Shown here one piece after another: positions 1-44,184 of a stretch of 44,184 bases of DNA; within the stretch, counting starts at the first letter, position 1; each line of letters begins with the position of its first letter. The stretch comes from Bryobacterales bacterium (GTDB taxonomy: Bacteria; Acidobacteriota; Terriglobia; Bryobacterales; Bryobacteraceae), in the NCBI GenBank assembly GCA_003169195.1, contig PMQB01000118.1, positions 3,550-47,733 on the forward strand. The letters run 5' to 3'. The translations under genes were made by a program, and so were the position numbers. Below the pieces are notes generated by a model that searched no databases, was not told the origin of the DNA, and was given only the letters and a program-made list of their open reading frames with translations.

Positions 1-924
1 GACGAACACTTCGGCCCCGAAGTCTTGGAATATCTCACTGAACCGCTTCTCTGCGGCGTCTACGGCGGCGATTCCGAAAATCTCAGTGCCGAAAGCGTCC
101 TGCCCCGCTTTCTCGGCTACGAACGCAAGTACGGCAGCTTAGTCAAAGGCGTGCAGCAGGAACTGCGTGAGCGGCCCAAGGGCGGTTCGTTGTTTCTCTC
201 CTTCCGTGGAGGCATGCAGACGCTCACCAATGCACTGGCAACCGCCATAGCGGGCCGTGTGAACATCGTGCACGGCGAAGCCACCGCTGTCACGCGGAAC
301 GGTGATTCCTGGCAGGTCCGCATCGGCAATGAGTCTTTGTCCGCTCGCGACTTGGTACTTTGTTGTCCCGCACACGTTAACGCCAAACTGCTTGAATCTA
401 GCGCCCAACCCATCGCCGATGAACTCGCCGGCATTCCCTATTCTTCCGCCATCTTGGTGATGGCTGTTTATGATCGAGCCTCCTTGGGTCATCCACTCGA
501 CGGGTTCGGTTTCTTAGTCCCGCGCGGCGAACGCAAAACCTTAGCTGCGGCCACTTGGGTAAATACCAAATGGCCCGTGCGCACCCCGCCCAACCTGGCA
601 GCAATACGCGGCTTCATCGTCGGCCGTCGCGCGGTGGAACTCGCTAGCGCCACAGAAGAAGAAATCTTAACCCTCGTGCGCGAAGATCTTCGCTCGTTCA
701 TGGGTGTCACAGCCCAACCTCTGTTCCACACCTTTTATCGGTGGCCCAGTTCTATGCCTCAATATGTGGTGGGTCACGGCGCCAGAGTTAAGAACATCTT
801 CCAGCATCTTGCCAATTACCCGGGACTATTCCTAGCGGGTAATTCCTATGACGGCGTTGGAATTCCAGATTGCTTGCGCCATGCGCGTCACACTGCGCAA
901 CACATCTGCGCAAGAAGCATCTAA
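1..924 (+). CDS. hemY: Protoporphyrinogen/coproporphyrinogen oxidase, C-terminal part
   Basis: FAD-dependent oxidase of late haem synthesis, which aromatises the porphyrinogen ring. The gene enters from the left edge in frame 1, so the N-terminal Rossmann FAD motif is missing and about 307 residues remain. Visible family marks are the segment GVYGGDSENLSAES near the start and the closing GNSYDGVGIPDC motif, which in this family lies near the FAD at the end of the protein. The central part (FRGGMQTLTNALA, then VTRNGDSW) matches the usual substrate-domain layout. It ends 5 bases before the next gene's ATG, so both are probably co-transcribed. Whether the product is proto- or coproporphyrinogen oxidase cannot be decided from this fragment. 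Confidence 0.9.
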   Translation, partial: DEHFGPEVLEYLTEPLLCGVYGGDSENLSAESVLPRFLGYERKYGSLVKGVQQELRERPKGGSLFLSFRGGMQTLTNALATAIAGRVNIVHGEATAVTRNGDSWQVRIGNESLSARDLVLCCPAHVNAKLLESSAQPIADELAGIPYSSAILVMAVYDRASLGHPLDGFGFLVPRGERKTLAAATWVNTKWPVRTPPNLAAIRGFIVGRRAVELASATEEEILTLVREDLRSFMGVTAQPLFHTFYRWPSSMPQYVVGHGARVKNIFQHLANYPGLFLAGNSYDGVGIPDCLRHARHTAQHICARSI

Positions 925-929
925 CGGGT

Positions 930-1607
930 ATGAGACCCTTGTCAGGAATTATGCTGGCTGCGCTGCTTAGCGCGGTGCCGGCCCTTGCACAGAAAACTAC
1001 CGAAGCGCGGATCACCGCTGCCACGGCCGACTTAAAAGAAATGATGAACGCCTCCGATAAAGGCATTCCTCAAGATTTGTTGAACAAGGCTTCTTGCTTG
1101 GTCATCGTTCCCAACTTAAAGTCAGGAGGATTCATTGGCGGCGCGCAGTACGGTCGCGGATTCTTTACCTGTCGAAAAGCCAGCGGCGTTGGTTGGAGTG
1201 CGCCGGGTGCAATTAAGCTCGAAGGCGGGAAGTTTGGCCTCCTAATCGGTGTGAAAGAAACCGACGTCATCATGCTCGTCATGAACAAATCGGGTATGGA
1301 TCACCTTCTCAGCGATAAGTTTCAAATCGGTGGCGAAGCGTCTGCCGCCGCCGGTCCCGTCGGACGCGATTCTTCCGCTATGACCGACGCCGAAATGCAC
1401 GCCGAGATCCTGTCGTATTCGCGTTCTCGCGGCGTGTTCGGTGGTCTCGATATCGGTGGCTCCGCAGTCTCTACCGATTCCGAGACAAACCAGGAGCTCT
1501 ACGGCAAGACTTTGACCAACAGAGAAATCCTCGACTCCCATATGTCGGTTCCAGCGGAAGCTCGTCCGTTAATTCACGAGTTGAACATGCTCTCGTCACG
1601 CAAGTAG
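930..1607 (+). CDS. Exported SYLF-domain (Ysc84-like) lipid-binding protein
   Basis: A 225-residue protein with a signal peptide (MRPLSGIMLAALLSAVPALAQ) followed by one SYLF/Ysc84-type domain. The diagnostic stretch runs from about residue 45 (IPQDLLNKASCLVIVP), through GGFIGGAQYGRGFFTCR, to the C-terminal block with SYSRSRGVFGGLDIGGSAV. SYLF domains bind phosphoinositides in eukaryotes; the bacterial role is unknown, and an envelope lipid-associated function is only an inference. I chose the ATG at 930 because it starts a clean signal peptide and lies 5 bases after the hemY stop; an upstream in-frame start at 870 would overlap hemY. It converges on hrcA with a strong hairpin between them. 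Confidence 0.88.
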   Translation: MRPLSGIMLAALLSAVPALAQKTTEARITAATADLKEMMNASDKGIPQDLLNKASCLVIVPNLKSGGFIGGAQYGRGFFTCRKASGVGWSAPGAIKLEGGKFGLLIGVKETDVIMLVMNKSGMDHLLSDKFQIGGEASAAAGPVGRDSSAMTDAEMHAEILSYSRSRGVFGGLDIGGSAVSTDSETNQELYGKTLTNREILDSHMSVPAEARPLIHELNMLSSRK

Positions 1608-1615
1608 TTGGGTGG

Positions 1616-1634
1616 GGCAGGCCTTCAGCCTGCC
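1616..1634. terminator. Hairpin between convergent genes (terminator or REP-like palindrome)
   Basis: Perfect 7-bp stem GGCAGGC / GCCTGCC around a 5-base loop (CTTCA), lying in the 35-base gap between the SYLF gene and hrcA, which converge. It is followed on the plus strand by a pyrimidine-rich run but not a true T tract. It could terminate in both directions. The GC-rich palindrome also looks like a repetitive extragenic palindrome, which cannot be tested without the genome. Confidence 0.5.
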
Positions 1635-1642
1635 TCTTCTCC

Positions 1643-2683
1643 CTACTGAATTAGCGCCGCGCCACGAAACGCTTGGCCCACGTGCAAAACGGCCGAAATC
1701 GCTCGTGTGTAGTTCATCCGCATGGGGCCAAGGACCGCCACATGTGTCCGCAAACCATTCTCCAACTCAAACCGCACGCCTATCAGTGACAGTTCGCTCA
1801 TGCTGGGATGCACATCCGACAGTCCAACTTGAATCGCTAGTTCGCCATCGCGCTGTTCCAGAAACTGCTCCAGCAATTGCAGGATTCGCTTCTTCTCTTC
1901 CAAGGCTCGGAACAGTTCGCGCATGTGCTCGCGCGTTAAATGCAAATCCAACCCAATCAGATTCACCGCGCCGTCAAAATGAATCTCCGGCATCAAACCG
2001 AGATCCAGCAAACCTTCCGCGTAAAACAGCCGCACGCGTTTCAGAATCGCGTCATAAGCCGCACTTTCCAGTTCAAGCCGGCGCTTCAATTCGCGATGAA
2101 TGCTCGGCAGCACCCAGCCGCCAAAGTTGTAGTTAATGTAGTTCCGAATCGACGTCAAGTCGTCCTGCGAAATGTGTTCGTCCATTTCCACAACTTTGTT
2201 GCGAACCATTCGGTCGCGCGTCATCACCACCATCAAGATCCGCCGGTCAGGCAGCGCCAGCAACTCAACGGAATCCAGTGTCTGGTTCCCCGAAGGAATC
2301 GCCGCGGCAATACCGAAGTTTCGCGTGATTTCAGTTAGGAGTTTCGAAGACCGCTCAATCCGCGCTTCCACTGCGCCGCCAGCGCCGCGGATCTCGCTTT
2401 GCAGCCTGTCCAGTTCCGACTGCACCAATCTGCTGCCGAACAACGTTTTCACATAACTGCGGAATGCGGTTTCTGTCGGTACTCGCCCCGCTGAAGTGTG
2501 CGGCTGGAACAGATAGCCCTCTTCCAAAAGATCGGCCATCATGTTGCGGATGGACGCGGGGCTCATTGGATATTTCCGGGCAATGCTACGCGACGCCACC
2601 GGTTCTCCGGTCTCAATATAGTTCTGCACAATGGCGTGCAGTACTTCAAAGTGACGAGGTGTCAGATTATCGAGATGGCTCAT
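1643..2683 (-). CDS. hrcA: Heat-inducible transcription repressor HrcA
   Basis: A 346-residue protein of normal length for HrcA, the repressor that binds CIRCE operators and controls groEL/dnaK-type chaperone genes. The N-terminal winged-helix part is clear (TPRHFEVLHAIVQNYIETGE at residues 8-27, then SPASIRNMMADLLEEGYL and HTSAGRVPTETAFRSYV). The C-terminal GAF-like dimerisation part follows, ending with GPMRMNYTRAISAV. The start ATG at 2683 has a degenerate CIRCE-like repeat just upstream, suggesting autoregulation. In many bacteria hrcA heads a grpE-dnaK-dnaJ operon. Here it is the last gene on its strand and no chaperone gene is in the window. rsfS lies upstream on the same strand with a 129-base gap. 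Confidence 0.96.
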   Translation of the reverse strand: MSHLDNLTPRHFEVLHAIVQNYIETGEPVASRSIARKYPMSPASIRNMMADLLEEGYLFQPHTSAGRVPTETAFRSYVKTLFGSRLVQSELDRLQSEIRGAGGAVEARIERSSKLLTEITRNFGIAAAIPSGNQTLDSVELLALPDRRILMVVMTRDRMVRNKVVEMDEHISQDDLTSIRNYINYNFGGWVLPSIHRELKRRLELESAAYDAILKRVRLFYAEGLLDLGLMPEIHFDGAVNLIGLDLHLTREHMRELFRALEEKKRILQLLEQFLEQRDGELAIQVGLSDVHPSMSELSLIGVRFELENGLRTHVAVLGPMRMNYTRAISAVLHVGQAFRGAALIQ

Positions 2684-2700
2684 CGGTCTAATTCAACCCA

Positions 2701-2726
2701 TCAGAACTGGCGTCTGTGAGTGCCAA
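2701..2726 (-). promoter_or_regulatory. Degenerate CIRCE-like operator upstream of hrcA
   Basis: Read on the minus strand, TTGGCACTC (8 of 9 matches to the CIRCE left half TTAGCACTC), then 8 bases, then CAGTTCTGA (6 of 9 matches to GAGTGCTAA). It lies 17 bases before the hrcA start. The canonical spacer is 9, so the right half is both degraded and shifted by one. A TATAAT hexamer lies further upstream (2756-2761, minus strand), with no good -35 at normal spacing. HrcA autoregulation is well known; that this site works is an inference. Confidence 0.4.
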
Positions 2727-2812
2727 CATTCCTATCGGTAACGCCTTATGTCTTGATTATAGAGCGTGAAGCATTAACACTTCGAAGTCAAGAGTTCACC
2801 CAATCGAAAAGT

Positions 2813-3136
2813 TTAATCGGCTGGAACATCAAGCGACTTAGCATGCCGCCAGAGCCGTTCCAGATCGTAGAATGAACGCGCTGTGACCGAGAAGATATGG
2901 ACCAGGAAATCGCCGTAATCCATCAAAATCCATTCGCCTGGATCGTAGCCCTCAATGCTGACGGGCCGTTCGCCCATCTCCTTGAGGCCGCCTTCGATCT
3001 CGTCGCAAACCGCATGTCCTTGCCGGGCGTTGGCGACCGAGCAAATCACGAAATAGTCGGTAAACGACGTAACTTCTTTCAAATCAAGAACTTTGATATC
3101 CGACGCCTTTTTGGCGCTGGCACAGCGGGCAGCCAT
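2813..3136 (-). CDS. rsfS: Ribosome silencing factor RsfS (Iojap family)
   Basis: A 107-residue Iojap/RsfS protein, which binds ribosomal protein uL14 and blocks 30S-50S joining when nutrients are short. Family marks are KKASDIKVLDLKEVTSFTDY, FVICSVANARQGHAVCDEIE and the closing EWILMDYGDFLVHIFS with FYDLERLW. The ATG at 3136 gives a protein lacking most of the usual first helix. The frame stays open upstream to a stop at 3200-3202 and reads IPNWL just before the ATG, but holds no ATG, GTG or TTG. A GAGGA motif lies 17-21 bases upstream of the ATG, rather far for a ribosome site. The true start may be a rare codon (CTG at 3139 or 3187, ATT at 3151). Confidence 0.92.
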   Translation of the reverse strand: MAARCASAKKASDIKVLDLKEVTSFTDYFVICSVANARQGHAVCDEIEGGLKEMGERPVSIEGYDPGEWILMDYGDFLVHIFSVTARSFYDLERLWRHAKSLDVPAD

Positions 3137-3222
3137 CAGCCAATTAGGAATTTCCTCGGACGGGGTGGTTTGGGAACGGCGCGGCAGACTCGTTTTCGTC
3201 TATTCTCCTGGCCCCAGAGTAC

Positions 3223-3228
3223 TACAAT
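3223..3228 (+). promoter_or_regulatory. TACAAT -10 box 8 bases before a start codon
   Basis: TACAAT (5 of 6 matches to the -10 consensus) ends 8 bases before the ATG at 3237. Transcription would start at or within two bases of the start codon, giving a leaderless or nearly leaderless mRNA. No convincing -35 is seen. This would explain why the AGGAGG at 3231-3236 touches the ATG, a spacing that cannot work as a ribosome binding site. The same arrangement recurs at 28832. Confidence 0.4.
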
Positions 3229-3236
3229 AGAGGAGG

Positions 3237-4127
3237 ATGCGTAAACGCTCAACTTTACGCACCTGGTTTGTGGCGCTACCTTCTGTTCTGGTAGCAACCG
3301 TTCTGGGTGCCCAAGCTGCGCGCGGAAGCGAGACCCCCCTAGCTCCTTCAAGCGAGCTTTTGACCGAATCAGTGGACCGAGCCCGTGGAGATGTGGCCAG
3401 GATCCAAACATTGGTGGGAGAGGGTAGTCTTCCCAAGAGCAGTTTAGACGAGGCGGAACTCCGCCTGGCCGACGTTAACGACGAGGCCGTTTTAAAGGAG
3501 ACATTATTTGGTTTAACCAAACTCACAGACCTGACAGCCGACCAGCAAGCCCAAATGCTAGCGGCCGCCCAACGCCGCATTGACCGCCAAGCTGCAATCG
3601 TATGCGAGCGCCAAAGGCTGTTGGAGATGGGTATTATTTCCAAGGCCGAAATGACTTCGGTCAACACCGAACTGGAAAGCCGTCGGCACGTGCTCGATTT
3701 GGCGCGTGACCGCATTCGCTCGGTCGAGATCCAGCGTCAGATGTCCCAGGAAGAGCAAGTCCTGGAAAAGGCCTTGGAATCGGGCACCTCGCATAAGGCT
3801 ATGGTGAAGTTCGATGGCAGCGGCCACTTCGACAAGGGTGACTTTGTTGCGATAGCCGCCGAATTCGAGCAACAGTTTCACTATCCGCTGCCGGTGACGG
3901 CACGCGGCCAGACCATGACCCATAACGCGCTGGGGCTCGATCACCGCGGCAAGATCGACGTCGGCCTAAATCCTGAGGAGCCGGAAGGTATCTGGCTGCG
4001 GCACTTTCTGGAAGACCGTCGGATTCCCTATATTGCCTTTCGGGCGGCGGTTCCTGGGTCGGCCACCGCGCCGCACATTCACCTGGGCACCGGCAGTTCG
4101 CGGATCGTCGGCTTAGCGCAACGGTAA
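3237..4127 (+). CDS. Exported coiled-coil protein with C-terminal M15-like domain
   Basis: A 296-residue protein with a signal peptide (MRKRSTLRTWF then a hydrophobic run to GAQAARG, about residue 30). Two helical hairpin segments follow (about 43-85 and 112-185). Both carry the pattern of an ARG/R-rich helix, a G-x-(L/I)-x-K turn (VGEGSLPKSSLDEAELRL, EMGIISKAEMTSVNTEL) and a second helix, much like TolC or membrane-fusion hairpins. The C-terminal third (about 195-296) has H229, D235, D241 and HIH at 280-282 in the order expected of a zinc-binding M15/DD-peptidase-like fold. Peptidoglycan binding or cleavage is inferred, not proven. A stop codon directly upstream (3228-3230) fixes the ATG at 3237. 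hpt follows after 11 bases. Confidence 0.75.
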   Translation: MRKRSTLRTWFVALPSVLVATVLGAQAARGSETPLAPSSELLTESVDRARGDVARIQTLVGEGSLPKSSLDEAELRLADVNDEAVLKETLFGLTKLTDLTADQQAQMLAAAQRRIDRQAAIVCERQRLLEMGIISKAEMTSVNTELESRRHVLDLARDRIRSVEIQRQMSQEEQVLEKALESGTSHKAMVKFDGSGHFDKGDFVAIAAEFEQQFHYPLPVTARGQTMTHNALGLDHRGKIDVGLNPEEPEGIWLRHFLEDRRIPYIAFRAAVPGSATAPHIHLGTGSSRIVGLAQR

Positions 4128-4138
4128 GATTGTGATTC

Positions 4139-4666
4139 ATGTCTGGCTCAGCCGATCGAATCCTTATTTCTTCCGAACAAATTCAAAAGCGTGTCCGCGA
4201 AATGGCCGCGCAAATTGAACAAGATTACCCGGAAGGCCCCATTTACATCGTTTCGATTCTAAAAGGGGCCTTTATCTTCGTCGCCGATCTCGTCCGTGAA
4301 TTAAAGCGCCCCTCGGTGCGTATTGAGTTCATGGCCATTTCCAGTTATGGGAATCAAAAAACCAGTTCGGGCCAAGTCAAAGTTACGCGCGATCTGGATG
4401 TCAATATCGAGGGCCAGCAAGTCCTGATCGTCGAAGACATTATCGACAGCGGTGTCACGCTGAGCTACCTGAAGCGTCTCCTGGAACAGCGCCACCCGAA
4501 ATCGCTCGCCATTGCTACTCTGCTCGACAAGCCGGAACGTCGCCTCGCGCCCGTCGACGTGAAGTACATCGGCTTTCAAATCCCCGACGAATTCGTCGTG
4601 GGCTACGGTTTGGATTACGCCGAAGACTATCGGAATTTGGGCGATATCCGTGTCTTAACGCCGTAA
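4139..4666 (+). CDS. hpt: Hypoxanthine phosphoribosyltransferase
   Basis: A 175-residue type I phosphoribosyltransferase that converts hypoxanthine (and usually guanine) plus PRPP to IMP/GMP in purine salvage. The PRPP-binding motif VLIVEDIIDSGVTL is at residues 95-108, with the two acidic residues E99-D100. Other family marks are SILKGAFIFVADL near 39-51 (the PPi loop), MAISSYGNQKTSSG in the flexible loop, and LDKPERR then IGFQIPDEFVVGYGLDYAE for purine binding. Length is normal. It starts 11 bases after the upstream coiled-coil gene and is probably co-transcribed with it. Confidence 0.96.
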   Translation: MSGSADRILISSEQIQKRVREMAAQIEQDYPEGPIYIVSILKGAFIFVADLVRELKRPSVRIEFMAISSYGNQKTSSGQVKVTRDLDVNIEGQQVLIVEDIIDSGVTLSYLKRLLEQRHPKSLAIATLLDKPERRLAPVDVKYIGFQIPDEFVVGYGLDYAEDYRNLGDIRVLTP

Positions 4667-4760
4667 TAAACCTTCGGGCAAGTACTGGCAGTACTGTCTC
4701 CGGCTCATTCTTGACGACGAAATTCTCAAACCAGCCTCGCTGTTCTATCGCGCCGGTTTC

Positions 4761-4769
4761 TGCTATATT
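4761..4769 (+). promoter_or_regulatory. Extended -10 element upstream of the beta-helix gene
   Basis: TG-C-TATATT, an extended -10 box (TGnTATAAT consensus, one mismatch), lies 22 bases before the ATG at 4792. No good -35 is visible, which is tolerated by extended -10 promoters. Supported by position and motif only. The rest of the 125-base gap after hpt holds only a short AGTACT repeat around 4681. Confidence 0.3.
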
Positions 4770-4791
4770 CGACTGGAATCTTAACCGAAAA

Positions 4792-6717
4792 ATGCGAATA
4801 CTCCGGTGCCTGAAACCTCAAGTTTTTTCTGTCTCATTAACAGTTTTCTTGCTCGCTGCAAGTCCTTTGCAGAACCTGCTGCGCGCTAGTTGCCTACCGA
4901 ATTCTTACGCGTATCCGCCAGGCACCGTACTTCTAAATGAAAATTTTGATGAATTGACCCCCGCGTTCACTCAGACATCGGTCGGCGCCTTCTCAGCTAT
5001 CAATGGCACGAATGTCGATATCTATACGCCGGCCGGTTATGCGAACCCATGCAACGGACCGGAATCTGGCCATTGTGTTGACATGAATGGTACTGGCGGT
5101 AACCCCCAGGGTCAGTTGCAATCCAACCAGGTCTTCCAACCGGGCGACTATCTATTAAGTTTCGACCTCATCGGCTCTGAACGGCAAACCACCGCCTCCG
5201 TCACCGTGTCCATGGGTGATTACAATCACACGTTCACCTTGACGCCGCAAGATTTCACTAGTGGCATTGTGACCAATGTGCCGGTGACTGTCACCACACC
5301 GACCCATCTTTTGTTTACTGGCGATCCCAATACAGGTGTCATCGGCCTGTTTCTAGATAACGTTGTGGTGAAAACCACCGGGACGCCGCTAATCGTGACC
5401 CATAGCCAAACTCCCTGTAAGGCGGGAAAAGCTTACAGCTCAATTTCGAGCGCTGTGGCCGCCGCAGAGGCTGGTTCGTACATTTACGTTTGCCCAGGCA
5501 CCTACGCCGAGCAAGTGGTCATCCAGAAGTCACTTTACTTGATTGGCGTGAATACCGGCGGCAACGGAGAATCCATTGGTTTCACATACCCGGTGATGGT
5601 GTCTCCGACAGGCGGCTTGGCTCCGCTGCGCTTGGCCAACGGTCAAAAAGTCTATCCCATCTCCTCGTCGCTGCGCGATGGCAAGCCCATGGCGGCGCAA
5701 ATAGCAGCGGTGGGAGCCGGCCCCGTGCAGATAAGCGGAATCTTGTTCAATGGGTATCAAAACGATCCCGGTTCTTACAACGCCCACGCGGCTGGCATTT
5801 ACTATCAGAACGCTAGTGGCGAAATCAGTGGCGATATTGTCTTAAAACAGATGTACCCATCAGCCGCAAGTCAGGAAACCGGCTTTGGCATTTTCACGGA
5901 AAGCGGTTGCCCACAGGCGGCCCAAGGCGGCGCTGCTGGTAGCAGTAGCGTGTCGATCCTAGGCAATACCGTCGACGATTTCCAAACCGTCGCCATCGCC
6001 GCCGGCGGCTCTGCAACAACCGCCACCGTCAGCGGCAATAGCACCGGTTTGACTGCTCAAAACATGTCCACCGCTCCCAACGCGATTCAGTTTGTGGGTG
6101 CTACCGGGAAGATTTCCGGCAACTACCTGGTAAACGTCAACTCCGGCAGCGGCTATGGCAGCGTGGGTATTTTCCTGGTCGGTTCTAGCGGCGTCACCGT
6201 TCAAGGCAATCTTGCTACCGCTGTGGATGTGCCCATCCTGACCTGGAGCGATGTCGCCAATGGCACAGCAGCCGCCGATTCCAACACGATTACCAACAAC
6301 ATTCTCAGCGGTACCGGTTTCGACGGCGCCAGCGGAATCGAAGCCTGCAGCAACTTCAACACAATCACCTCCAACAACATCTCCCGTAACGCGAATGGCG
6401 GCGTACATGCCAATTCGTTTTGTCCCGGCAGCGTGGGAACGGCCGATGCCACTTCGGGCAGTGGGAACTCCATAGAGAACAACACAATCAGTCAGACTTG
6501 TGCAGGCATTCCCGTCGGTGGCAACTCCAACACCGTCGCTTTCAACTTGGTCGTAAACGCCAAGTATGCCTTCTGGTCGGGAGACCAGTGCGGCTCCGCC
6601 AATTCGCAAGCTCCGGTCGGTAACAGCAACATGTTCAACACGCTCGGCGGCACTGTGCCCGCCACCGATGCCGGTGATCACTTCGTTCCGGCCACTCGCA
6701 CCAAACGGCATTTCTAA
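4792..6717 (+). CDS. Secreted right-handed parallel beta-helix protein
   Basis: A 641-residue exported protein. The signal peptide is MRILRCLKPQVFSVSLTVFLL and on to about residue 30. An upstream in-frame ATG at 4711 would bury it, so I chose 4792. Residues about 40-205 form a beta-sandwich-like region (NENFDEL, FDLIGSERQ, LFLDNVVVK) resembling a carbohydrate-binding or Ca-binding module. From about 220 it reads like a pectate-lyase/NosD-type beta-helix: ISSAVAAAEAGSYIYVCPGTY, then repeated turns with N-T-I, N-N-I and G-N-x-V units (SILGNTVDD, GVTVQGNLAT, NTITNNILSG, NTITSNNIS, NSIENNTIS). No catalytic residues can be assigned. A polysaccharide lyase or adhesin is possible. Cysteines are scattered through it, consistent with export. 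Confidence 0.75.
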   Translation: MRILRCLKPQVFSVSLTVFLLAASPLQNLLRASCLPNSYAYPPGTVLLNENFDELTPAFTQTSVGAFSAINGTNVDIYTPAGYANPCNGPESGHCVDMNGTGGNPQGQLQSNQVFQPGDYLLSFDLIGSERQTTASVTVSMGDYNHTFTLTPQDFTSGIVTNVPVTVTTPTHLLFTGDPNTGVIGLFLDNVVVKTTGTPLIVTHSQTPCKAGKAYSSISSAVAAAEAGSYIYVCPGTYAEQVVIQKSLYLIGVNTGGNGESIGFTYPVMVSPTGGLAPLRLANGQKVYPISSSLRDGKPMAAQIAAVGAGPVQISGILFNGYQNDPGSYNAHAAGIYYQNASGEISGDIVLKQMYPSAASQETGFGIFTESGCPQAAQGGAAGSSSVSILGNTVDDFQTVAIAAGGSATTATVSGNSTGLTAQNMSTAPNAIQFVGATGKISGNYLVNVNSGSGYGSVGIFLVGSSGVTVQGNLATAVDVPILTWSDVANGTAAADSNTITNNILSGTGFDGASGIEACSNFNTITSNNISRNANGGVHANSFCPGSVGTADATSGSGNSIENNTISQTCAGIPVGGNSNTVAFNLVVNAKYAFWSGDQCGSANSQAPVGNSNMFNTLGGTVPATDAGDHFVPATRTKRHF

Positions 6718-6764
6718 GAAGACCACCGAATCTGACATCCGTAGGGCGGGCATTCTTGCCAGCT

Positions 6765-6784
6765 AGCCGCCTTTCTAAGCGGCT
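6765..6784. terminator. Weak bidirectional hairpin between convergent genes
   Basis: AGCCGC, an 8-base loop (CTTTCTAA), then GCGGCT, lying in the 73-base gap between the beta-helix gene and the convergent SRPBCC gene. The following run (GCGTTTCTAT) is only a poor T tract. Just before it is GGGCGGGCATTCTTGCC, which looks like a decayed palindromic repeat. Confidence 0.35.
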
Positions 6785-6790
6785 GCGTTT

Positions 6791-7258
6791 CTATCTCGTC
6801 TGCGATTCAGCTCGCACTTTGAGCGCCGCATTCATCTCTTTCATGCTTGCGGCGGTCTCATCGATTATGCCGCGGCTTAGTCTGCCGCACATGATCCCGC
6901 TGAAGCGTTCACTTTGAATTAATCTAGTGCCAGCACCCTGGGGCTGAAGAACAAAACGATGTTCCCCGTCGAAAATTCCTGGCATTCCAACGTGGCCTTT
7001 CCAGCGTAATTCCTGATTTTCTCGACACGCCAGAATCATCGGGTGGAAAATCATCCATTGATCGACGACAATGGTATTGCCTTCGCGAAGTTCGCCCGCG
7101 ATCTGGTTGATCATAGGATTCTTCCACACCGTCTGCGGCGAACTATGGATGAGTATGTCTCTGCTGACGTCACTATCGGCATGACAGGCGTAATGAGCAA
7201 TCACTGCTGCCACCGCGAGCGATGCAACGGCATCGGCCATGCGCTTCGCTAGTTTCAT
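6791..7258 (-). CDS. SRPBCC-family protein with apparent internal deletion
   Basis: A 155-residue START/SRPBCC-type protein: hydrophobic N-terminus (MKLAKRMADAVASLAVAAVI), then ILIHSSPQTVW, GELREGNTIVV, ELRWKGHVGMPGIFDGEHRF and TRLIQSERFSGIM, the normal order for this ligand-binding fold. Between VWK and NPMINQI about eleven to thirteen residues usual in the family (the helix reading roughly V-L-x-D-F-x-x-Y-x-x-W) are absent, with the reading frame kept. A second small shortening follows after IVVDQW. The start at 7258 overlaps the stop of the upstream frameshifted cyclotransferase as ATGA, so the two were translationally coupled; the frame remains open further upstream. Product function is unknown and possibly lost. 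Confidence 0.7.
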   Translation of the reverse strand: MKLAKRMADAVASLAVAAVIAHYACHADSDVSRDILIHSSPQTVWKNPMINQIAGELREGNTIVVDQWMIFHPMILACRENQELRWKGHVGMPGIFDGEHRFVLQPQGAGTRLIQSERFSGIMCGRLSRGIIDETAASMKEMNAALKVRAESQTR

Positions 7259-7991
7259 TTTGTAACGGGTATTATCCGCACCTCGAAAATCTTGGGCCAA
7301 AGCTTTCCCGTAACGAACAATCGATTATGTCGGCTGTCATAGGCGATACCATTCAGAACCGCGTCGGGATTTTTGACCTCACCTGCTTTAAGCAGGCCGC
7401 TCGCATCGATCCAGCCCAGCACACGGCCATCCGCTGGCGAAATCCGCGCAATCTTGTCCGTCTGCCATACGTTAGCCCAAAGTTCTCGCGCACCCATTCG
7501 AGTTCGTTCAGCATGGCAATCTCGCGCTCACCATCATGCACGCGAATACGCCTCAGCTCCCGCAGCGAACCGCCATCCCAAACGCGAATCTCCGCTGTAC
7601 CGTCGCTCATGTAGAGCGAGTGCCCGTCGTTGGTCAATCCCCAACCTTGTCCCGGATAGCTGAACTCGCGCAGTCGGCGAAAGCTGGTCGCATCATAAAC
7701 GAATCCCTTGCCGCCCAGCCACGTGAGTTGATAAACGCGCCTGCCTAAGACGCTGATGCCTTCACCAAACAGTCGCGGGTCAACGGCGATCTCGCGGATG
7801 ACTCTGCCGTTTTCAAGGCGCTCCACGCGCAGGCGCGAACGTCCCTCTAGCCCGGTTCCTTCGTACAATAAGCCATCGTGATACTCAAGGCCTTGTGTGA
7901 ATGCCGTCCGGTCATGTGGGTAAACACGCACCACCTGCAAACGGTATTGGGACGTGGCTGCGGCGAGCGCCCAAGCACCCGCCAGCCACAT
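7255..7991 (-). pseudogene. Glutaminyl-peptide cyclotransferase, frameshifted
   Basis: Glutamine cyclotransferase family (bacterial type, five-bladed beta-propeller, forms N-terminal pyroglutamate). The first frame gives RVYPHDRTAFTQGLEYHDGL, EGTGLEGRSRLR, QLTWLGGKGFVYD and ends the family match at MLNELEWVR. The second frame resumes at ELWANVWQTDKIARI and runs through PDAVLNGIAYD to the TGA at 7255. Restoring one G near 7485-7490 would read EWVRGELWANVW, the expected family sequence, so a single-base deletion best explains the break. Either the gene is dead or there is a sequence error. Start: ATG at 7991 gives a short exported N-terminus (MWLAGAWALAAATSQ); ATG at 8045 would overlap the CDGSH gene. 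Confidence 0.85.
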
Positions 7992-8002
7992 ACAGCTCAG
8001 CG

Positions 8003-8233
8003 TTAAATTTTTGGCTTGGGCGGAGGCAAATCGCGTGCTTTGCATTCTGAAGAAAAACCATTGCGTGCGTGTGCGCCATCGCAAAAAGGCTTGTTTTCTG
8101 CGAGTCCGCAACGGCACAAAGAGATCACCGTACGCCCCGCCAGACCGAAATCTTGACCATCGGCATCGTTAATCGTGAAGTCGCCTTCGATGCGGATTGG
8201 TCCGTTGTTAAAGATAGTAACTTTAGCTGCCAT
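8003..8233 (-). CDS. CDGSH iron-sulfur domain protein
   Basis: A 76-residue single-domain CDGSH protein. The [2Fe-2S] ligands are C40, C42, C51 and H55 within CRCGLAENKPFCDGAH, the three-Cys one-His set of the family. The usual Ser/Thr between the Cys pairs is Ala here. The N-terminal beta strand NNGPIRIEGDFTI is also typical of bacterial members. The role is unknown; redox or iron-sulfur transfer is likely. It precedes the cyclotransferase on the same strand by 11 bases. A TACCAT box ends 8 bases before its ATG (8242-8247, minus strand), echoing the leaderless arrangement at 3223 and 28832. Confidence 0.92.
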   Translation of the reverse strand: MAAKVTIFNNGPIRIEGDFTINDADGQDFGLAGRTVISLCRCGLAENKPFCDGAHARNGFSSECKARDLPPPKPKI

Positions 8234-8269
8234 GCATCAGAATGGTAGCATCGCAGGTAGTAGATCCCA

Positions 8270-9445
8270 GTGATTCAATTCATACACGAGTCGGATAGAG
8301 AGCTGTTTGATACAGCGATAAATTTCGGGCAGAAGCAAGTCAAGCGTCTGATCGAAACCTACCCGGACTTTTATCCCATGTACACGGCGGGCGGCGCCTG
8401 GAAGCACGCTGGTCCAGTTTGGGCGCATTGGTGTGACGGCTTTCTGCCGGGCATGATGTGGCTGTTCCTGAAATACATGGGTACCGATAAGCCCGAATCC
8501 AAATACTGGATGGAGCAGGCCATTCGCTACAGCAAGCCGCTGGAACCGCGCAAGAACGACAGAGAAGTGCACGATCTCGGCTTTATCTTCTTCTCTACCT
8601 ATTTCCGCTGGTATCAATTTACGCGCGATGCCGCCATTCGCGATGTCGTGATTCAAGCGGGCCGCACGCTAGCGCAGCGTTTCAACGACGCTGGCCAGTA
8701 TCTGCGTTCTTTTGTGGCAGAGGATTCCATTTTCATCGACATCATGATGAACGTGGGTATCATTTTTTACGCCGCTCGCGAAACGAATGACAAGCGGCTG
8801 CGCGATATCGCCGTTCGGCATTGCATCACAACGCGCCGTTGCTTGGTGCGTGGCGATGGATCTACCGCACACGAAGGCATTTTCGACCAGGAAAGTGGGG
8901 AGTTCCTGCGCCAGTCAACGCAACAAGGCTTCCGCGGCGATTCGTGCTGGTCGCGCGGTTTGGCTTGGTCGCTCTACGGCTTCACGGTTTCGTACGAATA
9001 CAGCCGCGACCCCCGTTTCCTGCAAACGGCCGAAGCCTGCGCCGATTACTACATCACGCATACCCCCGCCGATGGAGTGCCACCGTGGGATTACAATGCC
9101 CCGGGTGAGAACCGCGGTGTGATTGATTCTTCCGCAGCCGCGATTGCCGCAGCTGGACTTTTCCGTTTGTGCCGCCATAGTGGCGACCCCATGAAAGGGC
9201 ATTTCTACTGGTCGACAGCTATTCTCATTCTCCGCACTCTCTGCACGAAATACCTCGCCAATAACGACCCAAAGTGGGGCGGCATTCTCAAAGGCGGGGT
9301 TTACCACTTGCATAAGGGTTTGGGCGTGGATGAGTCCGTGATGTGGGGCGAATACTTCTTCATCGAAGCGCTCGAACAAGCGTTGCGGGTGATGAGGACG
9401 GGGAATCCTCGGATTACCAATGCGACTCCGGTTATGGTGAACTAG
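8270..9445 (+). CDS. GH88-family unsaturated uronyl hydrolase
   Basis: A 391-residue glycoside hydrolase of family 88. These enzymes hydrate and release the unsaturated uronic acid left at the end of oligosaccharides by polysaccharide lyases. The (alpha/alpha)6 fold is suggested by evenly spaced helices. The two catalytic acids should be D102 (EVHDLGF) and D157 (FIDIMMN). FRGDSCWSRGLAWSLYGF and VIDSSAAAIAAAGL are typical of the substrate cleft. There is no signal peptide, so it acts in the cytoplasm on imported oligosaccharides. It starts with GTG and its stop directly abuts the stop of the next, convergent gene. The substrate (pectic, glycosaminoglycan-like or other) cannot be told. Confidence 0.92.
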   Translation: MIQFIHESDRELFDTAINFGQKQVKRLIETYPDFYPMYTAGGAWKHAGPVWAHWCDGFLPGMMWLFLKYMGTDKPESKYWMEQAIRYSKPLEPRKNDREVHDLGFIFFSTYFRWYQFTRDAAIRDVVIQAGRTLAQRFNDAGQYLRSFVAEDSIFIDIMMNVGIIFYAARETNDKRLRDIAVRHCITTRRCLVRGDGSTAHEGIFDQESGEFLRQSTQQGFRGDSCWSRGLAWSLYGFTVSYEYSRDPRFLQTAEACADYYITHTPADGVPPWDYNAPGENRGVIDSSAAAIAAAGLFRLCRHSGDPMKGHFYWSTAILILRTLCTKYLANNDPKWGGILKGGVYHLHKGLGVDESVMWGEYFFIEALEQALRVMRTGNPRITNATPVMVN

Positions 9446-11818
9446 CTACTCGCGCGTCTTCAGCGGCGAGATAAACAAACTCGCTAAAGCGAGCAAGTAG
9501 AAAAATCCGCCAATACACAGCGTCATCTTCAACCCAAGATAGATTGCCAAGAACATTGCTGCCGCGGAACCCAAAACACTCGAGGCCGCATTCACCGACC
9601 AAGCCCAGCGCACCGCCGGCGGCATCATCTTCTCCAAGAGCGTCAGCCCTGTCGGAAACGGCATGCCCATCGCAAATCCCACGGGCGCGATCATCGCCAC
9701 CGCAATCAAAATCTTCAAAGGCAGCGGCAGCGCCACACCACTCTCACTCACCGGGCCCACTGCGAACGCCAGTACCAGCACCGCGCCCGCCACGAAGATC
9801 AATACCACGGGCAAACTCACAAGCCTTCCGATCAACCGCTTGCTGACAAAACTGCCTATGCCGCTCGATAACAACATCGAAAAGATGATCACCGTGAGCG
9901 CGTAGGTGGGATGCCCCAAGAACAACACAAACTTCTGAATCAGCGCGACCTGAATCAGGATGTACCCAGCCCCAATAAACAAGAAGTAGAGCAGCGCGCG
10001 TTTGGCACCCGGCGCACTCGGTAGTGATGAACGCAACACTAGCGGCGGCAGAGCTAGAATCACGATCGTCGCCACAATGCTGATCGCCACAAGCCCGAAA
10101 AGCACTGGCAAAGCATTGTTCACCTTGTAATCCGCCGTGTCGCGCGAAGCATGCAAAACAAATTGCCACAGATCCCGCGCCTGCACGGTGTAAAAAAAGA
10201 ACGGCCGATCGTCACTCACGGGCCGCACGTCGAATTGATAATTTTCGAAGAACTGCGCGGGCGCGTTGGTTTCTAACAGGGTGCGAAACGGCGTGTCTCT
10301 GATCGTACCCGGCAGATAAACCACTTCCATCTTCGCGATCTCGGCTGACTTGCGAAGCGTCGCAAGATCGGCATCCGTCAAGGCATGCCGTGCGATGAGG
10401 ATGGTGTCTTTGGTGCCCCAGCCTTTGATCTTCTGCGAATCTTCGCGAACCACGGCAATGTGGCGCGCCGCATCTTTCTCGCCAAGCTGTTCGAGCGCCG
10501 CGCGCGCCAGCGCAACGACCCGTAACGATTCGCGCGGCGGATCAAAGCCCCAACGCGTGAACGACAAAATGCCATCGTCCGTCAGATGCGAAAGATAATC
10601 GACGAAGGCATTCGTCGTATATAGGTTGTTCTCACTCAGCGCAAACGCACCAGCCGCCGTAGATGCCCACGTGTCCACTAGCGTGGCCTGCAATACCTGA
10701 TAGTGCTCGCTCGACCGGCGCACAAACGACCGCCCGTCTTCAATGTGAATGTGAACTTCCGGCCGAAAATACAAGCGGTTACTGTACTGCGGAAAGTTCT
10801 TCCGCATGATGACGTCGGCAATGATCGGGTTAATTTCAACGCCTGTGATGTCTTTGCTGCCCGATGCCAGCGCGCGCGAAACATCCCATCCGCCCCCAGG
10901 ACCAATGATCAGCGTCTTCGCCGCCGGCCGCAGCAGATACGCAAACCCGGGACCGCCGTACGAAAGATCGTACTTCTGTTCCGGCGAGAGATGAGCGAAA
11001 TCAAAATTCGCGACACCCGTGGCGGCATCGGCGTCAATCACGATGCTCTTCATCGTGCTGCCGGGCTCAGGTTTCAGGGCGATGCGCGAGAATTCGTTCC
11101 ACTTGACGAACTCTTCGTCTTTGATCGGCACGCCTTTTGCGGTTTTTACTTCGATCAGAAAAAATTTGTAGTTATAGGTAATGAGGCCAACCAGCAGCAG
11201 GCCAAACAGAACGCCCAGAATGCGTCCGCGGGGCGAGCGGGCCAGATGAAACCAGATGGCCGCCGAAACCGCGAAGAGCACGGAGGCGACTAAGATGGTG
11301 TTCGGTCCGCCCAGCCATTTGAGCAGCGGCACGAGGACCGCACAACCCGCTGCCGCGCCCAGCAGATCGTAGAAATAAACCCGATCAACGCGTTTGATCG
11401 TGTCCGCAATAGCCAACGAAATAATCGTGCCTGAAAGAACGAAGGGAACGGCCGCGACAAAGTACGCCACCATCATGGACGGCGTGTCCATCTTGCCGCC
11501 TGGGTTCAACAGGTATGCGAGACAAATCACAATGGCCAGCGAATTCGCAATGGCCAAGCCGCCTAACTTCGCATAGAGCGAGCCGCGCCATCCTGCCACG
11601 AGGTAAGAGAACACACCTCCGGCGCCCAAGCCGAACAGGGCGATCGAAATGGCCAGGAACGCGAAGTGGTAGAAGTACACCACCGAAAAAACACGCGTTA
11701 AAGCGAGTTCTAAAAGCAGTGTGGCTAAGGAGGTGGCGGCGACGCCAAAATAAACTTGTGGCCAACGTCTCCGTTCGATGGAGGGCGCGGCTTCTCTTGC
11801 GATATCGACCGGTGACAA
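9446..11818 (-). CDS. Membrane protein with spermidine synthase-like methyltransferase fold
   Basis: A 790-residue multi-domain membrane protein. About seven to eight N-terminal membrane helices (residues 20-220, e.g. VYFGVAATSLATLLLELALT) are followed by a soluble Rossmann domain (about 230-560). This carries the nucleotide-binding motif LIIGPGGGWDVSRAL, GVEINPIIADVI and IHIEDGRSFVR, as in spermidine synthases. About six further membrane helices follow (about 570-785, including GAGYILIQVALIQKF). Such fusions are common in soil bacteria and have no settled substrate; polyamine synthesis is not assured, since the catalytic Asp region reads LVDTWAS rather than the usual D-x-D/S. A TACAAT box lies 6 bases before its ATG. 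Confidence 0.85.
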   Translation of the reverse strand: MSPVDIAREAAPSIERRRWPQVYFGVAATSLATLLLELALTRVFSVVYFYHFAFLAISIALFGLGAGGVFSYLVAGWRGSLYAKLGGLAIANSLAIVICLAYLLNPGGKMDTPSMMVAYFVAAVPFVLSGTIISLAIADTIKRVDRVYFYDLLGAAAGCAVLVPLLKWLGGPNTILVASVLFAVSAAIWFHLARSPRGRILGVLFGLLLVGLITYNYKFFLIEVKTAKGVPIKDEEFVKWNEFSRIALKPEPGSTMKSIVIDADAATGVANFDFAHLSPEQKYDLSYGGPGFAYLLRPAAKTLIIGPGGGWDVSRALASGSKDITGVEINPIIADVIMRKNFPQYSNRLYFRPEVHIHIEDGRSFVRRSSEHYQVLQATLVDTWASTAAGAFALSENNLYTTNAFVDYLSHLTDDGILSFTRWGFDPPRESLRVVALARAALEQLGEKDAARHIAVVREDSQKIKGWGTKDTILIARHALTDADLATLRKSAEIAKMEVVYLPGTIRDTPFRTLLETNAPAQFFENYQFDVRPVSDDRPFFFYTVQARDLWQFVLHASRDTADYKVNNALPVLFGLVAISIVATIVILALPPLVLRSSLPSAPGAKRALLYFLFIGAGYILIQVALIQKFVLFLGHPTYALTVIIFSMLLSSGIGSFVSKRLIGRLVSLPVVLIFVAGAVLVLAFAVGPVSESGVALPLPLKILIAVAMIAPVGFAMGMPFPTGLTLLEKMMPPAVRWAWSVNAASSVLGSAAAMFLAIYLGLKMTLCIGGFFYLLALASLFISPLKTRE

Positions 11819-11824
11819 CTCACT

Positions 11825-11830
11825 ATTGTA
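11825..11830 (-). promoter_or_regulatory. TACAAT box 6 bases before a start codon
   Basis: Minus-strand TACAAT with 6 bases to the ATG at 11818, which would place the transcription start on the A of the start codon. A weak TTGTTT -35 match (3 of 6) sits 16 bases upstream. It lies in the short divergent gap shared with the ankyrin gene. Confidence 0.4.
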
Positions 11831-11851
11831 GTGATTGCGCTTCGTGAAACA

Positions 11852-13207
11852 ATGTACGGCAGTAAGCGTTCCATGATCGGCCGCATTCTCATCGGCATTC
11901 TCGCCGCGTCGAATCTTGCGTTAGCTGCCGCGGATGAGGCACCTTTTCCGCCAGTTTCTGATCTCAACTCGGTTCAGTTCTCACTCGAACGGTCGTATTC
12001 TATTTTTGGCTCTGCCAGCTACAAGCTGCAAATTAACGGTAACGGTTTGGTGACGTTTGAAGGCTTCAACAATGTAGCCGTTTTGGGCAAACACACGGGC
12101 CGCGTATCAAAGGAGACGGTGCAGAAACTGCTGGATGCGTTCCAGCGCGCCCATTTCTACTCGCTCGCCAATGAATACGTCAACCCAACTCTTTATGACG
12201 CCCCCTCGCGCATCCTTAGTCTCAAGATCGGCGCAAACAGCAAGACGGTTGTGGATAAAGCCGGGCAGTCAGTGGGAATGCCGACTACGGCCATTGCTCT
12301 TGAGGCCGCCATGGACGCGGCTGCCGACTCAGCCACCTGGGTCAGGGGCAATCGAGCTACTGTTCCAGCGTTACGCGCGGAGGGCTTCGACTTTCACTCC
12401 GAAGCCGCGGGATTAATTCTCACACATACTGCGGCTTCAGGCGTCGACGACGTGGTGGCAGACCTGATTCGCGCAGGTGCTCCGGCGAATACGGTTGATG
12501 CAGATCCCCATTCAGACGGCCGCACAGCCCTGCACAGTTTTGTGGTCAAAGGCGATTTGCGGATGGTGCGCGAATTGATCAAAGCGGGTGCCCACCTCAA
12601 CGATCGCGACCGCGCAGGCATGACGCCTCTCTTGCTGGCTCAATCGCCCGATGTCGCGCAAGCTCTGCTCGATGCAGGAGCGGATCTTGACCTAGCCCGT
12701 GGCGACGGAAAGACAGCACTTGAATTAGCCCGTCAGAATGACAACGCCGCGCTAACAGCCGTTCTTCAACGAGCGACCGACGCAAGCGCTCGCCGCCTCT
12801 GGCAAACCAAAGACCTAACATCTGTGCAATTTTCGCTTCAGCGCTACGGGTGTTACGGCAAGTGCCCGACCTACCAACTGACGATCACGGGAGATGGCGC
12901 TGTCAGTTGGAACGGTGAAATGAATGTAGCCGCAAAGGGCAAGCGCACATCTCACGTTTCCGCCGAGACTGTACAAAAGCTCTTGCAAACGTTTCAGAAG
13001 GCCGATTTCTTTTCGTTTCAGGACAACTACATGTCAGCTATATCAGACTACCCAACCTGCAAAATGTCGCTCACTATCGGTAAAACAAGCAAGACGATTG
13101 TGGATTATGATGGCACGCGCGTTGGCATGCCGCAAGTCATCACGGATTTGGAAAACGCGCTGGATGCGGCCGCGGGCGCGAAGAAATGGATCAAAGGAAA
13201 GCCTTAA
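11852..13207 (+). CDS. Exported ankyrin protein flanked by two DUF6438 domains
   Basis: A 451-residue exported protein (signal peptide MYGSKRSMIGRILIGILAASNLALAAA). An N-terminal DUF6438-like domain (about 40-160) is followed by ankyrin repeats (about 185-305, e.g. GRTALHSFVVKGDLRMVRELIKAG and AGMTPLLLAQSPDVAQALLDAG) and a second DUF6438 domain (323-445). The two copies align end to end (SVQFSLER/SVQFSLQR, VSKETVQKLLDAFQRA/VSAETVQKLLQTFQKA, VGMPTTAI/VGMPQVIT), so one arose from the other. The C-terminal copy keeps C334 and C338 (CYGKC) and a third Cys (PTCKMSL); the N-terminal copy has lost all three. Function is unknown. The start is uncertain: GTG 11831 or ATG 11873 are alternatives. The stop shares bases with wecB's stop. 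Confidence 0.8.
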   Translation: MYGSKRSMIGRILIGILAASNLALAAADEAPFPPVSDLNSVQFSLERSYSIFGSASYKLQINGNGLVTFEGFNNVAVLGKHTGRVSKETVQKLLDAFQRAHFYSLANEYVNPTLYDAPSRILSLKIGANSKTVVDKAGQSVGMPTTAIALEAAMDAAADSATWVRGNRATVPALRAEGFDFHSEAAGLILTHTAASGVDDVVADLIRAGAPANTVDADPHSDGRTALHSFVVKGDLRMVRELIKAGAHLNDRDRAGMTPLLLAQSPDVAQALLDAGADLDLARGDGKTALELARQNDNAALTAVLQRATDASARRLWQTKDLTSVQFSLQRYGCYGKCPTYQLTITGDGAVSWNGEMNVAAKGKRTSHVSAETVQKLLQTFQKADFFSFQDNYMSAISDYPTCKMSLTIGKTSKTIVDYDGTRVGMPQVITDLENALDAAAGAKKWIKGKP

Positions 13208-14325
13208 CGCGTAGCCGCCAGCGCCTGCTGCATATTTAGAAACGTGCTGATGCGCTGGACAATTCGTTCGCTCGCATGCCCATCGCCATAAGGATTGTGA
13301 AGCCTTGCCATGCGCTCGTACTCCGCGGGATTCTCAAGCAGCCGCACCGCCTCCTGCACGATCGCCGCTCGATCTGTGCCCACCAGCTTCACCGTGCCCG
13401 CTTCCACCGCTTCCGGCCGCTCGGTCTTCTCGCGCAGTACTAAGATTGGCTTACCCAGCGATGGCCCTTCTTCCTGGACCCCACCTGAATCCGTAATCAA
13501 CAGATAAGCGTGCCTCATCAGATCTACGAACGGGAGATAATCCAGCGGTTCAATCAATAGAACGTTCGCTTTGCCACGCAACGTTTGATCCACCGCCTTC
13601 TGCACATTTGGATTCGGATGCACCGGCCAAATAATCTGCACGTCGTCACGCCGTGCTAGTTCTGCAATCGCCTGGCAAATGCTCTCAAACCCTTCGCCAA
13701 AACTCTCGCGTCGGTGCGCCGTCACCACAATCAGCTTGCGCGCCGGATCAAGAGGAATGTTGATGCCGCTCAGCTTTCCCGCTTCCAGCGCATCGCGAAT
13801 CGAAAGCACCGCATCAATACCCGTATTCCCCGTGACTTGAATCGATTCCGGCGTCACGCCTTCATTCCGCAGATTCTGTCCCGACCATTCCGTAGCCGCA
13901 AAATGCAGCGCCGCCAGCCGGCCCGTCACCACGCGATTCATCTCCTCCGGGAACGGCGCGTTCATATCGAATGTGCGCAGCCCTGCTTCCACATGAGCAA
14001 CAGGTACGTGCGCATAGAACGAAGACAGTGCCCCGCAAAGTGTGGTGGTGGTGTCGCCCTGCACGACGGTTAGCGAGGGTCGCGCATCGGCCAGCACCGG
14101 TTCCAAACCGGCAATCAGGCGAGCACTTAAAGCCGAGAGCGTTTGCCCCAGCCGCATCAGATCAAGATCGAAATCAGGTTGAACGCCAAACACCCCAAGC
14201 ACTTGGTCAAGCATCTGCCGGTGCTGTGCCGTCACGCAGACGAGAGTCTCCAACCCACTCTGCTGTTGGAGCTTCTGAACAAGGGGACAAAGCTTGATGG
14301 CTTCGGGCCGCGTTCCAAAAATCAC
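13204..14325 (-). CDS. wecB: UDP-N-acetylglucosamine 2-epimerase (non-hydrolysing)
   Basis: A protein of about 373 residues that interconverts UDP-GlcNAc and UDP-ManNAc for surface polysaccharides. The opening FGTRPEAIKLCPLV, the VQGDTTTTL and HVEAGLRTFDMNAPFPEEMNR blocks, VTGNTGIDAV, VTAHRRESFGEG and TDSGGVQEEGPSLGKP are all family signatures in the right order. The GTG at 14325 falls inside the first beta strand. The frame upstream still reads K-P-R-V-L, as homologues do, but has no ATG, GTG or TTG before it meets infA, so the real start may be a rare codon such as ATC at 14361. It follows infA by about 40 bases on the same strand. Confidence 0.93.
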   Translation of the reverse strand: MIFGTRPEAIKLCPLVQKLQQQSGLETLVCVTAQHRQMLDQVLGVFGVQPDFDLDLMRLGQTLSALSARLIAGLEPVLADARPSLTVVQGDTTTTLCGALSSFYAHVPVAHVEAGLRTFDMNAPFPEEMNRVVTGRLAALHFAATEWSGQNLRNEGVTPESIQVTGNTGIDAVLSIRDALEAGKLSGINIPLDPARKLIVVTAHRRESFGEGFESICQAIAELARRDDVQIIWPVHPNPNVQKAVDQTLRGKANVLLIEPLDYLPFVDLMRHAYLLITDSGGVQEEGPSLGKPILVLREKTERPEAVEAGTVKLVGTDRAAIVQEAVRLLENPAEYERMARLHNPYGDGHASERIVQRISTFLNMQQALAATR

Positions 14326-14365
14326 AAGAACGCGGGGTTTGACTTGGTGTTGCTGGGGGATGTTG

Positions 14366-14584
14366 CTACTTGTGACGGTATGTGATGCGTCCCTTGGTGA
14401 GGTCGTAGGGCGACATCTCCACGGTTACGCGATCACCAGCTAAAACTCTAATGCGGTTACGGCGGAGCTTGCCCGCTAAGTGGGCCAAAACCGTTCGATC
14501 CTGATCCAACTGAACGCTAAACAGCCCGGCCGGGAACTTTTCAACCACTGTCCCTGTTACCTCAATACTATCTTCTTTACTCAT
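14366..14584 (-). CDS. infA: Translation initiation factor IF-1
   Basis: A 72-residue S1-fold (OB-fold) protein that binds the 30S A site during initiation. It reads [20 protein letters not shown] and continues through [20 protein letters not shown] to [13 protein letters not shown], a full-length and well conserved IF-1. In many bacteria infA sits in or near a ribosomal protein operon; here it stands alone with wecB downstream. Confidence 0.97.
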
Positions 14585-14642
14585 TCGCCCCCAGAATTTG
14601 GAATGCAGATTTGTGGAAAGTCGTGTAATAACGCCAAAAATC

Positions 14643-14662
14643 CGCTATCGGCCAGTATAGCG
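14643..14662 (-). promoter_or_regulatory. Hairpin with embedded -10 box upstream of infA
   Basis: CGCTAT, an 8-base loop, then ATAGCG, flanked on the minus strand by GATTTTT. Within it the minus strand reads TATACT (14654-14659), 5 of 6 matches to a -10, about 70 bases before the infA ATG. The -35 is weak. It could be the infA promoter or a terminator-like hairpin in the 190-base gap. Nothing else clear is seen in that gap. Confidence 0.33.
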
Positions 14663-14774
14663 CAAAAAGAGGGGTAGGATTAAGGGCGTAAGCGCGTTGC
14701 CCGACTGGGACTGGCGTACCCTCGTAGGAGAAAAGCGTCTGGTTTAACCTAGTTCGGGAAGTAAGTATTAAAAA

Positions 14775-15617
14775 ATGAGTGCCTCTGCGGCAAACAGCGA
14801 GTTCCGGAAAAAGAACGTTTTGGTGGTCGGCGCCGGCCGCGGAATCGGCAAACGCATCGCCCTTGGGTTTGCGCGCCACGGAGCACGCGTTGCGCTGGTG
14901 GGCCGCAGTAAAGCTGAAATTGATTTAGCTCATATTGAAATCGAGCAGGCGGGCGGCAACGCTCTGCGCATTCGGGCGGACGTGACCGATCCTGAGCAAC
15001 TCACTCTTGCCGTAAACCGCGCCACCGTAACGTTTGGCGGACCCATTGACGTCCTCGTATGCGCCGCCGGCATCCCAGGGCCTTTGCAGCCCTTTCTGCA
15101 TACCTCGATCAAGGCTTGGACCGAAACCATTCAGGTTAATTTGATGGGCGTGACGCACTCCTGCCGCGCGGTGCTGCCTTCCATGATCGAGAAGCGCGCC
15201 GGCAAAATCATTGCTCTCACCTGCGACGGTGACTCTTTGCCGAAAGCCAACTTCTCGGCCTATTCAACTTCAAAAACAGCAGTCGTTCGGTTTGTCGAAG
15301 CGCTGGCGTGCGAGGTGGTCGATCACAACGTCCAAATCAACTGTTTTGATCCTGGTCCGGCCTACACCAACCTGACCGACGAAATTATTCGTGCAGAAAG
15401 CCGACTGGAAGCCCCGGTGGTGGCGGCGGCTAAAGAGACGCGGCGGACCGGCGGCGTTTCTGCCGATCTGCAATTGGCCATGATCTCCTTCCTTGCGTCC
15501 GAACAGAGCAACCATATCAGCGGCAAACTCATTCACGTAACGGACGATTGGCAGAAGTTGAAGAACGCTACGCTTCGGCCCGATGCTTTAACGTTGCGAC
15601 GCCTTTCGTCGAAGTAG
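14775..15617 (+). CDS. Short-chain dehydrogenase/reductase with Cys at the catalytic Ser position
   Basis: A 280-residue classical SDR. The NAD(P)-binding glycine motif GAGRGIG is at residues 19-25, CAAG at 96-99 in place of the usual NAAG, the catalytic Asn at 122 (VNLMG), and Y163-S-T-S-K167 as the active-site pair. The catalytic Ser normally lies 13 residues before the Tyr; here that residue is C150 (ALTCDGD), with Thr149 next to it. An arginine after the second strand (VGRSK) hints at NADP(H). The substrate is unknown. A weak terminator-like hairpin follows the stop. Confidence 0.88.
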   Translation: MSASAANSEFRKKNVLVVGAGRGIGKRIALGFARHGARVALVGRSKAEIDLAHIEIEQAGGNALRIRADVTDPEQLTLAVNRATVTFGGPIDVLVCAAGIPGPLQPFLHTSIKAWTETIQVNLMGVTHSCRAVLPSMIEKRAGKIIALTCDGDSLPKANFSAYSTSKTAVVRFVEALACEVVDHNVQINCFDPGPAYTNLTDEIIRAESRLEAPVVAAAKETRRTGGVSADLQLAMISFLASEQSNHISGKLIHVTDDWQKLKNATLRPDALTLRRLSSK

Positions 15618-15638
15618 GACTGTCAAAGCTCCACGATT

Positions 15639-15656
15639 AATCCGTCCGGATTTTTC
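15639..15656 (+). terminator. Weak intrinsic terminator after the SDR gene
   Basis: AATCC, loop GTCC, GGATT, running into TTTTTC, 22 bases after the SDR stop. The stem is only 5 bp and AT-rich at the base, but it has a T tract. Confidence 0.4.
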
Positions 15657-15723
15657 TGAGGTCTATCCGAATTACGCCGATCTAACTGGGCGGAGGCAAT
15701 TGGCCGATAGGCCTGTTGAGGTC

Positions 15724-15810
15724 ATGCCGATAAACTCACCCAAAGCGTTGCTCACTCGCCACATGGCGGCGTGGACCCCAATCGGCTTCAGTTGGTGGGT
15801 CTTAACGTGA
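15724..15810 (+). CDS. Possible 28-residue leader peptide upstream of the histidine kinase
   Basis: An ATG at 15724 with GAGG at 15718-15721 opens a 28-codon frame ending TGA at 15808-15810, one base before the kinase ATG at 15812. The peptide begins [17 protein letters not shown] and ends with the hydrophobic WWVLT. The tight stop-start spacing would allow translational coupling. Its SD-to-ATG distance is very short (2 bases), and no homologue is known to me. It may be chance. Confidence 0.22.
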
Positions 15811-15811
15811 A

Positions 15812-18800
15812 ATGAGCGCCATTCCGACCAGTTCAGTTAAGAATCGCGTGCAGCGGTTTCTTTTTGTTGCGGCGATTTACTTCGTCAGCGACCGCGCTGG
15901 TGCTCTGATGGCCAATCCGGCGACCCATATCTCGCCCGTATGGCCCGCGGCCGGAGCCTGCATTGCCGCGCTCTACTTTCTTGGCATTCGCTTCTGGCCT
16001 GCCGTTCTAGGCAGCGCGCTCGTTGCCAGCGCCTGGACGCCGGGGCTCGGCTGGGAGATCGTGCCATTTGCAATCAGTAACTGCTTAGAAGCGGTTGTGG
16101 GAGCGGTGGTACTGCGGTTTGTCTTTGACCGCGTTCGTGGGAAACCTAACTTTCGCGCCGCTCTCGCCGTCGCTGCGACGGCCATCGTTGGTCCTTTGGT
16201 GGACGCTTTCCTCGGTGCGGCAACTCTCAAATGCTGGCTCGGTTTGTCAAGTCCGGAATTTTGGTCAAGTCTCATGTCCTGGTGGGCCGGGGACGCCATC
16301 GGTGTGGTAACGGTTCTGCCCGCCATACTGGCGATTCATCATTTCTGGCGTACGCCAGACAAACGCTTTGTTGCAGGCTTGCATTGGCGGCTTGTGCTTC
16401 TTGTCTGCTGCACGGTGGTTATGGGCTCGATGGTCTTTTGGAGTTCCTGGGGAAGCGTTGGTTTGTTCCTCCTCTTTCCAATGCTGCTGGCCGCCGCTAT
16501 TTTGCTCGGTGCCACGGGCGCAAATACCGCCGCGCTGTTGCTCGTCTCGATCGGCGCCAGTTCTACCTGTCTTCAGCACGGGCCCTTTGTGAATGGATCG
16601 CTCGAACAAAACCTATTGCATTTAGATTTGTTTGCCGCTTCTGTCCCTCTGGCAGCCATGCTGCTGTCAGTTCTTGGTGAAGAAGGAAGTCTTCTTTGGC
16701 CCGGTGTCGTTCTGCTGGCGGGCTGCTCTCTCAGCGGGTCGCTGTTTTCTGGCCTCACTCGCCAGCGTCTCGAGTTTGACGAAGCGCAGTTTAAACGCCT
16801 CCAAGTCAATTCTGAGAAAGACATGCAGCAGCGGATGGAAACCTACACCGAGGCGCTCATAGGCAGCGTCAGTTTCCTCTCTGTTTCCGGCCAAATTAGC
16901 AGCGATCAATGGCGGACTTGGGTTGAATCGCAAGGCCTGCTGGATCGCTATTCGGGGATTCGTGGCATCTGTGTGGTGGAAGTGGTGCAAGACAGCGAGA
17001 TGCAGGCCTTTCTTCGAGACGCTCGCACCCGCTTGTCGCCCGATTTTACAGTCAAAAAGATGCCGGACGCCAATCAATTGGCGCATCTTCCTTTTCACTA
17101 CGTGATCACGCTGGTTGAGCCTGACAAGGATCAGTTCGTTCTTGGCCGCGATTTAACCACAGAAAAGAGTCGTTTGGCAGCGGCTTTCGAGGCTGCGGCG
17201 TTGGGTAAACCAACAATGACTCGCCGTATCGGGATTTCGAGAGATTCTCGTCGGCCGACCCGGCCGCTGATGCTTGTGCCCGTGTACCGGTCTGGTGTTC
17301 CCCTCAGAACTCCGGAGGAACGGCGACAGGCCGTGGTCGGTTTCGTTTGTGCGCAATTCATTGCCGAGAATTTTTTCAAGGGCGTTCTTGACCGATTAGG
17401 CCGCCAGCTCGACGTGGATGTTTTTGAAGGCTCATCGACCGCCCGTCAGGACTGGATTTTTGGCACGCGTGACAAGCCCGCGGACAAGTTCGCAATGACA
17501 ACGCAGATCACGCTGCTGGGGCGTTCGCTGACCGTGGCCTGGAATCGTGGTCCTGGTTTCGTCTGCCAGCAGGCTACCGGCGCCATTTGGGCCAGTTCCT
17601 GCATGGCTGCCCTTACCCTCCTGTTGGCGTGTCTGGTCACCAGTCTGCAATCCGTCGGCACACGCGCCAATCGAATCGCGGCCGAACGGACCGCCGCTCT
17701 TGCTGCCTCGCGAGATCAACTTGCCTCCGCTCTTTGCGCTGCCGATGCTGCCAGTAACGCTAAGAGCGAATTCCTGGCGGTCATGAGCCACGAAATCCGC
17801 ACTCCCATGAACGGCATCCTGGGCATGAATGCCCTGCTGTATCAGACCAGGCTGACGGCCGAACAGAACGAATACGTGCAAGCCATCCAACTCTCCGGTG
17901 AAGGCTTGCTCACTCTGATCAACGATATCCTTGATTTTTCTAAAATAGAGGCGGGCGAACTTCCTTTGGAAGCCGCGCCCTTTTCGTTGCGGCAGAGCAT
18001 CAGCGAGTGTACGACTCTTCTTGCACCCCGAGCCGCCGCCAAAAATCTCGAACTCACGTTGAATTGCGACCGGCAGGTACCCGATTACGTCAGCGGCGAT
18101 CTGTGCCGCCTACGCCAAGTTCTACTGAACCTGATTGGCAACGCGATCAAGTTCACCCACACCGGGCATGTCCGCATTTTTCTGAGTTGCCTCGAAAAGT
18201 CCACAAGCGAATGTAGGATTTCGGTATCCATCGAAGACACCGGCATCGGCATACCCGAGCATGTGCAAGCAAAACTATTCGAGCGGTTTTCGCAGGGGGA
18301 TGCATCCACCACGCGGCGCTTCGGCGGTGCCGGTCTAGGGCTGGCCATCTCCCGAAATCTCATTGAGTTGATGGGCGGAGCGCTCGCCTTCCAGAGCAAG
18401 CCGAATGAGGGGTCCACCTTTACCTTCACCCTTCGGTTGCCGATCTGCGAGGCACCTTTGCCCGGGTTGCCATCCGTGCCGCGCTCGCCGCTGGCCCAAT
18501 CGCGGATTCTGCTATTGGACGACGGCGCAAGCGAGGCGAACGATATTTCTCATTACCTGCAGCGCATTGGCTTGCGTCACCAGCTAGCCCGCACATCGGA
18601 AGACGCCGTTATCAGCTTGCGCGAAGCACGTCTCTCCGACGATGGCTACAACATTGTCCTCGTGCCCGATTCCATGGCCGGGTCCCTCTTGGCCCTGAAC
18701 CGCGCCATCGAAGGCGATCCCCTTCGCCGGAAAGTTTCTCTTATTCTCATCCGAAATACGCCCGCTACCGATGTTCCGCCACACGCGGTCGAAGGTCGCT

Positions 18801-19324
18801 TTACCGACACCATTGACACGCCTTTGGATGCGGATAAAGTTTTCGAAGCGCTCGCCCGGGCTTCAAAACCCGAGGTTCGCGAGCAAACTGCTTCTCCTGA
18901 TCCTTCTCCTCCACTCAAAGCATCGGCGAAGGCGCACATCCTGATCGTTGAAGATAATCCCATCAACCAGAAACTCGCCAGGCGACTCCTGGAAAAACAG
19001 GGCTACTCGGTGGAAGTGGCCGACAACGGCCGCGAAGCGATCCAGAAGTGGACCGCCGGGGTTTTTGATCTGATCCTCATGGATTGTCAAATGCCAGAAA
19101 TGGACGGTTACGAGGCAACGCGCGAAATCCGAGCCAAGGAAGCGGGAACCAAACACATTCCGATCATTGCTGTAACGGCAAATACCATGCTCGGCGACAA
19201 AGAAAAATGCCTCGCCACGGGAATGGACGCTTTCGTTCCTAAACCTATAAAAACAGAAGTCTTAGCGGAAACGATCGAACAATTTCTTGCAGTTTCGGCT
19301 GGCGGTACCAGTATTACTTCTTGA
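15812..19324 (+). CDS. MASE1-CHASE hybrid histidine kinase with two receiver domains
   Basis: A 1170-residue membrane hybrid kinase. Residues about 12-310 are a MASE1-type membrane sensor ([25 protein letters not shown], then repeated membrane helices). About 325-590 is a CHASE-type extracytoplasmic ligand domain, closed by a membrane helix near 595. HisKA carries the phospho-accepting H660 in [15 protein letters not shown]. HATPase_c follows ([30 protein letters not shown]). A first receiver-like domain (about 895-1010) is degenerate: the phospho-Asp place reads P952 with D953 shifted by one. The second receiver (about 1045-1165) is canonical with VEDN and D1091 ([11 protein letters not shown]). 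No output regulator lies next door, so it probably signals through a phosphorelay to an unlinked protein. Confidence 0.95.
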
Positions 19325-19460
19325 TTAAATATTTGCAACTTTTCAGATCACTGTGGCACAAGTTAGCATCCGCGTGTTACGCTCAGAAAACTCGTTCAAG
19401 TAGGAGTACTTTCGAAGGGTCAGACAATTGTTCCGATTGCTCACAGGCCAACAGCGCAAA

Positions 19461-20963
19461 ATGGTCCCATCAAGACCTAATCGAGGTCACAGCCTCCGAC
19501 GCATCCACTCTTCCGCACTCACCTTTCTGGTTAGTTTGACGGTTGCGGGTTTGTGCCCTCCTGCTTTATTCGCTTCATCTTTATCAGACGAAGTAGAAGT
19601 TCGCCTCAAAACTCCCTTAACAAGCTACGCCACGAAGACGGGAACACCCTTCGAATGCGTCGTTCTGCGTTCGTGGGTTTCCAATAATCTCGTCGTCATC
19701 CCCCAAGGCGCAATCATCCATGGGCATGTTGGCAAAGTAACGTCTGTGGGCTTGGGCATTGTGCACGAGCGCGCAAAAATGGATTTGGTTTTTGACGACT
19801 TCGTTACGGAAGATGGCCGCCATTTTCCTTTAGCGGCCACGCTTGCTTCTGTCGATAATGCGCGCGAACAAGTGAAGGCCGGGGTTGTTCGCGGCGTGCT
19901 TGCCGCCAATCAGCCCAATGAATTGGTTTTTGGGATGTGGAGCTCGCCGTCGCTGGGCATGCTGTCCCGCACGTTAGTCGGCTTAACCGGTTTGAGTCAT
20001 CAGATCTCCAGCGGGCTGTCGCTTGGACCGGCCGGCGCCGCCGGAATGGTGGTTTTACGCCTCGCGATCTTCCGCTTTCCTGAACCAGAAATACAGTATG
20101 CGCCCGGTGTGGATATGCGCTTGACCGTTAACCCTGCGCTGCAGCAAGGTGTGCAAGAAGCGCCGGCAATTGCTCTTTCCGCTCCAGATGGCGTTTCCGA
20201 ATGGCTTCGCAAAGAGCCATTTGGCATTGATCGCCGCGACAACCGGCCCGTCGGCGATATCGTCAATCTCGCGTTCCTTGGCTCCCGCCAGCAATTGGAG
20301 CATGCGTTCACAGCCGCCGGCTGGGCGCCCGCCGATCCGCCCACGCGCAAGACTAAGAAACAGGCTTACTACGCCTTCAACGCAATGCGCGCCTATGCCA
20401 ACGCCCCCGTCTCCGCTCTTTTCTACAAAGGCATGTTGCCGGAAATTGTCTTTGAGAAATCCCTCAACACCGTAACCAAGCGCCATCACATTCGTGTCTG
20501 GTACGCCGGTGTCGTTGACGGTCATGAACTATGGCTCGGCGCAGCCACTCATGATACCGGTGGCACGTTTAATCCTCACTACTTCCGCTTCACACACAAA
20601 ATAGACCCCAACGTCGATGACGAACGGGACAAGATCGTGACCGACCTGCGCTTTGCCGGCTGCGCCGATCCAGAGATGCGCGTGGATCGTCCCTCCGCCG
20701 CCTCGAATGGCCTCGACCGCAATAGTCTTACCGACGGCTCCGCCACCGTGCTCTCCCTCACGGATTGTCAACCCAACAACGCTGCACCGTTTTTGTTCAC
20801 GAAACCCGGCAACATCGTGAGTCGTCTTGTGCGCCGCATGATTCTCGAGGCGCGCAATCACGTGGAGCGCGAGAATCCTTATTACTGGACTTTTGAAGCT
20901 GTTATGCACGTAAAGAATCACGTAGTCCAGTCCAATAATCAAGCCGGCAAAGCCACCAACTAG
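19461..20963 (+). CDS. Exported protein with LssY C-terminal-like domain
   Basis: About 500 residues. The signal peptide is MVPSRPNRGHSLRRIHSSALTF and its following hydrophobic run, so I chose the ATG at 19461 over an upstream TTG at 19428. The first half (about 45-215) has a small beta-rich region (VEVRLKTPLTSYATKTGTPF, then VIPQGAIIHGHV) resembling TrbI/VirB10-like or LysM-adjacent folds. The second half (about 260-420) matches the LssY C-terminal domain: RPVGDIVNLAFLGSRQQLEHAF, AAGWAPADPPT, HHIRVWYAG and ELWLGAATHDTGG. In LssY proteins this domain is fused to a DedA/PAP2 membrane enzyme, absent here. Function is unknown; envelope lipid or polysaccharide work is a guess. Confidence 0.75.
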   Translation: MVPSRPNRGHSLRRIHSSALTFLVSLTVAGLCPPALFASSLSDEVEVRLKTPLTSYATKTGTPFECVVLRSWVSNNLVVIPQGAIIHGHVGKVTSVGLGIVHERAKMDLVFDDFVTEDGRHFPLAATLASVDNAREQVKAGVVRGVLAANQPNELVFGMWSSPSLGMLSRTLVGLTGLSHQISSGLSLGPAGAAGMVVLRLAIFRFPEPEIQYAPGVDMRLTVNPALQQGVQEAPAIALSAPDGVSEWLRKEPFGIDRRDNRPVGDIVNLAFLGSRQQLEHAFTAAGWAPADPPTRKTKKQAYYAFNAMRAYANAPVSALFYKGMLPEIVFEKSLNTVTKRHHIRVWYAGVVDGHELWLGAATHDTGGTFNPHYFRFTHKIDPNVDDERDKIVTDLRFAGCADPEMRVDRPSAASNGLDRNSLTDGSATVLSLTDCQPNNAAPFLFTKPGNIVSRLVRRMILEARNHVERENPYYWTFEAVMHVKNHVVQSNNQAGKATN

Positions 20964-21009
20964 CTATCGGCGTTATCCTCTGTGGTACGTTCTTAAGCGC
21001 ACCGCTACT

Positions 21010-23076
21010 ATGCTTCCACTTCGCGCGACTTTCTATTTTCTTTTGGCATTGCCCATCTGTGCAGCCGACTTCCGTCCTCCCGCCGTTCCTCTCGTCACCC
21101 ACGACCCCTACTTCAGCATCTGGTCCATGGCGGACCACCTCACCGATGCCCCCACCAAACACTGGACTAACACCGTACACTCTCTTACCAGCGTTGTGCG
21201 CATCGATGGCAAGCCCTTTCGCGTGATGGGAACCGAGCCGCGCGGCGTCGCTCCGCTGGAGCAAACACGCGTCGAAGTGCGTCCCACCACTACCCTCTAT
21301 CAGTTCGCCGGAGCAGGGATCCAACTCACTCTGTCCTTCGTTACGCCCGCTCTCCCCGCCGATCTGGACGTACTCTCGCGCCCAACCACTTACATCACCT
21401 GGAAAGTCCAGTCCACCGACGCCCACCCTCACCAAATCGAAATCTACTTCGACGCCGGCTCCGAAATCTCGGTTAACACCCGCGATCAGCCCGTCGTCTC
21501 TTCGCGCTTCCGCATAAACGGTCAAGACCTTCTACGGGTGGGCACTCGCCAACAAAGCATGTTGGAAAAATCAGGCGACGATCTGCGCATCGATTGGGGC
21601 TATCTCTACTCCTTTGCTCCCGCAGCCGCCGGCACATCCGACGTCCTCTCCACGCGCCCCGAAGCACTGAAATCTTTCGTCGCCTCTGGGCACTTGCCAG
21701 AGAATGACGATCTCCGCCCCTTCCAGCCCTACGCCCAACCCAATCCCGTACTCGCGCACGTCTTCGCGCTCTCGGCCGTAGACAAACCCATCTCCCGTTA
21801 CCTCGTGCTCGCTTACGACGACGAATTTTCCGTTGAATATCTGAACCGCCGTCTGCGTCCCTACTGGCGTCGCAATGGCGATGGCGTCGCCGAACTCATG
21901 TCCTGGGCTCTCCGCGACTACGAAAAGCTCCAGGAGCGTTGCGATCGTTTCGATGAGTCGTTGATGGCCGATCTCAAAACCGCCGGTGGCGAAGAATATG
22001 CCCGCCTCTGTTCACTCGCCTTCCGCGAAGCCATCGCCGCACACAAACTGGTGGCCGATATCGATGGCACCCCGCTCTTCTTTTCCAAGGAGAATTTCAG
22101 CAACGGCTCCATCGATACGGTCGACGTCACTTATCCCAGCTCGCCGTTCTTCCTCTTATTCAATCCCACGCTGCTCGAAGCGCAACTCCGTCCCATCATG
22201 GAGTACGCCAGTCTGCCCCGCTGGCCTTTCCCCTTCGCGCCGCATGACCTCGGCCGCTATCCGCTCGCCAACGGCCAACAGTATGGCGGCGGTGAAAAGA
22301 CCGAGGAGAATCAAATGCCTGTCGAAGAAAGCGGCAACCTGCTCCTCATGGTCGCGGCGCTCACCGAAGCGCGCGGTGGCGATGCTTCTTTTGCAAAAAA
22401 GTACTGGCCCGTACTGACAAAGTGGGCCGAGTACCTGAACGACAAAGGTCTCGACCCTGAAAACCAGCTCTGCACCGACGATTTCGCCGGCCATTTAGCC
22501 CACAATTCCAACCTTTCCATCAAAGCGATTCTGGCGCTGGCATCCTATGCCAAACTAGCCGCACTGCTGGGGAATAACCAAATCCACCAGCAATATTTGG
22601 AACGCGCCCGCAGCTATGCCAAACGCTGGTCTGAACTCGCGCAAGATTCCGATCATTACCGCCTCGCCTTTGATCGGCCCGGTACCTGGAGCCAAAAGTA
22701 CAACCTGGTTTGGGACCGTTTACTCGACTTAAATCTATTCCCTCCCATCATCTTTGAAAAGGAACTTGCTTTTTATAAAACACACGCAAACAAGTATGGT
22801 CTACCCCTCGACAACCGTGCCGATTACACCAAAATTGATTGGCTTGCGTGGACCGCATCGCTGGCGCCTTCGCGCGATGCTTTTGCCGAATTGTTCGCGC
22901 CCGCCTATCAATTTGCCACCGATTCACCCACGCGTGTGCCGCTAAGTGATTGGTATGACACGAAGACCTCTAAACAAGTCGGCTTCCAGGCACGCTCCGT
23001 AGTGGGCGGTATTTTCATTGAAATGCTAAACGATAAATCCGTTTGGAAGAAGTATGCCCAGTCCCCGAAAAATTAA
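21010..23076 (+). CDS. Secreted DUF4964/DUF5127/DUF4965/DUF1793 glutaminase-like protein
   Basis: A 688-residue protein with a short signal peptide (MLPLRATFYFLLALPICAA). It opens with FRPPAVPLVTHDPYFSIWS, then the DUF5127 beta part (about 90-330), the DUF4965/DUF1793 helical barrel (REAIAAHKLVADIDG; FFSKENFSNGSIDTVDVTYPSSPFFL; PFAPHDLGRYP) and a C-terminal piece with DNRADYTKIDWLAWTASLA. This is the architecture of the fungal secreted glutaminase GtaA family, and glutaminase activity is known only from a few members. The helical barrel resembles glycosidase barrels, so a carbohydrate substrate remains possible. Length is normal for the family. Confidence 0.88.
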   Translation: MLPLRATFYFLLALPICAADFRPPAVPLVTHDPYFSIWSMADHLTDAPTKHWTNTVHSLTSVVRIDGKPFRVMGTEPRGVAPLEQTRVEVRPTTTLYQFAGAGIQLTLSFVTPALPADLDVLSRPTTYITWKVQSTDAHPHQIEIYFDAGSEISVNTRDQPVVSSRFRINGQDLLRVGTRQQSMLEKSGDDLRIDWGYLYSFAPAAAGTSDVLSTRPEALKSFVASGHLPENDDLRPFQPYAQPNPVLAHVFALSAVDKPISRYLVLAYDDEFSVEYLNRRLRPYWRRNGDGVAELMSWALRDYEKLQERCDRFDESLMADLKTAGGEEYARLCSLAFREAIAAHKLVADIDGTPLFFSKENFSNGSIDTVDVTYPSSPFFLLFNPTLLEAQLRPIMEYASLPRWPFPFAPHDLGRYPLANGQQYGGGEKTEENQMPVEESGNLLLMVAALTEARGGDASFAKKYWPVLTKWAEYLNDKGLDPENQLCTDDFAGHLAHNSNLSIKAILALASYAKLAALLGNNQIHQQYLERARSYAKRWSELAQDSDHYRLAFDRPGTWSQKYNLVWDRLLDLNLFPPIIFEKELAFYKTHANKYGLPLDNRADYTKIDWLAWTASLAPSRDAFAELFAPAYQFATDSPTRVPLSDWYDTKTSKQVGFQARSVVGGIFIEMLNDKSVWKKYAQSPKN

Positions 23077-23087
23077 TATCGATTGAT

Positions 23088-23116
23088 TTGTCCCCTAAAC
23101 CAAGCCTATTTATAAT
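23088..23116 (+). promoter_or_regulatory. Sigma70-type promoter for the M20 amidohydrolase gene
   Basis: TTGTCC (23088-23093, 4 of 6), 17 bases, then a perfect TATAAT (23111-23116). Spacing is ideal. It lies 67 bases before the GTG start at 23184 in a 107-base gap. This is the best -10 match among the intergenic regions I examined. Confidence 0.5.
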
Positions 23117-23183
23117 TAGTTTTGCAGGAGTAGTTCTTGCGAAAGTTGACGAAGGTGGGATAGGGTTCGCTACCTTAGATTAA

Positions 23184-24428
23184 GTGCTTCTTTCGGAAAA
23201 AGTCTTACAAGTCTGTCAGGAGATCGCCACTTTCACCGAAACGGACGGCCTTACCAGCCGCCCCCTCTTCGCCGAAAGTATGCGGTCCTGCCATCAGGTT
23301 CTTCGCGCCTGGATGGAAAGTCTCGGCATGCGCGTTTCCGTAGACGCCGTCGGTAACCTGCGCGGCATTTACTCAGGCGAAAGCGTCTCCGGCGAGCGTT
23401 TGCTCATTGGCTCGCATCTCGATTCTGTGCCCAATGCCGGACCCTATGACGGCGTTCTCGGTGTAACCCTCGCCATCGCGCTCATGGAAGCGTTAGACGG
23501 CCAGCGCTTCCCCTACGAAATTGAGGTCATCGGTTTCTCCGAAGAAAGCGGCCAGCGTTTCGGCACGCCCTTCCTTGGTAGTAGAGCCTTAGTCGGCCGC
23601 ATTGATGAGCAACTGCTCGAAGCCAAGGACAACAGCGACATCAGTCTTCGCGAAGCCATCGCGCACTACGGTCTCGCTGCGGCCGATCTTCCCGACGCCG
23701 TCGTAACGCCCGACACGTTTGCATTTCTCGAATATCACATTGAGCGCGGCCCTGTCCTCGAAAGCTTGCACAAACCGCTGGGCGTAGTCGAAGCCATCGT
23801 CGGGCGCAGCCGCTTTACCGTTGAATTTATTGGCGAACCCAGCAACTCCGGCACCACGCCCATGAACCTCCGTCGCGATGCCTTAAGCGGTGCCGCCGAA
23901 TGGATCGGCATGGTGGAGCAGGAAGCCAAATCCGTGAACGGTTTGTTCGCTACCGTCGAAAAGGTTGAAGTCTTCCCGGGCGCCACCGGAGTAATTCCCT
24001 CCAATGTCACCATGAGTGTCGACATGCGCCACCATTCCGACAAAACGCTGAACGGCACCATCGCCCGCTTGGTTGAGAAAGCCCGCCACGTGGCCCAGAA
24101 GCGCCGCCTGCGGTTCGACTTTCACCGCAATCTCGATCATCAAGCCGTCGTCATGCATCCCGGTTTGGTCCATATTGCCGAACGCGCACTGCGTCTCGCC
24201 GGTTGCCCTTCGTCGCGCCTTGTGAGCGGCTACGGGCACGATGCCATGATCATCGCGGAAAAAGTTCCTTCGGCTCTGATTTTCGTCCGTAGTCCCGACG
24301 GGTTGTCGCAGCATCCCGGCATGCAAATTAGCCCGGCTGATGTCGAGTTGGCCATCTCTTCCGGCCTTCATTTCCTAAAAGAGATCACCGGCTTTACTCG
24401 TAAAACGAGTGTTTCCGCGTACGCGTGA
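23184..24428 (+). CDS. M20-family amidohydrolase (allantoate amidohydrolase/N-carbamoylase type)
   Basis: A 414-residue zinc-dependent hydrolase of the AllC/HyuC group (allantoate, N-carbamoyl amino acid or ureidoglycine substrates). Metal ligands appear as H78-x-D80 (IGSHLDSV), D89 (GPYDG), E120-E121 (FSEESG), the His in FLEYHIERGPVLE and the late His in SGYGHDAM. The lid-domain motif EFIGEPSNSGTTPMNLRRDAL is diagnostic for the group. GTG start with no strong ribosome site. No other purine or hydantoin catabolism gene is nearby, so the substrate is open. Confidence 0.92.
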   Translation: MLLSEKVLQVCQEIATFTETDGLTSRPLFAESMRSCHQVLRAWMESLGMRVSVDAVGNLRGIYSGESVSGERLLIGSHLDSVPNAGPYDGVLGVTLAIALMEALDGQRFPYEIEVIGFSEESGQRFGTPFLGSRALVGRIDEQLLEAKDNSDISLREAIAHYGLAAADLPDAVVTPDTFAFLEYHIERGPVLESLHKPLGVVEAIVGRSRFTVEFIGEPSNSGTTPMNLRRDALSGAAEWIGMVEQEAKSVNGLFATVEKVEVFPGATGVIPSNVTMSVDMRHHSDKTLNGTIARLVEKARHVAQKRRLRFDFHRNLDHQAVVMHPGLVHIAERALRLAGCPSSRLVSGYGHDAMIIAEKVPSALIFVRSPDGLSQHPGMQISPADVELAISSGLHFLKEITGFTRKTSVSAYA

Positions 24429-24476
24429 TTTGCTCTCAAACATTGCTTCTCCCCCCGGAGTAAGGTAAAACTGGTA

Positions 24477-24500
24477 AGCGCGTATTTTTACGAACACGCT
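24477..24500 (+). other. Bulged hairpin in the mscL leader
   Basis: AGCG-CGTA, loop TTTT, TACG, a four-base bulge AACA, then CGCT: an 8-bp stem with one bulge, 45 bases before the mscL ATG. It could shape mscL expression; no known riboswitch class matches. Nothing else stands out in this 116-base gap besides the AGGAGG ribosome site at 24529-24534. Confidence 0.3.
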
Positions 24501-24544
24501 ACAGACAGCAAAAACAACATAAAGTCTTAGGAGGCTTTTTATTA

Positions 24545-24946
24545 ATGAAGGGTTTTAGAGAATTCATCATGCGCGGCAACGTCGTCGACTTAGCAGTCGG
24601 CGTCGTCATCGGCGGTGCTTTTGGCGCCGTTGTTAAAGGTTTAGTGGATAGCTTGATCAATCCACTCATCGCGCTTCTCTTTGGAAAGCCGGATTTCACG
24701 GCCATCAAGTTCACCGTCGGCGACACCCTGTTTCCGGTCGGCAACCTGATCACAGCGGCGGTGATGTTTATCCTCACGGCGGCCGCCATTTATTTCTTTG
24801 TTGTTCTTCCCCTTAATGCTTTCCAGGCGCGCCTGAAGCGCGGCGAAGTTCCACCTGATCCAACCACCAAGAAGTGCCCCGAATGTTTGAGCGAGATTCC
24901 AATCGCCGCTCACAAATGCGCGTTCTGCACCTCCGTCGTTGCCTAG
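24545..24946 (+). CDS. mscL: Large-conductance mechanosensitive channel with zinc-knuckle tail
   Basis: A 133-residue MscL, the pentameric channel that opens under extreme membrane tension to release solutes in hypo-osmotic shock. TM1 is preceded by MKGFREFIMRGNVVDLAVGV and carries the pore region GGAFGAVVKGLVDSLINP; TM2 spans about 65-90, followed by NAFQARL. The C-terminal tail has four cysteines, C111, C114, C125 and C128, spaced CPEC-x10-CAFC like a rubredoxin knuckle. This is absent from the enterobacterial protein but seen in other environmental MscLs. An AGGAGG ribosome site lies 10 bases before the ATG. Confidence 0.95.
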   Translation: MKGFREFIMRGNVVDLAVGVVIGGAFGAVVKGLVDSLINPLIALLFGKPDFTAIKFTVGDTLFPVGNLITAAVMFILTAAAIYFFVVLPLNAFQARLKRGEVPPDPTTKKCPECLSEIPIAAHKCAFCTSVVA

Positions 24947-24967
24947 TAAAGGGCCTAGTTGCGGGAA

Positions 24968-24994
24968 GGGAAGGGACGCCCGCCGTCCCTTTCT
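24968..24994 (+). terminator. Strong terminator-like hairpin after mscL
   Basis: AAGGGACG, loop CCCGC, CGTCCCTT: 8 perfect base pairs extended by three more with G-T wobbles, followed by a pyrimidine run. It lies 22 bases after the mscL stop and is the strongest hairpin noted in the window. It may also be a copy of a GC-rich palindromic repeat like the one at 1616. Confidence 0.6.
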
Positions 24995-25047
24995 CCCAAA
25001 CTCTCCTCCTCAAATCGTGTAACATTATCAACCAAGGAGGATCGGAG

Positions 25048-27987
25048 ATGATCAAACGTTGTTTCCACGCCATTGTTCTGCTGAATTTTAGTCTCTGCGT
25101 CCAAGCACAAAACACCCCTCAAAAAACTGTTCCGCAAAAGCAAGACACCACCTATACAAACCTGATCAAAGAGTATTTACAAGATCCGCGCGTGACCACC
25201 GATCTTGTTGACCATCTGCCCGCCTCCGATACCGTTCCCAACCCGCTGGCATTCTTCGGCCGCATCCCTGGCACTCCGGGCGAACTCACGTACGCCAAAG
25301 ATATCCAGCGTTACTTTGACGCCCTCGCTGCCAATTCTCCGCGCGCCCGTTTCTGGACCATCGGCAAAACCGAAGAAGGCCGCGATCAAGTCCTCTTAGC
25401 CATTGCCGACGAAGCCACGCTGCGCAAGCTCGACGATTACAAAGGCATGCTGGCCGCTCTGACAGATCCGCGAAAAACCTCCGAGAAGGAAGCCCAGCGT
25501 CTGATCAAAACCGCGAAGCCGATTTATTGGATCACCAGCGGCATCCACTCGCCCGAAACCGGCGGCCCGGAAATGCTCATCGAATTGGCCTACCGCCTCA
25601 TCGTGGAAGAAACTCCGTTCATCCAAACTATTCGCAACAACGCCATCGTTTTCATTACGCCTGTGGTCGAAGTCGATGGCCGCGAGAAAGCCGTCGACAC
25701 TTACTATTACGGCAAGAACACCGGCAAAGCGCGCCCGCCGCTCATGTATTGGGGTAAGTATGTCCAGCACGATAACAACCGCGATGGCATTGGCCAATAC
25801 CTGAAGCTCACGCAAAACATCACCCAGACGCTGCTCGATTGGCACCCTACTGTGCTGCATGATTTGCACGAGGCGCAGTCGTATCTCTATGTGTCCACCG
25901 GAACCGGTCCCTACAATATTTCGCTTGATCCCATACAAAGCGACGAATGGTGGCTGCTGGCTGAAACGGAAGTCATGGAGATGGCCAAGCGCGGAGTGCC
26001 CGGTGTTTGGACATACGGCTTCTACGACGGCTGGGTGCCGAACTATCTGTTCTGGATTGCAGTGACGCATAATTCCTTCGGCCGTTTTTACGAAGTACAA
26101 AGCTATGGCCCCGACGTGAACAAGAACTTGCGCCTTCCGCCCACCACTACCAGTCGCGAATGGTTCCGTCCCAATCCGCCGCTGCCGTCCATTGCCTGGG
26201 GTCCGCGCAATAACGTCAACATTCAGGAATCGGCTATCTTGATCGCGCTGAATCAAGTGGCGAAATCAAAAGAGCTCTATCTTGAAAACTACTGGCTGAA
26301 AAATAAACGCGCTGTCGATAAGGGCACGAATGGTCCCGTCTATGGTTGGGTCATTCCAGCCGCTCAGCGTCGTCGTGTCGAAGCTGCTTCCATGGTCAAT
26401 GCTCTCCGCAAGCAAGGTCTGGAGATTCATCAAGCCAAAGCGCCCATGAAATCAGGCTCCTTGGATGTCGCGATTGGCGATTACGTCATTCGCGCCGATC
26501 AGCCCTACCGCACCTTAGCCGACATGTATTTCTCCGTGCAGAACTATCCCCTTGCCAACCCACGTGCGTACGATGACACCGGTTGGACCATGCAGTATCT
26601 GCGCAACGTGAAACTCAGCCCAGTCACAGTCAAATCCATTCTCGAGCTGCCCATGACGCTTCTCACCGCCGACGCCAAAGTCGACGGCGCGATTGAGGGC
26701 AGCGGCGACACGCTCATCGTCGATCACACCACAGACAACACACTCATGGAATTTCGCTTCCGGTTTCCCGGCGTGAAGATGCTTGCCGCCGAAGATGATT
26801 TTGAAACCGCCGGCCATCCGTTCCACGCGGGCGCATTCATCATTCCGGCGGCTGATCGCACGAAACTCGAACCTGCCATTCATGAACTAGGACTGGCCTC
26901 CTACGCCGTGGCCAACTTGCCTTCCGTGAAGACGCATGAGCTCGACGTTCCACGCATCGGTTATGTCCACTCCTGGTCTCGTACCCAAGATGAGGGTTGG
27001 GTGCGCGCCGCGCTCGATGCCTATGGCGTTCCTTACACCTACTTCGCCGATCAAAAATTGCGTGAACCCAATCTGCGCTCCAAGTATGACGTGATTGTCT
27101 TTCCGCATGTTGGGGGTACCTCCCAATCGCAAGTCAATGGCATTCCCGTCACCGGAAAAGATCCCATCCCTTACAAGACTTCCGAACTCACTCCGCATCT
27201 CGGTCTCAATGATCAAAGCGATGACATTCGCGGTGGCATGGGGCTGGAAGGTTTAGCGGAACTCGCCAAATTCGTCCGCGCTGGTGGCACTCTCATTACG
27301 GAAGGATCCACTGCTTCGCTCGTCATCGAATACGGTCTAACCAGCGGCTTGTCTGTTGAGCACCCGGAAGACCTGGCCGCGCGCGGCACCATTCTTCGCG
27401 GAATAATCACCGATCGCAAGAGCCCGCTCGTCTATGGCTTCGAGGGCAAAGACTTGCCGGTTTACTTCAATCAAGATCCCGTGATCTCGCAAGCGCAAGG
27501 CGCCTTCTTCCCAGGAGGCGGTTTCGGTGGTGCGTCCACCTTTGGCCAAAATGTTACGCCCAACGCCACCCCAGTTCACATCTCCCCGTTTGAAGGAAAT
27601 GACGCCACTCCCAAAGCTCCGGAAACTCCCGCTCTCAGCGCTGACGACGGCCCCCGGCAGCAGCGTGGTTGGGCGCAAGGTCCCGAAGCCGAGGAAGTAC
27701 GCCCGCGCGTGGTTATGCAGTTTCCCGCTAAGCCCGACGATATGTTGCTATCTGGCATGCTCGCCGGTGGACAGCATTTAACCAATCGTGTTCTGCTCGC
27801 CGATGTCCCGTTGGGCAAAGGACACATTGTCCTCTTCGCACTGCGTCCCTTCTGGCGCTGGCAAACACAAGGAACATTCTTTTTGCCCTTTAACGCGATT
27901 CTGAACTGGAACGATCTTGATGCTGGTAAAACCGAAGGCCGTCGTCCGCGCGCCGCCAACACTGCCGCCAACGAAGCCGTCCAGTAA
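25048..27987 (+). CDS. Secreted M14 zinc carboxypeptidase with C-terminal GATase1-like domain
   Basis: A 979-residue exported protein (signal peptide MIKRCFHAIVLLNFSLCVQA). The start at 25048 is fixed by AAGGAGG 8 bases upstream; the frame is open further up but overlaps the mscL terminator. Residues about 75-420 are an M14 peptidase: HSPE gives zinc ligands H167 and E170, and H274 in HDLHEAQS is the third. FYEVQSYG holds a likely catalytic Glu. The middle (about 430-680) is a beta-rich linker region. About 690-800 looks like a class I glutamine-amidotransferase/ThuA-like fold (YDVIVFPHVGG; FVRAGGTLITEG), and it ends in a Pro/Gln-rich stretch. Peptide or cell-wall substrates are likely, but unproven. 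Confidence 0.9.
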   Translation: MIKRCFHAIVLLNFSLCVQAQNTPQKTVPQKQDTTYTNLIKEYLQDPRVTTDLVDHLPASDTVPNPLAFFGRIPGTPGELTYAKDIQRYFDALAANSPRARFWTIGKTEEGRDQVLLAIADEATLRKLDDYKGMLAALTDPRKTSEKEAQRLIKTAKPIYWITSGIHSPETGGPEMLIELAYRLIVEETPFIQTIRNNAIVFITPVVEVDGREKAVDTYYYGKNTGKARPPLMYWGKYVQHDNNRDGIGQYLKLTQNITQTLLDWHPTVLHDLHEAQSYLYVSTGTGPYNISLDPIQSDEWWLLAETEVMEMAKRGVPGVWTYGFYDGWVPNYLFWIAVTHNSFGRFYEVQSYGPDVNKNLRLPPTTTSREWFRPNPPLPSIAWGPRNNVNIQESAILIALNQVAKSKELYLENYWLKNKRAVDKGTNGPVYGWVIPAAQRRRVEAASMVNALRKQGLEIHQAKAPMKSGSLDVAIGDYVIRADQPYRTLADMYFSVQNYPLANPRAYDDTGWTMQYLRNVKLSPVTVKSILELPMTLLTADAKVDGAIEGSGDTLIVDHTTDNTLMEFRFRFPGVKMLAAEDDFETAGHPFHAGAFIIPAADRTKLEPAIHELGLASYAVANLPSVKTHELDVPRIGYVHSWSRTQDEGWVRAALDAYGVPYTYFADQKLREPNLRSKYDVIVFPHVGGTSQSQVNGIPVTGKDPIPYKTSELTPHLGLNDQSDDIRGGMGLEGLAELAKFVRAGGTLITEGSTASLVIEYGLTSGLSVEHPEDLAARGTILRGIITDRKSPLVYGFEGKDLPVYFNQDPVISQAQGAFFPGGGFGGASTFGQNVTPNATPVHISPFEGNDATPKAPETPALSADDGPRQQRGWAQGPEAEEVRPRVVMQFPAKPDDMLLSGMLAGGQHLTNRVLLADVPLGKGHIVLFALRPFWRWQTQGTFFLPFNAILNWNDLDAGKTEGRRPRAANTAANEAVQ

Positions 27988-27996
27988 AATCAAATC

Positions 27997-28794
27997 TTGA
28001 CTCTCGCTCGCATCCTGACGGCCTTTTGCCTTGGCAGCGCTACTATGTTCGCGCAAGGGAATTACGAAGTGCAGATCTATGGCTCCGAAACCATGGCGCC
28101 GGGCCACACCATGGTTGAGTTGCACAGCAACTTCACAGCCGATGGCAGCAAGACCACCACCGACGGCACCTATCCCACCAATCATCAAGAGCACGAAACC
28201 ATCGAAATCACTCAGGGTTGGAACGATTGGTTCGAAACCGGCTTTTACATTTTCACCAGCATTGGGCCGAACGGGCAAGGCTACCAATGGGTAGGCGATC
28301 ACTTCCGCCCCCGCGTGCGCGTCCCGGAAAAATGGAAATGGCCCGTGGGTGTCAGCCTCTCGCTCGAAGCTGGCTACCAGCGTGCGCGCTTTTCAGCGGA
28401 TACCTGGACACTCGAGATACGCCCGATCATCGACAAACAAATCGGACCTTGGTACTTGGCCTTCAACCCTGCCGCTGACCGGAGTTGGCACGGCCCGGGA
28501 GTTCGGCAAGGTCTTGATTTCGAGCCAGGCGCCAAAGTGGCTTATAGCTTCACTAAAAAAGTCGCGGGCGGTTTTGAGTATTACGCTGCCACTGGAAATA
28601 TCACGAGCTTCGATCCTATCGGCCAACAGCAACAGCAATTCGTCCCCGCCATCGATTTGGACCTGAATCCCGATTGGGAATTCAATTTCGGCGTAGGGGT
28701 GGGTGTCACTCACGGCACAGATCATCTCCTCATCAAGATGATCCTCGGCCGGCGCTTCAATTTCTTCGGTAAGAAGACTGCTGCGCAGCCGTAG
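27997..28794 (+). CDS. Exported beta-rich, barrel-like protein
   Basis: A 265-residue protein starting with TTG, 9 bases after the carboxypeptidase gene, with a signal peptide (MTLARILTAFCLGSATMFAQG). Alternating hydrophobic strands rich in aromatic residues (FETGFYIFTSIG, GVSLSLEAGYQRARF, GFEYYAATGNI, WEFNFGVGVGVTHG) and the closing MILGRRFNFF suggest a 10-12-strand outer-membrane barrel. Its function is unknown. The tight spacing implies co-expression with the M14 peptidase. No ribosome site is evident. Confidence 0.72.
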   Translation: MTLARILTAFCLGSATMFAQGNYEVQIYGSETMAPGHTMVELHSNFTADGSKTTTDGTYPTNHQEHETIEITQGWNDWFETGFYIFTSIGPNGQGYQWVGDHFRPRVRVPEKWKWPVGVSLSLEAGYQRARFSADTWTLEIRPIIDKQIGPWYLAFNPAADRSWHGPGVRQGLDFEPGAKVAYSFTKKVAGGFEYYAATGNITSFDPIGQQQQQFVPAIDLDLNPDWEFNFGVGVGVTHGTDHLLIKMILGRRFNFFGKKTAAQP

Positions 28795-28831
28795 CGCCCA
28801 CTCCCTGCCAAAGATTCTTTCCTCCGCACGT

Positions 28832-28837
28832 TACAAT
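28832..28837 (+). promoter_or_regulatory. TACAAT -10 box before fabI
   Basis: TACAAT ends exactly 8 bases before the fabI ATG at 28846, the same spacing as at 3223. There is no clear -35 and no ribosome site in between. A leaderless or near-leaderless fabI transcript is inferred. Confidence 0.42.
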
Positions 28838-28845
28838 GTCTACGC

Positions 28846-29628
28846 ATGGCACAACTGCTGGAGGGAAAGACCGCGCTCGTCTTGGGCGTTGCCAATAAAT
28901 GGAGCATTGCATACGCAATCAGCGCGGCATTTGTGCGCGAAGGTGCATCGCTTATCCTCACCTACCAAGGTGAACGGCAAAGAGAGACGGTAGAAGAACT
29001 GGGCGGGGAACTGCACGCCTCCAAAATTTTGCCTTGTGATGTGACTAAGCCAGAGGAACTCGAAGCACTTGTCACCAATCTGAAGCAATCTGCCCCCGTC
29101 ATCGACTCGCTCGTGCACAGTATTGCTTTCGCCAATCGCGAAGACCTGAGCCGGCCGTTTCTGGAAACCAGCCGCGATGGCTTCCTCCTTGCTCAAGAAG
29201 TTAGTGCTTATTCACTAGTAGCAGTCTCCCGTGCCATCGCGCCACTCATGACACGTGGTGGTTCCATCACCACTCTCACCTACCTCGGTTCCACTCGAGT
29301 TGTACAAAACTACAACGTCATGGGCGTTGCAAAAGCGTCGCTAGAGGCGTGTGTTCGCTACTTGGCGGCTGACATGGGGCCGAAGCGCGTCCGAGTGAAC
29401 GCCATCTCTGCTGGGCCTATCAAGACCACTTCTGCTCGTGGTGTTAAGGACTTCTCCAAAGTTCTTGAGGGCGTGGCGGCCGTTGCTCCCTTGCGCCACA
29501 ATACAGAAACCGCCGAAGTAGCAGACACGGCTGCTTTTCTTGCGAGTGACATGGGTCGCGGCGTTACTGGAAACATAGTATACGTCGACTCCGGTTTTCA
29601 AATCATTGGTCTAGGGATTAGTGACTAG
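28846..29628 (+). CDS. fabI: Enoyl-[acyl-carrier-protein] reductase (NADH)
   Basis: A 260-residue FabI, which performs the last reduction in each round of type II fatty acid synthesis and is the classical triclosan target. The cofactor loop GVANKWSIAYAI is at residues 14-25. The catalytic residues Y146, Y156 and K163 (YLGSTRVVQNYNVMGVAKAS) fall at exactly the E. coli FabI numbers. SIAFANR at 92-98 and the substrate-loop AGPIKTTSARG follow the family. No other fab gene is nearby. Confidence 0.97.
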   Translation: MAQLLEGKTALVLGVANKWSIAYAISAAFVREGASLILTYQGERQRETVEELGGELHASKILPCDVTKPEELEALVTNLKQSAPVIDSLVHSIAFANREDLSRPFLETSRDGFLLAQEVSAYSLVAVSRAIAPLMTRGGSITTLTYLGSTRVVQNYNVMGVAKASLEACVRYLAADMGPKRVRVNAISAGPIKTTSARGVKDFSKVLEGVAAVAPLRHNTETAEVADTAAFLASDMGRGVTGNIVYVDSGFQIIGLGISD

Positions 29629-29666
29629 ATGTTCTATTTTAGTGCCACTCTAAGCGCGATTCCTCA

Positions 29667-29696
29667 TTGACACCTGATTTTCTGCTTCATTATCCT
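29667..29696 (+). promoter_or_regulatory. Promoter for the gld-like ABC operon
   Basis: A perfect TTGACA (29667-29672), 18 bases, then TATCCT (29691-29696, 4 of 6). It lies 45 bases before the ATG at 29742, in the 113-base gap after fabI, with nothing else notable. Confidence 0.5.
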
Positions 29697-29741
29697 GGTT
29701 AATTACTCTGGTTATTTCCTACGTGGCGTCATGCCAAAACT

Positions 29742-30713
29742 ATGATTCAAGTCACAGGCCTTTCAAAGAAGTACGCTAGCTATGTTGCAGTGGACAATAT
29801 TTCTTTCTCTGTGGAGAAGGGCGACATTGTTGGTTTCCTTGGACCCAACGGTGCTGGCAAGACAACTACCATGCGCGTCATCACGGGTTTCATGCCTCCC
29901 ACGGCAGGCAAAGTCACCGTCGGCGGGTTCGATGTGTTTGACCAGCCCATGGAAGTGAAGAAGCGCATCGGTTATCTGCCCGAAAGCCCGCCGCTCTATC
30001 CGGAGATGAGTGTGCGCGATTACCTAACGTTCGTCGCCCGTCTCAAGGGAATTCCCAACATTGAAATTCCCGACCGCGTGACACAAGTCATGAAGAAGTG
30101 TTCTGTTGCTGATGTCAGCGATAAGCTCATTCAGAAACTTTCCAAAGGTTATCGCCAACGTGTCGGCCTCGCGCAAGCTATCGTTCACAATCCAGATGTG
30201 CTGATCCTGGACGAACCGACCTCCGGCCTCGACCCCAAGCAGATCATCGAAACGCGTGATCTCATCAAAGGCCTTTCCGGCGAGCACACCATCATCTTGA
30301 GTACTCACATTCTCCCCGAAGTGGAAGCCATCTGCCGGAAGGTTGTGATTATCAGCAAGGGCAAGGTGGTCAAGACTGACTCAGTTGAGAATCTTAAAAA
30401 CCGTGCTGTGTTTACCATCGAACTCAGTACTGCCGGCGATGCCGACGCCGTGGCCGTGCGCCGCAAACTCGAACAGGTGGCCAGCGTGAGCAAGGTGCTT
30501 GATCATGCCGCGAGCGCCGGCCGCTTTGCTTTTGACATTGAAGGTCTCACCGGGTCTGACGTCCGGCCCGATGTAGCCCGTGCCGTCGTGCAGGCCGGTT
30601 GGAATCTCCTGGAAATGAAATCAAGTACAACCCTGGAAGAAGTCTTCCTCGAATTGACAAACACCGACGCCGGCGTTTCCGAAACCGCCGCTAATAACGG
30701 AGGCGCGCAATGA
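29742..30713 (+). CDS. ABC transporter ATPase, GldA-like
   Basis: A 323-residue ATPase. Walker A GPNGAGKTT is at residues 34-42, the signature LSKGYRQ at 133-139 (a K in place of the second G), Walker B VLILDEP at 153-159, and the switch His in LSTHILPEV. The C-terminal 90 residues form the DUF4162-type tail of the CcmA/GldA group. It is the energy subunit for the following permease, whose ATG overlaps its stop (ATGA). In Bacteroidota, GldA-GldF-GldG serve gliding; in other phyla the same block has no proven role. Confidence 0.95.
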   Translation: MIQVTGLSKKYASYVAVDNISFSVEKGDIVGFLGPNGAGKTTTMRVITGFMPPTAGKVTVGGFDVFDQPMEVKKRIGYLPESPPLYPEMSVRDYLTFVARLKGIPNIEIPDRVTQVMKKCSVADVSDKLIQKLSKGYRQRVGLAQAIVHNPDVLILDEPTSGLDPKQIIETRDLIKGLSGEHTIILSTHILPEVEAICRKVVIISKGKVVKTDSVENLKNRAVFTIELSTAGDADAVAVRRKLEQVASVSKVLDHAASAGRFAFDIEGLTGSDVRPDVARAVVQAGWNLLEMKSSTTLEEVFLELTNTDAGVSETAANNGGAQ

Positions 30714-31477
30714 GAAACGTCTGGACCATTTGCCGGCGCGAGCTTTACGCCTATTTTGTTTCGCCCATCGCCTGGGTGTTGCTAGCCATTTTCAGCATCC
30801 TCAGCGGTTGGTTTGTTTGGGCGGAAAGTTCCTACTTTGTGCAAAACACCATGGCCTCGCAGATGCGCGGCCAGCCTGTGCCCATGAGCATCAACGAGAT
30901 GATCATTGCCCCGATCTTTGGATACATCGCCGTGGTTGGGCTTATGCTTGTCCCCTTCATCAGCATGCGTCTGTTCGCAGAAGAGAAACGGCAGGGAACT
31001 ATGGAACTCTTAGCCACTTCCCCGGTTTACGATTTGGAATTGGTGCTGGGTAAGTGGCTGGCCGCTGTACTGATGTATGGCGCGCTTTTGGCAGTTCTGA
31101 TACTTGACGTATCTTGGCTCTTTATCTACGGCTCGCCCGATTGGAAGCCTGCAGTAGCCGGTTTCATCGGCCTCTTGCTGCAAGGGGCGGGCCTGTTGGC
31201 GTTCGGTGCTCTCATTTCCACCCTCACCAAAAATCAAATCGTCGCCGGCGTCACCGGATTTGGTCTGTCTCTCTTCCTTTGGATTCTCCAGTGGGCAACA
31301 TCATTCGGCGATTCCCTTACGGTCCGAGTCGCAAGCTATATCTCGACCTTGAGCCATATGGAAAGCTTTTCCCGCGGCGTAATTGATACCAAGGATCTTA
31401 TCTATTACCTCTCCATGATCTTCTTAGGCTTGTTCCTGACAACTCGTTCGCTTGAATCGATTCGGTGGAGGGCGTAG
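30710..31477 (+). CDS. ABC transporter permease, GldF-like
   Basis: A 255-residue ABC-2 permease with six membrane segments. It opens MRNVWTICRRELYAYFVSPIAW, the typical cytoplasmic elbow of GldF/NosY-type permeases, and includes LFAEEKRQGTMELLATSPV, the family hallmark after the second membrane span. A GGAGG ribosome site precedes the ATG, which overlaps the ATPase stop. Transported substrate unknown. Confidence 0.93.
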   Translation: MRNVWTICRRELYAYFVSPIAWVLLAIFSILSGWFVWAESSYFVQNTMASQMRGQPVPMSINEMIIAPIFGYIAVVGLMLVPFISMRLFAEEKRQGTMELLATSPVYDLELVLGKWLAAVLMYGALLAVLILDVSWLFIYGSPDWKPAVAGFIGLLLQGAGLLAFGALISTLTKNQIVAGVTGFGLSLFLWILQWATSFGDSLTVRVASYISTLSHMESFSRGVIDTKDLIYYLSMIFLGLFLTTRSLESIRWRA

Positions 31478-32844
31478 TGGCAGACAATACTTCGGTAGCC
31501 GCACAGCAGGCTCGCTTTGGCGCGACTGCCAGCCTTTATACCCTGCTCGTCCTTGCGATTCTCGTCGCCATCAACTATCTCGGCGTACGCTTTAACAGAC
31601 CCATCGATCTCACCAGCAATAAACGGTATACGCTCTCTGACGAAACAAAGAAAATCGTCAGTGGCTTGAAGCAAGATGCCACCATCACCTACTTCGACGC
31701 TTCTACTGCGAACTTTGATCAGGCGCGCGGCATTCTTGATCGCTACAAAAACCTATCCTCAAAAATTCACATCGACTATGTCAACATGCGCACAGATCCC
31801 ATGCGCGCCCGCGAGTTCGGCGTTCGTTTGCCGGGCACCGCCATCGTGAGCGAAGGTTCCCAGCGCGAAGAATCCAAGTCTCTCGACGAGCAGGGTATCA
31901 CCGGAGCCTTCCTGAAAATCTCCAAAGGCATCCGCAAAGTCTGTTTTGTCGGTGGTAGCAAAGAGCATGCGCTCGATCAAACAGAGGGTCCAGGCCTTTC
32001 CGCCTTTAAAACTCTTCTGGAGCGCGATAACTACCAGCCTGAAACGATTACGCTTCTTGAGAAGAGCACGGTTCCTGATGACTGCAAAGTCACTGTGGTG
32101 GCTGGGCCTAGAGGCGACTATACTCCCAATGAAGTGACCGCGCTCAAAACCTATGTCGAAAACGGTGGGCGTGCTTTCTTTATGCTCGATCCTCCTCTCG
32201 ATATTCGCGGTGATCATATCTCCGAAAACACCGGCTTAGATAATCTGTTGGAATCGTGGGGCGTGACACTCGACAAAGATCTGGTCTTGGAAAATACCGC
32301 GCTGGTGGCCATATACGGCCCTCAGAATCCACCCATCAATCATTACGAAGATCACCCCATAGTGAATGACTTAAAGAGCAGCTACGTCATTATGCCCATC
32401 GTCCGTTCTCTGCAAGTCAAGAACGCCGGCAAATCCACCGTTAGCAAACTCTTTTCAACTTCCGACAATGCCGTGGCCACCACAGATCTGAGTAGTGGAC
32501 GCGTCAGCATGGATGATCCGAAGAACAAGAAAGGTCCTTTCGTGCTTGGGGCTGTGGGCAATTACGATACTGGCAAGCCGAACGAAGGTGGTCGCTTTGT
32601 CGTCATAGGCACGTCCTCGTTCATTGCTAACGATTTCATTACCACTGCATTGAATCGTGATCTCGCTTTGAATGTCATCAACTGGCTCTCCTCCGACGAA
32701 GACCTTATCTCCATTCGGCCGAAGGAGCCGGAAGACCGCAAGCTCGACCCCAAAGGGGTTGGTCCCATTGAAGTCTCTGATTTCTTTGGCTTTCCCCTTC
32801 TCATCATCGTGGCCGGCATTGCAGTGTTCATGAAGCGCAGATAG
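31477..32844 (+). CDS. GldG-like ABC transporter auxiliary protein
   Basis: About 455 residues, anchored by an N-terminal helix (SLYTLLVLAILVAINYLGVRF) and a C-terminal one (FGFPLLIIVAGIAVFMKRR), with a large periplasmic domain between. NKRYTLSDETKKIVSGLKQ and the IFT-type domain (about 180-300, VAGPRGDYTPNEVTALKTYVENGG, FFMLDPP) are characteristic. I chose the GTG at 31477 because GGAGG (31467-31471) sits 5 bases upstream and the codon shares a base with the permease stop. A GTG at 31465 is the alternative. It acts with the ABC exporter at the membrane. Confidence 0.9.
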   Translation: MADNTSVAAQQARFGATASLYTLLVLAILVAINYLGVRFNRPIDLTSNKRYTLSDETKKIVSGLKQDATITYFDASTANFDQARGILDRYKNLSSKIHIDYVNMRTDPMRAREFGVRLPGTAIVSEGSQREESKSLDEQGITGAFLKISKGIRKVCFVGGSKEHALDQTEGPGLSAFKTLLERDNYQPETITLLEKSTVPDDCKVTVVAGPRGDYTPNEVTALKTYVENGGRAFFMLDPPLDIRGDHISENTGLDNLLESWGVTLDKDLVLENTALVAIYGPQNPPINHYEDHPIVNDLKSSYVIMPIVRSLQVKNAGKSTVSKLFSTSDNAVATTDLSSGRVSMDDPKNKKGPFVLGAVGNYDTGKPNEGGRFVVIGTSSFIANDFITTALNRDLALNVINWLSSDEDLISIRPKEPEDRKLDPKGVGPIEVSDFFGFPLLIIVAGIAVFMKRR

Positions 32845-32845
32845 T

Positions 32846-34168
32846 ATGGGCACAAAAAAGTTACTCATCGCGGCAATCGTGTTGGCCGCGCTTAGCGGCG
32901 TTTTGTGGTGGAGCAACAAGCACCCGGATTGGGGCAAGGACAAGAAAGACTTGCCCGCCGAATCGCCCGTCCTCGTCAACGTCTCGGACGCTGCTCTCGA
33001 TAGTATTGACATTCAGAAACGGGAGGGCTCCAAGATCTCGCTCGAACGGGAGTCAGGTAAGTGGAGCATCACAACGCCTACTCCTTATCCGGCTGATCAG
33101 GACGCGGCCACCAGCATGGGCTCCGCGTTATCACCCGCCAATGCAGATAGCGTTGTGGAGGATAAGCCCACAGACATCGCAAAGTACGGTCTTACCAATC
33201 CCACCGTTACCGTTACCGCTCACGAAAAGGGCGGTCGCACCGATCAATTGCTCATTGGTGATGACATTCCCGGCGGTTCCCTGGTCTATGTCCGCGTGGC
33301 TGGCAATCCGAAAGTCTACGCTGTGCCCAGCTCTCTCAAAACCTCTTTCGACAAGAGCCTGAATGATTTGCGCGACAAACGTCTGCTGACGTTTGACCAG
33401 GGCCAGCTCACACGAATTGATCTCACTTCCGGTAAAACCACTATCGACTTCGGCAAGAACGGACAAAGTGAGTGGACCATTGTTCAACCGCGGCCTTACC
33501 GCGCTGACAATTTTCAAGTCGAAGAATTACTGCGCAACTTAAGCGGCGCAAAGATGGACTTGAGCACCCCTGCCGCCGATGCGGAGAAAGCGGAGCACAG
33601 TTTTGTTTCAGGTAAACCGGCCGCTACTGTCAAACTGACTGACTCCACCGGCACACAAACTCTCGAAGTTCGCAAGAACGGCGATGATTATTTCGGCAAG
33701 AGCAGCGTCGTGAGCGGCGCTTATAAGCTCACGGCCGATCTAGGCAAGCAGCTCGATAAATCGCTCGATGATTATCGCAATAAAAAGCTCTTCGATTTCG
33801 GTTTTTCCGATCCGAACAAGATTGAGATTCAGCAAGGCTCTGCTACCCGAACCTTTATCAAGAGCGGCAACGATTGGAAGTTAGACGGTAAAATCATGGA
33901 CTCCGCAGCGGTGCAGGCCATCATTGACCAACTCCGCGAACTGGCGGCCACGTCGTTCGCCACCGACGGTTTCACCACTCCAGCCGCTGCCATCACCATC
34001 GTTTCAAACGATGGAAAACGCACGGAAAAGGCAGAATTCTGCAAAACCGCGAGTGGCTATTTGGCCCGTCGCGGCGCAGAGCCGGGCCTTTATCAACTAG
34101 ACGCTAAGGCAGTTAACGATATCCTGGAAGCAAGCGGGAAAGTGAAGCAAGCCGCTTCACATAAATAA
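32846..34168 (+). CDS. Membrane-anchored DUF4340 protein
   Basis: A 440-residue protein with one N-terminal membrane helix (KKLLIAAIVLAALSGVLWW) and a long periplasmic part of repeated DUF4340 units. Three similar blocks appear: SIDIQKREGSKISLERESGKWSI, RIDLTSGKTTIDFGKNGQSEWTI and KIEIQQGSATRTFIKSGNDWKL. Each is a strand-turn-strand ending in a W-x-(I/L). DUF4340 proteins typically follow GldG homologues, as here with a 1-base gap, so this is the fourth part of the exporter. Molecular role unknown. Confidence 0.9.
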   Translation: MGTKKLLIAAIVLAALSGVLWWSNKHPDWGKDKKDLPAESPVLVNVSDAALDSIDIQKREGSKISLERESGKWSITTPTPYPADQDAATSMGSALSPANADSVVEDKPTDIAKYGLTNPTVTVTAHEKGGRTDQLLIGDDIPGGSLVYVRVAGNPKVYAVPSSLKTSFDKSLNDLRDKRLLTFDQGQLTRIDLTSGKTTIDFGKNGQSEWTIVQPRPYRADNFQVEELLRNLSGAKMDLSTPAADAEKAEHSFVSGKPAATVKLTDSTGTQTLEVRKNGDDYFGKSSVVSGAYKLTADLGKQLDKSLDDYRNKKLFDFGFSDPNKIEIQQGSATRTFIKSGNDWKLDGKIMDSAAVQAIIDQLRELAATSFATDGFTTPAAAITIVSNDGKRTEKAEFCKTASGYLARRGAEPGLYQLDAKAVNDILEASGKVKQAASHK

Positions 34169-34181
34169 GCGCTCCTTCAGG

Positions 34182-35516
34182 ATGTCCGCACTCAATACCG
34201 ATCTCTATCAACTCACCATGGCGGCGGGGTACTTCGTCGAGTGTAAGTCCGACGAAATCGCTACCTTCGAACTGTCCGTCCGTCGCTTGCCTGAGCCGCG
34301 TAATTTTCTAGTGGCTGCCGGTTTGGCGCAGGCGGTCGAATATCTACGCAACCTCAAGTTCCAACCCGAAGAGATCGATTACCTTCGCTCGCTCGCGCAG
34401 TTCAAACACACGCCGCCCGAGTTCTTCGATTTTCTCTCCAAACTGCGCTTCACGGGCGATCTCTTTGCGTTGCCCGAAGGTACGCCCGTTTTCGCCAATG
34501 AGCCCATCGCCATTGTGCGCGCGCCACTCATTGAAGCGCAACTGGTGGAAACATATCTTCTCTCCACTTTTGTTTTCCAAACCATGGTCGCCTCCAAAGC
34601 CGCGCGCTGCGTCCTCGCCGCGGAGGGCCGGCCCATCGTCGAATTCGGCAGTCGCCGCGCCCATTCACCCGGTGCCGGCATTCTGGCCGGACGCGCCGCT
34701 TTCGTGGGTGGGTGTTCCGGCACAAGCAATGCCGAAGCCGGCATGCGTTTCGGCATCCCCGTATTCGGTACCGCTGCGCATTCCTGGACCATGGCCTTCG
34801 GCGATGAAGAGCGCAGTTTCCGCGCTCTGCAAAAGCTCCTGGGCGAATCAACTGTGTTCCTGATCGATACCTACGACACCATCGCCGGCGCTCACTTGGC
34901 CGCGGAACTCGGTCAGCCTATCTGGGGGGTACGGCTCGATAGTGGCAACCTGGGCGAACTCGCCAAACAGGTGCGCCGCATTCTCGACGACGCCGGTCTG
35001 CGCAACGCCAAGATTTTCGCCACAAACGATCTGGACGAACACCGCGTGGCTGAATTCGTTAAGGCCGGTGTGCCGCTTGATGCTTTCGGCGTCGGCACGC
35101 AACTGGCGACATCTGCCGATGCCCCTGCCCTATCAGCCGTCTACAAGATGGTCGAGCTCAAACGCGATGGCGAAGTTTTCTATACCGCAAAATTCAGTGC
35201 AGATAAGAGCACGCTGCCCGGCGCCAAACAGATTTATCGTTATAGTGATCGAGATGTAGTGGCGCACTACAGCGAATGCAGCAACGAATTCAAAGGCGAA
35301 CCCTTGCTGCGCCCCATCCTGGCTAGCGGCGAACTCATCGAAATCTTGCCTCCCATGACGGGCATCCAGCAACGCTCGCAAGCCATGATTGCCAAACTTC
35401 CCGAACGTTTGCGTGAACTCGGTAAAGTGGAACCTTATTCAGTTGAGATGTCCGCCCACTTACGCGCCATGGCCCAAAACCTGCGCGTAGAGATGCAACC
35501 CGCCGCCCGCACATGA
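34182..35516 (+). CDS. pncB: Nicotinate phosphoribosyltransferase
   Basis: A 444-residue enzyme that makes nicotinate mononucleotide from nicotinate, PRPP and ATP in NAD salvage. The N-terminal TDLYQLTMAAGY, the nucleotide-site EFGSRRAHSPGAG, GTAAHSWTMAF (with the phospho-accepting His), LIDTYDT and GVRLDSGNLGEL are all in the expected order. It lies 13 bases after the DUF4340 gene, so it is probably read from the ABC promoter as well. Its stop overlaps pncA's ATG (ATGA). Confidence 0.95.
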   Translation: MSALNTDLYQLTMAAGYFVECKSDEIATFELSVRRLPEPRNFLVAAGLAQAVEYLRNLKFQPEEIDYLRSLAQFKHTPPEFFDFLSKLRFTGDLFALPEGTPVFANEPIAIVRAPLIEAQLVETYLLSTFVFQTMVASKAARCVLAAEGRPIVEFGSRRAHSPGAGILAGRAAFVGGCSGTSNAEAGMRFGIPVFGTAAHSWTMAFGDEERSFRALQKLLGESTVFLIDTYDTIAGAHLAAELGQPIWGVRLDSGNLGELAKQVRRILDDAGLRNAKIFATNDLDEHRVAEFVKAGVPLDAFGVGTQLATSADAPALSAVYKMVELKRDGEVFYTAKFSADKSTLPGAKQIYRYSDRDVVAHYSECSNEFKGEPLLRPILASGELIEILPPMTGIQQRSQAMIAKLPERLRELGKVEPYSVEMSAHLRAMAQNLRVEMQPAART

Positions 35517-36088
35517 AAACGATTTTCTTCGACGTTGATACGCAGCTTGATTTCGTATTTCCCGCCGGTGCCTTAGCTGTGCCGGGTGCCGAAAACATCG
35601 TCGGCAATTTGGAAAAGCTGACGCGCTTCGCCGCCACCCATTCGCATCAAATTATCTCCACCGCCGACGCCCACACCGAAGACGACCCCGAATTCAAAAT
35701 CTGGAAACCTCATTGTGTCGCCGGAACGGTGGGTCAGCAAAAGTGCGCCGTGACGTTGCTTCCCAAACACCAGACGCTCACTTCGCAGCTGCAGGATTTC
35801 GGCTCCGTTCCGCAAATTATTGTGGAGAAGCAAATGCTCGATTGCTTCACGAACCCCAATCTAAGCCCGCTCCTGAAGTTCTTAGCCGCAGATCGCTACG
35901 TTCTCTACGGTGTGGTCTCAGAATATTGCGTCCAATGCGCCGCCTTCGGCCTTCTCAACACTGGAGCCCGCGTCGAACTCATCTCCGACGCTATCCAAAC
36001 CCTAGACCCAACCGCCGAGAAAAATCTTTTCCAAACCTTCACCGCCCGCGGCGGCATCATCACCACCACCGCCAACGTCATCACCTAA
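35513..36088 (+). CDS. pncA: Nicotinamidase (cysteine hydrolase)
   Basis: A 191-residue isochorismatase-fold hydrolase. The catalytic triad is D9 (DTQLDF), K106 (IVEKQMLDCF) and C139 (SEYCVQCAA). Metal-site residues D52 and H54 are in STADAHTED, and WKPHCVAGTVG (64-74) matches the nicotinamidase block. It turns nicotinamide into nicotinate, the substrate of the upstream pncB product. The 4-base ATGA overlap implies coupled translation. Confidence 0.93.
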   Translation: MKTIFFDVDTQLDFVFPAGALAVPGAENIVGNLEKLTRFAATHSHQIISTADAHTEDDPEFKIWKPHCVAGTVGQQKCAVTLLPKHQTLTSQLQDFGSVPQIIVEKQMLDCFTNPNLSPLLKFLAADRYVLYGVVSEYCVQCAAFGLLNTGARVELISDAIQTLDPTAEKNLFQTFTARGGIITTTANVIT

Positions 36089-36120
36089 GCAGCCTGAGAG
36101 AGAAGCCCAGACTTCAAACG

Positions 36121-36444
36121 TCAAGTGACCTTGGTCTCCCTGCTCCGCAAAATAGCAGCCAGTACCCGAGGATTACGATTTCCGTGGAGCACGGCCACAA
36201 CCCAAAGCGGTTTCTCGTCGGATGCATAAGCAATCAGGTAATCGTAGACTCGCCAGAACCGTAGCGGCCTTGACGTGAGATCAGTTCGTCGATGCCCTTG
36301 ATGCGGAAACGGTACCAAAGCGCGAACGGCTTTAAGAATATCGCCGTTCACTTTCTCGGCGGCTGTGGCACTCTCGCGCGCAATGTATTCCCAAATCTCA
36401 TCGAGATCAGAAAGTGCCTCCGGGTGAAAATCATACCCGATCAT
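36121..36444 (-). CDS. ParE/RelE-family toxin
   Basis: A 107-residue toxin of the RelE/ParE fold. Marks are YDFHPEALSDLDEIWEYIARES at the N-terminus, LVPFPHQGHRRTDLTSRPLRFWRVYDYLIAY in the middle and VVAVLHGNRNPRVLAAIL at the C-terminus. The pattern is ParE-like (gyrase poison), but mRNA interferase activity cannot be excluded. It starts within the antitoxin's last codons (ATGA overlap), the standard coupling. Confidence 0.9.
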   Translation of the reverse strand: MIGYDFHPEALSDLDEIWEYIARESATAAEKVNGDILKAVRALVPFPHQGHRRTDLTSRPLRFWRVYDYLIAYASDEKPLWVVAVLHGNRNPRVLAAILRSRETKVT

Positions 36445-36704
36445 GAACTGTGCGAATGGAGAGCGTCGCTTTTTCGACGAAAATATGCTTCGACTTCCTC
36501 GCCAGGAATCATCTTTACCTTGCCGCTCTTAATGTCATCGTAGCGACGATCCAGTGTTTCACGCGTCTGCGCCAATTCGTCGAAATAGCTAGCCATTAGC
36601 TCTTCCATTAGTTCCTCGGCCGGACGCCCGGTATCAGCGACCCACTGTTCGACCTTTGCCTGAAGCTTCGCATTTCTAACTTGCAGTTGCATGCCCATAC
36701 TCAT
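36441..36704 (-). CDS. Cognate antitoxin of the ParE-type pair
   Basis: An 87-residue protein: a short N-terminal segment MQLQVRNAKLQAKVEQWV, a ribbon-helix-helix-like stretch TGRPAEELMEELMASYFDEL and a long charged C-terminal helix (TRETLDRRYDDIKSG, then EEVEAYFRRK) of the kind that wraps the toxin. In-frame ATGs at 36704, 36698 and 36692 are all possible starts. It begins 17 bases after the stop of the TIM-barrel gene on the same strand, so the pair may be read through from that operon. Confidence 0.85.
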   Translation of the reverse strand: MSMGMQLQVRNAKLQAKVEQWVADTGRPAEELMEELMASYFDELAQTRETLDRRYDDIKSGKVKMIPGEEVEAYFRRKSDALHSHSS

Positions 36705-36721
36705 AGCCTACCGCCACGCCA

Positions 36722-38668
36722 CTACCGGTAAAACACCACCCGATGTTCCCCCGCCGGCAACACCACCGACCTCACCATCCCATCCCCAAACTTCTTCCCA
36801 TCCACCTCCACTCGCGAAACTGGCCCGCCTAAAACCGCCAGCGCCCTGCTTTTACTTACATACGCCACATCCGCCTGATCCGCCGCGCCCAACGCCGACC
36901 GAATCTCGCCATTGAAATCCGCAATCGCCACCCCCGGTTGCAGCGCACTCGCCTCAAACGTATGCTTTCCCGCCGGCGCTAATACCGTCTGCGCATTCTG
37001 CACGGGCCACAACTTCCCATCCATCTCCACCGCACCTTGCCAGTTCACGCGCGTCGCTTGCGCCGCATTCAATGTCAGCACGCCCGCCCTATCGGTTTGC
37101 GCCACCGCCGTATTCGCCGCCGCCGGCAGTAACGAAAGATCCTGCTTCTCCAGCGAATTCTCAAAATACAAAGCCACTCGCGAAAACGAAACCGCCGCTT
37201 CATGCACCAACTCCAGCAACTCCACGCCCGTTTGCTTCTTGGTTGGATACACGTCCTGATACCGCTCCACTACGTTGATGTCGACCGCCAAGTGCGACCC
37301 ATCTGGCGACAGCACCTTGTACTGCTCGGCCAATTTCGAATACCGTTCCGCGCCCAAGTTCCACAAAGTCGCCGGATCTTCCACCAGCAGCGTGCTCTTT
37401 CTCGCTTGAATCAACGGCAAACTCCGCGCCACATCCGCGCCCAACGCATCGCGAATCCCCGGCTCAAACCGGTCATCAATATGCGTCAGCACAATATCCA
37501 AATAGGGCTTCTGCGCCCGGGTCTTCTCAATCTCATCCAGCCAAGTCGCTTGCAAATTCGAGGCCAGCCCAGCCCGATAATCCAAAAACTTCCGCAAATC
37601 TTGCGCCTTTGCACCAGGCTCCAAAAGCGTCTTCGGGTCAATGCCAGCTAGCTTCTTGTAATCCGCGCGCACATCGTCATTCATCGGCGTAAATCGTGCC
37701 GGATTGCTCGCCCCTTCCAGCGATTCAAAATACAGCTCCGCTAAATTCACTCCGTCCCAATCGAAGCGCTTCAGCAAACCGCCAATCTCTTTCGAAACCG
37801 CCGTACTGCAATCCTTGTTCTGCAAGTTCATCAGCTTGCGCCAATCCAGCTGCGCATCCTGCCCCGCCGCTGTTTTCTCGCGCCACTCCGGATGATCCGC
37901 CCAAAACTTTTCACTTACGTGCGGCAACTCCAGCCACGCATACACCAAAATGGCGTTGCGATGGCAAGCCTCAATTAACCGCGCCATGTATTCATCCTGC
38001 GCGCCATCCGGTTCCATGCTGTGCCAAGCCGCTACATGCAGGACGCCCACACCGGCCTCGCGCCAACGCCGCGCCAAGTAATCCACATCTGCCCGAATCC
38101 GATAAGACGAATCAAAAAAAGCCCATAAGTTCGTAGCATGCAACGGCAAATCCAATCCCAAATCCACCAGGGCCTGCATCAAATACGGATACCGTTCCAT
38201 CCCGCTCAACCCTGGCGCTGTGGCCATCCATAGAACCGCGCCGTGCTCCGTGCGCTTTCCCGCCAAGACCGGAGCGCACTGCCATCGCTCCGTTGCGTAA
38301 ACCGTGAATCCTTCCGGTAATTGCACCTTCGCAATCTCAGCCTGTTGTTCCCAGATGATCTGCATCTTCGGCGCATGCGAATCGACAATATGCCGCACCG
38401 CCACGCGCTCCTTCTGCGGAATAATTCCGAAACCGCGCGCACTCGCACTGTCGCCTTCGAGGATCACAATCTGAGCCGCTGCCAGTTGCGCCTGCTCCGC
38501 TACCGCCGACGCGCCCACCACCACAATGCTCGGGTTAGCACTCGCCCTTGCGATCCCAACCGACCCCAAAATCTTTGTCCACGCTACTGGATTCGCGCCA
38601 TCTACCTGAAACGTTGCCGCCGAAGCCGTCAAACTGCAGCAGAGTAAAAAAGCAAAAGTGTATTTCAT
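36722..38668 (-). CDS. Exported TIM-barrel glycosidase-like protein (GHL10/PgaB-C-like)
   Basis: A 648-residue exported protein (signal peptide MKYTFAFLLCCSLTASA). Residues about 20-175 form an alpha/beta region (VVVGASAVAEQAQ; FTVYATERWQCAPVLAGKR). About 185-430 read as a TIM barrel of the GHL10/Hypothetical-GH and PgaB C-terminal kind: DVDYLARRWREAGVGVLHVAAW, NAILVYAWLELPHVSE, ADHPEWREK, RFDWDGVNLAELYFES and LDIVLTHIDDRF. The acidic residues D and E in DGVNLAELYFE and the HIDD motif are candidate catalytic groups. The C-terminus is beta-rich. The ATG overlaps the stop of the TPR-barrel gene (ATGA). A role in cutting or handling a surface polysaccharide is inferred. Confidence 0.75.
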   Translation of the reverse strand: MKYTFAFLLCCSLTASAATFQVDGANPVAWTKILGSVGIARASANPSIVVVGASAVAEQAQLAAAQIVILEGDSASARGFGIIPQKERVAVRHIVDSHAPKMQIIWEQQAEIAKVQLPEGFTVYATERWQCAPVLAGKRTEHGAVLWMATAPGLSGMERYPYLMQALVDLGLDLPLHATNLWAFFDSSYRIRADVDYLARRWREAGVGVLHVAAWHSMEPDGAQDEYMARLIEACHRNAILVYAWLELPHVSEKFWADHPEWREKTAAGQDAQLDWRKLMNLQNKDCSTAVSKEIGGLLKRFDWDGVNLAELYFESLEGASNPARFTPMNDDVRADYKKLAGIDPKTLLEPGAKAQDLRKFLDYRAGLASNLQATWLDEIEKTRAQKPYLDIVLTHIDDRFEPGIRDALGADVARSLPLIQARKSTLLVEDPATLWNLGAERYSKLAEQYKVLSPDGSHLAVDINVVERYQDVYPTKKQTGVELLELVHEAAVSFSRVALYFENSLEKQDLSLLPAAANTAVAQTDRAGVLTLNAAQATRVNWQGAVEMDGKLWPVQNAQTVLAPAGKHTFEASALQPGVAIADFNGEIRSALGAADQADVAYVSKSRALAVLGGPVSRVEVDGKKFGDGMVRSVVLPAGEHRVVFYR

Positions 38669-40644
38669 TTTGTTGTCTTGGCGTACCAGAAGCCCACGCG
38701 AACATCGTTGTAATTGGGACGGCGCGGATTGTATGCATTCAGCAAATACACGCCGCGCAAAAAATCACCAGAAAAGTAAACATTCTTCGGCAGCCAACTC
38801 GGCCGAAACCGCACACCTGGGCCAAACTCAACAGTATTTGCCCAATACTGCCGCTGCACGTCCTCCACTACGTTGGCGTTCAACAGAAGTTGCAGTGTGT
38901 TTCCGCCTTCGCCTAGTGGCATCGTGCGTCCCGCGCGGTTCTGCGAATAGAACAGCCAGTTTTTGCCAAACCTACTTACATAAATCGCATCGGCCGTCGT
39001 CTCGTAATAGAATCCAGCCTTGCTGCTCCCTGCCAAACTGCCGAACCCTTTCGCATAGTTCAGCCCGCCGCGGTAATCCGGCATCGCGGCGCCCACATTT
39101 TTCAGATCCAGATACTTGATTGATTCGCCCGCTTCCACCCAGCCCGTAAGCCGGTGCCATGTTTTGCTCGCCGCTCCCACGCCCACAATGAACGAACTCT
39201 CCGAAAGGTACTGCGGAAACTGCACATTCTGCCCAATCAGGCCGCTCTTCACATCGCCCGTAAAACGCGTCGAAACGTAAAACGAAACCAGCTTATTCAC
39301 TTTGCCCAAACCCGGAATCGGAATTGAATGTTTGATCTGGCTGTAAGTAAAAAGATCGTGCCAGCGCGAGGAAAACATCGGCAGGGCCCAAACCGTGGTT
39401 TGCGGCATCACATCGCCATTCAAAGTATGAAACGCCTTACTCGCCTCAGTCGCAATCTGTTTGTCCTCGGCGTGCCGCGCTTTATCAAACCAAACCTTCG
39501 CTTCGTCGTCCCGTTTCGCGGCGTTGTAAGCCCACCCGAGTTTCAACATCACTTCTGTGTCTTTGGGGTCCTGTTCCAACGCTTCCAGGAAATACTTGAT
39601 TGCATCGTTGTTAAACCCGGCCGCTAAGCTCTTCAGCCCCATTGCCTTCGGGTCTACGCTCGACGCACTCGGCGCCACCTCCGCCGGATGCGGAACGTCT
39701 TCTGGCCGCGTCTTAAAACCACGTAACGCATTTAACTGTTCGCGCGCCGGCCAGTCTTTCGGATTCAAACTCAGAATCTGTTCAAACTGCTCAATCGCTC
39801 TCGGCTTATCATTCATCGCCAGATAAAGATAAGCCAGTTCCCGCCGCAAATTGCTATTGTGCGGATCAAGCTTCAGCGCACTCAAGAACTCATAGGGATA
39901 TGGATAGCGCGTGCCATACAGTTCCAGCGCCTGTTCCGCCGTGCGTGATTCGCTCGACCGCGAAGCCGCCAACAAAGCCGCCTGCGCATCCTCACCTCGC
40001 TCAATCTGCCGCCACACTCGAGCCAAATGCAGCAAGAGTTCTGCCATCTGCGGCTTTAACTCGCGGCATACTTGATACTCCTTCGCCGCCAGCGGCAACT
40101 CATCGCGCAACTCCGCCAATTGCGCCAGTTCCCAGTGCGCACTAAACATCGTCAAATCGTTTGGCTTCGGCGATTGTTCAATCGCTTGCGACCAGCGCGC
40201 AATGCCCGACGCTAACGGCTGATCGATATTCTGAAACGCCTGTTCCGCCGTCTGCCGCGTGGACGCGGTCCCGTTCTTCCGCAGCTTGTCGAACATCCGC
40301 CGCGCTTCAATCGGTTCCTTCGTCTCAAAAGCCAGAAACGCGAATTCCAGCGCCGCACTCTCATCTTGCGCATTCAGCTTCAGCGCCGCCGCAAACTCAT
40401 CGCGCGCCGCCGCATTTTCACCCGTCTTCAGCAGCGTATACGCCAGATCTTTATGAATGCCCGCGTTCGCCGGTTGCAGCGCAATGCCTTTTTGGAAAAA
40501 CTCAATCGCCCTGTCGTAGTCTTTCTTCTGCAAAGCCTCGTAAGCCTGCGTCAGCTCTTTCTGACCTGGCGGAGATTGAGCTGGAACTAAAACAACTGCG
40601 ACATTAGTAAGGAAGAGAATCAGAACCAACAGGCGAAACAGCAT
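38665..40644 (-). CDS. TPR protein with C-terminal outer-membrane beta-barrel
   Basis: About 659 residues. The signal peptide MLFRLLVLILFLTNVAVVLVPAQS starts at the ATG at 40644, with GGGGA upstream; an ATG at 40686 would extend it oddly. At least eight TPR-like helical pairs fill about residues 30-390 (LTQAYEALQKKDYDRAIEFF; NAGIHKDLAYTLLKTGENAA; NSNLRRELAYLYLAMNDKPR; VMLKLGWAYNAAKRDDEAKV). The last 240 residues are aromatic, alternating strands (FVGV-type turns; RGGLNYAKGFG; GFYYETTADAIYVSRFG; VYFSGDFLRGVYLL) ending VRVGFWYAKTTK, like the NfrA/PgaA/BcsC barrel end. This is the layout of an exopolysaccharide export porin. Translation is coupled to the TIM-barrel gene. Confidence 0.82.
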   Translation of the reverse strand: MLFRLLVLILFLTNVAVVLVPAQSPPGQKELTQAYEALQKKDYDRAIEFFQKGIALQPANAGIHKDLAYTLLKTGENAAARDEFAAALKLNAQDESAALEFAFLAFETKEPIEARRMFDKLRKNGTASTRQTAEQAFQNIDQPLASGIARWSQAIEQSPKPNDLTMFSAHWELAQLAELRDELPLAAKEYQVCRELKPQMAELLLHLARVWRQIERGEDAQAALLAASRSSESRTAEQALELYGTRYPYPYEFLSALKLDPHNSNLRRELAYLYLAMNDKPRAIEQFEQILSLNPKDWPAREQLNALRGFKTRPEDVPHPAEVAPSASSVDPKAMGLKSLAAGFNNDAIKYFLEALEQDPKDTEVMLKLGWAYNAAKRDDEAKVWFDKARHAEDKQIATEASKAFHTLNGDVMPQTTVWALPMFSSRWHDLFTYSQIKHSIPIPGLGKVNKLVSFYVSTRFTGDVKSGLIGQNVQFPQYLSESSFIVGVGAASKTWHRLTGWVEAGESIKYLDLKNVGAAMPDYRGGLNYAKGFGSLAGSSKAGFYYETTADAIYVSRFGKNWLFYSQNRAGRTMPLGEGGNTLQLLLNANVVEDVQRQYWANTVEFGPGVRFRPSWLPKNVYFSGDFLRGVYLLNAYNPRRPNYNDVRVGFWYAKTTK

Positions 40645-40663
40645 AGAAATACGTCCCCGTGAA

Positions 40664-40690
40664 AGAAGTGGCCCCGTAATGCGCACTTCT
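40664..40690 (-). other. Hairpin in the gap before the TPR-barrel gene
   Basis: AGAAGTG / CACTTCT, a perfect 7-bp stem around a 13-base loop, followed on the minus strand by TTTC. It could be a terminator for the upstream gene or a leader structure limiting expression of the export pair. It fills most of the 74-base gap. Confidence 0.38.
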
Positions 40691-40718
40691 CTTTAGGACT
40701 AATCTCAGCCGTCTAGCC

Positions 40719-41630
40719 CTAATGCATTGCAAACCGTTCCACGTGGCCCAACTTGTCAACAAGATACATTGATTGACCAGTCACCCCAAGACAACTCGGC
40801 TCGAACGCACGATTCGCCTGAAATCCATAAGTGGCCACGACTTGACCGGAAAAATCCGTCTTCAGAACTGCAGCAGGCGTGAGCAGATACACAAAGTCTC
40901 CATCAACCGCAGCCGCTCGAACACGCTGTGGATCGGCCAGCTTCACCACCGAACCCCGTTTCGCATTCGGATCAATGACTTCCATATTTCCAGAAGCTTT
41001 GTCAATCAGCAACAGCTCGCCATCTTCCGTCAAAATCGAAATCGCTCCAAAAATCGGTGGTTCCAGCTTGGCCGTTGTGCGCTCTCGGAACTCTCCCTTA
41101 ACCGCTGTGCCGAAGTGCACAAGCTGTGTCTGCGATGAATGGAAATGCGGAGAAACCGCGCTGCGCCACACCAACTCATCGCGATTAGCCGCAATCGGAC
41201 TCTCCGATCCTCCCACCGGGCTCAGCAGACGTAACGAATCCAGATGCTCGCCGGCCTGGCTGTAAAGGTCCAACTCTTTGAACAGAATCCTGCCTCCTAC
41301 AGCGTCGTCTAATCGATAAGGCGCGTCCGAAACCAGCCAGAAACTCCCGTCTCGCCGCAGTAATGCCGCATTGATCAGCGCATGCACCGAAACAAAATCC
41401 GACTTGGCGTACAAGCCGCGGCCATTGAGATCTGCCGTAGAAAGTGAAGCAACGCCGCCGTCAATCCTCACGAATGTCAGCCTGTTCGGCCTCGCCGAAA
41501 AGTAGCAGCGCGCAACGCGACTTGCGTGATGCGCCTTGCCCTGGCTAGCTAAATCAAACTCCGCGTCTGGCGATAGCACTTGCTGGCCAAAAAGTCTTGC
41601 CGCCGTCAGAACCAACAAAACGGTTCTCAT
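40719..41630 (-). CDS. Exported beta-propeller-like protein of unknown function
   Basis: About 303 residues with a signal peptide (MRTVLLVLTAARLFGQQ). The ATG at 41630 fits; a TTG at 41639 is 3 codons earlier. The body consists of repeated short beta blades with a hydrophobic-x-hydrophobic-D/G turn pattern (LTFVRIDGGVASLSTADLNG, ISILTEDGELLLIDKASGNMEVIDP, AAAVDGDFVYLLTPAAVLKTDFSGQV, QSMYLVDKLGHVERF), suggesting a six- or seven-bladed propeller. No catalytic motif is seen. It is the third gene of the minus-strand cluster. Confidence 0.68.
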   Translation of the reverse strand: MRTVLLVLTAARLFGQQVLSPDAEFDLASQGKAHHASRVARCYFSARPNRLTFVRIDGGVASLSTADLNGRGLYAKSDFVSVHALINAALLRRDGSFWLVSDAPYRLDDAVGGRILFKELDLYSQAGEHLDSLRLLSPVGGSESPIAANRDELVWRSAVSPHFHSSQTQLVHFGTAVKGEFRERTTAKLEPPIFGAISILTEDGELLLIDKASGNMEVIDPNAKRGSVVKLADPQRVRAAAVDGDFVYLLTPAAVLKTDFSGQVVATYGFQANRAFEPSCLGVTGQSMYLVDKLGHVERFAMH

Positions 41631-41665
41631 GTAACACAACTACCACGATTTTGGATGGCTCGCAT

Positions 41666-42430
41666 TTACCATACCGGACTCGACAACTCCATCCGCCAAG
41701 CCGGCCCTCCGAAATACTGCGCCCCCTCCGATTTCACAAACGCCGGCGCCGCCCCATGCGCAATCCAAACATGAATATCGCCGGGCTGCTTCCCAATCAG
41801 CGGAGCAATCACTCCTGCCACTCCACCAATATCCACCTTGATGTCGAACCGTGTCGCCTTCTCCGCTCGGCCCACTATCGAAAACGTATCCTCACCCTCC
41901 GGCGTGATTACCAGCTTCACCACCCGCGGTTTTGGCGTCGCCGCCACCCATGACAACTTCGTCTCTTTCGCATCCGGCGCAATGTTCTTCAATAAATCGA
42001 CAATTATTCCGTTCGCCAAGTCGTTCGGCAAATCCATCTGCGTGGTCTCCACCTTCGCTCGCCCCTTGTCGCTATAATGCACCGTCACCTTGCCGCTTAC
42101 CGTGTTCATCTCCACATCCATCGGTTTCGGAAACGCCGGCCCGCGTTGAATATGCCGGTCACTGATAAGCCGAAAAGTTCCCTGCTCGGTAAACACCGCC
42201 GTCTCGTCATCGACCGAACCGTCTTTGAAATGAAACACCAGGTGCGCCACACCTTTACTCCCATGAACCACCTGCGTCAGGTTTCCGGAAGCCAGCACCT
42301 TTCCTTCCTCCGACCGCAGCACCAGAAATCCTTGGAACGTCCCCTCAACGTTACGCACAGGTACCGGGTCACTCGCCAATGTCATAGGTAGAAGTAAGAG
42401 GCACCCCAGCAGCCGCTGTCCAAAAGTCAT
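41666..42430 (-). CDS. Exported beta-rich protein of unknown function
   Basis: A 254-residue exported protein (signal peptide MTFGQRLLGCLLLLPMTLAS). It is all-beta in pattern (GFLVLRSEEGKVLASGNLTQVV, HLVFHFKDGSVDDETAVFTEQG, FRLISDRHIQRGPAF, GKVTVHYSDKGRAKVETTQMDLP) and ends GAQYFGGPAWRMELSSPVW. It resembles DUF3108-type or LolA-like carrier folds in style, but I cannot assign it. It begins 5 bases after the ATP-grasp stop, so the two are translationally linked. Confidence 0.68.
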   Translation of the reverse strand: MTFGQRLLGCLLLLPMTLASDPVPVRNVEGTFQGFLVLRSEEGKVLASGNLTQVVHGSKGVAHLVFHFKDGSVDDETAVFTEQGTFRLISDRHIQRGPAFPKPMDVEMNTVSGKVTVHYSDKGRAKVETTQMDLPNDLANGIIVDLLKNIAPDAKETKLSWVAATPKPRVVKLVITPEGEDTFSIVGRAEKATRFDIKVDIGGVAGVIAPLIGKQPGDIHVWIAHGAAPAFVKSEGAQYFGGPAWRMELSSPVW

Positions 42431-42435
42431 ACCCC

Positions 42436-43572
42436 TTAGACGCTTTTAGAATGAGAAACACTACGCTCTAACGCCTGCTCCAAAATCCGTCCTACTAATT
42501 CCGGAAACCTCTGCCCACTCGCCTTCAAAATGTTGCCGCACGAAATGTCTAAACTCGCCGACAAGCCACAATTCGCATTCACTTCCAGCACTTGGTATTC
42601 ATTCCGCTTCTTATTAAACCGGATATCCACCCGCCCATAGCTGCAACCAAACACCGATATGTATGCGCGCTTTGCAATATCAAAAAGCACCTGTCCCTGT
42701 TCGGCAGGCGTCACTTCGTACCGATAAAAAGGCCGACCCTCCGCTGGCGCCGTCTCTTCTTCGTAAAAGCCCCAATACCGGTCATAGGAGAGAAACCGCT
42801 CACTCTCTGGGATCGATGAATCAAACACTCGCTCCGTTGGGGGAAGTGTCCAAATATTGTCCGGATCGTCCCAATAACCGCCAAGAAGGATTGTGAACTC
42901 CGGTCCATCAATGAAGTCTTCCGCAAAAAGAATCTCATCCGTGCATAACAAGGACGACTCGCCTTTCAGTAGTTCGTCACGCCGGGCAACCGCCTCCTCG
43001 TCACTCCTCACCACCGACTTCAATCCGATGCCTTGGCTCGAGCTTGATTCCGATGGCTTGATAAACATGGGCGCACCCAGTCGCTCTACCAATCCATGAA
43101 TCGGCCCCTCGCCAGGCAACTCCTCCCACACCGCCGTTGGCACATTCGCTTTCCGAAACAGCTTCTTCATCGCCAGCTTCGAAGAAGATGTTTCATAAAA
43201 TCGAATGTCCGCGCCACTGAACGCCAGTCGGGCCGCTTCCATTGCTTTGACCACCGAGATGCCCGGCGTACCCGTCTCTTCATAGCCATCGCACAGATTG
43301 AACACCAGTGTTGGGCGAGCTTTGGCGCACTCCGCAATCTGCTCCATCACGCTCTGAATGTTGCCTATCACCACCACTTGCATAATCCACGGCAACTCCA
43401 ATTCCTGAAACACCGCTGCCAGTTCAATTTTGTAGCTGGCCAGATCGTAGCAATCACTGGTAACTGTAGTGCCGTCGATCCAATACGGCACCAGCGCCCA
43501 CACTACGGGCTTCATTTCCTTGAGCAGCTTTGTCAAATTCGTCGGCTCTCCCGTTACCCATACTATGCTCAA
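42436..43572 (-). CDS. ATP-grasp ligase, D-alanine-D-alanine ligase-like
   Basis: A 378-residue ATP-grasp enzyme. Marks are SVMEQIAECAKARPTLVFNL (N-terminal domain), ARLAFSGADIRFYETSSSKLAMKKLF, then the ATP-lid FIKPSESSSSQGIGLKSVV, DFIDGPEFTILLGG, and the Mg-binding GRVDIRFNKKRNEYQVLEVNANCGLS. The D-Ala-D-Ala ligase fold is clear, but the linear identity to housekeeping Ddl is low, and a ligase for other amino acids or peptides is possible. It starts with TTG; no ATG is available nearby. It heads the seven-gene minus-strand block and is divergent from the GH116 gene. Confidence 0.85.
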   Translation of the reverse strand: MSIVWVTGEPTNLTKLLKEMKPVVWALVPYWIDGTTVTSDCYDLASYKIELAAVFQELELPWIMQVVVIGNIQSVMEQIAECAKARPTLVFNLCDGYEETGTPGISVVKAMEAARLAFSGADIRFYETSSSKLAMKKLFRKANVPTAVWEELPGEGPIHGLVERLGAPMFIKPSESSSSQGIGLKSVVRSDEEAVARRDELLKGESSLLCTDEILFAEDFIDGPEFTILLGGYWDDPDNIWTLPPTERVFDSSIPESERFLSYDRYWGFYEEETAPAEGRPFYRYEVTPAEQGQVLFDIAKRAYISVFGCSYGRVDIRFNKKRNEYQVLEVNANCGLSASLDISCGNILKASGQRFPELVGRILEQALERSVSHSKSV

Positions 43573-43627
43573 CGTGGCGCCATAGCCCTACCCATAGGCT
43601 GCAGTCCACTGTTATACGCTAGTCCCG

Positions 43628-44184
43628 ATGCACCCCTCACGTCGAACCTTCCTCGGAACCGCGGCAGCCGCCGCTGCCCTGAAATCCCCCGCCCTTCCAT
43701 CCACCCCTCGCAGCACTGGCTACGCCCGCACCTTCGCCGGCCGCCAACTCCCCATGATCGCCTTCCCCCTCGGCGGCGTCGCTGCCGGATCTCTCAGCCT
43801 TGGCGGCCGAGGCCAACTCCGCGATTGGGAAATCTTCAACCGCCCCGATAAAGGCAACAACCTCTCCTACGCCCTCCCCTCCATCTGGGCGCAAGTCGGC
43901 AGTGCTAAACCGGTCGCCCACGTTCTCGAAGCCCGTTATCAACCTCCCTACGAAGGCCAAGACGGCCTCGGCTCGCAAAATGCCCCCGGCCTCTCGCGCC
44001 TCGCCTCCGCTACCTTCACCGGCGAATTCCCTCTCGCCCACATCGACTTCACCGACCCCACTCTCCCCGTCAATGTCTCCCTCGAAGCCTTCTCCCCGTT
44101 CATCCCCCACAATCCCGATGACTCCGGCCTCCCCGTCGCCATCCTCCGCTACCGCGTCACCAATCCCAACGCCCAACCGGCCAA
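43628..44184 (+). CDS. GH116 (GBA2-type) glycosidase, Tat-exported, N-terminal part
   Basis: The right edge cuts this gene after about 185 codons. The N-terminus is a twin-arginine signal (SRRTFLG followed by AAAAAA), so a folded enzyme is exported. After it the family 116 N-terminal beta domain begins: LPMIAFPLGGVAAGSLSLGG, RGQLRDWEIFNRPDKG, LARLAS-type strands and PVNVSLEAFSPFIPHNPDDSG, all as in beta-glucosylceramidase 2 relatives. Bacterial GH116 enzymes act on beta-glucosides, beta-xylosides or N-acetylglucosaminides; the catalytic acids lie beyond the window. The gene is divergent from the ATP-grasp gene, with a 55-base gap holding a weak TATACG box (43613-43618). Confidence 0.87.
   Translation, partial: MHPSRRTFLGTAAAAAALKSPALPSTPRSTGYARTFAGRQLPMIAFPLGGVAAGSLSLGGRGQLRDWEIFNRPDKGNNLSYALPSIWAQVGSAKPVAHVLEARYQPPYEGQDGLGSQNAPGLSRLASATFTGEFPLAHIDFTDPTLPVNVSLEAFSPFIPHNPDDSGLPVAILRYRVTNPNAQPA

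Follow-up and report, generated by a model that had tools for sequence, protein, structure and literature searches.

A conserved TPR-barrel and glycosidase-like gene pair in Bryobacterales as the possible outer half of a scattered, Nfr/NGR-like exopolysaccharide system

Synthase-dependent exopolysaccharide systems are usually identified from their operon. Among the closest described systems, Pga consists of PgaA, PgaB, PgaC and PgaD, and Nfr/NGR of NfrB-NfrA-YbcH plus WecB, with nfrB and nfrA in one operon. As one account describes them, the TPR domains of PgaA and PelB bind and modulate their deacetylase-hydrolases, and the barrels of PgaA and BcsC have 16 strands (PMC9384988). A ManNAc polymer made by NfrB, NfrA and WecB has also been proposed (PMC8669472, PMC8669469).

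In the window, by which we mean the whole stretch of 44,184 nucleotides analysed here, two minus-strand genes overlap by four bases at an ATGA (38665..38668). The first, delimited by its ORF and translation, encodes P0002 (659 aa; 38665..40644), in which Pfam TPRs precede an outer-membrane-type barrel; the second encodes P0001 (648 aa; 36722..38668), an exported TIM-barrel glycosidase-like protein. Export signals of both proteins were read by eye. This arrangement, including the barrel at the C-terminus of P0002, had been put forward in an earlier note on this DNA, and is borne out by the AlphaFold2 model of P0002 (mean pLDDT 90.4, pTM 0.51), which places helices of a TPR solenoid (residues 28-408; 39421..40563, minus strand) ahead of 12 beta-strands within residues 415-657 (38674..39402, minus strand). 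The barrel stretch matched nothing in Pfam or NCBIfam and was assigned to no known barrel family. A Foldseek search with the whole model returned mostly TPR solenoids and no β-barrel among the 50 rows listed, and given this dominance of solenoids is uninformative on the barrel. Conserved charges occupied 16 of 78 inward versus 2 of 73 outward strand positions when charges were counted in setting strand parity, and 14 of 77 versus 4 of 74 when parity was set on uncharged residues only, while hydrophobic alternation (0.264) exceeded that of controls taken from the TPR region by 1.8 sd. Parity was rejected as strong proof of a barrel and is taken as weak support, since the first count is circular and the alternation exceeds controls by only 1.8 sd. 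With 12 strands, compared with 16 in NfrA, the barrel is predicted to differ from the canonical PgaA/BcsC/NfrA pore. The Pfam search of P0002 did not match NfrA_C, and hhalign of the P0002 family against an NfrA aligned the TPRs and not the barrel. A barrel of 12 strands is narrower than the known 16-stranded export pores.

The structural model of P0001 (mean pLDDT 89.1) comprises an N-terminal alpha/beta domain (residues 19-178; 38135..38614, minus strand), delimited by model and alignments, an eight-stranded alpha/beta barrel (about residues 181-503 in the model, within a TIM-barrel region of about residues 181-518; 37115..38128, minus strand), delimited by invariant carboxylates and model strands, and a C-terminal beta-domain (residues 522-647; 36728..37105, minus strand), delimited by the model. 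Foldseek matched many TIM-barrel glycosidases, and of the 50 rows listed, Cwp19 gave the best superposition when normalised to the target (GHL10; 5oq3; E 1.2e-8, TM 0.60 on target, rmsd 6.2). In Pfam searches P0001 itself contained no deacetylase domain, left GHL10 unmatched and reached 17.4 bits against GHL6, under the gathering score of 35; of 60 aligned family members, 53 match GHL6 and 46 match GHL10 (E<=0.1). The carboxylates D186, E311, D398, E430, D431, D463 and E503 are invariant in 60 alignment rows; across 12 rows, distant ones among them, each is either unchanged or conserved at 90% or more. Judging by the strands of the model, all of these except D431 would lie where a barrel strand reaches its C-terminal end. 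We regard P0001 as glycosidase-like, with catalysis predicted.

The two ORFs are not chance, given that the pair is conserved and that the glycosidase occurs in 37 of 60 relatives. Of the 78 informative loci, those with sequence upstream, 76 have the two genes side by side, and at both exceptions the TPR-barrel gene is present elsewhere in the genome. Among the 60 relatives, 36 hold both genes, 1 the glycosidase only, 3 the TPR-barrel only and 20 neither (TPR-barrel at E<=1e-30; Fisher 8e-12, kinship ignored). Profile searches for the TPR-barrel covered 17 chosen genomes; all 7 of 7 whole genomes examined contain it, two of them as fragments only, and these seven include two whose locus is without it.

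Beyond the pair, no gene family recurs in more than 16 of 80 pair loci, and the neighbourhoods contain no recurrent synthase; family 2 glycosyltransferases (GT2s) of the query types were confined to locus L059 and a weak match in L079. Likewise, a tblastn search of the window at 1e-6 detected no glycosyltransferase of the types queried, consistent with the prior statement that no synthase lies there. About 22 kb from the pair, the window encodes a WecB (UDP-GlcNAc 2-epimerase) homologue (13204..14325, minus strand; ORF, tblastn 48.7% identity, E 2.6e-98), which may supply precursor and belong to the same pathway. The pair could instead serve oligosaccharide uptake, with a 12-stranded sugar porin whose glycosidase partner digests what enters. 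The predicted strand count agrees with that of KdgM/NanC, sugar porins of this size, and a family judged by eye to be TonB-dependent receptor-like occurs in 14 of the 80 loci. Against these points stand the lack of any family exceeding 16 loci and the linkage of homologous barrels to synthases elsewhere, described below, and we consider uptake very improbable.

Elsewhere in this genome (G000:C538:3812-5581) we found a stand-alone NfrB-like GT2 with an MshEN domain (E 9.3e-6). MshEN was present on 6 of 7 stand-alone GT2s tested, one of the six just under Pfam's cut-off; the exception, in G056, is followed by a BcsB-like gene. All 18 of 18 rows of stand-alone GT2s, among them the copy in this genome, show DxD-type, TED and QxxRW motifs, and the enzyme is probably under c-di-GMP control. 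The GT2 is present in 38 of the 60 relatives. Across 200 genomes of the order, 168 carry both glycosidase and GT2, 8 the glycosidase only, 7 the GT2 only and 17 neither, a co-occurrence with 15 discordant genomes that is confounded by kinship, since nearly all f1 genomes have pair and GT2 whereas the g22 genomes have neither. Within family f3 (18 genomes), the pair is restricted to G043, G048 and G052, and the GT2 occurs in exactly these; in genus g26, G048 has pair and GT2, and G047 and G049 have none of them. Our earlier note had called the module possibly synthase-less. With a GT2 of matching distribution in the same genome this label falls, and the evidence supports a module that is synthase-unlinked.

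As regards linkage, tblastn at 1e-8 within the flanking sequence covered detected neither pair half, NfrA nor WecB at 20 of 20 stand-alone GT2 loci (19 from pair-holding genomes, and one from G019, which is without the pair), placing the GT2 outside an operon with them. Conversely, 6 of the 18 GT2 rows served as queries against 101 sequences from around the pair (the window, 80 loci and 20 region loci, some of these from the same genomes), and one sequence carries a stand-alone GT2: in L059 it lies 2.2 kb from the pair, with a transposase-like ORF between. In G056, glycosidase, TPR-barrel and GT2 are on three separate contigs. The gene for the synthase of the pair probably lies at another place in the chromosome. 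A literature search returned no paper linking NfrB with Acidobacter.

Barrel homologues adjoin glycosyltransferases in two families other than that of the window. In G357 a TPR-barrel homologue directly precedes an NfrB-like GT2, and in G268 a barrel homologue, without Pfam TPRs, overlaps a GT2-WecB fusion; hhalign aligned both through the barrel (E 1.4e-30 and 1.8e-21, respectively). The 11 genomes with the glycosidase include neither G357 nor G268. In a GT2 tree these barrel-linked enzymes branch with NfrB and outside the stand-alone group, and their membership of that group was accordingly rejected. Such linkage bears on whether the polysaccharide that the pair would export or trim is the product of another glycosyltransferase, the NfrB-like GT2 merely occurring in the same lineages. 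The kinship-confounded association, its discordant genomes and the unlinked GT2 loci, in a survey that covered glycosyltransferases of the query types, would fit this explanation; the NfrB-like GT2s beside barrel homologues, together with the matched absence of pair and GT2 in f3 and even within g26, speak against it, and we judge it unlikely.

Relatives of the glycosidase show a linkage of their own. All 8 of 8 genomes from five further families encode the glycosidase as a DUF2334 fusion with another GT2 behind it, and WecB lies nearby in 6; Pfam confirmed the domains in a subset. A search of four fused-type genomes detected no TPR-barrel homologue at 1e-30, and the 15 genomes with the NfrB-like GT2 include none of the eight carriers. 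DUF2334 was rejected as the missing deacetylase of the pair, being found in 4 of 60 relatives, not found in this genome and not tracking the pair; the GT2 of the fused systems was rejected as its synthase (1 of 60 relatives at 1e-50). Our literature search returned no paper joining DUF2334 to a glycosyltransferase. These findings also weigh on a role in which P0001 cuts peptidoglycan glycans like DigH and Cwp19 and is tethered to the outer membrane by the TPR-barrel, cell separation being one example. The closeness of the Cwp19 fold among the Foldseek rows listed, the GHL10 matches across the family and the presence of the glycosidase in 176 of the 200 genomes favour such a role; Cwp19 is termed a lytic transglycosylase in one source (PMC6016235), and another describes E. 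coli DigH as specific for denuded glycans (PMC12288456). However, relatives of both halves adjoin GT2s, often with WecB, as peptidoglycan hydrolases need not, and 15 of 18 f3 genomes are without the glycosidase. P0001 resembles Cwp19 in its TIM-barrel fold, but unlike Cwp19 and DigH it has extra N- and C-terminal domains and is coupled to a TPR-barrel protein. DigH is a GHL10-type hydrolase. A peptidoglycan role thus appears quite unlikely.

Our preferred reading, to which we assign a probability of about 0.6, is that the pair forms the outer-membrane and periplasmic half of a scattered synthase-dependent exopolysaccharide system resembling Nfr/NGR. The inner-membrane NfrB-like GT2 would polymerise an amino sugar whose precursor may come by way of WecB, perhaps as UDP-ManNAc or UDP-GlcNAc; the polymer would cross the periplasm along the TPR solenoid of P0002, which may recruit the TIM-barrel glycosidase to trim it, and would exit via the 12-stranded barrel. 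Likenesses to Nfr/NGR are the motif-bearing GT2, mostly with MshEN, the exported TPR-barrel protein and the WecB homologue in the window. In contrast to Nfr/NGR, the prediction gives the barrel 12 strands rather than the 16 of the unmatched NfrA_C barrel, the porin has as its coupled partner a TIM-barrel glycosidase from a different family, and the synthase is unlinked, neither porin type being detected at 20 of 20 GT2 loci. The likeness would make this a new variant with a different pore, for which E. coli Nfr is the reference system. Adjacency and predicted folds suggest a further parallel with Pga, a TPR-barrel protein with a GHL10/GH153-like TIM barrel, as does the fusion of glycosidase relatives to DUF2334 next to a GT2; unlike Pga, the pair has no deacetylase domain, 12 rather than 16 predicted strands and no linked synthase. 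Of the exopolysaccharide half envisaged at the outset, the anatomy, the conserved coupling and, through the GT2s beside relatives of both halves, the connection with polysaccharide synthesis are supported.

At somewhat below even odds, the scattered pathway may be general in one Acidobacteriota family, with a new 12-stranded TPR-barrel family replacing NfrA and a dedicated trimming glycosidase related by descent to that of a distinct and perhaps undescribed pathway of WecB, DUF2334 and GT2. As synthase-dependent systems are usually spotted by operon, a pathway scattered over the genome would be missed by operon-based surveys. Acidobacteriota are described as abundant in soils (PMC7661733). Our reading proposes for synthase-dependent systems a second pore architecture, together with a concrete candidate synthase.

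The minus strand of the window encodes a TPR-barrel protein, P0002 (659 aa; 38665-40644), and a glycosidase-like protein, P0001 (648 aa; 36722-38668), in open reading frames overlapping by ATGA; the frames and the AlphaFold2 folds agree with the earlier note's account of a TPR protein with a C-terminal barrel, joined in this way to a TIM-barrel gene. TPRs are present in P0002, and its model, built from a 60-row alignment (pLDDT 90.4), combines a TPR solenoid with 12 strands, each 10 to 16 residues long, within residues 415-657, the relative placing of solenoid and barrel not being fixed because the pTM is 0.51. The barrel matched no family in Pfam or NCBIfam; in size it compares with the 12-stranded sugar porins KdgM and NanC. 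In the P0001 model (pLDDT 89.1) a TIM barrel lies between a small N-terminal domain and a C-terminal β-domain. Foldseek returned glycosidases, and the matches listed include Cwp19 (GHL10) and PslG; DigH is another hydrolase of the GHL10 type. The GHL6 match of P0001 itself fell under the Pfam cut-off, and at E<=0.1 GHL6 was matched by 53 and GHL10 by 46 of 60 family members. Seven carboxylates (D186, E311, D398, E430, D431, D463 and E503) are invariant across 60 rows, and in 12 aligned rows that include distant members each is either invariant or at least 90% conserved; the model puts them at the ends of barrel strands 1 and 4 to 8 or close by. We assigned export signals, and several of the gene names, by eye. 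Immediately 3' of the glycosidase gene lies a ParE-like toxin and antitoxin-like pair (36121-36704, minus strand). A run of genes judged by eye to be ABC-transporter-like, ending in a DUF4340 protein, occupies 29742-34168 (plus strand); its families occur near the pair in few relatives only.

Coupling of the two genes, as the earlier note had proposed, was retained when genomes were searched for the pair, with the TPR-barrel upstream in 76 of the best 80 loci. These loci are the best 80 of 236 relatives found by a named-genome scan, and they carry acidobacterial titles, most of which, when they go down to that rank, read Bryobacterales or Bryobacteraceae. The TPR-barrel was immediately upstream by ORF in 71 loci and by tblastn in 5 more (2 partial at a contig end). 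In L062 and L108 the contig ends at the glycosidase start, while L093 and L103 have room upstream of the glycosidase and no TPR-barrel there. Whole-genome searches detected the TPR-barrel in 7/7 genomes tested, including those of L093 and L103, and as fragments only in those of L062 and L108. Among 60 relatives the glycosidase is present in 37; taking E<=1e-30 as the threshold for the TPR-barrel, 36 carry both, one the glycosidase only (G004), three the TPR-barrel only (G003, G013, G032) and 20 neither, all four discordant genomes being <80% complete. No third gene is general near the pair, the next family occurring in 16/80 loci by our own clustering.

A candidate synthase, a stand-alone NfrB-like family 2 glycosyltransferase (GT2), was identified elsewhere in these genomes. 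In G016, a congeneric genome carrying the pair and a stand-alone GT2, a complete NGR-type locus (L168:3110-11303) encodes NfrB with MshEN, NfrA with NfrA_C, DUF4434 and WecB. This NfrB, to which stand-alone GT2s are 32-38% identical, found a homologue in 38/60 relatives at 1e-60. Glycosidase and GT2 co-occur in 34 relatives, with glycosidase only in three (G025, G031, G035), GT2 only in four (G003, G015, G019, G032) and neither in 19; the G031 GT2, missed by the NfrB query, was later found with a profile. Within family f3, pair and GT2 are both absent from 15/18 genomes and all present in 3/18. Across 200 genomes of the order, 168 have both, 8 glycosidase only, 7 GT2 only and 17 neither, counts uncorrected for kinship and taken from listed positives with at most six candidates scored per genome, so that absences are soft. 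The best co-occurrence contrasts are f3, with its split genus g26, and two direct linkages, without species-tree correction. GT2 motifs are present in 18/18 stand-alone rows and MshEN in 6/7 tested. The G056 GT2 (L207:9348-12823) is without MshEN, and the gene after it is BcsB-like; this genome has two tandem glycosidases, with the TPR-barrel on a different contig.

In 20 stand-alone GT2 loci read, 19 of them from pair-carrying genomes, neither porin type, nor glycosidase, nor WecB was nearby. The GT2 profile at 1e-80 detected 15/396 genomes of a phylum sample, scoring 796-897 bits in three pair carriers and 472-593 bits in 12 others, around whose GT2s we identified WecB (10), an NfrA-type barrel (5) and an NfrA-type TPR (1). 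Two genomes, G357 and G268, encode a pair-barrel homologue immediately before GT2 (hhalign E 1.4e-30 and 1.8e-21, respectively), with alignments running through the barrel; the profile alignment between NfrA and the pair's TPR-barrel covers TPRs only. The G268 barrel protein has no Pfam TPR; its gene overlaps that of a GT2 fused to WecB. Pair locus L059, a single MAG contig, includes a stand-alone GT2 sharing 84% identity with the G024 one; a distance of 2.2 kb, containing a transposase-like ORF, separates it from the pair.

The glycosidase family occurs in 11/396 genomes of the phylum sample at 1e-30, three arranged as in the window and eight, spread over five families, within open frames of 1287-1659 codons. 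By tblastn, a DUF2334-type domain precedes and a GT2 follows the fused glycosidase in 8/8 (two GT2s cut by a contig end), and WecB is near in 6/8, one of the other two being without upstream sequence. In other lineages these gene neighbourhoods thus place the glycosidase in the setting of an amino-sugar polymer. Pfam confirmed the names of two fusions, three GT2s and three epimerases of these loci, and four fused-type genomes tested had no TPR-barrel homologue at 1e-30. This locus of WecB, giant DUF2334-glycosidase protein and GT2 recurs in other Acidobacteriota (L138-L141, L188-L191), and is possibly an undescribed exopolysaccharide system. In the G152 fusion (L140:6217-11196) a second GHL6-like stretch occurs in the N-terminal part, and several conserved carboxylates are missing from the C-terminal glycosidase domain. 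Small proteins without a Pfam match lie just 3' of GT2 genes (L140:12372-13202, L238:11075-11851); by eye exported and strand-rich, they are candidate small pores.

PMC8669472 and PMC8669469 describe a proposed ManNAc polymer of E. coli made by NfrB, NfrA and WecB, and a 16-stranded barrel in the NfrA model. PMC9384988 reports that the TPRs of PgaA and PelB bind the partner enzymes and alter their activity, and PMC5933820 that the PgaB C-terminal domain hydrolyses partly deacetylated PNAG. The most economical reading is that the pair is part of an Nfr-like pathway with scattered genes. The GT2, probably under c-di-GMP control, would make the chain, the TPR solenoid would guide it and hold the glycosidase, and the barrel would export it; we infer the substrate, its trimming and export through 12 strands.
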